A stretch of 64,000 nucleotides of DNA from Xylophilus rhododendri (lineage in GTDB: Bacteria; Pseudomonadota; Gammaproteobacteria; Burkholderiales; Burkholderiaceae_C). The notes under the pieces were generated by a model, which was not told the DNA's origin, ran no database searches, and saw only the letters and a program-made list of their open reading frames with translations. The position numbers and the translations under genes are program-made. Every line of letters begins with the position of its first letter. Position 1 is the stretch's first letter. The DNA is taken from NCBI RefSeq assembly GCF_009906855.1, contig NZ_CP047650.1:4278001-4342000 (forward strand), written 5' to 3'. Positions 1 to 64,000 of the stretch are shown piece after piece.

Positions 1-844
1 CGGCGACGGGTGCCTTGATGGCGGCGTGGCTCTGGTAGCCCTCGATGGCGAAGTCCTCGAACTCGTAGTCGAAGATCGAATCGGGCCGGCGGTGGATCTT
101 CAGCGTCGGGTAGGCGTAAGGCGTGCGCGAGAGCTGCTCGGCCACCTGCTCCCGGTGGTTGGCGTAGATGTGGCAGTCGCCGCCGGTCCAGATGAACTCG
201 CCCACGTCCAGGTCGCATTGCTGGGCCACCATATGGGTCAGCAGGGCATAGCTGGCGATGTTGAAGGGCACGCCCAGGAAGATGTCCGCGCTGCGCTGGT
301 AGAGCTGGCAGCTGAGCTGGCCCCGGCCGCCGGCTTCCTGCGCGGGCGCCACGTAGAACTGGAAGAAGGCGTGGCAGGGCATGAGCGCCATCTTGTCGAG
401 GTCGGCCACGTTCCAGGCGCTGACGATGATGCGGCGCGAGTCGGGGTTTTTCTTGAGGGTGTCGATGACCTGGGCGATCTGGTCGATGTGGCCGCCGTCG
501 GGCTTGGGCCAGCTGCGCCACTGCACGCCGTAGATGGGGCCGAGTTCGCCGTCCTCGCCGGCCCATTCGTCCCAGATGCTGACGTTGCGCTCCTTGAGCC
601 AGTTGTTGCTGGACGATCCGGTGAGGAACCACAGCAGCTCCTGGATGATGGAGCGCACATGCACCTTCTTGGTGGTGACCAGCGGAAAGCCTTCGTTCAG
701 GTCGAAACGCATCTGGTAGCCGAACACGCTGGTGGTGCCGGTGCCGGTGCGGTCGGCCTTCTGCACGCCGTGGGCGAGCACGTGGCGGACGAAGTCCTCG
801 TATTGGGTGCGGACGGGCCGGGGGCTGGTTTCGGTGCTGGGCAT
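1..844 (-). CDS. thyA: Thymidylate synthase (C-terminal end cut by window edge)
   Basis: Converts dUMP and 5,10-methylene-THF to dTMP and dihydrofolate in the cytoplasm. The visible 281 codons read as a full ThyA: N-terminal RTGTGT phosphate-binding loop near residue 32, the WDEWA stretch, the PCH active site with the nucleophile at Cys157, then the QRSAD and HIYANH motifs. Only the last few residues and the stop lie beyond base 1. The ATG at 842-844 starts directly before the conserved Tyr-Glu-Asp-Phe region. It is divergent from the SNF2 gene, with about 40 bases between the two starts, so their promoters must lie very close together or overlap. Confidence 0.97.
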
Positions 845-883
845 GGTCTGCGGATTTTAGAACCGCATGGACAATGCCTGCCG

Positions 884-3190
884 ATGCCAAAGGACTTGCC
901 CGACCGCCACCATTTGTTCCTGCGCACGCTCTCCCGCGGCGAGGGCCTGCTGGGCATGGAGCCATCGCAGGATTTCGCCCCACGCGGCGGGCAGGTCACG
1001 GTCGTCTGGATGGACGGGGACGACGGCCCGCTGCAGGCCCTGGGCTTTTCGCCCATCCCGCTGGAGCGCCTGCAGTGGCGCGGCCCGCAGGCGGCGGAGG
1101 ATGCGCTGGGTTCGAACCCGCCCCGGCTCTGGTCCCTCAAGCGCGAGGAAGACTTCGGCGACTTCTACGTGGACCGCGTGCCCCATCTGCGCGACCGCGG
1201 CTGGCAGGTCACGACCTGGCCCGGCTTCGCCCACGAGCCGATGCCGATCGCCGCCTGGCGTCTGCTGCTGGCCGGCGAGGAGGCCGAGGGCTCGGCCGCC
1301 ATCGCGCCCGGCGGCCTGTCGCTGAACCGGCGCGAGGGTTCCTGGCTGCTGTCGCTCGGCGTGGAAGTGGAAGGCCAGACGCTGGACCTGGCGCCGCTGC
1401 TGGGCGCCCTGCTCAAGCGCGACGCCCGCTGGCGCGACAAGGCCGCGCTGGAGGAGATCGACGACGAGGAGGGCATCCGCCTGCGTATGCCCGGCGGCCG
1501 CCATGTGGAGGCGCCGGCTGCGCCGCTCAAGGCCATCGTCGGCGCCATGCTGGAACTGCTGACCGACCCGCGCCGGGCGGCCGGGCCGCTCAAACTCTCG
1601 ACCTGGGATGCCGGCCGTGTGCAGGCCCTGCGGCTGGCCCTGGCGGCCAGCCAGCCGCGCCGCGCCGGTCCGGCCGGTGCCTGGGCCCTGCAGGGCGAGG
1701 AGGGCCTGAAGCTGCTGGGCGAACGCCTGCGCGCCGCAGGCAAGCCCGAACCCGTCGAGCCGCCGCACGGCCTGGGCCTGAGCCTGCGCGGCTACCAGGT
1801 CGAGGGCCTGGCCTGGCTGCAGCACCTGCGTGCGCAGGGGCTGGCCGGCATCCTGGCCGACGACATGGGCCTGGGCAAGACGGCCCAGGTGCTGGCCCAT
1901 CTGCTGCTGGAGAAACAGCAGGGCCGCGCCGACCGGCCCTCGCTGGTGGTAGTGCCCACCTCGCTGGTCTTCAACTGGCTGGCCGAGGCGCGCCGCGTGG
2001 CGCCGGAGCTGCGGGTGCTGGCCCTGCAAGGCCCGCAGCGCCATGCGGACTTCGCCGCCATGACCGCCCACGACCTGGTCATCACCACCTACCCCCTGGC
2101 CTGGCGCGACCTGGACCGGCTGCGGCCCCAGCCCTGGCACCTGCTGATGCTGGACGAGGCCCAGGTCACCAAGGACGCCACCGGTCGCGCCGCCCGCGCC
2201 ATGCGACGGCTCGACGCCCGCCACCGGCTGTGCATCACCGGCACGCCGCTGGAGAACCACCTGGGCGAGCTGTGGTCGCAGTTCGACTTCCTGATGCCGG
2301 GTTTCCTCGGCGACAGCAGCACGTTCCAGCGCCTGTGGAAGAAACCGATCGAGGTCGGCGGCGAGACGGCGCGCGCCGACCTGCTGGCCCGCCGCATCCG
2401 GCCCTTCATCCTGCGCCGGCGCAAGCAGGACGTGGCGCCGGAACTGCCGCCGCGCGTGGAGAGCATCGAACGGGTGCCGCTCCTCGGCCAGCAGCGCATG
2501 CTGTACGAGAGCGTGCGTGCGGCTGCCGACCAGCAGGTGCGCCGGGTGCTGCAGCGGGTGGGTTTCGGCGGCGCGCAGATCGCGGTGCTGGATGCCCTGC
2601 TCAAGCTGCGCCAGGTCTGCTGCGATCCGCGCCTGATGCGCGGCGAGGCCACGCCCCCCGGCATGGAGCGCGCCAAGCTCGACCGCCTGTGCGAGATGCT
2701 GCCGCCGCTGGTCGAGGAGGGCCGGCAGGTGATCGTGTTCTCGCAGTTCACCGCCTTGCTGCGGCTGGCGGGCGAGGCGCTGTCGGAGTTGCCGCTGCCC
2801 TGGCTGTCCCTGACCGGCGACACGCCGCCCGAGGAGCGTGGCGCCCTGGTCGCCCGCTTCCAGGCGGGCGAGGTGCCGGTGCTGCTGGCCAGCCTGAAGG
2901 CCGGCGGCACCGGCCTCAACCTGACGGCGGCCGACACCGTGATCCACCTCGACCCGTGGTGGAACCCCGCCGTGGAAGAGCAAGCCACCGCGCGCGCCCA
3001 TCGCATCGGGCAGACCCGCACCGTCTTCGTCTACCGGCTGATCGCCGAGGGCAGCATCGAGGAGCGCATGCGCGAGCTGCAGGCGCGCAAGGCGGCGCTG
3101 GCGGCGGGCATGCTGGGGGCGGACCTGGAGGGTGTGCCCAAGTTCGGCATCGAGGAAGTCGAGGGCCTGCTGGCGCCGCTGGACACTTGA
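884..3190 (+). CDS. SNF2-family DEAD/DEAH-type ATPase/helicase
   Basis: Predicted double-stranded-DNA translocase of the Swi2/Snf2 (HepA-like) group, about 768 residues from the ATG at 884. The motifs seen are DDMGLGKT (Walker A, near residue 325), LDEAQ (motif II, near 422), GTPLENHLGELWS (motif III region), FILRRRK, FSQFT, and a C-terminal lobe with DPWWNPAVEEQATARAHRIGQ (motif VI, near 690-710). The first 280 residues have no motif I can name. Many bacterial homologues exceed 1000 residues and carry an N-terminal SWIM zinc finger, which is absent here. The frame stays open upstream into antisense thyA, but codons there look like shadow coding. The true start could be a little downstream, at the Met near base 956. 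Confidence 0.85.
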   Translation: MPKDLPDRHHLFLRTLSRGEGLLGMEPSQDFAPRGGQVTVVWMDGDDGPLQALGFSPIPLERLQWRGPQAAEDALGSNPPRLWSLKREEDFGDFYVDRVPHLRDRGWQVTTWPGFAHEPMPIAAWRLLLAGEEAEGSAAIAPGGLSLNRREGSWLLSLGVEVEGQTLDLAPLLGALLKRDARWRDKAALEEIDDEEGIRLRMPGGRHVEAPAAPLKAIVGAMLELLTDPRRAAGPLKLSTWDAGRVQALRLALAASQPRRAGPAGAWALQGEEGLKLLGERLRAAGKPEPVEPPHGLGLSLRGYQVEGLAWLQHLRAQGLAGILADDMGLGKTAQVLAHLLLEKQQGRADRPSLVVVPTSLVFNWLAEARRVAPELRVLALQGPQRHADFAAMTAHDLVITTYPLAWRDLDRLRPQPWHLLMLDEAQVTKDATGRAARAMRRLDARHRLCITGTPLENHLGELWSQFDFLMPGFLGDSSTFQRLWKKPIEVGGETARADLLARRIRPFILRRRKQDVAPELPPRVESIERVPLLGQQRMLYESVRAAADQQVRRVLQRVGFGGAQIAVLDALLKLRQVCCDPRLMRGEATPPGMERAKLDRLCEMLPPLVEEGRQVIVFSQFTALLRLAGEALSELPLPWLSLTGDTPPEERGALVARFQAGEVPVLLASLKAGGTGLNLTAADTVIHLDPWWNPAVEEQATARAHRIGQTRTVFVYRLIAEGSIEERMRELQARKAALAAGMLGADLEGVPKFGIEEVEGLLAPLDT

Positions 3191-3197
3191 GCCCTGC

Positions 3198-3689
3198 TTA
3201 CTGCCTGGCGATCGTGCTCAGGCCGGTGCCGGCCAGCAGGTTCTCGATGTCGATCAGCACCAGGGTGCGTTCCTTGCCCTCGGTCTGCACCGAGGCGATG
3301 CCGCTGATGAAGCTGCCTTCGGCGGTATGGGCCATGGCCGGCGCGGCCTTGATGTGGCCGGCCTGCAGGTCGACCACGTCGGACACCGCATCGACGATCA
3401 CACCCACGATCAGGTCACCGACGTTGAGCACCACCACCACGGTGGAGGGGCCGAACTCCGCCTCCGGGCAGTTGAGCTTGAGCCGCAGGTCCACGATGGG
3501 CACGATCACGCCGCGCAGATTGGTCACGCCCTTGACGAAAGGCGGCGCGTTGGCGATGCGGGTGGGTTCCTCGTAGGAACGGATCTCCTGGACCTTGAGG
3601 ATGCCGATGGCGTATTCCTCGGCGCCGAGGCGGAAGGTGAGGTATTCGCCGGCCAGGCGCGCGGGGTCGAAGGAAGAGGTGGAAAGCAT
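3198..3689 (-). CDS. cheW: CheW-like chemotaxis coupling protein
   Basis: Adaptor that links chemoreceptors to the CheA kinase at the inner face of the membrane. The 163-residue product is one CheW domain: the EEYAIGILKVQEI strand near the N-terminus, the KGVTNLRGVIVPIVDLR core, and the VDAVSDVV and VLIDIENLL segments near the end. The ATG at 3687-3689 is preferred because GAGG lies seven bases upstream. An in-frame ATG at 3725 would add 12 residues but has no ribosome site. No cheA, receptor or flagellar gene is nearby, so this is a solitary copy. It converges on the SNF2 gene with seven bases between the stops. Confidence 0.9.
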   Translation of the reverse strand: MLSTSSFDPARLAGEYLTFRLGAEEYAIGILKVQEIRSYEEPTRIANAPPFVKGVTNLRGVIVPIVDLRLKLNCPEAEFGPSTVVVVLNVGDLIVGVIVDAVSDVVDLQAGHIKAAPAMAHTAEGSFISGIASVQTEGKERTLVLIDIENLLAGTGLSTIARQ

Positions 3690-3754
3690 GGGCGCCTCGG
3701 AATGGGAGATGGGCGAGTGTGACATCGCCCGCGCCGCGCGCGGCAGGCGTGGTC

Positions 3755-4384
3755 TCAGGAGCCGCCGGCCGCCCGCATCGCGGCGGACACCGTCGTCTCG
3801 CCCCGCTGCTGCAGTCCGTCGGCCGCGCCCAGCCGGTCGCGCGCCTCCTTGTTCTGGCTGAGCTTGGACTTGCCGACGATGCGGCCGATCTCGATCTCCA
3901 CGCCCACGATGGCCTTGAGCATGCCGTCTATGAATTCGGGCGCCGAATCGCCCATGCGCCAGGGCCGCGGCTGATCGGCTTCGTGGGTGCGGGTGAGCCG
4001 GGCGAGCACGCCGCGCAGGAACTTCTCGTCGTCCTGGAAACGCAGGACGCCGTGCACATGCACCACCTGGTAGTTCCAGGTCGGCACCTGGCGGTGCGCC
4101 TCGTGTTTGCTGGGATACCAGTTGGGCGAGATGTAGGCATCGCCGGCACGGAAGATCACCAGCACCGGGCTGCCGTCGGCCACCTCCTGCAGGATGGGAT
4201 TGGCCCGGGCGACATGGCCGATCAGCCGGCCGTGCGGGCCGCTGTCCGCATCGAATTCGAAGGGCAGGTGGTTGGCATCCGGGCCGTCCGCGCCCTGGGT
4301 GACCAGGCTGGCGAAGGGGTGCTCCCGGAGGATGCGGTGCAGCTCGTCGGGCTGCGTTTCGGCGAAGTGGGGCGGGATGTACAT
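3755..4384 (-). CDS. PaiB-like FMN-binding regulator family protein
   Basis: Belongs to the PaiB / FMN-binding negative transcriptional regulator family, whose members have a split-barrel flavin-binding fold. The 209-residue length is typical. It opens with MYIPPHF, the usual family start, and contains HLPFEFD, GHVARANP, YISPNWYPSK and VPTWNYQVVHVHG, all family landmarks. The ATG at 4382-4384 is chosen for this reason, although the frame stays open for 52 more codons upstream. In Bacillus PaiB acts with the acetyltransferase PaiA. No paiA is present here, so the physiological role is open; a flavin-dependent enzyme is as likely as a repressor. Confidence 0.88.
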   Translation of the reverse strand: MYIPPHFAETQPDELHRILREHPFASLVTQGADGPDANHLPFEFDADSGPHGRLIGHVARANPILQEVADGSPVLVIFRAGDAYISPNWYPSKHEAHRQVPTWNYQVVHVHGVLRFQDDEKFLRGVLARLTRTHEADQPRPWRMGDSAPEFIDGMLKAIVGVEIEIGRIVGKSKLSQNKEARDRLGAADGLQQRGETTVSAAMRAAGGS

Positions 4385-4452
4385 GGTCCGGCTATTGAAG
4401 CATCGAAGACCGGTCGCCCGCAGGACCGCATCCCGCTGTGCGAGGGAGCCAA

Positions 4453-5508
4453 TCAGGCGCTGTGCCGGCGCACGATCTCGAAGCCGATGTCCAGGCGATG
4501 CTTTTCGGCTTCGCGCCGCTCGGCCCGCGCCATCACCCACTGCGCGGCCGTGCGGCCGATGGCGGCGCCGTCGACTCGCACGGTGGTCAGGGCGGGCGCG
4601 GTGTCGGCCGCGAAGGCCAGGTCGCCGAAGCCCATCACGGCCAGGTCCTGCGGCACCCGCAGGCCGCGTTCGCGGGCTTCGATCAGCACGCCCAGGGCGA
4701 TCATGTCGGTGCTGCAGAAGACGGCGTCGGTGCCGGGATGGCGGGCCAGCAGTTCGCCCAGCGCGCGGCGGCCGGCGCCCAGCGGGGCGGGGGCGTGCAC
4801 CTGCACCGTGGGCAGCGCGGCCTGGGCGCCGAGCAGGCCGTGCGTGCGCAGCCGCGCGGCGAAGGCCTCGGCACGCCGGCCGGCACGCGGATCGTCGCCG
4901 GTCAGCAGGGCGGGGCGGCGAAAGCCCTGCTCGAAGAAGTAGTCGGCCACGGCGGCGCCGATGGCGGCGTGCGAGAAGCCGATCAGCATGTCGACCGGGT
5001 CCTCGCTCAGGTCCCAGGTCTCGACCACCGGCAGGCCGCTGCCGGCCAGCAGCGCGCGGGCGGCGGGGGATTCGACGATGCGGGTCAGCACGATGCCGTC
5101 CGGCCGGCGGCCGATCAGGTTGAGCAGCACGGCCGCCTCGTCGGGTTCGGCGAAGCCGCTTTCGCCCAGCATCAGCTGGTAGCCCTGGCCGGCCAGGGTC
5201 TGGCTGAGGGCTTCGATGGTCTGCTGGAAGACCGGGCCGGCGATGGCCGGCACCAGCGCGGCGACCAGCCGGCTGCGGCCCGAGGCCAGCCCGCCGGCCA
5301 GCAGGTTGGGCACATAGCCGACCTGGGCGATGGCCTGGCGCACCAGGGCGACGGTGGCGGGCGGCACCGAGGCGGGGGCGTTGACGACGCGGGAGACGGT
5401 CTGGGCGGAGACGCAGGCCACGCGGGCCACGTCCGCCAGGGTGGCGCGGCCGGAGCCGCGGCGCGGGCGGCGCGCCGGGGCGGGCGGCAGGGTGGCTTCT
5501 TCGGACAT
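4453..5508 (-). CDS. LacI/GntR-type transcriptional regulator
   Basis: A 351-residue repressor-type regulator. The N-terminal helix-turn-helix is in the segment ATLADVARVACVSAQTVSRV, near residues 22-41, followed by the hinge VGYVPNLLAGGLASGRS. A periplasmic-binding-protein-like sensor domain fills the rest, with the FCSTDMIALGVLIEARERG and VMGFGDL motifs typical of LacI family members. The first 20 residues are a basic, Pro/Ala-rich extension. It lies 111 bases downstream of the siderophore receptor on the same strand, so it may share its transcript. No sugar genes lie beside it, so its ligand cannot be inferred. Confidence 0.93.
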   Translation of the reverse strand: MSEEATLPPAPARRPRRGSGRATLADVARVACVSAQTVSRVVNAPASVPPATVALVRQAIAQVGYVPNLLAGGLASGRSRLVAALVPAIAGPVFQQTIEALSQTLAGQGYQLMLGESGFAEPDEAAVLLNLIGRRPDGIVLTRIVESPAARALLAGSGLPVVETWDLSEDPVDMLIGFSHAAIGAAVADYFFEQGFRRPALLTGDDPRAGRRAEAFAARLRTHGLLGAQAALPTVQVHAPAPLGAGRRALGELLARHPGTDAVFCSTDMIALGVLIEARERGLRVPQDLAVMGFGDLAFAADTAPALTTVRVDGAAIGRTAAQWVMARAERREAEKHRLDIGFEIVRRHSA

Positions 5509-5619
5509 CGGGCGGGCGCTTTCCTGAAGGCTGGCGCTGCCGGGAAACGGCGACGCGGCGCGGATTCTAGAGAAGCCGCGCCGCGCCGAAGGGAGAGCGG
5601 GCCGCCAGGCCCTGCCGGA

Positions 5620-7827
5620 TCAGAAGTCGAAGGTGGCGCTGAGCACGGCGGTGCGCGGTGCGCCCAGTACCAGGTAGCCGTTGCCGGAGTAGCCGCCGGC
5701 CGAGGCCCAGTAGCTGCGGTCGGCCACGTTGTTGATGCGGCCGCGCAGGGTGACGGCACGGCCCATCACCTCGGTGGTGTAGCGCACGCCCAGGTCCAGG
5801 CGGGTCCAGCCGGGCACCTTCAGGGTGTTGGCGGCGTCGGCGTAGAACTTGCCGGTGGTGATCAGCTGCGAATCGACGGCCAGGCCGCGCACGCCGGGGA
5901 TGGCCCATTCCACGCCGATGTTGGCCTGGGCATCGGGCACGCCGATCACCTTCTTGCCGTTGGTGGCGCCGCCGGCGGTGCTTTCCTGCTTGGCGTCGAG
6001 GAAGGTCACGCCGCCCAGCACCTTCAGGCCGCGCATCGGCTCGCCGAAGGCGGTCAGTTCCACGCCCTGGTGCCTGTCCTCGCCGGCCACGCTGTAGATC
6101 TTGCTGGTCGGGTCCAGGTAGCCGCTGGGCTTCTTGGTGGTGAAGTAGGCCGCGCCGGCGCCGAGGGTGCCGCCGTCGTACTTCACGCCGATCTCCTTCT
6201 GCTTGGAGACATAGGGCGAGAACAGCTGGCCGACGTTGACGGCGGTGCTGGGCGCGGCGGTGGCGGCGGCCAGGCTCTCGATGTAGTTGGCGTAGACCGA
6301 GACGTCCTTGCGCAGCTTCCACACGCCGCCGACCACCGGGGAGGTGCGCGACTTGTCGTAGCTGTCGGTCTGCGCGCCGGTGTTGTAGTTGTAGCCGCGG
6401 GTGTCGATGCTCTGGTGGCGCACGCCCAGGGTGAGCAGCACGGTGTCGTCGAGGAAGGACAGGGTGTCGCCGATGGCGAAGCTGTCGAACTGGTTGCGGG
6501 TGGTGGTCAGCGGGTTGCTCAGCACGCCGCCGGTGAAGCCGGTGGTGGCGGGCATGGCCAGGCCGGGCGCGCTGTAGAGGTTGGTGGCCAGGCCGCCGAT
6601 GGGGCTCCAGGCGTAGGCATTGCGCGAATCGAGGCGGTAGGTGGAGGCCGAGGCGACCAGGGTGTGGCCGACCGCGCCGGTCTGCAGCCTGGCGCGCAGG
6701 CCGGCTTCGGCGCTGTCGACATCGTCCTTGCGGTAGTTGTCGGCGCGGTAGGTGGTGCCGGCGCCGGTGCTGGCGTCGTTCACCGTGAGGTTGGCCAGGG
6801 AGTTGGCTTCGGTGCTGCGGCGTCCGCCGTAGGCGGCCCAGCCGGTGACCTGGGAGTTGAAGTCGTATTCGGCGCGCAGGGTGCCGAAGGTGTCGCGCTC
6901 GTTGGAATAGGACCAGGGCTGCGCCCAGTTGGCGGTGCTGTCGGGGGCGCGCGGGATGCTGGTCAGGCCGACACCCGGCGTGACGTTGGTGCGGGTCTGC
7001 GAGAGCTTGTTGTTCTGGTAGCCGATGTCGGCCGACAGGCGCAGGTCGCGGCTGTGCCAGTCCAGGCCCACGGCGAACACGTCGAGCTTGGCCTGTTCAC
7101 GATCAACGCCGGTGCCGCCTTCGTGGTGGGCCGCGTTCAGGCGCACGCCGGTGGCGCCGTCCGGTCCGAAGCGGCGGGACAGGTCCACGCCCGCGCCCTT
7201 CTGGCCGCCGGTGCCGGTGCTGAGGTTGACCTGGTTGAGGTCCTCGTTGCCGGCACGCTTGGGCATCAGGTTGATGGTGCCGCCGATGCCGCCGCCGCCC
7301 GGGGCCGCGCCGGTCAGGAAGGTGCTGGCGCCGCGCAGCACTTCGACCCGCTCGAACAGCTCGGAGGCCACGTACTGGCGCGGCAGCAGGCTGTAGAGGC
7401 CGTTGTAGGCGATCTCGTCGGAGCCCAGCAGGAAGCCGCGGATGAAGTAGGACTCCTGGAAGTTGCCGAAGCCGCGCGCCACCCGCACCGAGGGATCGTT
7501 CTTCAGCACGTCGGCCACGCTGCGGGCCTGCTGGTTCTGGATCAGCTCGTTGGTGTAGCTGGTGACGGCGAAGGGGGTGTCCATGTAGTCCTGGGTGCCC
7601 AGGAAACCGATGCGGCCGCCGCGCGCCACCTGGCCGCCGGCGTAGGGCTTGCTCAGGCCTTCGGCGGAGGCGTCGGCCGAGGCGTTCACGGTGACGGTCT
7701 GCAGCGTGCCGGTGGTGGACGCGGAGCCGGCGGCGGTCTGGGCTTGGGTGGCGGCGGCGGCCAGCGTCAGGAAGGCGGCGACGGCCAGGGGCGTGAGGGC
7801 GGATGCGGGACGGTTTTGCATGGACAT
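5620..7827 (-). CDS. TonB-dependent siderophore receptor
   Basis: Outer-membrane gated porin that takes up a ferric siderophore using TonB energy. The protein has about 735 residues. A signal peptide ends near AQAQTAAG, around residue 30. A plug domain follows with RGGRIGFLG, SVADVLKNDPSVRV, SYFIRGF and the VLRGASTFLTGAAPGGGGIGG segment. The remainder is a long beta-barrel that ends in ATFDF, a terminal phenylalanine signature for BAM insertion. The ATG at 7827 is chosen because the signal peptide follows directly; an upstream TTG at 7866 would add 13 residues. A Fur-like palindrome lies just upstream. No siderophore biosynthesis genes are present, so it may scavenge foreign siderophores. Confidence 0.93.
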   Translation of the reverse strand: MSMQNRPASALTPLAVAAFLTLAAAATQAQTAAGSASTTGTLQTVTVNASADASAEGLSKPYAGGQVARGGRIGFLGTQDYMDTPFAVTSYTNELIQNQQARSVADVLKNDPSVRVARGFGNFQESYFIRGFLLGSDEIAYNGLYSLLPRQYVASELFERVEVLRGASTFLTGAAPGGGGIGGTINLMPKRAGNEDLNQVNLSTGTGGQKGAGVDLSRRFGPDGATGVRLNAAHHEGGTGVDREQAKLDVFAVGLDWHSRDLRLSADIGYQNNKLSQTRTNVTPGVGLTSIPRAPDSTANWAQPWSYSNERDTFGTLRAEYDFNSQVTGWAAYGGRRSTEANSLANLTVNDASTGAGTTYRADNYRKDDVDSAEAGLRARLQTGAVGHTLVASASTYRLDSRNAYAWSPIGGLATNLYSAPGLAMPATTGFTGGVLSNPLTTTRNQFDSFAIGDTLSFLDDTVLLTLGVRHQSIDTRGYNYNTGAQTDSYDKSRTSPVVGGVWKLRKDVSVYANYIESLAAATAAPSTAVNVGQLFSPYVSKQKEIGVKYDGGTLGAGAAYFTTKKPSGYLDPTSKIYSVAGEDRHQGVELTAFGEPMRGLKVLGGVTFLDAKQESTAGGATNGKKVIGVPDAQANIGVEWAIPGVRGLAVDSQLITTGKFYADAANTLKVPGWTRLDLGVRYTTEVMGRAVTLRGRINNVADRSYWASAGGYSGNGYLVLGAPRTAVLSATFDF

Positions 7828-7862
7828 GATGCGAACAGCTGCTTGTTTTGGAGGAATGGAAC

Positions 7863-7884
7863 GCAAATGAGAACGTGTTGCATT
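7863..7884 (-). promoter_or_regulatory. Candidate Fur box upstream of the siderophore receptor
   Basis: On the plus strand this reads GCAAATGAGAA followed by CGTGTTGCATT. The left half matches the GCAAATGAGAAT half-site seen in Fur-regulated promoters of Burkholderiales, and the right half is a weaker inverted copy. It lies about 36-57 bases before the receptor ATG, a sensible position for iron repression. This is a pattern match only. Confidence 0.5.
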
Positions 7885-8098
7885 CTATAAGTCGAGTTGT
7901 TGCAAACATGCCACTGGCGACCATGAGCGGGCGGCATTTCACGCACTGGATACAGGCGAAAAGGGCGGATCGCGCGTTCATCGGCCGTGGGGCCGGGCTG
8001 CGGCGGTCCTACAGGCAGCCGTCCCGGTGTCCTGCGCCGCGGCCAGGGGCGCGTGCCTAGGGTCTGAACCTTTCGCACATCCCTGGAAGGACTTCTTG

Positions 8099-8683
8099 AT
8101 GAAAAAACTGATTCTGGCCGCCGGCGTCGCCGCCCTGCTGTCCGCCTGTGCCGGCGGCATGGGTTCCAACACCAGTTCGGGCGCCATGGGCTCCGGCGCC
8201 TCCGTGATGGTGGGCGGCGCGGCCATGCTGCCGACCCGCGACATCATCGACAACGCCGTCAATTCCAAGGACCACACCACCCTGGTGGCCGCCGTGAAGC
8301 AGGCCGGTCTGGTGGATACCTTGAAGGGCCCGGGTCCGTTCACCGTGTTCGCACCGACCAACGCGGCCTTCGACCAGCTGCCGCCCGCCACCCTGCAGGC
8401 GCTGATGCAGCCGGTGGGCAAGCCCGCGCTGGTGCGCCTGCTGGGCTACCACGTGGTGCCGGGCCGGCTCGACTCCAACGCGCTGGGCCAGCAGATCCGC
8501 GCCGGCGGCGGCGTGGCCACGCTGAACACCGTGGCCGGCGTGCCGTTGCGGGTGCGCATGGACGGCGCCAACATCGTGCTGCAGGACGCGCAGGGCTTCA
8601 CCGCGACGGTGACCACGCCCAATGTCTACCAGTCCAACGGCGTGATCCACGTGGTCAACCGGGTGCTGATCCCCGGCAACTGA
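8099..8683 (+). CDS. Fasciclin-domain lipoprotein
   Basis: A 194-residue secreted protein. The first residues form a lipoprotein signal peptide with the lipobox LLSAC near residue 18. A Ser/Gly-rich linker follows, and then one fasciclin (FAS1) domain: the TLVAAVKQAGLVDTLKGPG segment, then FTVFAPTNAAFDQLP, then the YHVVPGR and NGVIHVVNRVLIP conserved blocks. FAS1 domains usually mediate adhesion or protein contacts outside the cytoplasm. The ATG at 8099 follows GGAAGGACTTCTTG, a good ribosome site. It converges on the FUSC gene and stands alone as a transcription unit. Confidence 0.93.
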   Translation: MKKLILAAGVAALLSACAGGMGSNTSSGAMGSGASVMVGGAAMLPTRDIIDNAVNSKDHTTLVAAVKQAGLVDTLKGPGPFTVFAPTNAAFDQLPPATLQALMQPVGKPALVRLLGYHVVPGRLDSNALGQQIRAGGGVATLNTVAGVPLRVRMDGANIVLQDAQGFTATVTTPNVYQSNGVIHVVNRVLIPGN

Positions 8684-8696
8684 AGCCCGCGGGCTG

Positions 8697-10916
8697 TCAG
8701 CCGCGCGCCTTGCCGGGCGCCGGCTGGACCAGGCGGGCGACCGCCTTCTGCAGCAGCGGCAGCTGCCGGCTGACCAGCGCCAGCTGCGCGGAGGCGACGG
8801 CGTCTTCCTGCTGCTCCAGCGATTCCGCCAAGGCCAGCGCCTCCTCCTCGGCCTGGGGCGAGAGCAGGCCCGCATCCTTGTCGCGCAAGGCCTGCGCCAG
8901 CCGGTTCATCTGCGCCGCCAGCTGTTCCGATACTTCCCCGAAGCGCGCCTGCCCGGCCGCTCCCCCGCCTTCGCCCCGATGGGCGCCCAGTGCCGACACA
9001 TAGTTGAGCAGCGTGTGCGACTGCACCAGGAAACGGATGCCCGCATCGATGCCGCCGCGTGTCAGGCCAGGCTCCTGCAGCACATGGGAGACGGCGGTGG
9101 AGAGCGCCGCATCGGCATCGTGCGCATTGCGCCGCGCCACCCGGTAGGCCAGGTCATCGCGTTTGCCGGCGCCGATCTGCGCGGCGATGGCCTGCAGGTA
9201 GCGCGCGGCGGTCGTCAGCGCCAGCGCGGCGGCGGGCCGCAGCCGGCGGGCGCGCCAGTCGGGCAGGATGCCGATCACCGCGACCGAGGCGATCAGCGCG
9301 CCCAGCAGGGTGTCGATCATGCGCGGCACGATCAGGGCGGCGCCGTCGCTGGTCTGGTTGTTGCCCAGCAGCACGACCAGGGTGACGGCGGCGGTGGCGA
9401 AGCCGTAGCGGGTCTTGTTGAAGGCGAAGAACACCATGCCGGCCGCCACCGCGATCGCCGCCTGCACCAGCAGGTCGGGAAACAGCCGCAGCACGGCCCA
9501 GCCGGCGATCAGCCCACAGAAGGTACCGATCACCCGCTGCAGCACCCGCTTGCGGGTGGCTCCGTAGCTGGGCTGGCAGACGAAGAGGGTGGTCAGCAAC
9601 ACCCAGTAGCCGTGGTCGGCATGCATGAAGCTCAGCACGCAGAAGGCGGCGGCCAGGGCCAGCGCCAGCCGCACGGCATGGCGGAAGACCGGCGCCTGCA
9701 GCCGCAGCTGGCCGCGCACCCTGGCGAAGACCTCGCCCAGCGTGCGCGGGGTGGAGTCGAACAGCGTCTCGCCCAGGCTCACCGGCTCGGGCCGGCCGGC
9801 GCTGGCCAGCTGCAGGTCGAGGGCCGAGAGGTTCTGCTGCAGTGCGCGCAGCGAGCGCAGCTGGCGCGCACGGCGGTTGGCCGGGGTGGCGGCGGTCTCG
9901 CAGGGCTGGGTCTGTTCCAGGTGGTCGAGCGCGCCCTGCAGGTCGTCCAGGGCCAGGGCGCTGGCGCCGTCGTCGGCATGGTCGCGTTTCAGGCGGATCG
10001 CCTCGGCCACGTCGGCGCAGGCGCTGCCCTGCAGGGCCAGGGTGCGCTGGCAGCGGAACATCACGTCGCTGTGATAGAAGGCGTCGGTCAGCTCGGCGTA
10101 ACCCACGTGGGAGGAGCTGGCGCGCTCATGCACGTCCTGGGCGATGAAGTACTGGGCCAGCAGCAGCCGGCTTTCCTGCTTGCCGATGTCGGGCGGCACG
10201 CCGGTGCGTGGATCGACCGGCGGCAGGCGGCGCAGCAGCGCGTCCTTGGCCAGGTTGAGCGCCTGCACCACGTCCACGTTGCGGTGGGCCAGGGCGATGC
10301 GGCGGCGTTCGATGTCCACCCCGCGCACCGGCTCGAACATCGACGCCTTGAGCCACAGGTACTGGCCCAGCGTGTCGTACACCTGGGCGATGCGCCGGCG
10401 CACCGGCTGCAGCGCGAAGACCGCCGCCCAGCCCACCGACAGCACGCTGTACGCCGCCGCGCCCGCCATCAGCAGGCCGACCTGCAGCCAGCGCGACTCG
10501 TCGCCATGGTGTTCCCGCCCGGTGGCGCTGTAGACCGACAGCACCAGGGTGGACCAGGCGATGGCCCGGTAGCGCTCGCTGATGGCGCTCAGCAGGGTCA
10601 GCGCGAAGGCCGCGGCGCAGAGCAGTCCGGCGAACAGCCAGTGCCGGTCGAACACCCATTGCACGGTGGAGGCCGCCACCAGGAAGCAGACCAGGGTGGC
10701 GATGACGGTGCGCAGCCGGCCGCGCCAGCCGTCGTCGGTATCGCCGATGCCGCTGGCGATCACGCCCAGGAACATCGGCATCACATAGTCGAGGCGGTTG
10801 TAGTGCCAGCAGGCCGCCATGATGGCGGCGAGCACGATGCCCACACGTGCACTCATCACGGCGGCATCCTGGGTCCACAGGCGTTGGAGGAACGTGTGGG
10901 GGGCGGAGCGGAACAT
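8697..10916 (-). CDS. FUSC-family inner membrane transporter (YccS/YhfK-like)
   Basis: A 739-residue integral membrane protein with the two-halves layout of the FUSC / aromatic-acid exporter family. The N-terminal half has about six hydrophobic segments, from VGIVLAAIMAACW to the region around residue 170. A long soluble cytoplasmic domain follows. A second membrane cluster near residues 400-530 includes LALALAAAFCVLSFM and GYWVLLTTLFVCQPSYGAT, the latter close to the FUSC signature, and the C-terminus is helical. The substrate is unknown; relatives export aromatic acids or take part in fusaric acid resistance. It follows glyA and nrdR on the same strand, 55 bases after nrdR. Confidence 0.88.
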   Translation of the reverse strand: MFRSAPHTFLQRLWTQDAAVMSARVGIVLAAIMAACWHYNRLDYVMPMFLGVIASGIGDTDDGWRGRLRTVIATLVCFLVAASTVQWVFDRHWLFAGLLCAAAFALTLLSAISERYRAIAWSTLVLSVYSATGREHHGDESRWLQVGLLMAGAAAYSVLSVGWAAVFALQPVRRRIAQVYDTLGQYLWLKASMFEPVRGVDIERRRIALAHRNVDVVQALNLAKDALLRRLPPVDPRTGVPPDIGKQESRLLLAQYFIAQDVHERASSSHVGYAELTDAFYHSDVMFRCQRTLALQGSACADVAEAIRLKRDHADDGASALALDDLQGALDHLEQTQPCETAATPANRRARQLRSLRALQQNLSALDLQLASAGRPEPVSLGETLFDSTPRTLGEVFARVRGQLRLQAPVFRHAVRLALALAAAFCVLSFMHADHGYWVLLTTLFVCQPSYGATRKRVLQRVIGTFCGLIAGWAVLRLFPDLLVQAAIAVAAGMVFFAFNKTRYGFATAAVTLVVLLGNNQTSDGAALIVPRMIDTLLGALIASVAVIGILPDWRARRLRPAAALALTTAARYLQAIAAQIGAGKRDDLAYRVARRNAHDADAALSTAVSHVLQEPGLTRGGIDAGIRFLVQSHTLLNYVSALGAHRGEGGGAAGQARFGEVSEQLAAQMNRLAQALRDKDAGLLSPQAEEEALALAESLEQQEDAVASAQLALVSRQLPLLQKAVARLVQPAPGKARG

Positions 10917-10971
10917 CGGGAACAGGGGAGCAGGAAACCGGAAGGCGGACGCAAGAAGCGTGCGCGTGCCC

Positions 10972-11424
10972 TCAGGTCCTCACGACTTCATCGACCAGGG
11001 TCTTGAATTCGTCGATGTCCTCGAAGCTGCGGTAGACGCTGGCAAAACGCACATAGGCCACCTTGTCCAGCCGCCGCAGCTCGCGCATGACCAGCTCGCC
11101 GAGCTTGTTGGAGGCGATCTCGCGCATGCCGGTGGTCAGCAGCGCTTCCTCGATGCGTTCGACGGCGCTGTCGACCTGCTCCACGCCGACCGGGCGCTTG
11201 CGCAAGGCCAGGTCCATCGAAGCACGCAGCTTCTCGGGCTTGAAGTCGACCCGGCGGCCGTCCTTCTTCACGATGGCCGGAAAGCTCAGGTCCGGCCGCT
11301 CGTAGGTGGTGAAGCGTTTGTCGCAGGCGCCGCAGCGCCGGCGGCGCCGGACGAAAGTCGCGTCCTCGGCCACCCGGGTGTCGATCACCTGGGTGTCGGG
11401 GTGGGCGCAGAAGGGGCACTTCAT
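10972..11424 (-). CDS. nrdR: Transcriptional repressor NrdR
   Basis: Represses ribonucleotide reductase genes by binding NrdR boxes when its ATP-cone senses dATP and ATP. The 150-residue length is typical. The N-terminal zinc ribbon has two Cys pairs (CPFC and CGAC) around the [18 protein letters not shown] motif. The ATP-cone starts at [14 protein letters not shown] and runs to the end, which has the family pattern [16 protein letters not shown]. It lies 21 bases after glyA, the usual order in betaproteobacteria, and is probably cotranscribed and so also under the riboswitch. Confidence 0.97.
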
Positions 11425-11445
11425 CCGGCGCTGCTTTCGGCCTGC

Positions 11446-12690
11446 TTACTTGTAGACAGGGAAACGCGAGGTGAGGGCATGGACCTTCTCGCGCACCGCG
11501 GCGATGTTCGCCTCGTCGCGCGGGTTGTCCAGCACGTCGGCCACCAGGTGGGCGGTGGCGCGGGCTTCCGCGTCCTTGAAGCCGCGGGTGGTCATGGCCG
11601 GGGTGCCGATACGCACGCCGCTGGTCACCATCGGCTTTTCCGGGTCATTGGGGATGGCGTTCTTGTTGATCGTCATGTGGGCGCTGCCCAGGACGGCCTC
11701 GGCTTCCTTGCCGGTGATGCCCTTGGCGCGCAGGTCGACCAGCATGACGTGGCTCTGCGTGCCGCCGCTGACGATGCGCAGGCCGCGCTCGGTCAGCGTC
11801 TCGGCCACGATGCGGGCGTTGGTGACGACCTGCTGCTGGTAGGCCTTGAACTCCGGCGCCATGGCTTCCTTGAAGGCCACCGCCTTGGCGGCGATCACAT
11901 GCATCAGCGGGCCGCCCTGCAGGCCGGGGAAGATGGCGCTGTTGATCGCCTTCTCGTGCTCGGCCTTCATCAGGATGATGCCGCCGCGCGGGCCGCGCAG
12001 GCTCTTGTGGGTGGTGGAGGTGACGATGTCGGCATGCGGCACCGGGTTGGGATAGACACCCGCGGCGATCAGGCCGGCGTAGTGGGCCATGTCCACCATG
12101 AAGATCGCGCCGACTTCCTTGGCGATCTTGGCGAAACGCTCGAAATCGATGTGCAGGCTGTAGGCCGAGGCACCGGCCACGATCAGCTTGGGCTTGTGTT
12201 CGCGCGCCTTGGCTTCCATGGCGTCGTAGTCGATGGCTTCGTTCTTGTCGAGGCCGTAGGAGACCACGTTGAACCACTTGCCCGACATGTTCAGCGGCAT
12301 GCCGTGGGTGAGGTGGCCGCCTTCGGCCAGGCTCATGCCCATGATGGTGTCGCCGGGCTTGAGGAAGGCCAGGAACACGGCTTCGTTGGCCGAGGCGCCG
12401 CAATGCGGCTGCACGTTGGCGGCGTCGGCACCGAAGATCTGCTTGATGCGGTCGATCGCCAGCTTCTCGGCGATGTCCACGAACTCGCAGCCGCCGTAGT
12501 AGCGCTTGCCGGGATAGCCCTCGGCGTACTTGTTGGTGAGCTGCGTGCCCTGGGCCCACATCACCGCGGGAGACGCGTAGTTCTCGCTGGCGATGAGTTC
12601 GATGTGCTGTTCCTGGCGGAGGTTCTCGGCCTGGATGGCGGCGAAGATTTCGGGGTCGGCTTGTTCTACGAGGATGGAACGGTCGTACAT
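11446..12690 (-). CDS. glyA: Serine hydroxymethyltransferase
   Basis: Interconverts serine plus THF with glycine plus 5,10-methylene-THF, the main one-carbon source, with PLP as cofactor. The protein has 414 residues, the normal length. The [10 protein letters not shown] motif is near the N-terminus, GCEFVDIAE follows, and the PLP lysine is K229 in [13 protein letters not shown], the same number as in E. coli. The ATG at 12688-12690 begins [10 protein letters not shown], a typical family start with GAAGGA upstream. The frame stays open upstream, but that region is the riboswitch. One-carbon demand also links it to thyA at the start of the window. Confidence 0.98.
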
Positions 12691-12725
12691 GGCGTGGCAG
12701 TCCTTCAATGAAAGTCCCTGTATGG

Positions 12726-12895
12726 CTACGAGGGCTGCCCAGGCGAACGGCTGAACGCTTCGGACGCCGGCCAAAAAAGCCGACCTTCCGGGCGGCACGC
12801 TTCCCAGTGGTTGTCGGGGCTAGTCGCCCCGCATGGATTCCACGTCAGCGGCAGTGCGGCCCTGTGGGCCCACCGCGCCTATCGCCAGTCGCGTG
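12726..12895 (-). ncRNA. ZTP (pfl) riboswitch in the glyA leader
   Basis: Read on the minus strand, the leader carries the landmarks of the ZTP/pfl riboswitch: GCACGC closing with GCGTGC as the outer stem, ACTGGCG directly after the first strand, TGGGAAGCG before the return strand, and CCGTTCGCCTGGGCAG at the 3' side, close to the conserved CCGCCTGGGCA. Between the halves of the outer stem lies an unusually long arm with its own GC-rich hairpins. ZTP riboswitches sense the purine intermediate ZTP, which builds up when 10-formyl-THF is short, and commonly precede glyA, purH and folD. The 3' end lies about 40 bases before the glyA start, so control could be translational. Confidence 0.8.
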
Positions 12896-12914
12896 CGGGC
12901 GCAATTTTAGCGGC

Positions 12915-12942
12915 AAAAGAAAAGGCCCCATGAAGGGGCCTT
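12915..12942 (-). terminator. Intrinsic terminator after the lytic transglycosylase gene
   Basis: On the minus strand AAGGCCCC and GGGGCCTT form an eight-base stem with a five-base loop, followed by TTTTCTTTT. It begins about 20 bases after the transglycosylase stop and separates that gene from the glyA leader. Confidence 0.85.
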
Positions 12943-12962
12943 GGCGACAGGGAGCGGTCTGC

Positions 12963-13835
12963 TCAGTGCGGCACGGCGGTATCGAAGTCGCCGAGCGCGG
13001 CCACCTTGTCGGCCACCGCCTGGGCCGGCTCCACATTGGAAGGCGAGGCCACCGGCAGCGGTGCGGCCGGCCGCACCGAGGGCAGGGCGGGCGCGGGGGC
13101 GGCCGGCGTGAAGGTGGGCACCGAGCGGCCGGCGGCTACGGCCAGTAGGCGGCTGTGTTCGGCCATCACCTTGGCGACATAGCCGCCGTCCTCGATATTG
13201 GCCGCGCCCACGTAGTAGCGCAGGCCGCCTTCGAGCGAGCCGGCCTTGCCTATGCATTCCTGCAGCACCCGCACGCCCACCCGCAGGTTGGTCACCGGAT
13301 CGAAGGCGGCGAAATGGCCGCCGAAGTTCTGGTACTTGTCGCTGTGCACATTGGTCATCACCTGCATCAGCCCCTGCGCGCCGATGGGGCTCTGGGCGAA
13401 GGGGTTGAAGCTGGATTCCACCGCCATCACGGCCAGGATCATGGTCGGGTCGAGCTTGTTCTTGGCGCCCAGGCTGAAGGCCTCGGCCACCAGCGCGCTG
13501 ATCGGCTCCGGCGCCACGCTGTACTTGCGGCTGAGCCAGTAGGCCACGGCGGCCTGCGCCTTGGGCAGCTCCTTGGGGTTGGCGGCCGTGGCGCGGTCCA
13601 CCGCGCCGAGCTGCAGCGGCATGCCGAGCAGGGCGGCCTGGCGCTCCTGCAGCCAGCCGCGCAGCTGGTCCTCGCCGGCGTTGCGCAGGTCCGGGCGGGC
13701 GCCCAGGATCGCCACGGCCAGCACGGTGAACAGGCCCAGCATGGCAAAGCTGTTGTGGGTGATTTCGAAGAAGCCTTCGGCGACGTCGGAGGCGAAGGTC
13801 CGCAGTCCTGAAAACGTCTTGTCCAATGCGTTCAT
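12963..13835 (-). CDS. Membrane-anchored lytic transglycosylase (SLT domain)
   Basis: Predicted to cleave the glycan strands of peptidoglycan. The 290-residue protein has one N-terminal membrane helix (SFAMLGLFTVLAVAILGA, near residues 28-45), a helical linker, and an SLT domain. The catalytic glutamate is E140 in LAVMAVESSFNP; it is followed by SPIGAQGLMQVM and by LRVGVRVLQECI, both typical of Slt70-like folds. The C-terminal 60 residues are Pro/Ala-rich and probably disordered. The gene has its own promoter-like site about 220 bases upstream and its own terminator, so it is monocistronic with a long leader. Confidence 0.92.
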   Translation of the reverse strand: MNALDKTFSGLRTFASDVAEGFFEITHNSFAMLGLFTVLAVAILGARPDLRNAGEDQLRGWLQERQAALLGMPLQLGAVDRATAANPKELPKAQAAVAYWLSRKYSVAPEPISALVAEAFSLGAKNKLDPTMILAVMAVESSFNPFAQSPIGAQGLMQVMTNVHSDKYQNFGGHFAAFDPVTNLRVGVRVLQECIGKAGSLEGGLRYYVGAANIEDGGYVAKVMAEHSRLLAVAAGRSVPTFTPAAPAPALPSVRPAAPLPVASPSNVEPAQAVADKVAALGDFDTAVPH

Positions 13836-14261
13836 CGCAGTGTTCCTTTTCTACGCGGGGGCCCTCCTACGGAACGCGACCCTGAAAGGGCGTGCGCGAC
13901 GGATGGAAGGAGTGCCTCGTTTTGATCGGATCGCAGTCGGTGCGCGCGGTCGCCCAAAAAAACAGGGGGCGACGGATGAGGCGGCAGACCGAACCTGGCC
14001 ACGCAAGTTGCGCGGCAGCGGGATGTAAGCCTCTTCCCGAAAGGAAGGGCGGGGCGGATTCTAGGGTCTCAAAATATCAGGTCAAGTATATAAACCGAAC
14101 TTTTTATTCCGAAAACGCGGTTTTACAGGGGAAATTGTCGATTTTTTACGCGCCTTGTCGGTGTCCGTCGTACAGGCCGATAGGACTATTGCTGTCCGTG
14201 CGGGCCGCCGGGACCGTGCAGCGCGGCGCACGGGCCGGCTGCTTTGTGGTTACGCTTGGTC
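13836..14261. other. 426-base divergent intergenic region with an AT-rich core
   Basis: It lies between the starts of the transglycosylase (minus) and the DUF748 protein (plus). Bases 14060-14150 are clearly AT-richer than the surroundings, with ATATAAACC and ATTTTTTACG tracts, and probably hold both promoters. The minus-strand leader (14057 down to 13836) contains a perfect seven-base stem, GTCGCCC with GGGCGAC, around a T-rich loop (13949-13973). No protein-coding gene was recognised. Confidence 0.7.
14058..14085 (-). promoter_or_regulatory. Candidate sigma-70 promoter for the lytic transglycosylase
   Basis: On the minus strand TTGACC and TAGAAT are separated by 16 bases, near the TTGACA / TATAAT consensus. 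It would start a transcript with a leader of roughly 215 bases. Confidence 0.5.
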
Positions 14262-17200
14262 ATGTCTTTGTCTTTCCCGCTACGTCGCCGGGCCTGCTTG
14301 CGCGCCGCGATCTGGATCCTGGCCGGTCTCGCCCTCCTGCTGCTCCTGGCCTGGGGCGGCATTCCACCGCTGGCCCGCTGGCAGATCGAGGCCCGCGGCA
14401 CCGAGATGCTGGGGCGTGCGGTGCATGTGGAGCGGGTGCGTTTCCTGCCGTGGAAACTGCAGACCATACTGGAAGGCCTGGAGGTCGCCGGCCTGCCGGG
14501 CAGCCCGCCGCAGCTGCGGGTGGACCGGGTGCAGTTCCGCACCGCGCTGTCCTCGCTGTGGGAGGGCGCGCCGGTGATCGAGGGGCTGGCGATCGAGGCG
14601 CCGCAGCTGCGCCTGGCCCGGCTCGGCAGCGGGCATTACGACATCGACGACCTGGTCCAGAAACTCGCCACGCCCCAGGAGCCCGCCCGGCCGGCCGCGC
14701 GTTATGTGCTGCGCAATCTGCGCTTGAGCGGCGGCACGGTCGATTTCGAGGACCGCGCCGCCGCCGGCGTCCCGGCCCTGCACACGGTGCGCGAGCTGCA
14801 GCTGTCGCTGCCGGCGATCAGCAGCCTGAGCGCCGACCGCGAAGGCGAGGTGGCGCCGGTGCTGGCCTTCACGCTGGACGGCAGCCGCTTCGACAGCCAG
14901 GCGCAGGCCCTGCCTTTCGCCGAACTGCGCAAGGGCGAGGCGACGCTGAAGGTGCAAGGCCTGGACCTGGCGCGGCTGCGCGGCTACTGGCCGGCGGGCC
15001 TGCCGCTGCAGCCCAAGGCCGGCATGCTGGATGCCGAACTCACTCTGCGTTTCGCGCAGGCCGCCAAGCCGGCCGATACGGCGCTGGACATCGCCGGCAG
15101 CCTGCATTTCCAGAAGCTGGCGCTGCAGGCGGCGGATGGGCGCGAGGCCCTGTCGGTCGATGCACTCCAACTCGACATCGCCCAGCTCGCGCCGCTGCAC
15201 CAGCGGCTGCGGCTGGACAAGCTGGAGATCACCGGCCCGAAGCTGGACATCGCCCGCGACGCCGCCGGCCGCATCGACCTGATGCCGGCCGCGGCGCCCG
15301 CCGCGCCGGGTGCTGCCAGTGCTGCCGCGGCGCCGGCCTGGCAGCTGGAGCTGGCACGGCTGGTGGTGCACGGCGGGCAGCTGCGCTGGGGCGATGCGAG
15401 TGTCGGCCCGCCGGTGGCGCTGGCCTTGCAGCAGCTGGAACTGGACGCCTCCGCCATCGCCTGGCCGCAGGCCGCATCGACTGCGCCCGCCGAGCTGCAG
15501 GGCAGCGCCTCGCTGGCCGGCCCGGGCAGCGCGCCGGCACGGCTGGAATGGTCGGGCACGGCGGCGCCGGCGCAGGGCAGGCTGCAGATCCAGGCGGCCG
15601 CATTGCCCCTGGCCTGGGCCCGGCCTTATCTGCAAGGGCGCCTGCGGCCGGACTTGCGCGGCACGCTGGCGCTGCAGGGGTTGGTGGGCTGGAACGGCGC
15701 GGCAGTCACGGCCGAGGGCATGCGCATCGCGGTCGATGACCTGGCCCTGGTGCAGAACGGCAAGACGCTGGCGGGTGCCAAGCGGCTGGCGCTGCAGGAC
15801 CTGCGCCTGGACACGGCGCGCCGCAGCGTCTCGGCCGCCACGCTGGAACTGAACGCGCCGGTCGGGCTGCTGGCCCGCGACGCCCGCGGCGGCTGGAACT
15901 TCGCCGACTGGTGGGCCACCCCGACAGCGCCCGGCGCCGCGCCGTCCGCAGCGAAAGACGTGGCTCCGGCCTGGACCATCGCCCTGGCCGGCCTGCAGAT
16001 CGACCAGGGCCGCTTCGGCTGGCGCGATGCCTCGGCCGGCCGGCCGGTGGCCCTGGACCTGAGCGATTTGCGGTTGCGGGTGCGCGACCTCGCCTGGCCG
16101 ATGCCGCGCGGCGGCCGCACCCTGCCGCTGGAGCTGGACAGCAGCATCGCCGCCGGCCAGACCCCTGCCGCCACCTTGCGTTTTCGCGGCAGCCTGCGCC
16201 CCGATCCGCTGCTGCTGGACGGCCGGCTGGACGCCAGCCGCCTGCCGCTGCAGGCGCTGGAGCCCTATATCGGCGACCGCTTCAATGTGCAGCTGGTGCG
16301 CGCCGACCTGGGTTTCGCCGGCAGCCTGCGTGCGGCCCTGGCGCCCGCCGGCCTGCAACTGGAAGCCTCTGGCCAGGTGAGTGTGGAGAACGGCCGCGTC
16401 GACAGCGCCGTGCCCGATGCGCCGGCCAGCGCGGCCGCGCCCGCCACGACGCCACGCACGGGGGTGCTGACGCCGGGCTACCGCCGCTCCAACAGCCTCT
16501 TCACCTGGAAGACCCTGCAGATGCGCAACGCCACCCTGCGCCTGGCGCCGGGCAAGCCGCTGTTCTGGGGCGTGCACGAGATCACCCTGGGTGATTTCTT
16601 CGCCCGGCTGGCGATCAACGAAAACGGCCGGCTCAACCTGCGGGATCTCACGCGCACCCCGGCCGCCGGTGCCGCACCGGCCCGGCCCGCAGCGGCAGCG
16701 GCTTCAGCACCGGCGCCGGCTTCGGATGCGCCCGAGCTGCATTTCGGCCAGATCCACTTCGCCAACGGCCGGGTGCAGTTCACCGACAACTTCATCAAGC
16801 CTTCCTATTCCGCCTCGCTGAGCGAACTCGAAGGCGTGCTCGGCGCCTTCGACTCGGTGGGCGCCGTCTATGCCGAGCCGGCCATGGCCACGCTGGCGCT
16901 GCACGGCAAGGCCGAGGGCACGGCCACGCTGAATATCGAGGGCAAGCTCAATCCCCTGGCCAACCCGCTGGCGATCGACCTGGTGGCCAAGGTCGACGAC
17001 CTGGACCTGCCGGCGCTCTCGCCCTATTCGGTGAAATACATGGGCCACGGCATCCAGCGCGGCAAGCTCGGCATGTCGGTGCACTACCGCATCGAGCCGG
17101 ACGGCCATCTGACGGCCGACAACTCCCTGGTGCTGCGCCAGCTGGTGTTCGACGAAGAGGCCCAGGGCGGCAGCAGCCTGCCGGTGCGCCTGGCCGCCGC

Positions 17201-17948
17201 CCTGCTGGCCGACCGCAACGGCGTGATCGACCTGAACCTGCCCATCAGCGGCTCGATCAACGATCCGCAGTTCAGCCTGGCGCCGGTCATCGGCAAGGCG
17301 CTCGTCAACCTGGTGGTGCGGGCGGTGACTTCGCCCTTCTCGCTGATCTCCAGCGTGTTCTCCGGCGGCGCAGGCAAGGCCGAAAGCTCCACCGTGGCCT
17401 TCGCGCCCGGCAGCGCGGAACTCGACGGCACGGCCCGCCAGGGGCTCGATACCGTGGCCGACGCACTCAAGGCCAGGCCGCAGCTGCAACTGACGATCGC
17501 CGGGTCGGCCAGCCTCGATGCCGAGCAGGAGGCCATGCGCCGCGAGCGCCTGCGCCAGCTGGCCCGGGGCGAGAAACGCCGCGCGCTGATCGCCGCCGCG
17601 CCGGCGCAGGCCGCGCCGCCGCTGGCGCAGGTGACGGTCAGCGATGCCGAATACCCGGCCCTGCTGCGCAAGGTCTACGCCAGCACCGACATGCCCAAGC
17701 CGCGCAACTTCATCGGCATGGCCAAGGACGTTCCGGTGGACGAGATGGAGCGCTTGCTGTCGGCCCAGGTGGACGTCGACCAGGGCACGGTGCGCAACCT
17801 GGCCCTGCAGCGCGGCGGCGCGGTGCGCGACTACCTCGCGGCCAAGGGCGTGCCGGTGTCGCGGGTATTCCTGGGCGCGGTCCGGCTCGACGACGGCGAC
17901 CGGGCGGACTGGAAGCCCGGCGCCCAGCTCCGGCTGTCGGCCGACTGA
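14262..17948 (+). CDS. AsmA-like DUF748 envelope protein with OmpA-like tail
   Basis: A 1228-residue protein anchored by one N-terminal membrane helix (AAIWILAGLALLLLLAWGG, near residues 16-34), with the rest in the periplasm. The body is made of repeated DUF748 / AsmA-like segments: the motif of a Gly-Gly followed by a charged strand and an aspartate (as in LRLSGGTVDFED, VVHGGQLRWGDA and IDQGRFGWRDA) recurs several times. Large AsmA-like proteins are thought to bridge the periplasm and carry phospholipids to the outer membrane. Near residues 1045-1100, STVAFAPGSAELDGTARQGL resembles the start of an OmpA-like peptidoglycan-binding domain. The ATG at 14262 was chosen over the upstream TTG/GTG codons because the membrane helix follows at normal spacing. 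Confidence 0.88.
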   Translation: MSLSFPLRRRACLRAAIWILAGLALLLLLAWGGIPPLARWQIEARGTEMLGRAVHVERVRFLPWKLQTILEGLEVAGLPGSPPQLRVDRVQFRTALSSLWEGAPVIEGLAIEAPQLRLARLGSGHYDIDDLVQKLATPQEPARPAARYVLRNLRLSGGTVDFEDRAAAGVPALHTVRELQLSLPAISSLSADREGEVAPVLAFTLDGSRFDSQAQALPFAELRKGEATLKVQGLDLARLRGYWPAGLPLQPKAGMLDAELTLRFAQAAKPADTALDIAGSLHFQKLALQAADGREALSVDALQLDIAQLAPLHQRLRLDKLEITGPKLDIARDAAGRIDLMPAAAPAAPGAASAAAAPAWQLELARLVVHGGQLRWGDASVGPPVALALQQLELDASAIAWPQAASTAPAELQGSASLAGPGSAPARLEWSGTAAPAQGRLQIQAAALPLAWARPYLQGRLRPDLRGTLALQGLVGWNGAAVTAEGMRIAVDDLALVQNGKTLAGAKRLALQDLRLDTARRSVSAATLELNAPVGLLARDARGGWNFADWWATPTAPGAAPSAAKDVAPAWTIALAGLQIDQGRFGWRDASAGRPVALDLSDLRLRVRDLAWPMPRGGRTLPLELDSSIAAGQTPAATLRFRGSLRPDPLLLDGRLDASRLPLQALEPYIGDRFNVQLVRADLGFAGSLRAALAPAGLQLEASGQVSVENGRVDSAVPDAPASAAAPATTPRTGVLTPGYRRSNSLFTWKTLQMRNATLRLAPGKPLFWGVHEITLGDFFARLAINENGRLNLRDLTRTPAAGAAPARPAAAAASAPAPASDAPELHFGQIHFANGRVQFTDNFIKPSYSASLSELEGVLGAFDSVGAVYAEPAMATLALHGKAEGTATLNIEGKLNPLANPLAIDLVAKVDDLDLPALSPYSVKYMGHGIQRGKLGMSVHYRIEPDGHLTADNSLVLRQLVFDEEAQGGSSLPVRLAAALLADRNGVIDLNLPISGSINDPQFSLAPVIGKALVNLVVRAVTSPFSLISSVFSGGAGKAESSTVAFAPGSAELDGTARQGLDTVADALKARPQLQLTIAGSASLDAEQEAMRRERLRQLARGEKRRALIAAAPAQAAPPLAQVTVSDAEYPALLRKVYASTDMPKPRNFIGMAKDVPVDEMERLLSAQVDVDQGTVRNLALQRGGAVRDYLAAKGVPVSRVFLGAVRLDDGDRADWKPGAQLRLSAD

Positions 17949-18164
17949 AAAACATGGCTTGAAAAACAGAGTTCCGCACACCAGCTTTTGGGTTCCCGCG
18001 CACGCTGTTTCAACCGGTCATCCATAGACTTCCAAATCCCGGCGAAAATAGACGGTTCCGCGCAATTGGCCCCACGCCGGTTGCGACCTCGCGAGCAGCG
18101 CGCCGCAGCCGGCAAAAACGGCCGGCGCTTTTCTCTGCCCCCTGCACCTCATTCCTCTCGAACC

Positions 18165-20864
18165 ATGTCCGACGCATCCGACGCGAACCAGGCTCCGGCC
18201 AAGAACACCGAGGCGCATCCTCTCGACGCGCTGACCGGCGGCGCGTTCTCCGCCCCCACGTCCGGCGAGCGCGCAGCGCGCGTGCGCGAATGGCTGGCCG
18301 GCAATCCCGCCGCCGAACAGATCCAGGAAGTCTTCAAGGAACTCAGCGTGCGCGACAAGGGCGCCGCCCGTGCCCTGCGTGAACGCCTGGACGAACTCAA
18401 GCGCGCCAAGGGCCAGGAAGCCATCGCTGCCGAATGGGCCGAAAAGGCCCAGGCGATGCTGGCCGCGCCCAAGCTCAACATCGCCGACGCCATGGCCTGG
18501 CAGCGCGACGCCGCCAAGGCCGGCGCGCCGCTCAGCCGCGAGCCGCTGGCGGGCCTGAAGACCCAGCTGGCCGAGCGCCTGCGCACCATCGAAGACCTGC
18601 AGCACCGGGTGCAGGTGCAGCGCGAAGCCGCCGTGCTGCTCTCGCAGCGCATCGACGTGCTCTCCACCAAGCCCTGGCGCGACGCCGCCACCGCGCTGGA
18701 CACCCTGCGCAACGACGTGGCGCACTGGCAGCAACAGGCCGAAGGCCTGATCGGCGACCCGAGCTGGGCCAGCGTGGAAGCGCGTTTCCCGCCGCTGCTC
18801 GAAGGCTCCAAGGCGCAATTGCTGGTCGTGTGGGACGCCTTCCAGGCCGCGCTCGCCCTGACCACCGCCGCCGCCGAAGACAGCAATGCGGCCCTGCCGC
18901 CGGTGCCCGTCTGGGCCGATGAGATCACCGTGGCCCGTGGCGGCACGCCGCTGTCGCAGCAGTCCGCGCAGCCGGAAGCCGCCGTCGCGGCAGCCCCCGC
19001 GCCGCGTGCACCGCGTGCGGTCGATCCGGCCCAGCGCGAGAAGGCCGAGGCCGCCGTGGGCGAAGCCCTGGCCAAGCTGGAGAAGGAAACCGCCGAAGGC
19101 CACGGCAAGGCCAGCGCCGGCGCCGCCGCCGCGCTGCGCGCCGTGCTGAAGGAACATGGCCGTCATGTGAGCGACGCCGTCGAGGCCCAGGTGCACACCG
19201 CGCTGACGGCCGCCGGCGAACTCGAAGGCTGGTCGCGCTGGCGTGCCGACCAGCTGCGCGAGGAACTGGTCAACAAGGCCGAAAGCCTGATCAAGCGCCC
19301 CGAAGGCCAGGCCCTGGGCGGCCGCAAGATGCAGGAAAGCCTGCGCCAGCTGCGCGAGGAATGGAAGAAGACCGACCAGACCGGCCCGGCCAACCACGCC
19401 CTGTGGAAGCGTTTCGACCACGCCTGCAACGAGGCCCACAAGGTCGTCGAGGCCTGGCTGGACAAGGTCAAGGCCGATGCCGCCGAACACCGCGGCGCCC
19501 GCCTGGCGCTGATCGAGGAACTCAAGGCCTGGGGCGCCGCGCAAGCCGGCACTTCCGACCTGAAGGGCCTGCAGCGCGGCCTGCACCAGTTCGCCGACCG
19601 CTGGCGCGATGCCGGCCACCTGAGCGAGAAGGCCTTCGCCGAAATCATGCCGCAGTGGAAGCAGGCCTTCGCCGCCGCCGCCACGCCGCTGGAGAACGCG
19701 CAGAAGGAAAGCATGGACCGCCGCCAGGCGCTGATCGAGGAAGCCGGCGTGCTGTCGGCCGCGCCGCAGCTGCGCATCGACGCGGTGCGTGCGCTGCAGC
19801 AGCGCTGGCAGGCCGAGGCGCAAGCCGTGCCGCTGGACCGCCGCCAGGAGCAGAAGCTCTGGGACGCCTTCCGCAAGCCGCTCGACGAAGCCTTCCAGCG
19901 CAAGGGCGCCGAGCGCGAGAAGTCGCAGGGTGCGGTGAGCGATCACGACCGTGCCGTGCTGCAGGCCTCCGACGCGCTGCGCGCGGCCAACGACAGCGGC
20001 GATGCCCAGCGCATCCGCCAGGCCATGGCCGAGCTGGACGCGGCCATCCGCGGCCAGAAGGCGGCCGTTGCCGCCGCGGCTTCGGCTGCATCCGCTCCTG
20101 GCGAGACCGCCGCGGCACCGGCGCCCGCTGAAGGTGAAGCCGCAGCGACCGGCGAGGCAGCTGCCGAAGGCGGCGAAACACCCGCAGCACCCACACCCAA
20201 GGCCCCGCCCAAGCCGGTCGTGGCCGTGCGCCGTGCCGACGACCGTCCGGGCGGCGTGCGCGCCGAGCCGGCCGCCGCCGGCCGTGGCGGCAAGTTCGGC
20301 AGCCGCGATGGTGGCCGGGACGGCGGCCGTCCGGGCGGCCGTGGCGACGACCGTGGCGCACGCCCCGGCCGTTTCGGCGACGCACCGCGCGAAGAGCGCG
20401 GCCCGCGCCTGGGCGACGCCGCCTTCCGTGCCCAGCGCGACGCGCTGGAGAACGCCCAGGCGGCCCTGCGCAAGCTGGCCGCACAGGCCCATGGCGAAGC
20501 GCTCACCCAGCTGCTGACCGCCTGGGAACAGCGCGACCCGGCCCAGCTGCCGAATGCCCAGGCCTTCGGCGGCCGCGTCACCCCCGCGGTGCGTGGTGCC
20601 TGGGCCCAGGCCCTGGGCAACAGCACGCCCAAGGCCGCGCCGTCGGAAGCCCTGCTGCGCCTGGAAATGGCCGCCGAAGTGCCGACCCCGGCCGAGCAGC
20701 TTTCCGAGCGCCGCATGCTGCAGCTGCAGCTGCTGACCCGCCGCAACGACCCCGCACCGGTGCAGACCTGGGGCGAGGATGCCGCCAAGGTGCTGGCCGG
20801 CCCGAGCGACGCGAACAGCGCCCGTCGCCTGCAGAACGCCCTGAAGGCGCTGCTGCGCAGCTGA
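18165..20864 (+). CDS. DUF349-domain protein with RGG-like insert
   Basis: An 899-residue cytoplasmic protein of unknown function. It is highly charged, largely helical and contains several DUF349 units, recognisable by repeated tryptophan-centred helices such as LREEWKKTDQTGPANHALW, ADRWRDAGHLSEKAF and QEQKLWDAFRKPLDEAF. Residues about 634-742 form an Ala/Pro-rich linker followed by an Arg/Gly-rich tract (RDGGRDGGRPGGRGDDRG) that suggests RNA or nucleic-acid contact. The ATG at 18165 has an acidic, polar N-terminus after it and no obvious ribosome site. The gene is followed by a strong two-way terminator shared with efp. DUF349 proteins are widespread in Burkholderiales, so this is a conserved gene without a named role. 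Confidence 0.85.
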   Translation: MSDASDANQAPAKNTEAHPLDALTGGAFSAPTSGERAARVREWLAGNPAAEQIQEVFKELSVRDKGAARALRERLDELKRAKGQEAIAAEWAEKAQAMLAAPKLNIADAMAWQRDAAKAGAPLSREPLAGLKTQLAERLRTIEDLQHRVQVQREAAVLLSQRIDVLSTKPWRDAATALDTLRNDVAHWQQQAEGLIGDPSWASVEARFPPLLEGSKAQLLVVWDAFQAALALTTAAAEDSNAALPPVPVWADEITVARGGTPLSQQSAQPEAAVAAAPAPRAPRAVDPAQREKAEAAVGEALAKLEKETAEGHGKASAGAAAALRAVLKEHGRHVSDAVEAQVHTALTAAGELEGWSRWRADQLREELVNKAESLIKRPEGQALGGRKMQESLRQLREEWKKTDQTGPANHALWKRFDHACNEAHKVVEAWLDKVKADAAEHRGARLALIEELKAWGAAQAGTSDLKGLQRGLHQFADRWRDAGHLSEKAFAEIMPQWKQAFAAAATPLENAQKESMDRRQALIEEAGVLSAAPQLRIDAVRALQQRWQAEAQAVPLDRRQEQKLWDAFRKPLDEAFQRKGAEREKSQGAVSDHDRAVLQASDALRAANDSGDAQRIRQAMAELDAAIRGQKAAVAAAASAASAPGETAAAPAPAEGEAAATGEAAAEGGETPAAPTPKAPPKPVVAVRRADDRPGGVRAEPAAAGRGGKFGSRDGGRDGGRPGGRGDDRGARPGRFGDAPREERGPRLGDAAFRAQRDALENAQAALRKLAAQAHGEALTQLLTAWEQRDPAQLPNAQAFGGRVTPAVRGAWAQALGNSTPKAAPSEALLRLEMAAEVPTPAEQLSERRMLQLQLLTRRNDPAPVQTWGEDAAKVLAGPSDANSARRLQNALKALLRS

Positions 20865-20897
20865 TGCGCTGGACATCCGGGCCTTCGGGCCCGGCCC

Positions 20898-20931
20898 AAA
20901 AAGAAAGGCTCCCTCGGGAGCCTTTCTTTTT
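20898..20931. terminator. Bidirectional intrinsic terminator between the DUF349 gene and efp
   Basis: A near-perfect 16-base stem with a TC loop. The stem has AAAAAGAAAGG on the left and CCTTTCTTTTT on the right, so each strand ends in a T tract. The genes converge here, so it can stop both transcripts. Confidence 0.92.
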
Positions 20932-20963
20932 GGGGGAACGCCCGGCAGAAGCCGGGACGGCCC

Positions 20964-21518
20964 TCAGACGCGCTTACGGTATTCGCCGGTGCGGGTGTCG
21001 ATTTCGATGCGGTCGCCTTGCGCGACGAACAGCGGCACCGGGATTTCGAAGCCGGTGGAGATCTTGGCGGGCTTCAACACCTTGCCGGACGTGTCGCCCT
21101 TGACGGCGGGTTCGGTCCAGGTGATCTCGCGCTCGACGCTGGTCGGCAGTTCCACCGAGATGGCCTTGCCGTCGTAGAACACCACTTCGACGGCCATGCC
21201 GTCTTCGAGGTAGTTCAGCGCGTCGCCCATGTTCTCGGCTTCGACTTCGTACTGGTTGAACTCGGTGTCCATGCAGACGTACATCGGATCGGCGAAGTAG
21301 GAGTAGGTGCACTCCTTCTTGTCCAGCACGATCTGGTCGATCTTGTCGTCGGCCTTGAAGACCACTTCGGTGTTGAAGTTGGCGATCAGGCTCTTCAACT
21401 TCATGCGCACGGTGGCGCTGTTGCGGCCGCCGCGGCTGTACTCGGTCTTCAGGACGACCATCGGATCCTTGCCGTGCATGATCACGTTGCCGGCGCGGAT
21501 TTCTTGAGCGATTTTCAT
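20964..21518 (-). CDS. efp: Elongation factor P, EarP-type (Arg32)
   Basis: EF-P binds between the P and E sites of stalled ribosomes and stimulates peptide bonds at polyproline stretches. The 184-residue protein begins [13 protein letters not shown] and has the three-domain EF-P layout. The tip loop reads SRGGRNSA, which places arginine, not lysine, at residue 32. Arg32 is the site rhamnosylated by EarP in betaproteobacteria and Pseudomonas. The earP gene is in this window but about 17 kb away. The ATG at 21516-21518 is chosen by homology; the open frame before it is noise. Confidence 0.97.
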
Positions 21519-21721
21519 AAAAGGCTTGTCTGGTGGTTGGCCGCGGGGCGCGGCGGGCCCTGGGTAACGGTTGCGGACGACGGCCGCGCGGATTGCGCAA
21601 AACCTCATCCGAACAGCGGGCGGTCGATTTCGAAAAGCCTACGATTTTAGCGTGCCTTCACGACCCCGGGGCATTTGAGGCAGACTTGCCGGCGTTTTCC
21701 GATGTTTCGCAGGGTGTGAAT

Positions 21722-22507
21722 TTGTCTTCCAACGTCAACGCAAAAATCGCCGCCGCTCTTGTCGAGGCGCGCCGCTCGGGCATTCCGGCCGACGACGGCA
21801 TCTGGTCCCAGACGGCTTTGTCCCAGGTGACCCAGGACGATATCTACCAGATCCACGACCGCGTCGCGGCCGAACTGGGCTGGACGCAGGACCCCGCCGC
21901 GCCCAGCCACTGGAAGGGCGGCGGCCCGGGCCCCGGCTCGGTGGCCGCCTTCTCGCTGCTGCCCCCACCCTGGGTGCGGCCCGCGCCCGGCCCCTTCCGC
22001 GCGCAGGACTTCAAGCGCCTGGCCATCGAGATCGAAGTCGCCTTCCGCCTGGCCCGCGACGTGGAGGCGGTGGACCTGGCCTCGCGCAGCGCGCACGACC
22101 CGGCCGCCTTCCTCGACGCCATGGCCGTCTCCATCGAACTGGTGGATTTCCGCTGGGCCAACACCGACCAGGCACCGGCCGCGCTGCGCAACGCGGACCT
22201 GCAATCCAACGGCGCGCTGGTGGTCGGCGACTGGGTGCCCATGCGTTCGGTGGACTGGTCGCAGCAGGTCGCCACGCTGGAGATCGACGGCGCGCCGGCC
22301 GGCCGCTGGCAGGGCAGCCATGCCGCGGGCGATCCGCTGTGGTTCGCGCCGCAGTGGCTGGAGCATGCGGTGCAGCGCCATGGCCGCCTGGCCGAGGGCA
22401 GCGTGCTGACCACCGGCTCCTGGTGCGGCATGGTCTGGCTGCCGGGCCGCGCCGAGGTGAAGGCGGTGTTCGAAGGGATCGGCGAAGCGCGCCTGACCCT
22501 GGTCTGA
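21722..22507 (+). CDS. Fumarylacetoacetate hydrolase / 2-keto-4-pentenoate hydratase family protein
   Basis: A 261-residue member of the FAH / MhpD-like fold. Seen are the helical N-terminal part, the segment PFRAQDFKRLAIEIEVAFRL with the acidic Glu pair that binds metal in this family, the SIELVDFRW block, SNGALVVGDW, and the C-terminal LPGRAEVKAVFEGIGEARLTL. It probably acts on a 2-keto or beta-diketo acid, but the substrate is not evident. The start is uncertain: TTG at 21722 has AGGG seven bases before it, while GTG at 21716 is too close to that site. The gene is divergent from efp and its stop lies next to the glycosyltransferase stop. Confidence 0.75.
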   Translation: MSSNVNAKIAAALVEARRSGIPADDGIWSQTALSQVTQDDIYQIHDRVAAELGWTQDPAAPSHWKGGGPGPGSVAAFSLLPPPWVRPAPGPFRAQDFKRLAIEIEVAFRLARDVEAVDLASRSAHDPAAFLDAMAVSIELVDFRWANTDQAPAALRNADLQSNGALVVGDWVPMRSVDWSQQVATLEIDGAPAGRWQGSHAAGDPLWFAPQWLEHAVQRHGRLAEGSVLTTGSWCGMVWLPGRAEVKAVFEGIGEARLTLV

Positions 22508-22508
22508 A

Positions 22509-23762
22509 TCAGGCGGCCGGCCGCGCCAGGCCGCCGAACTCGGCTTCGGCGCTGCGCTCGGCGGCGGTGATGACGCCGTGCAGCACGCCCTCGAAGCGGG
22601 CCAGCACGCCGTCCCAGCCCAGCGCCTGGGCGGTGGCGAAGGCGGCCCGGCCCAGGCGCTGGCGCTGCTCGGCATCGCCGGCCAGCAAACGCGAGGCGGC
22701 CACGAAGGCATCGACATCGCCCGCTGCAGCCAGCAGGCCGTTGTGGCCGCTGTGCACCAGCTGCGCGGCGGCGGCGTGGTCGAAGGCCACCAGCGGCAGG
22801 CCGCTGGCCATGGCCTCGGTGGTGACGTTGCCGAAGGTCTCGGTGAGGCTGGGGAACAGGAACAGGTCGACCGAGGCGTAGTGCGCCGCCAGGTCCTCGC
22901 CGCGCCGCTGGCCGGCGAAGAGGGCGTCCGGGCAGCGCGCCTGCAGCTCGGCGCGCATGGGGCCGTCGCCCACCAGCAGCAGGAGGGCGCGCGGCATGTC
23001 CCGCCTCAGGGCTTCGAAGGCGGTGAGCAGGGTGCCCAGGTTCTTTTCCTGCGCCAGCCGGCCGACATAGCCGACCAGCAGGTCCTGTTCGTTCAGCCCC
23101 CACGATTCACGCAGCGCGGCGCTGCGGCGCGAGGGATGGAAGAGCTCCGTATCGACCCCGCGGCTGACCACCGTCAGCTTCTGGAAGCCGTCGGCCTGCA
23201 GCTCGCGCCGCAGCGCATCGGTGGGCACCATGGTGCAGGCGCAGCGGTTATGGAACTTGCGCAGGTAACCCATGATGGGTTTGCGCAGCCAGCCCAGCCC
23301 GTAGTGGGTGCTGTAGGCGTGGAAATTGGTGCGGAAATCCGAGCACACCGGCAGCTTCAAATGCAGCGCGGCCTGCAGCGCCGACCAGCCCAGCGCGCCT
23401 TCGGTGGCGATGTGCACCACGTCCGGCCGGCGGCGCGACCACAGCTGCACCAGCGCGCGTTTGGAAGGCACACCCATGCGCAGGTCCGGGTAGCGCGGGA
23501 TCGGCAGGCTGCGCAGCAGCACCTCGTCGTAGCGGGCCTGGCGCGCGGCGGCGTCGAGCCGGTCCTGGCGCGGGCGGATCAGCTGCACCTCGTGGTGGCG
23601 CGCATGCATGCCCTGCACGATGCGGGCGACGGTGGTGGCCACGCCGTTGACTTCGGGCGGATAGGTCTCGCTCACGAAGGCGATGCGCAGGCTGCGCTGC
23701 GCCGCGGGGAAGTGGTCGATGAGGAGGCCGTCGGATGCGAGGGCGTGGGGCATGGCCTGCAT
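22509..23762 (-). CDS. GT4-family glycosyltransferase
   Basis: A retaining glycosyltransferase of GT-B fold, about 417 residues. The N-terminal Rossmann half begins LRIAFVSETYPPEVNGVA, the typical start of MgtA-like and mannosyltransferase-like members, and continues with VVHIATEGALGWSALQAA and FRTNFHAYSTHYG. The C-terminal donor half has GYVGRLAQEKNL, VGDGPMRAEL and the ETFGNVTTEAMASGLPLVAFD motif with the E-x7-E element. It probably moves a sugar to a lipid acceptor. PlcP-like phosphatases often occur with GT4 lipid glycosyltransferases, and one lies 6 kb away here. The start is uncertain: ATGs at 23762, 23753 and 23852 are all in frame and none has a clear ribosome site. Confidence 0.85.
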   Translation of the reverse strand: MQAMPHALASDGLLIDHFPAAQRSLRIAFVSETYPPEVNGVATTVARIVQGMHARHHEVQLIRPRQDRLDAAARQARYDEVLLRSLPIPRYPDLRMGVPSKRALVQLWSRRRPDVVHIATEGALGWSALQAALHLKLPVCSDFRTNFHAYSTHYGLGWLRKPIMGYLRKFHNRCACTMVPTDALRRELQADGFQKLTVVSRGVDTELFHPSRRSAALRESWGLNEQDLLVGYVGRLAQEKNLGTLLTAFEALRRDMPRALLLLVGDGPMRAELQARCPDALFAGQRRGEDLAAHYASVDLFLFPSLTETFGNVTTEAMASGLPLVAFDHAAAAQLVHSGHNGLLAAAGDVDAFVAASRLLAGDAEQRQRLGRAAFATAQALGWDGVLARFEGVLHGVITAAERSAEAEFGGLARPAA

Positions 23763-23904
23763 GCTGAACGGCTTGTGCAACAGATTGGTGACACCGCACT
23801 GCATGAACCGACACGCGGCCGTCACGGCTTTTTCATGCGTGCTGGCCATCATCCCGTCACGCCGGCCACGCCGGCCGGCGGCCCAACCATCACAGAGGTG
23901 CGCC

Positions 23905-24531
23905 GTGAAAGATTTCCTGCAGACCGTCGAGGTCCAGCGCTGGGACGACCATCGCTTCTATCACCACAGCCGGATCAACCAGAGCCTGCACTTCCTGAGT
24001 GCCGTCTGTTTCGTGATCGCCTACGGCATGCTTTTCGTAGAGCCCGCCTGGGCCGCGCTGCTGGCCTGGGGTGTGTCGATGACGACACGCCAGGCCGGCC
24101 ATTTCTTCTTCGAGCCGCGCGGCTACGACCATGTCAACGACGCCAGCGATGCGCACAAGGAAGCCATCAAGGTGGGCTACAACATCCGCCGCAAGATCGT
24201 GCTGTTGGCGGTGTGGGCGGCCATTCCGGTGCTGCTGTGGCTGCAGCCCTCGGTCTTCGGCCTGATCGAGCCGTCCACCGACTTCATGGGCTATGCGCAC
24301 GACCTGGGCATCGCCTGGCTGGCGCTGGGCGCGGGCGGGCTGGTGTTCCGGGTGCTGCAGCTGTGCTTCACCCAGAGCGTGATGACCGGCCTGGCCTGGG
24401 GCTACAAGATCATCACCGACCCCTTCCACGACATCAAGATGTACCACCGCGCGCCCCTGTGGCTGCTGCGTGGGCAGCTGATCGACCCGATGGACCATGT
24501 GTCGCATGCCACGCATGCGCGGCATGGCTGA
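23905..24531 (+). CDS. Small membrane protein, Mpo1/DUF962-like
   Basis: A 208-residue protein with about four hydrophobic segments (near residues 31-50, 51-64, 95-115 and 130-150). Conserved-looking polar motifs lie at the membrane edges: HHSRINQSLHFL before the first segment and RQAGHFFFEPRGYDH after the second. This layout, with a histidine/asparagine motif, then two helices, then a GH-x2-FE motif, resembles Mpo1/DUF962 proteins, iron-dependent enzymes that remove a carbon from 2-hydroxy fatty acids in yeast. The match is by eye and weak. The GTG at 23905 follows GAGGTGCGCC, a good ribosome site. The gene is divergent from the GT4 gene and converges on the aminotransferase. Confidence 0.65.
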   Translation: MKDFLQTVEVQRWDDHRFYHHSRINQSLHFLSAVCFVIAYGMLFVEPAWAALLAWGVSMTTRQAGHFFFEPRGYDHVNDASDAHKEAIKVGYNIRRKIVLLAVWAAIPVLLWLQPSVFGLIEPSTDFMGYAHDLGIAWLALGAGGLVFRVLQLCFTQSVMTGLAWGYKIITDPFHDIKMYHRAPLWLLRGQLIDPMDHVSHATHARHG

Positions 24532-24541
24532 GGCTTTTTCT

Positions 24542-26191
24542 TCAGAAGATCTCGCCGAGCATCTCGCGCAGCAACTTGCGGCGGATGCCGCGGTTGCTGG
24601 ACTGCCCGTCCTGCCACCACCAGCCGTCCTCCTGCATGCGGGTGGCGGCGGCGACGAAACGCTGCAGCACGGCTTCGAAGTCTTCGTCGCGGTAGTTCAG
24701 GCTGAAGATCAGCCGGCCGGTGCCGACCCAGCTCAGGGCCAGGCCCTGCTCGCGCAGGTAGTACTGCAGCATCCAGTTGTAGCGCGAGGGGGCGGTGTAG
24801 AGCACGGTCCAGACGCTGGACATGTTCGCCACCTGCAGCGGCAGGCCGGCCGCCTGCATCGCCTGGTTGAAGCGCGTGGCGCGCGCGTCCCAGCGCTCGT
24901 CCAGGCCTTGGTAGACGGCCTGGATCTCCGGGCGCTGCAGCCGGTCGAGGAAGGCCTTCATCGCACCCATCACATAGGGGTGGGCGTTGAAGGTGCCGCG
25001 GGCGAAGCAGATGTCGGCCGGGCGGTTCTCGCGGTAGCGCTTCATCAGCGTGGCGCAGCCGCAGACCACGCCCACCGGCAGGCCGCCGCCCAGTGTCTTG
25101 CCGTAGGTGACCATGTCGGCCTGCACGCCGAAATATTCCTGCGCGCCGCCGGCCGCCAGCCGGAAACCCAGGAAGACCTCGTCGAAGATCAGCACGATGC
25201 CGCGCTCGGTGCACACGGCACGCAGGCGCTTCAACCAGTCGGTGTAGGCCGCGCGGTCGAAGCCGGCGCGGCGGCTGCTGTCGAGCAGGGCCGAGTCGCC
25301 CGGCGCGCCGATGTTGGGATGCAGGGCCTGCAGCGGATTGACCAGCACGCAGGCGATGTCGCGCCGGGTGCGCAGCACCTGCAGGCTGCGTTCGGACATG
25401 TCCTGCAGCGTGTAGGTCTCGCGCGGCGGCAGCGGGTTGCCGGGGCCGGGCTGCACGTCCTCCCACCAGCCGTGGTAGGCGCCGCAGAAGCGCACCAGGT
25501 GCTTGCGCCGGGTGTGATACCGGGCCAGGCGCACGGCCTGCATCACCGCCTCGGTGCCGGACATGTGGAAGGACACCTCGTCCAGGCCGGACAGGGCCTT
25601 GAGCCGCTCCACGTTCTCCAGCACGCAGGGGTGCAGCATGCCCAGCACGGGGCCGAGCGGCTGGGCGGTCCGGGCGCCTTCGGCGATGCACTCGCGGTAG
25701 AAGTCCACGCCGAAGACGTTGACGCCGTAGGAGCCGGTCAGGTCGTAGAAACGCTGGCCGTCTAGGTCTTCCACCATCACGCCGCTGGAAGCCGACACGA
25801 AGCTGCTGCTGGGCAGGTGCTGGCGCAGGTAGGGGCTGTACTGGAAGGGCACGCGGTAGCTGCCGGTGAACTGCAGGTCCGAGATGCCGGCGCGCGCCTC
25901 GCGTGTCATCGCGATGCTCTTCTTGTGGCGTTCGCCCAGCACGGCCGACAGCCGGCCCAGGCCCTGGCGGCGCAGCTGCTGCACATCGGCCGGTGCGTCG
26001 TCGGAGGCGAAGAAGCCCTGTTCGTCATAGGCATAGCCCGGAATCCAGCAGGCCAGGCGCTTGGCCATGCGCGAATGGCCGCCCAGCGAGCGGTGCTTGG
26101 CCTGCGACAGCTGCAGCCGCCGATGCGCGGCCGGCAGGGTCCAGGCCAGCGCGGCCAGGGCGACGGCGGAAAGCGCGAATGTTTCGTTCAT
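24542..26191 (-). CDS. Membrane-anchored class III aminotransferase
   Basis: A 549-residue PLP enzyme of the class III (ornithine / glutamate-1-semialdehyde) aminotransferase group. One N-terminal hydrophobic helix (FALSAVALAALAWTLPA, near residues 5-21) suggests a membrane anchor, and about 100 more residues precede the fold. Motifs are SGTEAVMQAVRLAR for cofactor phosphate, GAYHGWWEDV, LIFDEVFLGFRLA with the cofactor-contacting aspartate, and TYGKTLGGG with the PLP lysine near residue 364. The substrate is unknown. The anchor and the neighbouring lipid genes suggest a lipid-linked keto or amino group. The ATG at 26191 is divergent from psd, with 60 bases between the two starts. Confidence 0.85.
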   Translation of the reverse strand: MNETFALSAVALAALAWTLPAAHRRLQLSQAKHRSLGGHSRMAKRLACWIPGYAYDEQGFFASDDAPADVQQLRRQGLGRLSAVLGERHKKSIAMTREARAGISDLQFTGSYRVPFQYSPYLRQHLPSSSFVSASSGVMVEDLDGQRFYDLTGSYGVNVFGVDFYRECIAEGARTAQPLGPVLGMLHPCVLENVERLKALSGLDEVSFHMSGTEAVMQAVRLARYHTRRKHLVRFCGAYHGWWEDVQPGPGNPLPPRETYTLQDMSERSLQVLRTRRDIACVLVNPLQALHPNIGAPGDSALLDSSRRAGFDRAAYTDWLKRLRAVCTERGIVLIFDEVFLGFRLAAGGAQEYFGVQADMVTYGKTLGGGLPVGVVCGCATLMKRYRENRPADICFARGTFNAHPYVMGAMKAFLDRLQRPEIQAVYQGLDERWDARATRFNQAMQAAGLPLQVANMSSVWTVLYTAPSRYNWMLQYYLREQGLALSWVGTGRLIFSLNYRDEDFEAVLQRFVAAATRMQEDGWWWQDGQSSNRGIRRKLLREMLGEIF

Positions 26192-26251
26192 GGATGCGGC
26201 TTTTTGAGAGTGGCATCCGACATGTACCAAAGCTGATTGACAGGCTCGTGA

Positions 26252-27181
26252 ATGAAAGCTCTCCAGAAGATTCTTCAGCAGGAAGACCTCAACTTCCTGC
26301 TCACCAACCGGGTGCCCCGGCTGCTGCTGACCCGCTGGATGGGCTGGTTCAGCCAGATCCGCAATCCGCTGGTCTGCCGGGTGTCGATCGCGGTGTGGCG
26401 CGTGTTCGCCCAGCTCGACCTGAGCGATGCGAAGCGGCGGGACTTCGCCAGCCTGCACGAATGCTTCACCCGCGAACTGAAGCCCGGTGCCCGGCCGATC
26501 GTGCCGGACCCGGATGTGCTCAGCAGCCCCTGCGACGCCATCGTCGGCGCCTGCGGTGCGGTGGAGGGCCGGCAGGTCTTCCAGGCCAAGGGCTTTCCGT
26601 ATGCGATGCAGGACCTGTTCGGTGCCAGCCAGGACAGCCGTGTCTTCGAGGACGGCGTCTTCATCACCCTGCGGCTGACGTCCAGCATGTACCACCGCTT
26701 CCACGCGCCGGCCGATTGCCGGGTCGATCATGTGACCTTCATCCACGGCGACACCTGGAACGTCAACCCCATCGCCCTGGCCCGGGTGGAGCGCCTCTTC
26801 TGCCGCAACGAACGCGCCGTGCTGCGCGCCCGCACCACCCGCGGCGGCCATCCCCTGGCCATCGTGCCGGTGGCCGCCATCCTGGTGGCCAGCCTGCGCC
26901 TGCATTTCACCGACCTGCTGCTGCACCAGCGCTACCGCGGGCCCAACGAGATCCCCTGCGACGCCGCCTTCACCAAGGGCCAGGAGATGGGCTGGTTCCA
27001 GCACGGCTCCACCATCATCGTGTTCGCGCCGCGCGGCTTCGAGCTGTGCGAGGGCATCGCGCCCGGCACCCAGGTCCGAATGGGCCAGGCCCTGCTGAAG
27101 ATGCCCGTGTCCGCGGATGACAGTGTCATGGCCGGGTCATCCACGCAGGCAATGCTGGCCGTCCATGAGGCGCAAGCTTGA
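26252..27181 (+). CDS. psd: Phosphatidylserine decarboxylase
   Basis: Converts phosphatidylserine to phosphatidylethanolamine at the inner membrane, using a pyruvoyl group made by self-cleavage. The protein has 309 residues. Seen are FASLHECFTRELKPGARPI, the SSPCDAIVGACG segment, MYHRFHAP with the catalytic histidine region, IHGDTWNVNP, and near the C-terminus HGST (residues 251-254), where Ser253 should become the pyruvoyl. The usual form of this motif is LGST, so the first position differs. The ATG at 26252 opens the gene. Its last 17 bases overlap the downstream glycosyltransferase, which implies coupled translation. Confidence 0.95.
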   Translation: MKALQKILQQEDLNFLLTNRVPRLLLTRWMGWFSQIRNPLVCRVSIAVWRVFAQLDLSDAKRRDFASLHECFTRELKPGARPIVPDPDVLSSPCDAIVGACGAVEGRQVFQAKGFPYAMQDLFGASQDSRVFEDGVFITLRLTSSMYHRFHAPADCRVDHVTFIHGDTWNVNPIALARVERLFCRNERAVLRARTTRGGHPLAIVPVAAILVASLRLHFTDLLLHQRYRGPNEIPCDAAFTKGQEMGWFQHGSTIIVFAPRGFELCEGIAPGTQVRMGQALLKMPVSADDSVMAGSSTQAMLAVHEAQA

Positions 27182-28337
27182 GCTGATCTATTTCGACGCC
27201 GGTGGCGGCCATCGCGCCGCCGCCCATGCCCTGCAGGAAGTCATCCGGCAGCAGCAGCGGCCCTGGGACCTGGAGCTGGTCAACCTCTTCGAGGTGCTGG
27301 ACCCGCAAGGCATGTTCCGCAAGCTCACCGGCGCCGCGCCCGAGGCCTACTACAACCGCCGCCTGGCGCGCGGCTGGACGGTGGGGCTGGCCCAGGAGCT
27401 GCGGGTGCTGCAGGGGCTGATCCGGCTCTTCCACACCTCGCTGGTCACCCGCCTGCAGCGGCACTGGGACACGCATAGGCCGGACCTGGTCGTCTCGCTC
27501 ATCCCCAACTTCAACCGGGCCCTGTTCGAGGCCGCGCAGAGCCGCCTGCCGGGCGTGCCCTATGTGACGGTGCTGACCGACATGGCCGACCATCCGCCGC
27601 ATTTCTGGATCGAGCCGGGCCAGCGCCAGCACATCGTCTGCGGCACCGCGCGGGCGCTGGCCCAGGCGCGTGCGGCGGGCTATGAGGATGAACAACTCTC
27701 GCTGACCTCCGGCATGCTGCTGCGGCCCTCCTTCTACGCACCCCGCTTGGCCGACCGCAGCGCCGCCATGCTGGCGCTGGGGCTGGATCCGGCGCAACCC
27801 ACCGGCATCGTGATGTTCGGCGGCCAGGGCTCCATGCAGATGCTGCGCATCGCCCGCGAGCTGGGCGACCGCCAGCTGATCCTGATGTGCGGCCACAACC
27901 AGGCCCTGGCCGAGCGCCTGCGGGCGCAGCCCTCGGAGGCGCCGCATGCGGTGGTCGGCTTCACCCAGGACGTGGCGCGCCATCTGCAGCTGGCCGACTA
28001 CTTCATCGGCAAGCCCGGCCCCGGCAGCCTGAGCGAGGCGCTGCAGCAGGGCCTGCCGGTGATCACCCTCTCGGGCGCGGCGATCATGCCGCAGGAGCGC
28101 TACAACGTGGTGTGGCTGACACAGGCCGGCTTCGGCCTGGCGCTGCCCTCCTGGCGCGAAGTGGCGCGCGGCGTGGCCGAGATGGTGGATCACCTGCCGG
28201 TGTTCCAGGCCCGGGTGCGGCGCTACGACAACCGCGCGATCTTCGAGGTGCCCGAGATCTTCGCCGCGCTGATGGCGCATGCGCGCTCGCCGGCCGGCCC
28301 TGCCGAACGCTGGCTGGACGCGGCGCTGGTCGCCTGA
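27165..28337 (+). CDS. MGDG-synthase-like (GT28) lipid glycosyltransferase
   Basis: A 390-residue GT-B enzyme that resembles monogalactosyl- or glucosyl-diacylglycerol synthases. The N-terminal domain starts with YFDAGGGHRAAAHAL, the diacylglycerol-binding signature of this group, and continues with LVVSLIPNFNRALFEA and LTDMADHPPHFW. The C-terminal donor domain has VMFGGQGSMQML and FIGKPGPGSLSEALQQGLPVI, a GT28 nucleotide-sugar motif. It most likely adds a hexose to diacylglycerol at the inner face of the membrane. It overlaps the end of psd by 17 bases. The ATG at 27165 is chosen because the glycine-rich loop begins 12 residues later. Confidence 0.88.
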   Translation: MRRKLELIYFDAGGGHRAAAHALQEVIRQQQRPWDLELVNLFEVLDPQGMFRKLTGAAPEAYYNRRLARGWTVGLAQELRVLQGLIRLFHTSLVTRLQRHWDTHRPDLVVSLIPNFNRALFEAAQSRLPGVPYVTVLTDMADHPPHFWIEPGQRQHIVCGTARALAQARAAGYEDEQLSLTSGMLLRPSFYAPRLADRSAAMLALGLDPAQPTGIVMFGGQGSMQMLRIARELGDRQLILMCGHNQALAERLRAQPSEAPHAVVGFTQDVARHLQLADYFIGKPGPGSLSEALQQGLPVITLSGAAIMPQERYNVVWLTQAGFGLALPSWREVARGVAEMVDHLPVFQARVRRYDNRAIFEVPEIFAALMAHARSPAGPAERWLDAALVA

Positions 28338-28352
28338 AACGCCGCCGGACCT

Positions 28353-29186
28353 TCAGGCCGCGACCGAGATTTCTTCCTCGCTCTCCTGCTCGACCGGTGT
28401 GGCCTTGCGGCGCTTGACCTTGTGCTGCAGCCGCGCGCTGAAGTCCAGGATCTCCAGCCGGCCGTCCGCATGCTCGACCAGGGCGGTGAGGCTCTCCACC
28501 CAGTCGCCGTCGTTGCAGTAGAGGATGCCGTCGATCTCGCGCATCTCCGCATGGTGGATATGGCCGCAGACGACACCCTGCACGCCGCGCTTGCGGGCCT
28601 CGCGGGCGACGGCCACCTCGAAGTCGCCCACGTAGCTGACGGCGCGCTTGACCTTGAGTTTGAGGTAGCCCGACAGGCTCCAGTAGGGCAGGCCCATGCG
28701 GGCGCGCAGGCGGTTGAAGTGGCGGTTGACCTTGAGGGTGAACTCGTAGGCCGAGTCGCCCACATAGGCCAGCCACTTGGCGCATTGGATCACGCCGTCG
28801 AACAGGTCGCCGTGGGTGATCCAGAGCTTGCGGCCGTCGGCGGTGGTGTGGATGCAATCCTCCACCACATCGACGCCGCCGAAGTTGTGCGCCACGTAGT
28901 GCCGCGCGAATTCGTCGTGGTTGCCCGGCACGAAGACCACACGGGTGCCCTTGCGCGCCTTGCGCAGCAGCTTCTGCACCACGTCGTTGTGCGACTGCGG
29001 CCAGTACCAGGTGCGGCGCAGCTGCCAGCCGTCGATGATGTCGCCGACCAGGTAGAGCGTCTCGCACTCCACGTCGCGCAGGAAGTCCAGCAGCGCATGG
29101 GCCTGGCAGCCGGGCGTGCCCAAGTGCAGGTCGGAAATCCAGACGGTTCGCACCGTGATGGGGGCTTGGGCGTCGGTGTTTTCCAT
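28353..29186 (-). CDS. PlcP-like metallophosphatase (LpxH-related)
   Basis: A 277-residue calcineurin-like phosphoesterase. The metal motifs are intact: SDLHLGTPGCQA, VGDIIDGW, PGNHDE, THGD and GHIHHAE. The wider pattern RRTWYWPQSHNDVVQKLLRK, GLPYWSLSGYLK and CNDGDWVESL matches the phospholipase-C-like PlcP of Sinorhizobium better than true LpxH. PlcP splits phosphatidylcholine or phosphatidylethanolamine to diacylglycerol under phosphate starvation. It converges on the MGDG-synthase-like gene with 15 bases between stops, which supports a pathway in which freed diacylglycerol is glycosylated. A UDP-2,3-diacylglucosamine hydrolase role cannot be excluded from sequence alone. Confidence 0.85.
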   Translation of the reverse strand: MENTDAQAPITVRTVWISDLHLGTPGCQAHALLDFLRDVECETLYLVGDIIDGWQLRRTWYWPQSHNDVVQKLLRKARKGTRVVFVPGNHDEFARHYVAHNFGGVDVVEDCIHTTADGRKLWITHGDLFDGVIQCAKWLAYVGDSAYEFTLKVNRHFNRLRARMGLPYWSLSGYLKLKVKRAVSYVGDFEVAVAREARKRGVQGVVCGHIHHAEMREIDGILYCNDGDWVESLTALVEHADGRLEILDFSARLQHKVKRRKATPVEQESEEEISVAA

Positions 29187-29257
29187 GCGGCGTTCCTCAC
29201 AACAGCATGAGGCCGGATGGTGACCACGTCACATGACGGGGGCGTGAAGGCTGTTGC

Positions 29258-30037
29258 TCAGAAGGTACCCGGATAGTGGCCGCCATCCATCAGCAGGTTC
29301 TGGCCGGTGATGAAGCCGGCCTGCGCGCTGCACAGGTAGGCGCAGGCATCGCCGAACTCCTGGGTGGTGCCGAAGCGGCCGGCGGGGTTGGCGGCGCGGC
29401 GCTGGGCCAGCACCAGGTCCTCGGGCTTGCCGCTTTGTTTGGCCCATTGCCGGGCCGTCTCGCGCAGGCGGTCGGTCTCGAAGGGGCCGGGCAGCAGGTT
29501 GTTGATGGTGACGTTGCGCGCCACCGTCTGCCGCGCCAGGCCGGCGACGAAACCGGTCAGGCCCGAGCGGGCGCCGTTGGACAGGCCCAGGATGTCGATG
29601 GGCGCCTTCACCGCGCCCGAGGTGATGTTGACGATGCGGCCGAAGCCGCGCGCCATCATGCCGTCCACCGTGGCCTTGATCAGGGCGATGGGGGTGAGCA
29701 TGTTGGCGTCCAGCGCGGCGATCCAGTGCTCGCGCTCCCAGTCGCGGAAGTCGCCGGGCTTGGGGCCGCCGGCATTGGTGACCAGGATGTCGGGCGCCGG
29801 GCAGGCGGCGAGCGCCGCGGCGCGGCCTTCGGGTGTGGTGATGTCGGCGGCGACGGTGTCGACCGTGGCGCCGGTCGTGGCGCGGATGTCGGCGGCTGCC
29901 GCCTCCAGCGCCTCGGCGCCGCGCGCCACCAGGGTCACGGCCACGCCTTCGCGGGCCAGGGAGATGGCGCAGCCCAGGCCCAGGCCCTTGCTGGCGCCGC
30001 AGACGAGGGCGCTGCGGCCGGAGAGTCCGAGGTCCAT
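29258..30037 (-). CDS. SDR-family oxidoreductase, atypical active site
   Basis: A 259-residue Rossmann-fold protein and the last gene of the ABC/FMO operon. The cofactor loop GASKGLGLG is near residue 14, and NAGG is near residue 89. The region that should hold the catalytic Tyr-x3-Lys reads LGLSNGARSG after ITSGAVKAPID, so both catalytic residues appear replaced. This pattern recurs in a known SDR subgroup annotated only as 3-oxoacyl-reductase-like, whose chemistry is unclear. The stop lies 71 bases from the plcP-like start on the same strand, so readthrough into that gene is possible. It starts six bases after the monooxygenase stop. Confidence 0.9.
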   Translation of the reverse strand: MDLGLSGRSALVCGASKGLGLGCAISLAREGVAVTLVARGAEALEAAAADIRATTGATVDTVAADITTPEGRAAALAACPAPDILVTNAGGPKPGDFRDWEREHWIAALDANMLTPIALIKATVDGMMARGFGRIVNITSGAVKAPIDILGLSNGARSGLTGFVAGLARQTVARNVTINNLLPGPFETDRLRETARQWAKQSGKPEDLVLAQRRAANPAGRFGTTQEFGDACAYLCSAQAGFITGQNLLMDGGHYPGTF

Positions 30038-30043
30038 GTCTGC

Positions 30044-31492
30044 CTATCCTTTGTGTTTCACGGGGATGACGGCCTGCGGCACGTCGTAGGCCCGGAACGA
30101 AGCCCAGTACTGGTCCAGGTCTTCCTCGAACAGGCCGCGGGTGAGGCCGGACACCAGCTTGGGCACGGCGGTGGTCATGGCGTTGATGGAGGAGCCGGAG
30201 GCGCCGAAACTCATGGTCGAGCCGATGGCGTAGAGGTGCACGTTGCGCAGCCAGGGCGTGCGGCCCGGCTGCTTCTCGGCGAAGGACCAGTCCTGGTTCA
30301 GGTAGGGGTAGGTCGCCAGGCGGGCGTCGGCCTCCTCGGCCGGCGGGGTGTAGCGGTCGGCCCAGGTGGCGATGTTGTCGGCGCAGGCGGCCAGCTCGGG
30401 CTTGCTGTGGAAGTCGTTCTCGATGCCGGTGGCGCTGATCACGAAGTCGGCTTGCAGCGGGCCCTGGTTGGTTTCCAGCACGACCCGGCCGGTGGCCGGA
30501 TCGAGGCGGCTGGACAGCACCTGGCAGCCCGAACGCAGCTCGAAGTTCTCGTGCACCGCGCAGCGGTCGTAGGTGGGCTGGGGAAAGCCTTCGCGCATGG
30601 CCAGCACATGGCGCATGAAACGCCAGCGCCAGGCGTCTTCCAGGTCCGAGAGGTGGCGCAGGAAGCCGCGGAAGGTCAGCCAGCGGTAGGGCTGCACCAC
30701 CTGCGGATCGAGCCGGCGGCACAGCAGCTGCACTTCGGCCGCGCCGGCTTCCAGGGCGGTGGCGGCGTTGTCGAAGGCCGAGGCGCCGGCGCCGATCACC
30801 ACGACGGTCTTGCCCTTCAAGGCCGCGAAGTCGACTGGCTGTGACGAGTTCACGCAGTGGGTCTGCGGCAACGCAGCCAGGCTGTCCGGCACCGACCAGC
30901 GGCCCACGCCCTCCTGCCCGGTGGCCAGCACCACCTTGCGGGCGTAGAGCGTGCGGCGGCCGGTGGCGCTGGACTCCACCTCGGCCGCCAGCAGCGTGCT
31001 GCCTTCGACCGGGCCGAGGCGCAGCAGCCGGCAGCCGTTCTCCACCGGCACGCCGGTGACGCGGCGCACCCACAGCAGGTATTCGGCCCACTGCTGGCGC
31101 GGCAGCTGGAAGAGCGCCTCCCAGGCGGCTTCGCCGAAACGCGCGCTGTACCAGGACTGCACCGTCAGGCTGGGGATGTCCAGGTCCGGGCCGGTGTAGT
31201 CCTTGGGATTGCGCAGCGTGTGCATGCGGGCGTAGTTGTTCCAGGGCCCTTCCAGGCCGGCGGGGGCGGCGTCGATGGCCAGGATGTTGTCCACTCGCGA
31301 GCGCAGCAGGCCGAAGGCGGTGGCGCTGCCGCCCTGGCCGGCGCCGACGATCAGCACGTCGAGGGCGGGTTGGCCGTCCGGGCCTATATGCGGCTCCAGC
31401 CAGGGGGCCGAGGGATGGGCGATGCTGGCCAGTTCGCGGGCGATGCGCGCCTCGAGTTCGGCCAGGGGGGAGGGCAGGGCGACGTCGTTCAT
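30044..31492 (-). CDS. FAD/NAD(P)-dependent flavoprotein monooxygenase
   Basis: A 482-residue two-dinucleotide-binding flavoprotein. The FAD loop is VGAGQGGSATAFG near residue 47, followed by WNNYARMHTLR. The NAD(P)H loop is VIGAGASAFDNA near residue 230. ISATGIENDF and a Ser/Gly-rich motif (SFGASGSSINAM) lie near the C-terminus. This layout is that of class B flavin monooxygenases (FMO/BVMO relatives), which put one oxygen on N, S or a ketone. The exact fingerprint F-x-G-x3-H was not found, so a plain oxidase or dehydrogenase role is possible. The ATG at 31492 was chosen because the frame upstream lies inside the preceding gene. Confidence 0.85.
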   Translation of the reverse strand: MNDVALPSPLAELEARIARELASIAHPSAPWLEPHIGPDGQPALDVLIVGAGQGGSATAFGLLRSRVDNILAIDAAPAGLEGPWNNYARMHTLRNPKDYTGPDLDIPSLTVQSWYSARFGEAAWEALFQLPRQQWAEYLLWVRRVTGVPVENGCRLLRLGPVEGSTLLAAEVESSATGRRTLYARKVVLATGQEGVGRWSVPDSLAALPQTHCVNSSQPVDFAALKGKTVVVIGAGASAFDNAATALEAGAAEVQLLCRRLDPQVVQPYRWLTFRGFLRHLSDLEDAWRWRFMRHVLAMREGFPQPTYDRCAVHENFELRSGCQVLSSRLDPATGRVVLETNQGPLQADFVISATGIENDFHSKPELAACADNIATWADRYTPPAEEADARLATYPYLNQDWSFAEKQPGRTPWLRNVHLYAIGSTMSFGASGSSINAMTTAVPKLVSGLTRGLFEEDLDQYWASFRAYDVPQAVIPVKHKG

Positions 31493-31503
31493 GAGGCTTA
31501 GTC

Positions 31504-32265
31504 TCAGGCGGCGAGCCAGCCGCCGTCCACCACCATCGTCGTGCCGGTGGTGAAGCTGGAGGCGCTGCTGGCCAGGTGCAGCACCGATTGCGCCACTTCC
31601 TGCGCCTGGCCGAGCCGGCCCATGGCGTGGCGGGCCTCGGAGGCGGCACGGGCGGCGGCGGGGTCGTCCTTGCGGGCGAAGCTGCGCGAGAGCATGGGGG
31701 TCTCGATGGCGCCGGGGGCGATGGCGTTCACCCGGATCTTGTCGGCCGCATAGTCCAGCGCCAGGGTGCGGGTCAGGCTGAGGATGGCGCCCTTGGCCGC
31801 GATATAGGCGCTGTTGCCGCGCCCGCCGGCCAGCGCCAGCTGCGAGCCGAAGGTGACGATGGAGCCGCCGCCCTGGGCCTGCATGGCCGGGATCACCGCG
31901 CGGGCCCAGAGCCAGGTGCCGCCCACGTTGGCCTGGAAGACCGCGTTCCAGTCCTCCGGCGCCGTGGTGAGCACCGTGCCGCCGACGGAATAGCCCGCCG
32001 CGCACACCAGCACGTCGATGCGGCCCCAGCGGGCCAGCACCGCGGCGGCATCGGCATCGGCCGTGCCCGGCTGGCCCACGTCGGAGCCAAAGGCGATCGC
32101 TTCGCCGCCCGCGGCGCGCACCTGCATGGCGGTGGCTTCGGCCGCTGCGAGGTCGCGGTCGATCAGCGCGACCTTCGCGCCCTCCTGCGCCAGCAGCATG
32201 GCGCTGGCCTGGCCGATGCCGGATGCGCCGCCGGTGATCACGGCGACCTGTCGTTCGAGTCTCAA
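31504..32265 (-). CDS. SDR-family oxidoreductase (classical)
   Basis: A 253-residue classical short-chain dehydrogenase. TGGASGIGQ lies near the N-terminus as cofactor loop, then VCAAGYSVGG (in place of NNAG), TFGSQLALAG and the canonical YIAAK catalytic pair, then PGAIETPM. The start is a TTG at 32263-32265 with AGAAGGA seven bases upstream. It overlaps the stop of the epimerase as TTGA, a classic coupled-translation junction. No in-frame ATG fits ahead of the cofactor loop. It probably interconverts a hydroxyl and a keto group on the imported substrate. Confidence 0.92.
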   Translation of the reverse strand: MRLERQVAVITGGASGIGQASAMLLAQEGAKVALIDRDLAAAEATAMQVRAAGGEAIAFGSDVGQPGTADADAAAVLARWGRIDVLVCAAGYSVGGTVLTTAPEDWNAVFQANVGGTWLWARAVIPAMQAQGGGSIVTFGSQLALAGGRGNSAYIAAKGAILSLTRTLALDYAADKIRVNAIAPGAIETPMLSRSFARKDDPAAARAASEARHAMGRLGQAQEVAQSVLHLASSASSFTTGTTMVVDGGWLAA

Positions 32266-33248
32266 GACGATTCCTTCTGAGGGGTAGGGGTGCGGCACCA
32301 GGCTTCGAGGTGGGCCGCCGAATCGGCCAGGCCGAAGGCGGCCGACCAGCCGAGTTCCTGCTGCAGGCGATGGGTGGAAAGCGGCGCGCGGTCGGCTTCG
32401 GAATGCAGGGCGATGGTCGGGCTTTCCTGCGGGCCCGCGAGCCGGCATTCGAAGCCGGGCCGCAGGGCGGCCAGGGCCTGGCCCCAGGCCAGCGCCGACC
32501 AGCATGCAGGCGAACTCACGTTGTAGACCGCATGGCGCAGCAGCGGCGCCTGCATCACGGCCGACACGGCATGCGCCACGTCGGGCGCATAGACCCAGTC
32601 GCGCACGCCGGGCCGGCCGAGCAGGGCGGGTGTGCCCAGCCGCGCGGCCTCGGTGATCTGGAAGGGCGCGCTGGTGGTGTCGCGCACGCCGGTGGCGCGT
32701 TCCCAGGGGCCGAAGACGGCGCTCAGGCGCAGGCTCACGAAATCCAGCGACCACAGCTGCGCCAGGCGCTGCCCGATCAGCTCGGAGCCCTGCTTGGTGA
32801 TGCCGTAGAGGCCGCTGGGCTGCAGCGGCGTCTCTTCATCGACCCGCTCCACGCCGAAGGCGGCGCTGCCGTAGGCGGCGGCCGAACTAAGGTTGACGAC
32901 TCGCCGCACCCCGGCATCGCGCGCCGCGCGCAGGATGGCCGGGAGCGCCATCAGGTTGACCTGCAGGATGGTTTCCGGCTCCCGGGCCTCGCGCGCCGCG
33001 TCGGCGGTGATGACGGCGCCGAGCACCACGCCGTCCACGTCGGGCCGCAGCACGGCGGCGATGGCGGCGGGGTCGGTCACATCGCCGGACACGGTTTCGA
33101 GCCGGCCCGGCAGCGCGGCGAAGGCGCTGCGGGCCGCATCGGGGATGGCGATGCGGTCGAACAACACGACTTCATCGCCCTGTGCCAGCAGCCGCTCGGC
33201 GATGTTGAGTCCGACGAAACCCGCGCCGCCGAAGACCAGTGTCCTCAT
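32262..33248 (-). CDS. NAD-dependent epimerase/dehydratase family protein
   Basis: A 328-residue extended SDR. The N-terminal loop is FGGAGFVGLNIAERL, then SGDVTDPAA, SSAAAYG, and the catalytic YGITK pair near residue 160, with a C-terminal domain (DWVYAPDVAHAV, YNVSS) typical of nucleotide-sugar epimerases and related dehydrogenases. The substrate may not be a sugar, since the operon carries a peptide/opine-type importer. The ATG at 33248 overlaps the stop of the ABC ATPase by four bases (ATGA), and its own stop overlaps the next SDR (TTGA), so the three are translationally coupled. Confidence 0.92.
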   Translation of the reverse strand: MRTLVFGGAGFVGLNIAERLLAQGDEVVLFDRIAIPDAARSAFAALPGRLETVSGDVTDPAAIAAVLRPDVDGVVLGAVITADAAREAREPETILQVNLMALPAILRAARDAGVRRVVNLSSAAAYGSAAFGVERVDEETPLQPSGLYGITKQGSELIGQRLAQLWSLDFVSLRLSAVFGPWERATGVRDTTSAPFQITEAARLGTPALLGRPGVRDWVYAPDVAHAVSAVMQAPLLRHAVYNVSSPACWSALAWGQALAALRPGFECRLAGPQESPTIALHSEADRAPLSTHRLQQELGWSAAFGLADSAAHLEAWCRTPTPQKESS

Positions 33249-34918
33249 GCCGGCACCGGCTCGATCGCCACCGGCGTGCCGTGCGGCTCGAAGTGCGGGA
33301 TCGCGGCCAGCAGGGCGCGGGTGTATTCGGTCTTCGGCGCGCTGAACAGCTCGCTGCTCAAGCCTTCCTCCACCACCTCGCCGTTGCGCAGCACGATGGT
33401 CCGCTCGCACATCATGCGCACCACGTTCAGGTCGTGGCTGACGAAGAGGAAGGCCAGGTCTTCCTCGCGCCGCAGCCGGTCGAGCAGCTGCAGGATCACG
33501 GCCTGCACCGACACGTCGAGCGCGGCGGTGGGTTCGTCCAGCACCAGCAGGCGCGGCTTGCAGGCGATGGCGCGGGCGATGCCGATGCGGGCCTTCTGGC
33601 CGCCGGAGAGCTGGTGCGGGAAGCGGTCCAGCAGTTCCAGCGGCAGGCCGACCCGCTGGGCGCAATCGCGCACCGCCTGGTCCAGCGCGGCGCCCGATTT
33701 CATGCCCATCAAACGCCGCAGCGGATGGGCGATGCAGTCGAAGGCCGAGAAGCGCGGGTTCAGGCTGTCGTGCGGGTCCTGGAACACGATCTGGATGTCG
33801 CGCCGCAGGGGCGACTTGTGGAAGTCGCGCGCGGCGATGCCGCCCACCGACTGGCCGTCGAAAAGGATCTCGCCGGAGCTGGCGTCGATCAGCCGGCACA
33901 GCAGGCGCGACAGGGTGCTCTTGCCCGAGCCCGATTCGCCCACCAGCCCCAGGCTCTCGCCGCGCGCCAGGCGGAAACTCACCTGCTTGACCGCCGCGAT
34001 GCCGCCCGGATAGAGCTTGGAGACCTGCTGCACTTCCAGCAGCGGCGGCGTGCCGGCGGGCAGCTCCGCCTTGGCGGTTTCCACCGGTTGGTAGCTGCCG
34101 TCGGCTACCAGGTCGGCGATGGTCGAGGTCAGCGTCGGCGAGGCGGCGACCAGGCGTTTGGTATAGGGATGTTCCGGCGCGCGGAAGAGCTTCGAGGGCG
34201 CCGCGTCCTCCACCACCTGGCCGCGCTCCATCACCACCACGCGGCTGCAGTAGCGCGCGGCCAGGCCGAGGTCGTGGGTGATCAGGATGGTGGCCATGCC
34301 GCGTTGGGCGGTGATGGCGGCCAGCAGGTCCATCACCGTCTTCTGGGTGGTCACGTCCAGGCCGGTGGTGGGTTCGTCGGCGATCAGCAGGTCGGGTTCG
34401 CTGGCAATCGCCATGGCGATCATCACCCGCTGGCACATGCCGCCGGACAACTCGTGCGGATAGGCGTCGAGCCGCTTTTCCGGCTCGCGGATCATCACGT
34501 CCTGCAGCAGGCCCAGCGCACGCGCTCGGGCCTCGGCGGGCGTGAGCCGGCTGTGCACCTTCAGCGCATCGGCGATCTGCAGGCCGACCGTGCGGATCGG
34601 GTTCAGGGCCGCGCGCGGGTTCTGGAAGATCATCGAGATCGCCGCGCCGTGCGTGCTGCGCAGCGTCTTCCAGCTGGCCTGGGTGATGTCCTGGCCGCGG
34701 TAGCGGATGCTGCCGCCGACGATGCGGCCGGCGGCCTCCAGCAGATGGGTGACGGCAAACGCGGTGACAGACTTGCCGGAGCCGCTCTCGCCGACGATGC
34801 CCAGCGTCTGGCCCACGTCCAGCGACAGGCTCACGCCGCGCACGGCTTCCACCATGCCGCGCCGGGTGGAGAAGCTGACACGCAGGCCTTCGATATCGAG
34901 CAGACGGTCGCCGCTCAT
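33245..34918 (-). CDS. Fused dual ABC ATPase of a dipeptide/opine-type importer
   Basis: A 557-residue protein with two complete ABC ATPase domains in tandem, a DppD-DppF-like fusion that powers the two permeases. Domain 1 has GESGSGKS near residue 42, LSGGMCQR, DEPTTGLD and the switch histidine in LITHDLG. Domain 2 starts near residue 290 with GESGSGKS, LSGGQKARIG, DEPTAALD and FVSHDLN. After each domain the sequence P-x-YT or E-YT with RALLAA or KRLVAA is typical of oligopeptide transporters. The ATG at 34918 overlaps the upstream permease stop by four bases. Confidence 0.95.
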   Translation of the reverse strand: MSGDRLLDIEGLRVSFSTRRGMVEAVRGVSLSLDVGQTLGIVGESGSGKSVTAFAVTHLLEAAGRIVGGSIRYRGQDITQASWKTLRSTHGAAISMIFQNPRAALNPIRTVGLQIADALKVHSRLTPAEARARALGLLQDVMIREPEKRLDAYPHELSGGMCQRVMIAMAIASEPDLLIADEPTTGLDVTTQKTVMDLLAAITAQRGMATILITHDLGLAARYCSRVVVMERGQVVEDAAPSKLFRAPEHPYTKRLVAASPTLTSTIADLVADGSYQPVETAKAELPAGTPPLLEVQQVSKLYPGGIAAVKQVSFRLARGESLGLVGESGSGKSTLSRLLCRLIDASSGEILFDGQSVGGIAARDFHKSPLRRDIQIVFQDPHDSLNPRFSAFDCIAHPLRRLMGMKSGAALDQAVRDCAQRVGLPLELLDRFPHQLSGGQKARIGIARAIACKPRLLVLDEPTAALDVSVQAVILQLLDRLRREEDLAFLFVSHDLNVVRMMCERTIVLRNGEVVEEGLSSELFSAPKTEYTRALLAAIPHFEPHGTPVAIEPVPA

Positions 34919-35763
34919 GTGCGCATCCTCGGATCCAGGATGTCGCGCAGCCCGTCGCCCAGCAGGTTGAAGAACAGCACCGCGATCATCAGCGCGAAGC
35001 CCGGGCAGGCCACCAGCCACCAGTTGCCGGTGGAGATGAACTTGGCGCCCTCGGCCACCATGATTCCCCACTCCGGCGTGGGCTGCTGCACCCCCAGGCC
35101 GATGAAGGACAGGCCGGCCGCGTTCAGCACCGCCCAGCCCAGGTTGAGCGAGATCTGCACCGCCATCGCCGGCAGGATGTTGGGCAGCAGGAAACGCAGC
35201 ACGACGGACAGGTGCGAGTCGCCGCAGGCGCGTGCCGATTCCACCCAGCCGGCGTTGCGCCGCACGTTCACCTCGGCACGCGCGAAGCGGATGTAGAAGG
35301 GCAGATTGATGAAGGCGGTGGCGATGACGATGTTCTCCACCCGGTTGCCGAGCGCGGCCACCATGGCCATGGCCAGCACGAAGAGCGGGAAGGCCATCAG
35401 CACGTCGACGAGGCGGCCGACGACGCGGTCTAGCCGGCCGCCGACATAGCCGCAGATGCTGCCGACCACCGCGCCCACCACGAAGGAGAGGCTGACGGCC
35501 GACGCGGCGATCATCAGGTCCAGCCCGGCGGCCACGACCGTGCGGCTGAGCACGTCGCGGCCGAGCTGGTCGGTGCCGGCCCAGTGCGCGGCGCTGGGTG
35601 CCTGCAGGGCGATGGCCACGTCCGATGCCGTGGGGTTGTAGGGCACGATCCAGGGACCGGCGACGGCCAGCACGCAGAGGATGGCGACACCCACGGCCGC
35701 CACGGCGGTCAGCGGGTTGCCGCGCAGCACCCAGCCAACGTGATTAAGGGTGGATGAGCTCAT
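34915..35763 (-). CDS. ABC transporter permease, DppC-like
   Basis: A 282-residue inner-membrane permease of the dipeptide / oligopeptide / nickel class. The first membrane helix is near residues 16-40 (AVAAVGVAILCVLAVAG). The HWAGTDQLGRDVLSR motif near residue 65 is a hallmark of DppC-type subunits. The coupling EAA loop reads VESARACGDSHLSVVLRFLLPNIL, near residue 180. The ATG at 35763 is preferred because the first membrane helix follows it directly. It is separated from the DppB-like gene by 121 bases that hold an intergenic repeat. Confidence 0.94.
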   Translation of the reverse strand: MSSSTLNHVGWVLRGNPLTAVAAVGVAILCVLAVAGPWIVPYNPTASDVAIALQAPSAAHWAGTDQLGRDVLSRTVVAAGLDLMIAASAVSLSFVVGAVVGSICGYVGGRLDRVVGRLVDVLMAFPLFVLAMAMVAALGNRVENIVIATAFINLPFYIRFARAEVNVRRNAGWVESARACGDSHLSVVLRFLLPNILPAMAVQISLNLGWAVLNAAGLSFIGLGVQQPTPEWGIMVAEGAKFISTGNWWLVACPGFALMIAVLFFNLLGDGLRDILDPRMRT

Positions 35764-35774
35764 GAATTCGACTC

Positions 35775-35878
35775 TTTCGGGGAATGCCGCGGGGCCGGCT
35801 TTGCCGGACCGCTGGCATTGCCCCCTCGAAGGGGGGTGGCGAAGCGACACGAAGTGCGCGTAGCCTGGGGGTGGACCA
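35775..35878. repeat. Intergenic repeat, Comamonadaceae type
   Basis: This spacer between the two permease genes holds nested short palindromes: CCGGC with GCCGG around TTT, and CCCCCTC with GAGGGGG-like pairing, followed by GAAGTGCGCGTAGCCTGGGGGTGG. A shorter relative with GAAGTGCGTGACCTGGGG occurs at 41868-41922. I associate this kind of element with Comamonadaceae genomes from memory. Only two copies are visible, so repetition beyond this window is inference. Confidence 0.55.
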
Positions 35879-35884
35879 ATTCCT

Positions 35885-36916
35885 TCATTCGATGGAAATC
35901 CGGGGGTCGGAGATGCTGTACAAGATGTCGACCACGAGGTTGACCAAGACGAAGATGGACGCCATCAGCAGCACGAAGCCCTGCACCGGCGCGTAGTCCG
36001 AGGCCAGCAGCGCATCGAGCGCATAGGAGGCCACGCCCGGCCAGGAGAAGACCTTCTCCACCAGCACGTTGGCGCCCAGCATGGTGGAGAACACGATGCC
36101 CAAAATGGTCAGCACCGGCAGCACCGCGTTGCGCAGCGCATAGGTGACGACGATGCGCCAGGCCGGCAGGCCGATGGAGCGGGCGGTGCGCACGAAGTCG
36201 CTGCCCAGCGCGGCCAGCATCGAGGCACGTGTGATGCGGGCGATGGGCGCCAGCACGAACAGCGCCATGGTGAAGGCCGGCAGCATCAGTTGCTTGAAGG
36301 CGGCCCACCAGCCGGCGCCGTCGCCGACGAGCGCGAAGTCGATCAGCAGGAAGCCGGTGACGTGGGGCGGTGCGCTGGTGAACACATCGAGCCGGCCGGT
36401 CGGGTCCGGCGCAATGCCCAGCATGTAATAGAAGACATAGACCAGCAGCAGGCCCGAGACGAAGGTCGGCACACACACGCCGACGACGCAGAAGAGGCGC
36501 ACCGCATGGTCGATGAAGCTGCCGGCTTTCAGCGCCGCCCAGATGCCCAAGGGCACGGCGGCCAGCAGGGCGATGAGCAGGGCGCTGAAGGTCAGCTCCA
36601 GCGAGGCGGGCAGGCGTTGCTGGATATCCGCCGTCACCTGCTGGCCGGTGGTGAGCGAGCGGCCCAGCTTGCCGGTGCCCACGTCGCGCAGGTAGAGCAG
36701 CAGCTGCTCGGGCACCGGTTTGTCCAGCCCCATCTGCTTGCGCACCATCTCGATTTCTTCCTTGCCGGAACTGCCCCCGTTGGCGAAGAACACCGCCGGA
36801 TCGCCCGGCAGCACCCGCATCAACAGGAAGGTGAAGACCAGCACGCCGAAGAGCGCGGGCAGGGAGGAAACGAAGCGCCGGCCGGTGCGGCGCAGGGTGG
36901 TGGCAAGCAGGCTCAC
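35885..36916 (-). CDS. ABC transporter permease, DppB-like
   Basis: A 343-residue permease that pairs with the DppC-like subunit. The N-terminus has the first membrane helix (LPALFGVLVFTFLLMRVLPGDPAVFF) with the DppB-type motif ending in PGDP. Later come LGRSLTTGQQV, four or five more helices, and the EAA loop with DFVRTARSIGLPAWRIVVTYALRNAVLP near residue 240. It starts four bases after the binding-protein stop, so the two are almost certainly cotranscribed. Confidence 0.94.
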   Translation of the reverse strand: MSLLATTLRRTGRRFVSSLPALFGVLVFTFLLMRVLPGDPAVFFANGGSSGKEEIEMVRKQMGLDKPVPEQLLLYLRDVGTGKLGRSLTTGQQVTADIQQRLPASLELTFSALLIALLAAVPLGIWAALKAGSFIDHAVRLFCVVGVCVPTFVSGLLLVYVFYYMLGIAPDPTGRLDVFTSAPPHVTGFLLIDFALVGDGAGWWAAFKQLMLPAFTMALFVLAPIARITRASMLAALGSDFVRTARSIGLPAWRIVVTYALRNAVLPVLTILGIVFSTMLGANVLVEKVFSWPGVASYALDALLASDYAPVQGFVLLMASIFVLVNLVVDILYSISDPRISIE

Positions 36917-36920
36917 GGGT

Positions 36921-38534
36921 TTACTTGCGGGCGACGTCGCGGAAGTCCACCTGGCGATGGAATTGATAGACGTAGCCGTCGAGCGACGGAACCATCACTG
37001 CATCCTGGCTGGCCTGCCAGATCGGGATCTGCGGCATCAGCTCGAAGGCCATGGCGTTCAGCTGCTTGGCATAGGCCGCGTACTTGGCCGGGTCGGCTTC
37101 GAAGCGGGCCTTCTCGGCGATCTCCACCAGCTTGGGATCGTTGAGCGAGCTGTAGTTCCAGCGCTGGTTGCCGGTGTAGAAGTTGCGGTAGAAGTAGTCG
37201 TTGCTCGGCAGCCAGGCGACGATGTTCTCGGTGAAGAAGGGCGCCTTCTTCTCGTTGATCAGCGTGGACATCTGGGCATCGGGCAGCTTCTGGATGTCGA
37301 CCTTGATGCCGATCTTGGCCAGCGATTCCTTGATCAGCGCGGCCATGGGCTCGGCCACGTTGGCCTGGCCGAGGTTGAAGCTGAAAGTCGTCTCGAAGCC
37401 GTTGGGCATGCCGGCCTCGGCCAGCAGCGCCTTGGCCTTGGCCAGGTCGAGCTTGACCGGCTGGGCGATGGGGAAGTCGGCGCTGGGCGGGCCGTCCTTC
37501 CAGGTGGCGTTGAACAGGGGCTTGCCGCGGCCGAAGAGCGCGGCCTTGAACATGTCGTCGTAGGGCAGGGCATAGGCGATGGCCTGGCGCACCTTGACGT
37601 TGTCGAAGGGCTTCATCTGCGTGTTGAAGGAGATGAAGCTCACCGCGTTGTACTGCGGCGTGGAGATCACCTTGACCTTGCCCTTGGTGGCCAGCGATGC
37701 GGCGTCGTTGGCCTGCAGGTCGATGGCCAGGTCGGCATCGCCGCGCTCGACCAGGTTGGCGCGGGTGGCGGCCTCGGGGATGGTCTGGGCGATGACCCGC
37801 TTGAAGGCGGCGGGCTTGCCGTCGGCGCTGCGGTTCCAGGCCTCGTTGCGCTTGAGCACCAGCTGCTCGCCGGGCTTGAAGCTCTCCACGCTGTAGGCGC
37901 CGCTGCCGGCGGTGTGTTCCTTCAGCCAGGCCTGGGCCCAGGGGTCGTCCGGCGTGGCGTGCGACTTGGCGACTTTGGAGTTGATGATGATCGGATAGAC
38001 GGTGGCCAGGTTGGGCAGGGCCAGGCGGTCGGGCTTGGGCAGGGTGACTTCGATGGTGGCGGGGTCGATCACCTTGAACTGGTCGGCGCTGGTCATGGAG
38101 CCGGTCAGCAACTGGGCGGCGCCGAGCTGCTTGGCGGTGACGGCGCGGTCCAGCGACCACTTCACATCGTCGGCGGTGACGGGGGTGCCGTCCTGGAATT
38201 TCGCGTCCTTGCGCAGGGTGAAGGTGATCTTCAGGCCGTCGGGGCTGACCACCCAGCGCTCGGCCAGCTCGCCGCGGATCTTGTCGAGGTCGAACACCCA
38301 GTTGTCGCCCTGCTTCTTCTTGCCGAAGGACACCAGCCGGTCGTAGGTGCTCATGCCGACGGTGAAGGCCTCGCGGGTGGTGCCGAGCATGGTCGGGTCC
38401 AGCGTGTTGACGGTGCCGCCGGTGACGAAACGCATGGTCTCGGCGCGGGTCTGCGCACTGGCCGGAGCGCTGCACAAAGCGGCCGCGATGGCGATGGCAC
38501 AGGCCTGGAAGAGGGGGAGTCGTTGGGTCTTCAT
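36921..38534 (-). CDS. ABC transporter substrate-binding protein, family 5
   Basis: A 537-residue periplasmic binding protein of the peptide/nickel/opine cluster and the first gene of the operon. A signal peptide ends at SAPASAQ near residue 28. Class features are ERWVVSPDGLKITFTLRKDAKFQDG, DVKWSLDRA, SGAYSVESFKPGEQLVLKRN and VRQAIAYAL. The ligand could be a peptide, an opine or another bulky amphipathic molecule. The oxidoreductases behind it suggest a non-peptide substrate that is oxidised after uptake. The ATG at 38534 follows GAGAGAAACC. Confidence 0.94.
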   Translation of the reverse strand: MKTQRLPLFQACAIAIAAALCSAPASAQTRAETMRFVTGGTVNTLDPTMLGTTREAFTVGMSTYDRLVSFGKKKQGDNWVFDLDKIRGELAERWVVSPDGLKITFTLRKDAKFQDGTPVTADDVKWSLDRAVTAKQLGAAQLLTGSMTSADQFKVIDPATIEVTLPKPDRLALPNLATVYPIIINSKVAKSHATPDDPWAQAWLKEHTAGSGAYSVESFKPGEQLVLKRNEAWNRSADGKPAAFKRVIAQTIPEAATRANLVERGDADLAIDLQANDAASLATKGKVKVISTPQYNAVSFISFNTQMKPFDNVKVRQAIAYALPYDDMFKAALFGRGKPLFNATWKDGPPSADFPIAQPVKLDLAKAKALLAEAGMPNGFETTFSFNLGQANVAEPMAALIKESLAKIGIKVDIQKLPDAQMSTLINEKKAPFFTENIVAWLPSNDYFYRNFYTGNQRWNYSSLNDPKLVEIAEKARFEADPAKYAAYAKQLNAMAFELMPQIPIWQASQDAVMVPSLDGYVYQFHRQVDFRDVARK

Positions 38535-38625
38535 GGTTTCTCTCGGAAGGCTCTGGAGTCCTGGGTTGGAGGGCATTCTTGATGTCGGCGAGGCGGGCTG
38601 TCGTGTTCCTTTTTCGCCTGTGCCC

Positions 38626-38640
38626 TTAACCTGCCGTTAA
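38626..38640. promoter_or_regulatory. Small inverted repeat upstream of the ABC/FMO operon
   Basis: TTAAC and GTTAA flank a five-base spacer, about 90 bases before the binding-protein start. It is a possible operator. No regulator gene sits in the operon, and a short palindrome can arise by chance. Confidence 0.3.
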
Positions 38641-38791
38641 ACCCTGACGGGCGATGGCCCATGCGAGTGCGCGTGCGCACCAACAAGGCGCCGCAAGCGG
38701 GCGAAGGCGGTGCGTGAAAAGGAATCCGTCAGCCGACCTGGAACGCAAGGACCATGCCGCGCGCCGGACGGCATGGGCCGGCCCCCGGCGC

Positions 38792-39862
38792 TCAGCGCGC
38801 GGCGGCGATGGTGGCGACGAAGGCGCGCAGTTGGGTTAGCAGATCGGGCTGCTGTTGCAGGGCATCGTGTGCCGCGTGCAGGGCGTGGCGCCATTCGGCC
38901 AGGGCCGTGCCGTCGGGCGCTTGCGGCGGCTCGGCGGAGATGTCGTTCCAGGCGAGCATGAACCGGCGCAGCGATGGCGGTGCCGCGATGCGGTCCAGGA
39001 AGGCGCCCAGCTTGTCGTGGTGGGCGTCGTCGTCCTGCGGATAGATCTGCCAGGCCAGGGGCGCGCCGGCCCAGAGGGCGCGGACCAGGGAGTCCTCGCC
39101 GCGTACCAGATTGAGGTCGCAGGACCAGAGCAGTTCGTCGAAGGCGGTCTGCGGCAGGGGCGGCAGGTAGTCGATGCGCAGCGCGCCGGTGTGCGGGGGC
39201 AGGGCGGCGCGCACGGCCTGGGTCGCGCGGCCGGGGGTGACCAGCAGGCGGGTGGGCTGCTCTGCCGAGGCCCATTGCGCCAGCAGCGCGGCCAGGCCTT
39301 TCGGTTCGTAGCAGAACAGCGAGACCAGGCGCTCGCCCTGCCAGGCGATGCCCCGGGCGGCCAGCCAGGCGGCGCGGTCGAAGGCCTGCAGGCGCCGGGC
39401 CAGGTCGTCCTCCCGCAGCAGGCCGCCGGTGGCGGGCGTGAAGCCGGGGTAGAAGAAATGCTTGGTCAGGCCGGCGCCCGGGCCGTTGAAGACGGGGGAG
39501 GGCAGGCGGTGCATGCGCTCCACATAACTTTCGGCGGACAGGTATTCGAGGTTGATCCAGGGGCGCGGGCCGGTGCCGGCGGCGAAGTGGGCGACCAGGG
39601 CGGGCTCCGGATCGCAGCCGAAGGCCTCGACCAGCACATCGGGCGGCGGCGCCAGCACGGCGGCCTGGACGGCCGCAGGATCCGACCAGTCGACCACCGT
39701 CACGCCCGCCACCCCGCCCGGCGCCATCCAGGCCAGCGCGGCGCCGTCGTCCACCCAGAGCCGGGCCTCGTCACCGGCCCGCGCCAGCTGCGCGGCCAGG
39801 CGCCAGCAGACGCCCAGATCGCCATGGTTGTCGATGACCTTGCAGAAGATGTCCCAGCGCAT
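38792..39862 (-). CDS. earP: EF-P arginine rhamnosyltransferase EarP
   Basis: Transfers rhamnose from dTDP-rhamnose to Arg32 of EF-P, which activates the factor. The 356-residue protein begins MRWDIFCKVIDNHGDLGVCWRL, the conserved EarP start with the catalytic aspartate, and contains EAFGCDPE, WINLEYLSAE and FYPGFTPATGGLLRE. Near the C-terminus NLVRGEDSLVRALWAGAPLAWQIYPQ binds the donor nucleotide. It is divergent from uvrC with 46 bases between the starts. In many betaproteobacteria earP sits directly beside efp; here about 17 kb of other genes separate them. Confidence 0.95.
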   Translation of the reverse strand: MRWDIFCKVIDNHGDLGVCWRLAAQLARAGDEARLWVDDGAALAWMAPGGVAGVTVVDWSDPAAVQAAVLAPPPDVLVEAFGCDPEPALVAHFAAGTGPRPWINLEYLSAESYVERMHRLPSPVFNGPGAGLTKHFFYPGFTPATGGLLREDDLARRLQAFDRAAWLAARGIAWQGERLVSLFCYEPKGLAALLAQWASAEQPTRLLVTPGRATQAVRAALPPHTGALRIDYLPPLPQTAFDELLWSCDLNLVRGEDSLVRALWAGAPLAWQIYPQDDDAHHDKLGAFLDRIAAPPSLRRFMLAWNDISAEPPQAPDGTALAEWRHALHAAHDALQQQPDLLTQLRAFVATIAAAR

Positions 39863-39908
39863 GCCCGTCCTTTGAAGCGGCCGATTGTCCCGCGCGACAA
39901 TAGCCGGC

Positions 39909-41861
39909 ATGTCAGACGTGCATTCCGAAGAACTCCTCGCGCAGGTCGCGGCCCTGCCGATGCTGCCGGGGGTGTACCGCTATTTCGATGCCGAGGGCGC
40001 GCTGCTCTACGTCGGCAAGGCGCGCAATCTCAAGCGGCGGGTGGCCAACTATTTCCAGAAGAGCCATGGCGCCACCCGCATCGGGCACATGATCGCCCGC
40101 ATCGCGCGCATGGAAACGACGGTGGTGCGCTCGGAAGCCGAGGCGCTGCTGCTCGAGAACAACCTGATCAAGACGCAGAACCCGCGCTACAACATCGTCT
40201 TTCGCGACGACAAGAGCTATCCCTACCTGAAGATCACCGGCCAGCCCGATGCGCGCGGTGCAGCCGGCGTGCCGCATGCCCAGCAGTTCCCGCGCATGGC
40301 CTATTACCGCGGCGCGGTGGAGAAGCGCCACCGCTATTTCGGGCCCTTCCCCAGCGCCTGGGCGGTGAAGGAATCGATCCAGCTGATCCAGAAGGTGTTC
40401 CGCCTGCGCACCTGCGAGGACACCGTCTTCAACAACCGCACCCGGCCCTGCCTGCTCTACCAGATCAAGCGCTGCTCCGGCCCCTGCGTGAACCTGGTCT
40501 CGCCCGAGGCCTACGGCCTGGACGTGGCCCATGCCGAGCGTTTCCTGCGCGGCGAGACGCAGGAGGTGGTCGAGACTCTGAACCAGCGCATGATGGCCCA
40601 CGCCGAGCGCCTCGAATTCGAGCAGGCGGCCGACCTGCGCAACCAGGCCTCGGCGCTGTCCAAGGTGATGCACCAGCAGACCATCGAGACGGCCTCGGAC
40701 AAGGACGTGGACATCATCGCGGTGAAGGTGCAGGGCGGCAAAGCCTGCGTGAACCTGGCCATGGTGCGTGGCGGCCGGCACCTGGGCGACCGGGCCTACT
40801 TCCCGGTGCATGTGGAGGATGCGGCCGCCATCGGCTCCGGCGCGATGGAAGAGGAGACCGAGGCGCCGGTTCCGGTGGAGCAGCAGGTGCTGGAAGCCTT
40901 CGTCGCCCAGCACTACACCGGGGTGGCCGTGCCCTCGGCGCTGGTGGTGGGCACGCCGGTGGCGGCCGAGCTGGTGGAGGCGCTGTCGGCCTCGATCGGT
41001 TCGCGCATCTCGGCGGTGCACAACCCGCGCGGCCAGCGCCGCATCTGGCTGGAGATGGCGCAGACCGGCGCCGACCTGCAGCTGGCCCGGCTGCTGGCCG
41101 AGGAAGGCTCGCAGCAGGCGCGCACCCGGGCGCTGGTCGATGCACTCGACCTGGCGATCGAGGACCTGGACCAGCTGCGCATCGAATGCTTCGACATCTC
41201 GCACACGGCCGGCGAGGCCACGCAGGCCTCCTGCGTGGTGTTCCAGCAGCACAAGATGATGAATGCCGAGTACCGGCGCTACAACATCGAGGGCATCACC
41301 GGCGGCGACGACTATGCCGCCATGCGCCAGGTGCTGACGCGGCGCTACGGCAAGCTGGCCGAGGCCGCCAAGGTTTCGGCCGACCCCGACCAGCCCAGCA
41401 CCGGCACGGCGCGCATGCCCGACCTGGTGCTGGTCGACGGCGGCAAGGGCCAGGTCTCGATGGCGCGCGAGGTGTTCGAATCGCTGGGGCTGGACCTGGC
41501 GCTGATCGTCGGCGTGGAAAAGGGCGAGGGCCGCAAGGTGGGGCTGGAGGAACTGGTGTTCGCCGACGGCCGGGAGAAGGTCTATCTGGGCCGCGATTCG
41601 GCGGCGCTGATGCTGGTGGCGCAGATCCGCGACGAGGCCCACCGCTTCGCCATCACCGGCATGCGCGCCAAGCGCGCCAAGGTGCGCACGGGCGGCAGCC
41701 GGCTGGAGGACATCGCCGGCGTCGGCCCCAAGAAACGCGCGCGGCTGCTGCAGCATTTCGGCGGCGTGCGGGGCGTGGCGGCGGCGGGGGTGGAGGACAT
41801 CATGCGGGTCGACGGCATCTCGCGCGAGCTGGCCGAGGACATCTACCGGGCGCTGCATTAG
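39909..41861 (+). CDS. uvrC: Excinuclease ABC subunit C
   Basis: Makes both incisions beside a lesion in nucleotide excision repair, with UvrA and UvrB. The 650-residue protein has a GIY-YIG endonuclease at the N-terminus ([20 protein letters not shown], near residues 19-38), a UVR helix pair near residues 215-250 ([12 protein letters not shown]) that binds UvrB, an RNase-H-like nuclease domain containing [11 protein letters not shown] near residue 505, and a C-terminal helix-hairpin-helix ([19 protein letters not shown]). The ATG at 39909 is the first good start. It is followed by a repeat and then pgsA. Confidence 0.97.
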
Positions 41862-41867
41862 CAGCCG

Positions 41868-41922
41868 CTTTGCCGCCAGGTACCGAGCGACGCAGGAAGT
41901 GCGTGACCTGGGGTCCATAATG
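41868..41922. repeat. Second copy of the intergenic repeat type
   Basis: This reads GCCGCCAGGTACCGAGCGACG and then GAAGTGCGTGACCTGGGG, related to the 3' half of the element at 35775-35878. It lies between uvrC and pgsA and ends just before the pgsA start region. Confidence 0.5.
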
Positions 41923-41927
41923 CTTTT

Positions 41928-42493
41928 ATGTTCTGGACCCTGCCGACCATCCTCACCTGGACGCGGATCGTCGCGATTCCCCTGATCGCGGGGGTCTTCT
42001 ACCTGCCGCTGGCCCCGCAGGCCTGCAACCTCATCGCCACGGTGATGTTCGTCGTCTTTGCGCTGACCGACTGGCTCGACGGCTGGCTGGCGCGCAAGCT
42101 CGGGCAGACGTCCTCCTTCGGCGCCTTCCTCGATCCGGTGGCCGACAAGTTCCTGGTCTGCGCCTCGCTGCTGGTGCTGGTGCACCTGGGCCGGGCCGAT
42201 GTGTTCGTGGCGCTGATCATCATCGGCCGCGAGATCGCCATCTCTGCCCTGCGCGAGTGGATGGCGCAGATCGGCGCCTCCCGCAGCGTGGCGGTGCACA
42301 TGCTGGGCAAGGTCAAGACCACGGTGCAGATGGTCGCCATCCCCTTCCTGCTCTACCAGGCCACGCTGTTCGGCGTGGTCGATACCGGCGCCTGGGGCGG
42401 GTGCTGATCTGGGCCGCCGCGGTGCTCACCGTGTGGTCCATGGTGTACTACCTGCAGAAGGCATTGCCCGAGATCCGCGCCCGCGTGAAATGA
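41928..42493 (+). CDS. pgsA: CDP-diacylglycerol-glycerol-3-phosphate phosphatidyltransferase, frameshifted near its 3' end
   Basis: Makes phosphatidylglycerophosphate, the committed step to phosphatidylglycerol and cardiolipin, in the inner membrane. The CDP-alcohol phosphotransferase motif is complete (DG-x2-AR-x8-G-x3-D-x3-D, starting at DWLDGWLARKLG near residue 45). The direct frame stops at 42407, after GAWGGC. The correct ending (RVLIWAAAVLTVWSMVYYLQK) continues in another frame to 42493. Adding one G to the run near 42395-42400 restores a 188-residue protein of normal length. This enzyme is normally essential, so a sequence error is more likely than loss. Without the repair the last membrane helix is missing. 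Confidence 0.9.
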
Positions 42494-42565
42494 GGCATCT
42501 GGAAAGCGAATAGAATCCTGCCTCCGCGGTGTCGAACGGCCTGCCGGCCGAGTCTTCTTGCCGTA

Positions 42566-42594
42566 TTGACACCCCCGGTGTCCCTGGCTTTAAT
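42566..42594 (+). promoter_or_regulatory. Sigma-70 promoter for the HU gene
   Basis: TTGACA at 42566-42571 and TTTAAT at 42589-42594 are separated by exactly 17 bases. It gives a leader of about 140 bases before the GTG start. It is one of the best housekeeping promoters visible in the window. Confidence 0.75.
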
Positions 42595-42737
42595 CGACTT
42601 TTCCCGGCCTGCCGGCCCCGCGTACATCGTCTTTTCGGACACACCTCGCGTGCTGTTCCGACGCTGTGAGCCAACGCTTTCGGCATCCCTTTTTTAGACT
42701 CCACCGCACACGTCTATCCGCTTTAGAGAGGCTATTT

Positions 42738-43010
42738 GTGAACAAGACCGAACTGATCGAGCACATCGCCAAGAACGCCGACATCTCCAAGGCAGCCGCT
42801 ACCCGGGCCCTGGAATCCACCATCGGCGCCGTCAAGACCACATTGAAGAAAGGCGGCACGGTTTCGCTCGTTGGTTTCGGTACCTTCGCCGTCGGCAAGC
42901 GCGCTGCCCGCAGCGGCCGCAATCCGCGTACCGGCGCAGCGATCAAGATCAAGGCTGCTAAAGTACCGAAGTTCCGTCCGGGCAAGGCCCTGAAGGACGC
43001 CCTGAACTGA
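42738..43010 (+). CDS. hupB: DNA-binding protein HU (HupB-like)
   Basis: A 90-residue nucleoid protein that bends DNA non-specifically. It begins with [24 protein letters not shown] and has the family signature [21 protein letters not shown], with the DNA-intercalating arm around the Pro in RNPRTG. The start is a GTG at 42738 that follows GAGAGGCTATTT. Alternative upstream codons would add residues not found in HU. tRNA-Val starts 16 bases after the stop, so the two are probably cotranscribed from the strong promoter upstream. Confidence 0.97.
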
Positions 43011-43026
43011 TTTCCAGTCGAAGGTG

Positions 43027-43102
43027 GGGTGCTTAGCTCAGTTGGTAGAGCGGCGCTCTTACACGGCGTAGGTCGGCGGTTCGAGCCCGTCAGCACCCAC
43101 CA
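43027..43102 (+). tRNA. tRNA-Val (anticodon UAC)
   Basis: A 76-base cloverleaf with an encoded CCA end. The acceptor stem is GGGTGCT pairing with AGCACCC, the D-arm is GCTCAGTTGGTAGAGC, the anticodon loop centres on TAC, and the T-arm contains GGTTCGAGCC. It lies between hupB and a terminator. Confidence 0.97.
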
Positions 43103-43120
43103 CCCACCCCTGCTGCAGAC

Positions 43121-43150
43121 AAGGCGAACATCCGTTCGCCTTTTTTGTTT
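43121..43150 (+). terminator. Intrinsic terminator after tRNA-Val
   Basis: AAGGCGAAC and GTTCGCCTT form a nine-base stem with a four-base loop, followed by TTTTTGTTTTTG. It would end the hupB-tRNA-Val transcript before ppiD. Confidence 0.9.
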
Positions 43151-43189
43151 TTGCCGAGCGCGCTTCATTTGCGCTAGAAGAGTCCCGCC

Positions 43190-45115
43190 ATGTTCGAGTT
43201 CATCCGCAAGCACTCCAAGATCGTGATGGTGCTGCTGTTCCTGCTGATCATCCCGTCCTTCGTGATGTTCGGCATCGACGGCTATCGTCGGTCCATGGAG
43301 CAGCGCGCCACCGTCGCCACGGTGGACGGCCATGACGTCACCCAGGGCGAGTGGGACGAGGCGCACCGCCTGACGGTCGAGCGCGCCCGCCAGCAGTCGC
43401 CCAATATCGACGCCAAGTTCTTCGATACGCCGCAGGCCAAGTACATGACGCTGGAGCGCCTGGTGCGCGAACGCACCCTGCAGGTGGCAGCCTCGAAGTA
43501 CCACCTCGACCCGAGCGAGGGCCGGCTGGTGCGCACGCTGCAGCAGGACCCCTCGATCGCCGCCCTGCGCGGCGCCGACGGCAAGCTCGACGTGGCGCAG
43601 TACCGCCAGATCCTCGCCACCCAGGGCATGACGCCGGAGAGCTACGAAGCCCGCGTGGCCGGCGAACTGGCCCTGCGCCAGGTGCTGGCCGGTGTCGACA
43701 CCAGCGCCATCGCCACCCAGGCCCAGGCCGATGCGGTGCTCAAGCCCTTCTTCCAGCAGCGCAACATCCAGGTCGCGATGTTCAAGGCGGCCGAGTTCGC
43801 GGCCAAGGTCGCGCCCACCGACGCCGAGCTGCAGGCCTACTACGACGGCCACCAGGCGCGCTTTCGCAAGGCCGAGCAGGCCGATGTGGAATACGTGGTG
43901 CTGGACCTCGACGGCCTGAAGCAGAGCATCGTGCCCGCCGAGAAGGACCTGCGCGACTTCTACGCCCAGAACCAGGCCCGCCTGCTCGGCCAGGAAGAGC
44001 GGCGCGCCAGCCACATCCTGCTGACGGTTCCCAAGGATGCGCCGCAGGCCGAGCGCGACAAGATCAAGGCTCGTGCCGAGCAGATCCTGGCCACGGTGCG
44101 CAAGGACCCGGCCAAGTTTGCCGAAGTGGCGCGCAAGGAGTCGCAGGATCCGGGCTCGGCCGCGCAGGGCGGCGATCTCAACTTCTTCGCCCGCGGCGCC
44201 ATGGTCAAGCCCTTCGAGGATGCGGCTTTCGCCTTGAAGAAGGGCGAGATCAGCGACGTGGTCACCTCCGATTTCGGCTACCACATCATCCAGGTCACCG
44301 ACATCAAGGCGCAGCGCCAGCGCTCCTTCGAAGAGGTGCGTCCTGAGCTGGAGGCGCAGTTCCGCCAGCAGGAAGCGCAGAAGCGTTTCGCCGAAGCCGC
44401 CGACACCTTCACCAACACCGTCTACGAACAGGCCGACAGCTTGAAGCCGGTGGCCGACAAGCTGAAGCTGACGGTGCGCAGCGCCAGCAACGTGGGCCGT
44501 GTGCCAGCGCCTGGAACGGCCGGCCCCCTGGCCAACGAACGCCTGCTGACCGCGCTGTTCGCGCCGGACGCAGTCGAGAAGAAACGCAATACCGAAGCCG
44601 TCGAGATCGGCCCGAGCCAGCTGACGGCCGCCCGCATCGTGAAGTACACGCCGGCACGCACGCCGCCCTTCGCCGAGATACGCGACGAAGTCCGTGCGCA
44701 GTTCGTGCGCGAGAAGGCTTCCGAGCTGGCCATGAAGGAGGGCGAAGCCCGCCTGGCCGCCTGGAAGGCCGCGCCGGCCAGCGCCAGCCTGCCGGCGGCC
44801 GTCAATGTGTCGCGCAGCGAGAGCGGCCAGTTGCTGCCGTCCGTGGTCGCCGCCGCCATGCGTGCGCCTTCGGCCAGCCTGCCCGCCTGGGTGGGCGTGG
44901 ACAGCGGCGATGGCGGCTATGCCGTGATCCGCATCAACAAGATCGAGGCGCGCGCCGCCACGCCCGCGCCGGATCCGGCCGCCGAGCGCGCGCAGGTCGC
45001 CCAGTCCTGGGGCAGTGCCGAAAGCAATGCCTACCTGGAATGGCTGCGCACGCAGCTGAAGGTGCAGATCAAGGCGCCGAAACCGGTGACGGTGACCTTG
45101 CCCGGCATCGGCTGA
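43190..45115 (+). CDS. ppiD: Periplasmic folding factor PpiD (parvulin-type)
   Basis: An inner-membrane-anchored chaperone that helps proteins leaving the Sec translocon. The 641-residue protein has an N-terminal membrane helix ([19 protein letters not shown], near residues 11-29), a large SurA_N-like chaperone region, one parvulin domain near residues 265-355 ([13 protein letters not shown] through [20 protein letters not shown] and [10 protein letters not shown]), and a C-terminal chaperone half. In E. coli PpiD has little isomerase activity, and the same may hold here. It lies between two tRNA genes with its own ribosome site. Confidence 0.95.
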
Positions 45116-45147
45116 CAAGAATTCCAAAAAGCCTGGAAATTTCAGGC

Positions 45148-45153
45148 TATAAT
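45148..45153 (+). promoter_or_regulatory. -10 element for tRNA-His
   Basis: A perfect TATAAT lies 10 bases before the tRNA start. No good -35 box is seen at the correct distance. The GC-rich stretch just after it looks like a stringent discriminator. Confidence 0.55.
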
Positions 45154-45163
45154 TTGGGGCTCC

Positions 45164-45240
45164 GGTGGCTGTAGCTCAGTTGGTAGAGTCCAGGATTGTG
45201 ATTCCTGTTGTCGTGGGTTCGAGCCCCATCAGCCACCCCA
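45164..45240 (+). tRNA. tRNA-His (anticodon GUG)
   Basis: A 77-base cloverleaf with encoded CCA and the extra 5' G typical of tRNA-His. The acceptor is GGTGGCT pairing with AGCCACC. The anticodon stem CAGGA/TCCTG encloses TTGTGAT with GTG in the centre. Confidence 0.97.
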
Positions 45241-45246
45241 AAATTC

Positions 45247-45290
45247 AAAGCCCTTGCAGGTTCATCGCCTGCAAGGGCTTTTGTGTTTTC
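45247..45290 (+). terminator. Intrinsic terminator after tRNA-His
   Basis: AAAGCCCTTGCAGG and its perfect complement flank a seven-base loop, followed by TTGTGTTTT. The HD-GYP gene converges on it from the other strand. Confidence 0.9.
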
Positions 45291-45303
45291 GCCCTGGACG
45301 GCT

Positions 45304-45888
45304 CTAACGCAGCGCGGGCTCGTCTTCCAGCAACTCGGTGAAACGCGCCGCCATCCAGGCGTCCGAACGGGTTCCGGCTTCGTCCTGCAGGATGGCGATC
45401 GCCTTGCGGTGGCACATGCCTTCGCGGTAGGGGCGGTCGCTGACCATGGCGTCGTAGGCATCGGCCAGGTGCACCATGCGGGCCATGGCGGGAATGTCCT
45501 CGCCGCGCAGGCCGTCGGGGTAGCCGGTGCCATCGACGTTCTCGTGGTGGTGGCGGATGACACGGCAGACCGGATCGAGCTCGGGGCGCTGGGCGGCCCG
45601 CAGGATGACTTCGCCCACCACCGGATGGGTTTGCATCGTGGTCCAGTCCTCGCCGAGCAGGGGGCCGATGTGGCCCAGGATGCGGTCCGGAATGCCCACC
45701 TTGCCGATGTCGTGCAGGGCGGCGCCGCACTGCAGCAGGAACAGTTCCTCGCTCGTGAGCGAGCAGCGGCGGCCCAGGGCCAGCGAGAGACGGATGACGC
45801 GGTCGGAATGCCGCTCGGTTTCGAGGTCACGCGCACGCAGCGCGGCCGTCAGCGCCTGGACCGAGGCGTCGGGGGAAGGAAAACTCAC
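45304..45888 (-). CDS. HD-GYP domain protein, predicted cyclic-di-GMP phosphodiesterase
   Basis: A 194-residue protein that is almost only a HD-GYP domain. The motifs are ERHSDRV near the start, HDIGKVGIPD with the HD pair, THPVVGE, HHHENVDGTGYPDGL with the GYP element, and ADAYDAM. The metal and GYP residues are present, so it is likely active against cyclic-di-GMP. No receiver or sensor domain is attached. The start is uncertain: a GTG at 45888 is taken, with a TTG at 45900 also possible. A GGDEF-EAL protein lies 2 kb away, so second-messenger enzymes cluster here. Confidence 0.88.
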   Translation of the reverse strand: MSFPSPDASVQALTAALRARDLETERHSDRVIRLSLALGRRCSLTSEELFLLQCGAALHDIGKVGIPDRILGHIGPLLGEDWTTMQTHPVVGEVILRAAQRPELDPVCRVIRHHHENVDGTGYPDGLRGEDIPAMARMVHLADAYDAMVSDRPYREGMCHRKAIAILQDEAGTRSDAWMAARFTELLEDEPALR

Positions 45889-46015
45889 GCGGCTTGGCAA
45901 AAGCCGTCGATTCTAGGAAGTGCGGCCGTGCGGTGTGGATCGCGCCGCTCATGCCTGACTGTCAGCATGCGGTAAGCCTGGCGGCTTGACAGCATGTGGC
46001 AGCCGGCCTTGGCCA

Positions 46016-46522
46016 TTACCAGCCCTTTGCGGCCGGTGGCGCGGGTGCGGCGGCTGCCGGGCAGCGGAAAGCGGCGTCGAGCGCGGCTTCCATCACATCG
46101 CCAAAGGGCTCGTCCTCGTTGCCCGGATTGCTGCCCATGAAACGCAGGAAGAGATCGATGGCGGCCTTGCCTTGCAGATCGGCCGGCAGGCAAAGGGTAT
46201 GCGCCTCCACCTCGCGGTAGCGTTCGTAAGTCTGCGTGTGGCCGCGGGTGGTTTCCAGCACCTGCGGATCGTGTTCGTAGGTCGAGCGGATGCCCTTTTG
46301 CACGCCGGTGAGGTAGCCGCTGAGAAAGCCATCGGCCAGCGCCTGGCAGCGCGCCTGATCGGGGTTCGCTTGGGCCTGGCAACGGGTGCTCACGGAGCCG
46401 GCGGTGAGGGGGTCGGCAGCCAGGGCCGGCATCGATGCGGTGAGCAGCGCGGTCACCAGGAGCATCGCGCCCGGGCGCATCGGGCGGATGGAAACTGCGG
46501 CGGGGAAGGGGCTGTGCGCCAT
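46016..46522 (-). CDS. Rap1a/Tai-like secreted immunity-family protein
   Basis: A 168-residue protein with a signal peptide (AMLLVTALLTASMPALAADP, ending near residue 36). Its mature part resembles the Rap1a/Tai family: a Cys in the first helix, then CQALADGFLSGYLTGV, then CLPADLQGKAAIDLFLRFM, and a final Cys near the end. Family members neutralise peptidoglycan amidase effectors of type VI secretion. No effector or type VI gene is nearby, so the role in this location is unknown and the family call is by eye. The first ATG is used; a Met at residue 15 is a second choice. Confidence 0.65.
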   Translation of the reverse strand: MAHSPFPAAVSIRPMRPGAMLLVTALLTASMPALAADPLTAGSVSTRCQAQANPDQARCQALADGFLSGYLTGVQKGIRSTYEHDPQVLETTRGHTQTYERYREVEAHTLCLPADLQGKAAIDLFLRFMGSNPGNEDEPFGDVMEAALDAAFRCPAAAAPAPPAAKGW

Positions 46523-46580
46523 GCGCGGGCTCTTGTCTGCAAAGCGCAGGAGCCTAACGCAAGCAGGATCGGCCAGGCCT

Positions 46581-46967
46581 TCAGCGGCCCGAACTGCCCT
46601 GGCGGCGTTTGACGCCCCGGATCCAGTCGACCAGATCGGCGATGACCAAGCGGCGCTGGTTCTCGATGAATTCGCGGGTGCCGCCGGTGCCGGGGTTTTC
46701 TAGTGCGAACTGGCCGGCCAGGGTAAGTTCTTCATCGCGGCAGTTGGCGATGGCGGCTGCGGCTGTCAGCTGGGCATCGACGACCTTGGAGAAGTTTTCG
46801 GGCAGGTTCAGCTGCGCGCACAGCTGGAAGGCATCGAAGGCGATGCGCTGGCCGCTGGTGTCGATCAGCGGGCCGGCCGCGTGGGCCGACAGGCCGGCCG
46901 TCAGGAGCACCGAAGACACGAGACGCGCCGCAGCGAGCTGTTTCACCGGAATCGTCTCCCAGGCCAT
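46581..46967 (-). CDS. Small secreted protein of unknown function
   Basis: A 128-residue product not recognised as any named family. An N-terminal signal peptide is likely (SSVLLTAGLSAHAAGP, cleaved near residue 31). The mature part has two cysteines (QLCAQL and ANCRDE) and ends in a basic tail (RGVKRRQGSSGR). It lies on the same strand as the Rap1a-like gene, 58 bases upstream of it. Both encode small periplasmic proteins with cysteines, so a shared function is possible but unproven. Confidence 0.6.
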   Translation of the reverse strand: MAWETIPVKQLAAARLVSSVLLTAGLSAHAAGPLIDTSGQRIAFDAFQLCAQLNLPENFSKVVDAQLTAAAAIANCRDEELTLAGQFALENPGTGGTREFIENQRRLVIADLVDWIRGVKRRQGSSGR

Positions 46968-47011
46968 GGATGCGCGATTCTAGGTTTGTCGCGCATGCCG
47001 ATGTCGCCGAT

Positions 47012-47320
47012 TCAGTGCAGGCGCAGGTCGAAGTAGGCGCCGCTGTCCTCGCCCAGCTCGCGCATGCCGGCCTGGCGTGCCAGGTCGGCGGCCTTGAGCC
47101 ACAGGGTGGCGAGGGTGGCGGTTTCGCGGTCTATCGATGCCTCTTCGCTGTCGGCGGCGGTTTGCCAGGCACGGCAGGCGCGGGCCACTTTTGCCGAATC
47201 GCCGAGCGCTTTTTCGAGCGCCTTGCAATAGCGTTTTTCGGCCTGCTCGCGTTGTGCCGCCGGCAGGCCGGAGGCGTTTTCCAGGGTGGCGGTGTAGAAC
47301 AATTCGGTGGTGGTTTCCAT
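47012..47320 (-). CDS. Small hypothetical cytoplasmic protein
   Basis: A 102-residue protein with no signal peptide and no recognised domain. It is mostly helical and charged: METTTELFYTATLENASG, then REQAEKRYCKALEKALGDSA and a C-terminal RQAGMRELGEDSG. The ATG at 47320 fits the coding pattern; a longer frame reaches 47473 but its upstream part looks random. It lies 45 bases upstream of the secreted protein on the same strand and may share its transcript. Confidence 0.5.
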   Translation of the reverse strand: METTTELFYTATLENASGLPAAQREQAEKRYCKALEKALGDSAKVARACRAWQTAADSEEASIDRETATLATLWLKAADLARQAGMRELGEDSGAYFDLRLH

Positions 47321-47485
47321 GCTGCAGATCCGTGGGACAAGAACGATTGGATGACTGTTTAAATATACAGTATTTGCGGATGGCAGTGGCCCGCAAAGCG
47401 CGTTGTTCCTACCGGCGCTGTAGGTGCCTGCCTGCTGTTGCCAGGTGCGCCACCGCTCATGGTTGGCCTGCAAGGAGAGATGCTC

Positions 47486-47620
47486 ATGTTCAGAAAATCA
47501 GCTTCCCTGGCCGCGATCCTGGTGGTGGCAGCCGTGGTCGGCCTCGGTGCCACGGGCTGTCAGCCCAGCAGCACGCCGACCCCGAAAACGACAGACTCGG
47601 CCGACCGGAGCCCGACATGA
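47486..47620 (+). CDS. 44-residue lipoprotein
   Basis: A very short lipoprotein: MFRKSASLAAILVVAAVVG, then the lipobox LGATGC near residue 24, and about 20 polar residues (Ser/Thr/Pro-rich) after the cysteine. The AAGGAGAG ribosome site lies eight bases before the ATG at 47486; an in-frame ATG at 47480 sits too close to it. Size and composition recall entericidin-like lipoproteins, without clear identity. Its stop overlaps the start of the next small gene by four bases (ATGA). Confidence 0.65.
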   Translation: MFRKSASLAAILVVAAVVGLGATGCQPSSTPTPKTTDSADRSPT

Positions 47621-47817
47621 GCAGCGGATTTCCCTGTCCGCCGGACCGTGCTTCGCCGAACGGCTGGCGGCTCCATGAAGTGCCGGTTTCGGACCCGGTA
47701 CCGCCGATCCCGGTCGAGCCGCCCGCGCCCCCGGCCGATCCTGATGATCCCCTGGCCCCCGGCATCCCGGTGCGGGAGCCGCCTTCGCAGCAACCCCCGA
47801 TGCGCATGGCGGCATGA
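47617..47817 (+). CDS. 66-residue proline-rich small protein
   Basis: Starts inside the lipoprotein stop (ATGA overlap), which points to coupled translation. It has no signal peptide and no known domain. The N-terminus (MSSGFPCPPDRASPNGWRL) is followed by a dense proline/acidic tract (PVPPIPVEPPAPPADPDDP). Such a sequence is probably unstructured. It may also be a test case for EF-P, since the PPIPVEPP and PPAPP runs are typical stall sites. The function is unknown. Confidence 0.5.
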   Translation: MSSGFPCPPDRASPNGWRLHEVPVSDPVPPIPVEPPAPPADPDDPLAPGIPVREPPSQQPPMRMAA

Positions 47818-47961
47818 GTGGGCGTTCGCAAAAGTACGTAGCCAAACACCTCGGATTAGTTCTTTCGGGCCCCCTATAATTTTTGCTTCACTGCGACGCA
47901 CTCAGGTGCCGAGCCGGATGCCGATGCCGGCATGCGGCGCTGGTCGCAACAGGGAGCGGGG

Positions 47962-50430
47962 ATGCAAGTTCGGCAGACAGCAGGCGTGAGTTTCCAGGGG
48001 GCGTCCGGCCTCATTGGCTCGCTGCGGCAGTTCGACGGCTTGCAGGGCGGCTCCTTCCCGCTGCTGGCGGTCGATGTCGAATCGGGATGGCAGCTCGAAT
48101 ATTGGGGCGGCGGCTGCACCCTGCTGACCGGCTACGCATCCGAGCGCATGCTGGGCAACCCCGATGCCTGGTCGCTGCTCTGCCCCGACAGTTCTGCGCG
48201 CTCCGAACTGCTGTTGAAGCTGGCCGAGGTTTCGGGTGAGGGCGTGGTCCACGACATCCGGGCCGCGGACGGCTCGGCGCGCCGCCTCATGTGGTGGCCG
48301 GGGCCGGCTGAAGACCGGCTGCGCTGGTTCCTGCTCGGCGAAGCCTCCGCCGATGCCGGCCATGGCGGCTCGCCTTTCGCAGCCGACACCGAGGGCGAGA
48401 CGCTGGAGGCGATGTTCTCCCATCTGCCCGACATGGCCTGCCTGAAGGATGGCGACGGCCACTGGCTGCTGGCCAGCCCCGCGATGCGCCAGCATCTGCA
48501 GCTGACGCGCTACCAGAACGGCTTTTCGGACGCCGAGCTGATCGGCCAGAACCGCGCCGCGGCCGACTTCCTGCGTGAATCGGCGCTGCACGAAGAGGCG
48601 GTCTGGCAGTCCGGCGAGCCCTTGCGCACCGAAGAGGTCTTCATGGATCCGCAGCAGGCCACGCGTCTGCACGATGTGCTGCGGGTGCCATCCTTCGACC
48701 GGGACGGCCGGCGTCGCCACATCCTGGTGCTGCGCCGCGACGTGACCGAGCTGCGAAGCGCGTCGGCGAAGCTGGAGCTGGCGGGCCGGGTGCTGGACCA
48801 GAGCACGGACGGCATCCTCATCGCCGATGCCTCGCATCGGGTGGTGATGGTCAACGCCGCCTTCAGCGAGATCACCGGCTATTCGCAGGACGAGGCGCTG
48901 CGGCTCGACCCCATGCTGCTGACCGCCGGCCAGCAGGACGAAGCCCTCAACCGCGCCATCTGGCAGCTGCTCGACAGCCAGGACCAGTGGCGCGGCGAGG
49001 TGTGGAATCGCCGCCGCACCGGCCATGTGTTTCCGCAGCGGCTGAGCCTCTCGGTGCTGCGCCACCGCGGTACCGGCGCCATCACGCACTACGTGGCTGC
49101 GCTGTCGGACCTGAGTTCCAGCAAAGCCGCCGAGGAGCGCATCGCCACGCTATCCACGCTGGACGTGGTGACCGGCCTGTCCAACCGCGCCCAGACGGCG
49201 CAGCACGCCACCACCCTGCTCGACGAGGCCCGGTCGCTCAACGAGCATGTGGCGCTGATGGTGGTCGACATCGACAACTTCAAGGTACTCAACGACTCCC
49301 TGGGGCACGACATCGGCGACCAGCTGCTGCGCACCGTGGGCGAGCGCCTGAGCGCGGCGGCCGGCGTGCGTGCGGTCATCGGCCGCCTGGGGGGCGACGA
49401 GTTCCTGGTGGCGCTGCCGGGGCTGCGCCACACGGCGGAGGCGGCGCAGGCAGCGCGCAGTGTGATGAGCGCCGTGGCCGAGCCGGCCACCTTCGCCGAG
49501 ATGCCGCTCAATATCTCGATCTCGATCGGCATCTCCATGTTCCCGGCCGACGGCGACACCTTCGACACCCTGTTCCGCCGGGCCGACACCGCGCTGCATG
49601 TGGCCAAGCGGGGCGGGCGGGCCGACTACCAGTTCGCCATGGCGGCGATGAACGATGCCTCGCTGGAGCGGCTGCAGCTCGAATCCTCCCTGCGCCATGC
49701 GCTGGACCATGACAGCCTGCGGCTGGAGTACCAGCCGCTGGTCGAGCTGGCCACCGGGCGCATCGTCGGCATCGAAGCGCTGTGCCGCTGGGACGATCCC
49801 CTGCGCGGCGCGATCCCGCCCAATGTGTTCATTCCGCTGGCCGAGGAGAGCGGCATGATCGAACAGCTCGGCGGCTGGGTGCTGCAGACGGCGGCGCGCC
49901 AGCTGCAGGCCCTGCACGAGGCCGGCCACGACAACCTCTTCGTCGCCGTCAATCTCTCGGCCCGGCAATTCCAGCGCGGCGTGGTGCTGGCGCAGGTCGA
50001 GGACGCCCTGGTGCGCTCCGGCATACCGCCGAACAAGCTCGAACTCGAGTTGACCGAGAGCGTGCTGCTGCACGACGGCGAAGCGGTGATGAGCACGCTG
50101 CGCCAGCTGAAGGCCCTGGGCGTCAAGCTGTCGATCGACGACTTCGGCACCGGCTATTCGAGCTTTGCCTATCTGCGGCGCTTCAAGTTCGACAAGATCA
50201 AGATCGACCAGTCATTCGTGCGCGACCTGATCGACGACCCGGACAACGCGGCCATCGTGCGCGGCATCATCTCGCTGGCCTTGAGCCTGGGCCTGGACGT
50301 GCTGGCCGAAGGCGTGGAGACCGAGGCCATCGCCCAGCGGCTGCGGCATCTGCATTGCACATTCGCGCAGGGCTATTACTTCGCACGGCCGCTGCGTCCC
50401 GAAATGTTGGCCGAACGGCTGGGCGGGTGA
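47962..50430 (+). CDS. PAS-GGDEF-EAL cyclic-di-GMP signalling protein
   Basis: An 822-residue cytoplasmic protein. About 390 residues of sensory region come first, with two PAS-like parts (near 130-250 and 260-390; MVNAAFSEITGYSQDEAL belongs to the second). The GGDEF domain follows with an intact RLGGDEF near residue 477. The EAL domain at the C-terminus keeps EALCRW, NLSARQF, ELTES, DDFGTGYSS, KIDQSFV and EGVET, so phosphodiesterase activity is likely. The RxxD inhibitory site before GGDEF is not seen. No membrane segment was seen. The ATG at 47962 follows GGGAGCGGGG. Confidence 0.93.
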   Translation: MQVRQTAGVSFQGASGLIGSLRQFDGLQGGSFPLLAVDVESGWQLEYWGGGCTLLTGYASERMLGNPDAWSLLCPDSSARSELLLKLAEVSGEGVVHDIRAADGSARRLMWWPGPAEDRLRWFLLGEASADAGHGGSPFAADTEGETLEAMFSHLPDMACLKDGDGHWLLASPAMRQHLQLTRYQNGFSDAELIGQNRAAADFLRESALHEEAVWQSGEPLRTEEVFMDPQQATRLHDVLRVPSFDRDGRRRHILVLRRDVTELRSASAKLELAGRVLDQSTDGILIADASHRVVMVNAAFSEITGYSQDEALRLDPMLLTAGQQDEALNRAIWQLLDSQDQWRGEVWNRRRTGHVFPQRLSLSVLRHRGTGAITHYVAALSDLSSSKAAEERIATLSTLDVVTGLSNRAQTAQHATTLLDEARSLNEHVALMVVDIDNFKVLNDSLGHDIGDQLLRTVGERLSAAAGVRAVIGRLGGDEFLVALPGLRHTAEAAQAARSVMSAVAEPATFAEMPLNISISIGISMFPADGDTFDTLFRRADTALHVAKRGGRADYQFAMAAMNDASLERLQLESSLRHALDHDSLRLEYQPLVELATGRIVGIEALCRWDDPLRGAIPPNVFIPLAEESGMIEQLGGWVLQTAARQLQALHEAGHDNLFVAVNLSARQFQRGVVLAQVEDALVRSGIPPNKLELELTESVLLHDGEAVMSTLRQLKALGVKLSIDDFGTGYSSFAYLRRFKFDKIKIDQSFVRDLIDDPDNAAIVRGIISLALSLGLDVLAEGVETEAIAQRLRHLHCTFAQGYYFARPLRPEMLAERLGG

Positions 50431-50485
50431 AGCTGCGGATGCCGTCCGGCGGTAGCAGCACGCGGCCTACAATCCGCCGCTTCCC

Positions 50486-51304
50486 ATGATCAAGATCCTG
50501 CTTTCCAACGACGACGGCTACCAGGCGCCGGGCATCGTCGCCCTGTACGAGGCACTCAGCGAAGTGGCGCAGGTCGAGGTGATCGCGCCCGAACATAACA
50601 ACAGTGCCAAATCCAACGCGCTGACGCTGAACGCGCCGCTGTCGGTCCACCGCGCGGCCAACGGCTTCCGTTATGTGAACGGCACGCCGGCCGACTGCAT
50701 GCACATCGCCCTGACCGGGCTGCTCGACTACCGGCCGGACCTGGTCGTCTCGGGCATCAACAACGGCGCCAACATGGGCGACGACACCATCTATTCGGGC
50801 ACGGTCGGCGCGGCGATGGAGGGCTTTCTGTTCGGCGTGCCCGCCATCGCCTTCTCGCAGGTCGAAAAGGGCTGGGGCGAACTCGAAGCCGCCGTCGCGC
50901 GCGCTCGCGACATCGTGCAGGATCTGATGAAGGGCCGCGATGGCGGCGGCGCCCCCTGGCTGCTGAACGTGAACATTCCCAACCGGCCCTACGACGAGCT
51001 GCGGGCGGTACGCCTGTGCAGGCTGGGGCGCCGCCATGCGGCCGAGCCGGTCATCATGCAGACCAGTCCGCGGGGCGAAACCATGTACTGGATCGGCAAT
51101 GCCGGCCTGGCCAAGGACAATTCCGAAGGAACCGATTTCCATGCCGTCGCCCAGGGCCACATCGCCATGACACCGCTCAAGGTCGATCTCACCGATCACG
51201 ACAACATGGCCGAGTGGACCGGTGTGGTGCGCCGCATGGGCGGAGCGCTGGAGCCCATGGCCGACCACGATCCCGACGAAGGGCTGGTGCGCGCGCCGGT
51301 CTGA
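50486..51304 (+). CDS. surE: 5'/3'-nucleotidase SurE
   Basis: Nucleoside monophosphate phosphatase linked to survival in stationary phase. The 272-residue protein has SNDDGY near residue 7 as metal motif, then [34 protein letters not shown] and [11 protein letters not shown], all family landmarks. The ATG at 50486 is the conventional start. It is the first gene of the surE-pcm-nlpD group, with 20 bases to pcm. Confidence 0.97.
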
Positions 51305-51324
51305 ACGCTTCCCGAGAAACAGCA

Positions 51325-52089
51325 GTGAGCAAACGGCCGTCTTTTCCTGCGCGCCTGCCCGGGCGGGAGGCTGCGGCACCGCAGGCGGCTGCCAGGCCGG
51401 CGGCACTGCCCGGTTCGGCCTTGCCGATCAGCTCCCAGCCGGACTCCACCAGCGTGCGGGCGCACATGGTGCGCAAGATCGAAGCACAGGGGGTGAAGTC
51501 GGCCCTGGTGCTGCGTGCGCTCAACACGGTGGAGCGCCATCGCTTCATCGATTCCGCGCTGGCCGCGCAGGCCTACGAAGACACCAGCCTGCCGATAGGC
51601 CTGGGTCAGACCATCTCCAAGCCCGGCGTGGTGGCGCGCATGTGCGAGCTGCTGCTGGGCGCCGAGATCGCGCGCCAGGCGCCGCTGGGGCGGGTGCTGG
51701 AAATCGGCACCGGCTGCGGCTATCAGGCCGCGGTGCTGTCGCTGATGGCACGCGAGGTCTACTCGATCGAGCGGCTGCGCGGACTGCACGAGAAGGCGCG
51801 CGCCAATCTGCGGCCCTTCCGGCTGGCCAATGTGCATCTGCTCTTCGGCGACGGCATGGCGGGCTATGCCAAGGGTGCGCCGTACGCGGGCATCATCGCG
51901 GCCGCTGGCGGAGAGATGATTCCCGACGCCTGGTGCGAGCAACTCGCCATCGGCGGCCGCCTGGTCGCCCCCATGGTGACGCGTGCCGGACAGCAGGCGC
52001 TGGTGGTGCTGGACCGCATGCCGCAGGGCCTGCGCCGCACCGTGCTCGAAGACGTTCACTTTGTCCCCCTAAAATCCGGGATTGCTTAA
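51325..52089 (+). CDS. pcm: Protein-L-isoaspartate O-methyltransferase
   Basis: Repairs isoaspartyl residues in aged proteins using S-adenosylmethionine. The 254-residue protein is longer than the typical 210-220 because of a 45-residue Pro/Ala-rich, basic N-terminal extension (RPSFPARLPGREAAAPQAAA). The fold has DTSLPIGLGQTISKP near residue 88, the SAM loop VLEIGTGCGYQAAVL near residue 126, and YSIERL. The start is a GTG at 51325. It overlaps the nlpD leader, which is usual in this operon. Confidence 0.95.
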   Translation: MSKRPSFPARLPGREAAAPQAAARPAALPGSALPISSQPDSTSVRAHMVRKIEAQGVKSALVLRALNTVERHRFIDSALAAQAYEDTSLPIGLGQTISKPGVVARMCELLLGAEIARQAPLGRVLEIGTGCGYQAAVLSLMAREVYSIERLRGLHEKARANLRPFRLANVHLLFGDGMAGYAKGAPYAGIIAAAGGEMIPDAWCEQLAIGGRLVAPMVTRAGQQALVVLDRMPQGLRRTVLEDVHFVPLKSGIA

Positions 52090-52099
52090 AGGAATTCGT

Positions 52100-52962
52100 A
52101 TGGTGTTGACGCGTGGACGTGGTTGGTGGACGAAGGGGGCACTGATGGCGCTTTCGGTGCTGTCGGGCTGTTCGCCCCAGGCACCGCTGCGTGCGCCACC
52201 CGTGGAAGACCGGGGCCTGGGCGCGACCTCGTTCAGTGCAAGCGCTGAACCGGTGGGTTCGGCCGCCGCGGCAGCCGCCGCCAAGCCGCTGCCAGGGGCC
52301 GAAAATGCCGGCAAGCCCGGCTACTACACGGTCAGGCCTGGGGACAATGTGCGCAAGGTGGCGCAGGAAGCCGGCCAGAACTGGCGCGACATCGCGCGCT
52401 GGAACGAACTGCCGAACCCCGACCTGATCGAAGTGGGGCAGGTGCTTCGCATCGTTCCGCCAGGCGCGGCCGCAACCCCCCTGCCGTGGCGCAGGGCTCG
52501 CCTGCAGCGCCCGTCGCACCGGCCGTGGTGGGAACGCCTTTGCCGCCCGCCTCGCCGCCGGCACCGGCGCGGCCTGCCGGCACGGCGGGCGAGGAGGAAC
52601 TCGCATTCATCTGGCCGGCCTCCGGCCCGCTGCTCGCCGCCTTCGACGAGGCCAAGAACAAGGGCTATGACATCGGCGGTAAGGCCGGCGACCCTGTCGT
52701 GGCTTCGGCCACCGGGCGGGTGGTGTATGCCGGCGCCGGCCTGCGGGGCTATGGAAACCTCATCATCCTCAAGCACAACAACACCTATCTGACGGCCTAC
52801 GCCCACAACCAGGCACTACTGGTCAAGGAAGACCAGACGGTTCAAAAGGGCCAGAAGATTGCGGAGATGGGCTCCAGCGACGCGGACCGTGTGAAGCTGC
52901 ACTTCGAGATCCGGCGACAGGGAAAGCCTGTGGATCCTTCGCGATATCTGGCGACGCGCTGA
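52100..52962 (+). CDS. nlpD: NlpD-like LysM/LytM lipoprotein, broken by an apparent frameshift
   Basis: Outer-membrane-anchored activator of cell-wall amidases. The N-terminus has a lipoprotein signal (ALSVLSGC). A LysM domain follows (YYTVRPGDNVRKVAQ through EVGQVLRIVPP, near residues 75-122), and then a LytM/M23 domain read from another frame (FIWPASGPLLAAF to LHFEIRRQG). The direct frame fails at a run of six C (52476-52481); adding one C restores a 287-residue protein. In the LytM part, the His of the usual H-x3-D is missing (YDIGG), so it is an activator without metal catalysis, as in NlpD. The ATG at 52100 follows AAAGGA. Confidence 0.88.
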
Positions 52963-52991
52963 AACGCCAAGCGACTCCAACAAGTCAAATG

Positions 52992-53023
52992 AATGCCCCG
53001 CAATCGCGGGGCATTTTTTTTTT
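52992..53023 (+). terminator. Strong intrinsic terminator after nlpD
   Basis: AATGCCCCGC and its complement form a ten-base stem with a four-base loop, followed by ten T. It ends the surE-pcm-nlpD operon, so no rpoS is read from it here. Confidence 0.93.
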
Positions 53024-53178
53024 GCCCTGCCGGGCATTGCCTTCATTCTTCACAGATTTTAGAAATCAAATGCCAATAATGAATCTATTTGTTTCGATAT
53101 GAATTAAATGAAAATTTGGTAATTGACGTCAGCGGATGCTAACTTTGACCTGTTGTTTGCTTAAATGCGAGAGCGTTT

Positions 53179-53200
53179 GGTCAACGCGCACGTGTTGACC
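53179..53200. promoter_or_regulatory. Inverted repeat 29 bases before the first DUF11 gene
   Basis: GGTCAAC and GTTGACC flank an eight-base core, forming a 22-base imperfect palindrome of the operator type. It sits in a 206-base AT-rich spacer (53024-53229) that otherwise holds no recognised element. Its closeness to the start codon suggests repression or a dimeric activator site. Confidence 0.45.
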
Positions 53201-53229
53201 GATCTGTCACTCACCCGCAAAGGTTCGTT

Positions 53230-53892
53230 ATGCCAAGTTTTGAGTTGTCTCGCAACTCGATTGATCCTGCAGGATCAATATGTTCGCAGACTTCTGGTCG
53301 TCAAAATTTCAGCCGCCTGGCGGCTTTTTTAGTCCTGGGAACGGTTGCCGCCCTGCTTGCAGCCGATGTGGCCTTTTCACAGGGTGTCGCCGCGACGTCA
53401 AAACTACCGACTGCCGCGGCCGCGCCTCCTGCAGTCACAGCGCTTTTGACACAAGCCAGGGTTGTCAAGGCATCCGATGGCAGCGAGAAACTCGAAGATG
53501 CGTCGAAGGTGAAGCCAGGCGACATCATCGAATACAAGGTGACTTACACCAACAAAGGTGGCAATCCGGTGAATGGGCTGATTGCCGAGTTGCCAATACC
53601 CGTCGGTCTGGATTATTTGCCCAACAGTGCCAAGCCCGGCGGAGCTATCGTCAAGGCGGCGACCGACGACAACAAGTTTGCCGCGGAGCCCCTCACGCAA
53701 ACGGTGGCGGGGAAGCGTGAGTTCGTGCCGTATGCGAATTACCGCAAACTGCAGTGGACTCTCGGGAAATTGGCGGCGAACGAGTCTGTATCCGTAACGG
53801 CCAGAGCGGAAGTGGAGCGCGTAACTCCCGTTCTGCCTGCATTGCAGGATTCAGGTCATCGTTTCCAGCCAGATTCGCAGATTAAAAAATAA
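53230..53892 (+). CDS. Small secreted DUF11-type protein
   Basis: A 220-residue protein with a signal-like segment (AAFLVLGTVAALLAADVAFSQG, near residues 31-52), which is unusually far from the start, so an extended signal peptide is possible. The mature part is one DUF11 module: DASKVKPGDIIEYKVTYTNKGGN, then a proline-rich LPIPVGLDYLPNSA and QWTLGKLAANESVSVTARAEV. DUF11 modules are beta-sandwiches common in surface and stalk proteins. It is the first of three consecutive DUF11 genes and is followed by one 92 bases away. The ATG at 53230 has AAAGG upstream. Codon use is less GC-biased than in the flanking core genes. Confidence 0.75.
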   Translation: MPSFELSRNSIDPAGSICSQTSGRQNFSRLAAFLVLGTVAALLAADVAFSQGVAATSKLPTAAAAPPAVTALLTQARVVKASDGSEKLEDASKVKPGDIIEYKVTYTNKGGNPVNGLIAELPIPVGLDYLPNSAKPGGAIVKAATDDNKFAAEPLTQTVAGKREFVPYANYRKLQWTLGKLAANESVSVTARAEVERVTPVLPALQDSGHRFQPDSQIKK

Positions 53893-53984
53893 ATCTCCGA
53901 TAAAGCCTGCGCTAGCAAGTGCGGCAGTCCTCACAGCCCTTGCGGCGATGAAACAAGACTGCCATTTAAAATCAAGGAAATGCT

Positions 53985-56906
53985 GTGAAAGTAAGTTCGT
54001 TCGCCGCGCGTGCGAAATCAGGAGCTGGTCGCCCGTTGTGTCAATCCAGTCTGTTCCTGGCGATGTTGCTGGGAAGTGGGTCGACATGGGCCATTGCACC
54101 AGCTGCCCAGACCAATATCGGCAACACGGCATCCGCCACTTTTGTCGATCTGACTGGCAAAGCGAATATCGTGACCTCCAACCCGGTCGTGACCGTGGTG
54201 CAGCAGGTCGGTTCATTTGCGGTCGATGGCAGAACGGGCGCGACAAGCGTATCCGTCAATACCAAAACAGGCATCGCTGGAAGCACGGTCTATTCGCCGC
54301 ACATTCTGACCAATACCGGCAATGGACAGGATCAATTCGGTATCTCGGTCAGCGCATCCGCTCTTTCGAAAATCGAAGTCTATGCTGACGACGGTAGCGG
54401 AAATCCCACTGGCGCAGCGCTCTGCAGCTCCGACGGAACCACGGCTTGCGAGGTGCAAGCCGTGCCGGTCGCGGGCAGCAATGGCGCTTTCAAGTTCGTG
54501 GTCGCCTACACGATTCCGGCGGTCGCTTCCGGCTCGGCCGCCCCCTATACGACGGCATCCATTTCCGTATCGCCGATCGCGGCATCGCGGCCGCTCTACC
54601 TCGCAGCCAACTACCCCACCGTCGTAAAGGACGATGTGAATCTGACGACCGGAGCAGCATTCACGATGACCAAGAGCATCGCAGCGCCTGCGGTCAGCGC
54701 ACCGAATGGCGGCGCGTGGCCAGCGGCGGTTGCCGCAGGCGCCGCGTCTTCCCCTTCGGCCACTTGCGCGACGACCTGGTCAACCGGTCTGACGTCTACG
54801 GCAACCTGCAAATACACGGTCTACACCTTGAATTTCGTCAACCTGGGTTATGACCCGGGCCGTTTCGCGCTTGCCGACAGCCTGCCATCGGGGTTGACTT
54901 ACGTGACGGGCTCCGCTGTGTGGAGCAATGCTCCCGGCATCGCGCTGACCGAGGCCGCTGGTGGCGATCCGGCCAACATGGATTACCAATATTCGGGCGG
55001 CCGCATTACCGCCGTCATTTCCAATATTCCTGGTGGCAATTCGCAATCGCTGAGTTTTGTTGTACTGGTCAACAGCAGCGCTACGACTGGAACCGCGAAC
55101 ACCACCAACGTCGCGTACTACAACCCGAGCGATGCCGGGCCCACGGCCACGTCCACCACACCAGGCAACCTGAATGCCCACACCTCCACCACGCCTTACG
55201 TGGTTCAGGGCAGATATGGGGTTGCGTTGGGGTCCAGATCCTCAACCGGCTCCACGGCGCTGGATACCACACATGGCCAACCGAATGCCGGCGCGGGCGA
55301 CACAACGACGGTGGCTTCCGCTGTCGCGGGGGCCATCGTGAAATTCGAACAGCGCGTCTATAACACTGGAGACAGCACAGACACGGTGAACCTGTCTGTC
55401 GACCCTCAAACCTTCCCTCAGGGAACAACGTTCTTCCTGTTCGACTCGAGCGGCGCAGTCCTGCTGCAGGACACGGGCACGGGAGACGGGGTTCAGGACA
55501 CCGGTCCGATTCGCCCTGGTGAATATGCAACGGTGGTTCTCGCGGCGGTTCTGCCGGCGAACTTGCCGCCGGGCAATGTGAATTACAGCGCCGTGCTCAA
55601 AGGCACTTCGCAAAGTGATCCGAGCAAATCCGATACCACAAAGGACACTGTTTCGGCCATCGCAAATGGCTTGGTGGATTTGACCAATACCGACAAAGGC
55701 AATGGCACGTCGGGTCTGACAGGCGATGGTGATGCCGGCCCCGGTCCCAGCCCTTTGCCGACGACCACCAACTCTACTTCCGCTGGTACTCCGACGGCTT
55801 TCAATCTTTATGTGGCCAACCATGATTCGGTTGCTCGTACCTACACCCTGGCTGCCAGTGCATCACAGAGTTTCCCGGGCAGTTTGCCTCAGGGCTGGTC
55901 GGTCAGATTCGTGATGAACGCGAATGCCTCGTGCGCGCCGTCTACTCCCCAGATCACGGATACCGGCACGGTGCCTGCCAACAGCCAGATGGCGGTCACC
56001 GCCTGTGTGACACCAGCGGTGAATCAGGTACCGGTCACGGCTCAGAAAATCTACTTCCGCGTCACGGCAACGACAGCCGCGGAGTCAGGACAATTGGCCA
56101 GCGACACCAAGACTGATGCCGTGACCGTCACTTACTCCACGGCGGAGCGGTTCATGGCAACGCTCGCAGGAAACAATTCGGGCGAATTAGGTAGTCCTGG
56201 TACGGTCGTTTATTCCCACCTTCTGCAGAATATCGGACGCGAGACTTGCGGGCCTTACACCCTCAATGCAGCTCTTTCGCCAAACGATCTGGCCGCTGGA
56301 TGGACCGCGGCAATTTATCTGGACTCGGATGGAAATGGTCAATGGAGTGCCGCCGATTCACTGGTGACGGACAAGATCACAAATCCTCTCTTGCCGGGAG
56401 TGGATAAGGCTCAGAGGTTTTTTGTCAGAATTTACGCCCCCGGCAATTTGACTGCAGGGGCAATGAGCACTGCCACCGTCTCGGCAGTATTCGACGGACC
56501 GAACAGCTGCGGCTCGCCCTCGGTTGTCGATCTGACAACCGTCAATCTGGGCTCGGTTCGTGTGTATAAAACCCAGGCCCTTGATGAGAATTGCGATGGC
56601 ACCAAGGTTTCCCCATTCACGACCGATGTTTTGAAGGTGAAGCCGGGTGGCTGCATTTCCTATCACGTCATGGCCAAAAATGAGGGGACCGCTCCAGTCA
56701 GCAACGTGGTCGTCAAGGACCGGGTTCCCGCCTACACCAGACTCAGTGGGTCGCAACCCCCGCAACATTGCGTGTCGGTCGGCATAACAGGTGCCACGGT
56801 GAGTTACACATCGACCGAGCCTGACGTGAGTTGCGGCAGTGACGGTAATGTCATGCAGCCAGGCGGATCGGTGACTCTCGACTACACCGTAACTGTCGAT
56901 CAATAA
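53985..56906 (+). CDS. Secreted DUF11-type repeat protein
   Basis: A 973-residue protein. The signal peptide ends near AIAPAAQT, about residue 40. The mature part begins with TNIGNTASATFVDLTGKA, a motif that returns in related form (TAAKATYIPAG) at the start of the third DUF11 protein. A series of beta-rich modules follows (SLPSGLTYVTGSAVW, VNLGYDPG, IVKFEQRVYNTGD, VVYSHLLQNIG), and the C-terminal module (VKPGGCISYHVMAKNEG) is the clearest DUF11 unit. Several cysteine pairs suggest disulphides. It is probably surface-exposed or part of an extracellular fibre. The start is a GTG at 53985 after AAGGA. A terminator follows the gene. Confidence 0.72.
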   Translation: MKVSSFAARAKSGAGRPLCQSSLFLAMLLGSGSTWAIAPAAQTNIGNTASATFVDLTGKANIVTSNPVVTVVQQVGSFAVDGRTGATSVSVNTKTGIAGSTVYSPHILTNTGNGQDQFGISVSASALSKIEVYADDGSGNPTGAALCSSDGTTACEVQAVPVAGSNGAFKFVVAYTIPAVASGSAAPYTTASISVSPIAASRPLYLAANYPTVVKDDVNLTTGAAFTMTKSIAAPAVSAPNGGAWPAAVAAGAASSPSATCATTWSTGLTSTATCKYTVYTLNFVNLGYDPGRFALADSLPSGLTYVTGSAVWSNAPGIALTEAAGGDPANMDYQYSGGRITAVISNIPGGNSQSLSFVVLVNSSATTGTANTTNVAYYNPSDAGPTATSTTPGNLNAHTSTTPYVVQGRYGVALGSRSSTGSTALDTTHGQPNAGAGDTTTVASAVAGAIVKFEQRVYNTGDSTDTVNLSVDPQTFPQGTTFFLFDSSGAVLLQDTGTGDGVQDTGPIRPGEYATVVLAAVLPANLPPGNVNYSAVLKGTSQSDPSKSDTTKDTVSAIANGLVDLTNTDKGNGTSGLTGDGDAGPGPSPLPTTTNSTSAGTPTAFNLYVANHDSVARTYTLAASASQSFPGSLPQGWSVRFVMNANASCAPSTPQITDTGTVPANSQMAVTACVTPAVNQVPVTAQKIYFRVTATTAAESGQLASDTKTDAVTVTYSTAERFMATLAGNNSGELGSPGTVVYSHLLQNIGRETCGPYTLNAALSPNDLAAGWTAAIYLDSDGNGQWSAADSLVTDKITNPLLPGVDKAQRFFVRIYAPGNLTAGAMSTATVSAVFDGPNSCGSPSVVDLTTVNLGSVRVYKTQALDENCDGTKVSPFTTDVLKVKPGGCISYHVMAKNEGTAPVSNVVVKDRVPAYTRLSGSQPPQHCVSVGITGATVSYTSTEPDVSCGSDGNVMQPGGSVTLDYTVTVDQ

Positions 56907-56938
56907 AAACATGCGGCCTTGATGGTCGCGTTAAAAAT

Positions 56939-56976
56939 GAAGCAACGATTTTTTTAATCGTTGCTTCCACTTTTTT
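56939..56976 (+). terminator. Intrinsic terminator after the second DUF11 gene
   Basis: GAAGCAACGATT and its complement form a 12-base stem with a five-T loop, followed by CACTTTTTT. It separates the second and third DUF11 genes, so the third needs its own promoter or readthrough. Confidence 0.9.
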
Positions 56977-57045
56977 CGTCCTAACGTCTGGGGTTGGGCA
57001 AGAAGGTAATGAGATAAGGCCGGCGGCGCAAGTCGAGGTAGCAGC

Positions 57046-57612
57046 GTGATGCTCAATGTTTTAAAAAAATTTAAGAATACCAAAGTCCTTTTTTCGACTT
57101 TTTCAGACAGGCTTGCGTTTTGCCTGATGCTGCTGCTGTCGGGAATCGGGGTATACGCGGCGCCGCCCCCTGCAGGCACGTCTTTGCAAACTGCGGCAAA
57201 GGCGACTTACATTCCGGCCGGAATATCTCAATCCGAGGTATCGACCTCCAACCTGGTGGTCGCCACGGTGGTTGCTGTAGAGGCGGCCCTGCTGGCACAG
57301 GATCAAAACGTGGTTCGCCCCGCAGGTGTAGGGGTTGTGCTAACCCATGTACTAAGCAATGTCGGCAACGTGAGTTCGAAATACACGTTTGCCCTGGCAA
57401 ACGGCGGATCAACGTGCCCGATAGCGAATTTTCCTGTCGGTAATCTGCAGCTTTTACGCGATTCGAATGGGAATGGCGTGGTTGATGCCGCTGACACCCC
57501 CGTGCCCTTGGGGGGGCGGATGCTCTCACGCTTACGCCCGGTCAGAGCGCTGCCTTGCTCGTTCGGGGAGATGTGCCCGCAATATCCTCGGGTAACGCAT
57601 GTGTTTCGCTGA
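57046..57612 (+). CDS. Giant DUF11/barrel protein, part 1 (N-terminus)
   Basis: First part of a gene that runs past the right edge. The start is a GTG at 57046 (or ATG at 57049) with GAGG upstream. A signal peptide follows (LAFCLMLLLSGIGVYAAPP, near residue 42), then the repeated N-terminal motif (TAAKATYIPAG, SNLVVATVV) and the segment LLRDSNGNGVVDAADTPVPLG. The correct frame ends near 57515 in a run of seven G; the remaining codons up to the stop at 57612 read as noise. With one added G the frame continues into part 2 as GADALTLTPGQSAALLVRGD, typical of a DUF11-type linker. Confidence 0.72.
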   Translation: MMLNVLKKFKNTKVLFSTFSDRLAFCLMLLLSGIGVYAAPPPAGTSLQTAAKATYIPAGISQSEVSTSNLVVATVVAVEAALLAQDQNVVRPAGVGVVLTHVLSNVGNVSSKYTFALANGGSTCPIANFPVGNLQLLRDSNGNGVVDAADTPVPLGGRMLSRLRPVRALPCSFGEMCPQYPRVTHVFR

Positions 57613-60263
57613 CGGCGAGCACTGCATTACAGAGTATTGTGGTGGCCAACCGTGACCTGATTTCCATCAGCAATGGGGCCATTCTTCTTCTTTCCAAGTC
57701 CGCCAGCTATCCGGCAGTTCTGGTTGCGGGTGAGAGTCGGATTGAGTTTAATGTTCGTGCGAGCAATATCGGCATGCAGCTCGCACAACCGGCAAGAAGC
57801 CTGCTTGCGTCATCCACGCTGACCGTAAATGGGTCGCCTGCCGACTACGTGCTTCTGCGCGATTTGATTCCTTCTGGGACAAGATATTTGCCGGGGAGTC
57901 TGCAAACGGCAGCGGCCAATGCGATACGCCTCTACCGGCGACAAAGTGATCCGCCGTTCAGCTATCAGACCACTGAAATGCCTGGCGCGGACGAGGTTGC
58001 GATAGGGTTGCCAGGCGGTATCGAGCCTAATGTTACGGTCGCCATGCAGTTCGCGGTTACGCGGCTGGCGGGGCAGAGTGGCGATATCGCCAACATTGCG
58101 CAAAGCTTTTATTACGACGGGAATCGCCCGGCTGAGTCCGCTTCGAACATGGTGGTGATCCCGGCAGGAAAGTCATGGATCGGGCTGGCCAAACAGGCTT
58201 CGAACGCCGTTGCGAACCGAAATCCGGATGGATCGCTGGATGGAACCATCAACTTGCAGTTTCGCATTCGCGTCAAAAACTATGGCGATGGATGGCTTCA
58301 CAATGTGCAGGCGACGGACATATTGGAAGGCAGCGGTGCGGATAAATTTGGGAGCTACACGACGGCGAATGTCCTGGCGTCGGGGCAGTACACCGTTATT
58401 CCGGGGTCCATTCGTGTGGTGTCCGGCTCGGATGTTTCTATCAACGCTGCTTACAACGGCACGGCAAGCTCGGCAAATCTGCTGGCCCCTGGAGTGAGAC
58501 TTTCTCCCGGCTCCGATGTGACGGTTCAATTCGAGGTGAAAGTCAATACGACGGGTCGCGTCGTGGCACTTGCCAATAATGCCAGTGGCTCTGCCAGTAC
58601 CGCGGAGGGCCAGCCTCCGTCGGTTTTCGATGACTCGGTGGACGGCCTCGATCCCGATCCCGATGCGGACGGAAATCCTAATAACAACGCCTCGACCACA
58701 TTCGTGGCTACGCAGATCCCCATTCTGAATTTCACAAAGACAGCCGGGGTGCCGCGTCGTGTCGATGCGGGTGTTTATGAAGTCGACTACACCTTTCGGT
58801 TAAAAAACGCGGGCAGTGTGCCGGCACCCAATGTCAGGGTGGTGGACAACCTGGCTTGCACATTCGGCGCGGACTCGGTGGCTTCATGGAGCCTGGTCAA
58901 TGCACCTCAGGCGCGCAATGGCAACTTGTCGATTTCGCCGGGATTCACCGGCAGGGCGACCTGCAATCGCACCCAGTTGGAAAGCAAGAATCCCGCGGAT
59001 CTGCCTGGAGAACTGGTGCTGAACATGACGGATGGCAGCCGCTCGCTTGCACCTGGGCAATCCGAGGAAATCACGCTGACGGTCCGGATCACACTGAAGA
59101 GCGCTGCGCCGGACGGTGCGTCGTTGATGACGAACAAGGCATGGGCGGCCGCGTTCCGAAACAACATGGTCGGCTTCGATGCAGCGTCCGTGGTCGCAGC
59201 TTCGTCCTCGACGGCCGATACGCTGCTGGTGGATCCGCAAGGTATCGTTTACGACGCTTCCAGCCGCGCGCCGATTGCAGGCGCTGTAGCCACCTTGACC
59301 CGGCTCTCATGCCAAAGCTCGATATCCGGCGCCATCACCGCCGCTGACCTGCTCAGTGGCGATAGCGGCGCATACCGTTTCAACGGCGATGGCAGTGCGT
59401 CCATGACGACAGGCGCCGATGGTGCGTACCAGTTCGTGCTGAGATCGCCGCCCGTCACGGATTTATGCACATACGGCCTGACGGTGCAGCCGCCGGCTGG
59501 TAGCGCCTATGTCGCGCCGTCTGAACTCATTCCGGCCAGCTCCGGGGTGTTTTCCAACTGCGGGGCGGTGGTACCCGGTGCTTTGGCTCCACGGGACAGC
59601 GATCCCACGATCTTTTATAACCAGGTTCTGCTTGGCCCGCGCGCTGCGGGCGGCCAGGCCTGCGAGGTATTCCACAACCATATTCCGCTCGATCCTGGAA
59701 ATGTGCGCGGCTTGATCCTGCGCAAGGAGGGAAGCAAGCGTCAGGTGGAACTCGGCGATTTCATGGACTATGCCCTGACGGTGGTCAACAAGACCGGCAT
59801 GGCGACTCAAGGCGTCACTTTCGACGACCATTTGCCGCTCGGTTTTGCGTATGTGCCCGGCAGCGCCCAGCTCAACGGCGTGCGCGTGGGCAATCCGTCG
59901 GGTGGCGCCGGCCCGCAACTGACTTTTGGCTTTTCCGACTTGCCCCTGGCACCGGAAGCTTCTGCAACCCTGCGCTATCGCGTTCGGGTTGGGGTCGGAG
60001 CTCCCACCCATGGCGATGCAGTCAACCGCGCGGTGGCCCGCTCGGCCGCCCTGCAATCCAATCAAGCCAGCTGGACGGTGCGGCTGACCGGGGGCGTGTT
60101 CTCCGATGAGGCCTTCGCCTTCGGCAAGGTGTACCTCGATTGCAAGCGGGATGGCCGGCAAGAGGGGCGGATGAGGTGGGCGTGCCGGGAGTTCGGTTAT
60201 TCCTGGAAAACGGGACTTCAGTCGTCACCGATGTCGAAGGTAAATGGAGTCTTTATGGCCTGA
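57516..60263 (+). CDS. Giant DUF11/barrel protein, part 2 (DUF11 repeats)
   Basis: Second part, read in the next frame, about 900 residues. It carries four DUF11-type modules: around IEFNVRASNIG, FRIRVKNYGDGWLHNV, VDYTFRLKNAGSVPAPNV and MDYALTVVNKTGMATQGV, each followed by a Pro-rich or Gly-rich strand such as DDHLPLGFAYVPGSA. A carboxypeptidase-regulatory-like module (GIVYDASSRAPIAGAVATL) lies near base 59250, and the start of a SdrD-B-like module (GKVYLDCKRDGRQEG) near 60130. The frame breaks at a run of four G (60164-60167); adding one G leads into part 3. Confidence 0.72.
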   Translation, partial: ADALTLTPGQSAALLVRGDVPAISSGNACVSLTASTALQSIVVANRDLISISNGAILLLSKSASYPAVLVAGESRIEFNVRASNIGMQLAQPARSLLASSTLTVNGSPADYVLLRDLIPSGTRYLPGSLQTAAANAIRLYRRQSDPPFSYQTTEMPGADEVAIGLPGGIEPNVTVAMQFAVTRLAGQSGDIANIAQSFYYDGNRPAESASNMVVIPAGKSWIGLAKQASNAVANRNPDGSLDGTINLQFRIRVKNYGDGWLHNVQATDILEGSGADKFGSYTTANVLASGQYTVIPGSIRVVSGSDVSINAAYNGTASSANLLAPGVRLSPGSDVTVQFEVKVNTTGRVVALANNASGSASTAEGQPPSVFDDSVDGLDPDPDADGNPNNNASTTFVATQIPILNFTKTAGVPRRVDAGVYEVDYTFRLKNAGSVPAPNVRVVDNLACTFGADSVASWSLVNAPQARNGNLSISPGFTGRATCNRTQLESKNPADLPGELVLNMTDGSRSLAPGQSEEITLTVRITLKSAAPDGASLMTNKAWAAAFRNNMVGFDAASVVAASSSTADTLLVDPQGIVYDASSRAPIAGAVATLTRLSCQSSISGAITAADLLSGDSGAYRFNGDGSASMTTGADGAYQFVLRSPPVTDLCTYGLTVQPPAGSAYVAPSELIPASSGVFSNCGAVVPGALAPRDSDPTIFYNQVLLGPRAAGGQACEVFHNHIPLDPGNVRGLILRKEGSKRQVELGDFMDYALTVVNKTGMATQGVTFDDHLPLGFAYVPGSAQLNGVRVGNPSGGAGPQLTFGFSDLPLAPEASATLRYRVRVGVGAPTHGDAVNRAVARSAALQSNQASWTVRLTGGVFSDEAFAFGKVYLDCKRDGRQEGRMRWACREFGYSWKTGLQSSPMSKVNGVFMA

Positions 60264-63200
60264 AGCCGGTCACTCACGTATTACGCCTGGACCAGACCAC
60301 CCTGCCAGAGGGTGCACGACTCGCCATCTTGGACAGCCGCAACGCCGCCAATCCGGCGAGCCGCTTCCTGGACCTGGTGAAGGGCGAATTCCAGCAGGCG
60401 GACTTCATCATCGGAAACTGCGACAGCAAGGTGGTGGAGGCCGTGACGGCCCGCCGTTCGGCGACCAAGGCGGACCCCAATGCAGAAGGCGAAGCGCAGA
60501 TCAGGTCCAGGCTGGACCCCGAAGGCCGATCACCCGCTTTGGGCGATACGCGCGGTTTGCCGGCCAGCGGGCAGGCTTCGACCACTGGAGCGGTCGGATC
60601 GCTTCCGGCAGCCGTCGGGCCCTTGATCCAGTTGCCGTCCGGTTCCACCAGCGCCTCGGGTACGAGCTACGTAGGGGCGGTATCGGCTGCAGGCAGCACC
60701 TTGAACGGCAGCAATGTCACGTCTGCAGCCGCTCCCGGCAGTCCATTCACGCCTTTGGCCGGCATGCCCGATTCGGCCCAGCCCAGATCGACCACGAGCA
60801 TGAGCGCCGTTGGCCCCGGAGCCTCCGGGCAGCGTCCTTTGTCACGCAGCGGAGCCATGCTCGAGCCGAATGCGCCGGCCATGCTGGCCTCGGAACTTCC
60901 CAGCCCTATCGAGCTGGAGACGCTCTTGCCAGGGCTTGCCGACAACAAGCTGGGCTTCATTGACCTGAAAGACGGCGACACGGTGCCTCAGCCGGTATTG
61001 AACATACGTGTCAAAGGCGAGATGGGCACCGCCTTGCGGCTTGCGGTCAACGGCGAGACGATCGATGAAAAACGCGTCGGCAAGAAAGCGACCCTCGCGG
61101 AGAAAAAGCTCGGTGCGTGGGAGTACGTCGGTGTGGTGCTCAAGGCTGGTCCCAACGAACTCCAATTGAGTTCTCTGGACGAGTTCGGAAACCTGCGCGA
61201 GACCGCGGCACCCATTCGTATCGTCGCGCCCGGAACGCTGGGGGCGATACAACTCGAGCTTCCGGCGTCCGCGCGTGCGGACTTGCGTACGCCCATCCCC
61301 GTCAGGGTGCGTCTGGTCGATGCGGCCGGTGTGCCGGTGACGGCGCGCACGCAACTCACATTGGAGTCCGATCGCGGCAGGTGGCTGGACGAAGACCTGA
61401 ATCCCCAGGAGCGTGGGCTGCAGGTGTTCATGAGCGGTGGGCAGGCCGAGTTCCGCTTGCTGCCGCCGGGCGAGCCTGGCGTGCTGCGCGTCCGCGCAAG
61501 CGCAGGCTCGTTCGTCAAGGAGGCGAATGTGAGTCTGCTGGCGGAGCTCAGGCCGATGATTGCCGTTGGCGTGGTGGAGGGCGTGCTCGACTTCAGCAAA
61601 CGTGGACCCGTACCGGTGGGTGCCGTGCCCGCGGGCGCGGCCTTCGAGTCCGAACTGAGCAGTCTGGCTGAAGGCTCTGACGCGCGGGCGGCAGGACGAA
61701 GCGCCTTCTTCCTCAAAGGTGCGGTGAAGGGCGAATACCTGCTGACGGCCAGTTTCGACTCCGACAAGCGCGAGAAAGACCGCTTGTTCCGCGACATCCG
61801 TCCGGACGAGTTCTACCCCATCTACGGCGACTCTTCGGTTCGCAGCTTCGATGCCCAGAGCACGCAGCGGCTGTATGTGCGCATCGACAAGAACCGCTCC
61901 TATCTGCTCTATGGTGACTTCACCACGGCGAGTAGCGGCGAAGTCCGCAGCCTGAGCCAGACCAACCGCACCTTGACCGGGGCCAAGCAGGTCTATGACG
62001 ACACCCGGGTTCGTGTGACCAGCTACCTGGCGAACACCTCGCAGACTCAGCAAGTAGAGGAATTCATAGGCCTGGGCATTTCGGGGCCTTACTACCTCCG
62101 CGCTGGAGCCGGTGAGTTTGTCCTCAACAGCGAGCAGATCGAGATCGTGGTGCGAGATCGAGCACAGCTTGACAACGTATTGCAACGAACGCCTCTGACG
62201 CGCAATAGCGATTACGTGGTGGATACGGTCAACGGTGGCATCACCTTCTCTCACCCGATCGCCGCGTTCGACGCAAACCTCAATCAGCAGTCGATTCGTG
62301 TCACCTACGAAGTGGAGAGCGGTGGTGCCAAGTTCGTGGTCGCCGGTACCGACGCGCAGTTCAAGATCACGGACCAGCTGCAGCTCGGTGTGGTCGCCAA
62401 CACGGATCGCAATCCCCAGAACCAGCGAAACCTGGCAGGTGTGACCGCGTTGGCCCGCATCGGAGCCAACGCCACCGCGGCGGGCGAACTGGTACGGACC
62501 CAGTCGGACGACAAAGGCATGGGTACTGGCGGCCGCGCCGAAATCCGCTACCAGGACGACAAGCTGGCCGCGGTCGCGCTGGCCAGCAAGACGAGCGCCG
62601 GCTTCGACAATCCGGGATCCACCATCGGGGCCGGGCGCTCGGATGCGGCAGCACGTGCCGAATACCGTATCGACCCCACGCTCGCGGTGCGCGGAGAGGC
62701 GCTCTACAGCAAGGACGATGCGTCCAACGTCGAACGCAGCGGTGCGACGGTCAGCGTGCAGAAGAAGCTCGATGACTCGACCACGGTGGAAGCCGGTCTG
62801 CGCTACGGCCAAAGCAATGCGGCGCTGGGCAGCAGTTCCGGTTTCGACTACGGCAATGTCTCGACCTACAACGGCGCCATGGGCGGCAACCTCGGCGCAG
62901 GCAACACGACGGCGCTGGGTGCCGCGGCAGCCAATGCCGCCAACCGTGCGGGTGACAACCTCGCCACGGTTCGGGCGAGGCTGTCCGCCCTGGTGCCGGG
63001 ACTGCCGGGTGCGCAGGCTTTCGTCGAAGGCGAGCAGAGCCTCAGCGAGTCGGATCGCCAGACGCTGGCCATCGGGGCCAACTATGCCCTGACCGACAAG
63101 ACCCGGGCATACGGTCGCTACGAGCTGATCTCGGGTCTTTACGGTCCGTATGAGTTGGGTGGCACGCAGGTGAACAACGTCGGCATCCTGGGCATCGAGA

Positions 63201-64000
63201 GCGCCTATATGGAAGGCGGCCGTGTCTACAACGAGTACCGGCTGGCCGACTCGATCGACGGGCGTGGCGTGGTCGCGGCACTGGGCGTTCGCAATACCTA
63301 CGCGCTGAGCCCGCGGATTCGGCTGACCGGCGGCGTGGAGCACAGCCGCAACCTCAGCAGCGCAAGCAACAGCGTCAACAACGGCACGGGCTACGGCAGC
63401 GTCCTCGGCGAATCGACTGCCATCACCTCGGGGGTGGAATACACGGTCGAGCGGCTCAAGGCCAGCGCCATCCTGGAGGCGCGGGACGGTTCGGACTCGG
63501 ACACCCTGCTGTTCAGCGGCGGCGTGGCCTACAAGCTCAATCCGGAGTTCAGCCTGCTCGCGCGCAGTGTCGTCAGCGACAGCAAGGGGCAGGGTTCCAG
63601 CATAGGCAACAGCCGGGAGCTGCAGCGTCACCAGATCGGTGTGGCGTACCGGCCGGTCGATACCAATACCTGGAACGCCCTGGCGCGCTATGAGCACAAG
63701 ACGGACAAGGTGACCGGCAGCGGCAATTCCTCCGGCAGCTTCCTGGCCGGCAATTCGGGAAATGCGAACCTGCCCGGCACCTACACGACCGACATCGTGT
63801 CCACCCATGTGAACTACAACCCGCGTGCCGGGCTGCGCACGAACGCGCGTTATGCGGCCAAGGTGAGCCAGGCCGACGACGGTGTGTTGTCGAGCCGGTA
63901 TTGGGCGCAGTTGATCCAGGGACGCATCACCCGCGACGTCGGCAGCGACTGGGACATCGGCTTTCAGGCCGGTACCTTGTTCGGTCAGGGCGGTGCCCGG
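60167..64000 (+). CDS. Giant DUF11/barrel protein, part 3 (C-terminal barrel, cut by window edge)
   Basis: Third part, 1278 codons to the right edge with no stop. It finishes the SdrD-B-like module (ADEVGVPGVRLFLENGTSV), then has a Ser/Gly/Thr-rich linker (about 60440-60870), two Ig-like or invasin-like modules (GDTVPQPVLNIRVKGEMG; ARADLRTPIPVRVRLVDAAG), and from about 61690 a long series of alternating strands with aromatic ends (FFLKGAVKGEYLLTASFDSDK, YLLYGDFTTA, YYLRAGAGEFVLN). This last region resembles an outer-membrane beta-barrel. Together the three parts give at least 2319 codons. A fibre or adhesin held by its own barrel is a plausible reading. Confidence 0.7.

Follow-up and report, generated by a model that had tools for sequence, protein, structure and literature searches.

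The stretch of DNA analysed here, referred to as the window, comprises 64,000 nucleotides of the Xylophilus rhododendri genome (G000:C1:4278001-4342000, where G000 is the window's own genome) and carries a group of six genes with links to lipid metabolism. All six reading frames listed in the first-pass annotation are present at the positions given there. By contrast, its placement of the group between efp and earP holds only loosely, because an FAA-hydrolase-like gene separates efp (20964-21518) from the first gene of the group and earP (38816-39856) lies 9.6 kb beyond the last one.

The first gene (22509..23852, minus strand) encodes a GT4-family glycosyltransferase, probably acting on a lipid (DAG or PG), which matches PF13692, PF00534 and PF13439 over the cut-offs; its best NCBIfam model, GlcN-PG synthase, scored 150 bits, below the cut-off of 480. 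The true start of this protein is possibly internal to the ORF. The adjacent gene (about 23905..24531, plus strand), which neighbours the GT4 gene in relatives as well, encodes a multi-helix membrane protein related to PF06127 and hereafter called Mpo1-like (22.5 bits, cut-off 24). It is followed by a gene for a class III PLP aminotransferase (AT; about 24542..26191, minus strand; PF00202, 109.8 bits, cut-off 30.5), in which residues 4-22 are hydrophobic and constitute a putative N-terminal membrane anchor, and the catalytic lysine lies in the motif YGKTLGG. Psd-H (26252..27181, plus strand; PF02666, 184.6 bits, cut-off 22) is the second phosphatidylserine decarboxylase of the genome and carries an HGST cleavage motif. 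The next gene (about 27165..28337, plus strand) overlaps psd by 17 bases, as previously proposed, provided that its predicted start is right. Its product is an accessory glycosyltransferase of the MGDG-synthase/UgtP superfamily; formal membership in the MGDG synthase family PF06925 was rejected (23.5 bits, gathering cut-off 25), and the score against PRK13609 was 61.6 bits (cut-off 500). The last gene (28353..29186, minus strand) encodes a PlcP-like phosphoesterase of the calcineurin type, which matches PF12850 and PF00149 over the cut-offs and scores below the cut-offs of the LpxH models. Among the best 25 matches listed, no NCBIfam model was over its cut-off for the AT, GT4, MGDG-like or PlcP-like proteins.

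A core of three genes

Relatives of the AT were found in 11 of 369 genomes of the same class (E<=1e-60), and in 25 of 398 genomes of the phylum and 22 of 200 genomes of the order (E<=1e-70). Together, the three draws yielded 53 different AT-positive genomes, the window's own included. A scan of the genome collection confirmed 575 loci, the best 80 of which were used; these are mostly from Burkholderiales (Rubrivivax, Paucibacter, Roseateles, Limnohabitans, Polaromonas, Curvibacter, Hydrogenophaga and others). Neighbours were counted in the 53 of these 80 loci in which the AT gene is flanked by 5 kb or more in both directions. Of a second set of 30 loci (L095-L104 and L150-L169), 23 had flanks of this length; L170-L183 and L207 were left out of the neighbour counts. 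The frequencies come from kin genomes and thus describe patterns rather than independent trials.

Within 5 kb of the AT gene, psd and the Mpo1-like gene were present in all 53 loci and the GT4 gene in 52, followed by genes for an MFS transporter (36/53), a UDP-glucose dehydrogenase-like protein (17/53), PlcP (15/53) and the MGDG-like protein (8/53). The transporter is LplT, based on the one protein scanned (NCBIfam, 487 bits, cut-off 297). In the second set, the Mpo1-like gene was found in 23/23 loci, psd in 21/23, GT4 in 13/23, and PlcP and a large glycosyltransferase fusion (described below) in 4/23 each. The association of psd and the Mpo1-like gene with AT exceeds that expected by chance, and Psd-H, AT and the Mpo1-like protein form the near-invariant core of the locus. 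The neighbourhood in related genomes anticipated by the first-pass annotation holds for these partners, and PlcP and the MGDG-like gene are only intermittent members of it. Rather than one six-gene unit, the core consists of three genes, or four with GT4 in Burkholderiales; the six-gene set is a local version, since the MGDG-like gene occurs in 8, and together with PlcP in 6, of the best 80 of 575 loci.

Among the 200 genomes of the order, the Mpo1-like profile matched 23, including 22/22 AT-positive ones, as judged by comparing genome handles. The 23rd (G798, locus L207) contains psd, GT4, a shortened Mpo1-like match of 144 residues and only a 126-residue AT remnant, and its cluster adjoins phoU-, phoX- and pst-like genes. 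In L103 and L104, AT and the Mpo1-like domain, in this order, are fused in a single ORF of 738-742 residues. These two loci are without a cluster psd, and the fusion gene adjoins plcP-, BtaB- and BtaA-like genes; BtaA (PF11899) was matched in the L103 locus and in both genomes. In L171, plcP, btaA and btaB are grouped together at a distance of a few kb from the triad. Two further loci, L168 and L169, have the triad without an adjoining glycosyltransferase match. In 11/11 loci from genomes outside the window's class (L150-L160), which are probably alphaproteobacterial, the Mpo1-like gene adjoins a gene for a PmtA-like methyltransferase (151 bits, below the model cut-off of 390).

The designation of the fourth gene as a phosphatidylserine decarboxylase stands at the level of the PF02666 family; it is not a generic psd but falls in a clade of its own, and it comes on top of a housekeeping gene. 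Like other Psds, Psd-H has the catalytic D/H/H/S residues and the self-cleaving GST motif. PF02666 was found in 53/53 AT-positive genomes, with at least 2 matches in 49 of them (the exceptions being G085, G480, G091 and G314) and two copies in the window's genome. The cleavage motif is HGST in 100 of 101 cluster Psds and QGST in the remaining one, whereas none of the 21 other Psds compared has HGST: they carry LGST, MGST, FGSS or GGST, or the pattern is unmatched. In a tree of 28 cluster Psds, hand-chosen from the 101, and the 21 others, the cluster Psds were split off by a branch with 99/99 support, with the bootstrap unsettled and two of the other sequences on long branches. The separate clade and the HGST motif, in place of LGST or MGST, set Psd-H apart from the housekeeping type. 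Residues D95, H148, H151 and S253, which we take to be catalytic, are invariant in the alignment of cluster Psds, and Psd-H is therefore likely to be a decarboxylase; its substrate may differ from that of other Psds.

The nearest solved structures to the AT are the AMT domain of MycA and, next, GSAM (HemL), with which it shares the fold and the PLP-binding lysine. Unlike these proteins, the AT is stand-alone and putatively membrane-anchored. Identity with GSAM was rejected (TIGR00713, 165.8 bits against a cut-off of 527.3), a true HemL being encoded elsewhere in the genome (589 bits), as was that with a MycA-type AMT domain of a PKS/NRPS beside an ACP, the AT ORF carrying the aminotransferase family alone. 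The Mpo1-like protein was likewise not accepted as a formal member of PF06127 (22.3-22.5 bits, gathering cut-off 24; a relative in L102 reached 23.3 bits), and it is longer than the model. Nevertheless, D15, H16, H20, N25, Q26, H29, R62, Q63, G65, H66, E70, D75, K85 and E86 are among the columns invariant in 47 Mpo1-like sequences, and they fit the His-rich pattern of yeast Mpo1 (H...N...H and QxGHxxxE-type). Its structure was modelled with a pLDDT of 90.9, and comparison of the model with the PDB yielded no convincing fold match or solved relative.

Proposed phosphate regulation and PlcP

PlcP-Agt renovation swaps phospholipids for glycolipids. At the level of protein families, the window's locus resembles the systems of this type in Pseudomonas aeruginosa (PA3218/PA3219/PA0842), Methylosinus and roseobacters through its calcineurin-type, PlcP-like phosphoesterase and its GT4; relatives of the window add Pho-box-like promoters. 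Pho-box-like direct repeats matching at least 11 of 14 positions were present in 53 of 73 divergent intergenic regions between GT4 and the Mpo1-like gene, compared with 11 of 71 other divergent intergenic regions of the same loci; the edges of the former regions were set by tblastn matches, so that some coding bases are possibly included. The best site faces GT4 in some loci and the Mpo1-like gene in others, and L150-L152 have sites with 13-14 of 14 matches upstream of GT4. A box signal between AT and Psd-H was discounted, as it sits at or beside the psd start. The best site of the window itself (23777..23794, minus strand, toward GT4) is degenerate, with 10/14 positions, and is not significant alone; a scan of the whole window with the Pho-box pattern was not above chance. 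Regulation in the window's genome is thus predicted from the relatives. The window site resembles the stronger sites of L027 and L077.

In seven loci, mostly from Limnohabitans, among the best 80 of 575 searched, a run of phoR, phoB, phoU and pst lies beside the cluster (PhoR was matched by profile for L052 and the remaining genes were named by eye). Of the 47 loci from the same 80 with 8 kb of room, 9 have pstB-like, 9 phoR-like, 8 phoB-like, 6 phoU, 5 ppk and 4 phoX genes; loci with Pho-regulon neighbours are a minority.

PlcP homologues were found in 42/53 AT-positive genomes and in 22/48 AT-negative genomes, the latter being hand-picked, non-randomly, from the listed negatives. Of the 11 AT-positive genomes lacking PlcP, 9 encode a protein of about 900 residues, the C-terminal half of which is a GT4. 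Among the 80 genomes tested for this fusion, these 9 alone have it; it was not found in the 42 AT-positive genomes with PlcP, in G864 and G876, or in 27 of the 48 AT-negative genomes (24 of the 27 without PlcP). The N-terminal half contains HxH, TNHN and DDH motifs and yielded no PHP or other informative profile match. Hence, one or the other enzyme is present in 51/53 AT-positive genomes, the exceptions being G864 and G876. Together with the promoters and the minority of phoBR, phoU, pst, ppk and phoX neighbours in relatives, this pattern supports the suggested phosphate-starvation setting of the PlcP type, and the gene set probably helps to swap phosphate-containing membrane lipids for others under phosphate shortage.

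A proposed role of the triad

Psd-H, AT and the Mpo1-like protein are additional to the PlcP systems described in the available portions of PMC8528852 and PMC9239053, in line with the claim that the latter two are an addition to such systems; the main text of PMC9239053 mentions neither an aminotransferase nor a decarboxylase. On balance, we favour the reading that this is a PlcP-type membrane-renovation locus for phosphate starvation in which the triad makes an amine-bearing lipid beside the glycolipid, with a chemistry proposed by analogy. This reading rests on the co-conservation of the triad and its Psd clade of its own, on the AT-Mpo1 fusion, on the presence of either PlcP or the glycosyltransferase fusion in nearly all AT-positive genomes, and on the Pho-box-like sites in relatives. 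Judging from the known families, the PlcP-like enzyme would strip the phosphate headgroup off PE/PC-type lipids, and GT4, along with the MGDG-like enzyme in the window's lineage, would glycosylate the resulting diacylglycerol. The three enzymes of the triad would act jointly, their substrate being a lipid headgroup that is membrane-bound and carries a carboxyl group: the Mpo1-like protein, as a putative iron-type oxygenase, would convert a 2-hydroxy-acid-like group to an oxo-acid, the anchored AT would turn the resulting carbonyl into an amino acid, and Psd-H, the pyruvoyl chemistry of which requires an amino acid, would decarboxylate it to a primary amine, which the PmtA-like enzyme may N-methylate in loci of the other class. 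The succession of hydroxy-acid, oxo-acid, amino-acid, amine and N-methyl amine would be the simplest chemistry using every conserved enzyme. The pathway would end in a lipid that bears an amine or quaternary amine and replaces PE/PC, alongside a neutral or acidic glycolipid. The earlier proposal of PE as the starting lipid is not supported. N-methyltransferase logic is shared with the BtaA/BtaB pathway for the betaine lipid DGTS, the genes of which lie near the triad or its fused form in the three loci mentioned above; BtaA itself had no match in the window's genome and was found in 6/53 AT-positive genomes, with 4 strong matches.

The main ordinary rival, which we consider unlikely, invokes no new lipid: Psd-H and the PmtA-like enzyme would only turn PS into PE and methylated PE for PlcP, while AT (for example, of an ethanolamine-phosphate lyase type) and the Mpo1-like protein would recycle the released headgroup, the output being DAG, glycolipid and phosphate. 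It accords with the catalytic residues retained by Psd-H, the frequent LplT neighbour, and the available part of a review (PMC3972451), according to which PlcP acts on PE, MMPE and PC and the enzymes releasing phosphate from phosphoalcohols, or recycling headgroups, are unknown. Yet the triad genes are bound more tightly to each other than to PlcP, most AT-positive genomes have a further Psd besides one of the distinct clade, and the AT is putatively anchored and, among solved structures, closest to MycA AMT and GSAM.

Less probable is that GT4 attaches a glucuronosyl or glucosyl residue to a lipid and that this sugar is oxidized by the Mpo1-like protein and aminated by AT, with Psd-H doing a separate job. 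The near-constant GT4 and the UDP-glucose 6-dehydrogenase-like gene of some loci would fit, as would the use of UDP-glucuronate by Agt2 (PMC8528852, available part). However, the conserved partner Psd-H is left unexplained, no homologue of UDP-glucose 6-dehydrogenase (Ugd) was matched in the window, and L168 and L169 do without an adjoining glycosyltransferase. MycA AMT acts on a beta-keto acyl substrate and yeast Mpo1 on a 2-hydroxy fatty acid; in the least probable of the three rivals, AT and its Mpo1-like partner would likewise modify fatty-acyl chains bearing keto or hydroxy groups, and Psd-H would finish the headgroup of the resulting amino-acyl or sphingoid-like lipid. A likeness between families is not enough to assign the substrate, and no acyltransferase, ACP or PKS was recognized among the recurrent neighbours, mostly judged by eye.

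Several observations count against our preferred reading of an amine-bearing lipid: PlcP lies within 5 kb in only 15/53 and 4/23 loci, and GT4 in 13/23 of the second set; G864 and G876 have neither PlcP nor the fusion; the fusion loci L102 and L161-L165 have no strong Pho box (best 11/14); the window's own site, its whole-window scan and the minority of Pho-regulon neighbours are as given above; the Mpo1-like protein has neither formal family membership nor a fold match; the order of substrates is drawn from chemical analogy; and AT is patchy, with no relative (E<=1e-70) in the same-genus genome G557.

In its broadest form, which we advance only tentatively, the preferred reading implies that at least two proteobacterial classes share an undescribed triad pathway, induced by phosphate starvation and in some including the PmtA-like enzyme, to an analogue of PE/PC that contains no phosphorus and is of the amino or choline type. 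In lineages without PlcP, its place would be taken by the glycosyltransferase fusion, the N-terminal half of which would be a putative metal phosphoesterase domain. Ornithine, glutamine and betaine lipids are known amine-bearing stand-ins for phospholipids, and the triad co-conserved across Proteobacteria points to another lipid of this kind, or to a route for headgroup recycling.

A glycosyltransferase fusion and the distribution of PlcP

In the L102 locus, a GT4 glycosyltransferase forms the C-terminal half of a protein of approximately 900 residues (L102:10843-13545), which has relatives in L161-L165. The N-terminal half carries invariant HxH, TNHN and DDH motifs and had no informative match in Pfam. 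Among the 80 genomes tested, this fusion protein was confined to those in which the calcineurin-type phosphoesterase PlcP was not found.

A shortened cluster and doubtful record titles

In L207, from the small genome G798, the cluster (about 6755-9832) retains psd and GT4, together with a shortened Mpo1-like match and a class III aminotransferase (AT) reduced to a 126-residue stretch, an apparent case of AT decay. Genes resembling phoU, phoX and pst lie nearby. Three public MAG records are titled Bordetella parapertussis (L045 and L062) and Akkermansia muciniphila (L055); these titles look doubtful because the clusters resemble those of Burkholderiales and the match positions and identities of L055 are those of L052 (Limnohabitans sp. 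Rim28).

Genes adjoining the clusters

In the window, a gene resembling FAA hydrolases/hydratases (21533-22507) separates efp from the GT4 gene, and its end adjoins that of the GT4 gene. The listed ORF starts within the efp reading frame, in the upstream portion of that frame, which runs on the opposite strand. A trio encoding DUF3419 (related to the DGTS betaine-lipid enzyme BtaA), a haem-oxygenase-like iron enzyme and a GNAT protein adjoins the psd of the psd-AT-Mpo1 triad in L170 (13323-15973); in the L174 genome, trio (5671-8161) and triad occupy separate contigs. A conserved, hydrolase-looking ORF (L103:11057-12016 and L104:7503-8240) flanks the single ORF in which AT is fused to the Mpo1-like domain. 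Searches of Pfam and NCBIfam returned no match for the L103 protein. Judged by eye, the conserved ORF, with its DFDGFLINSYAL motif, appears HAD-like, and its product is a candidate phosphatase.
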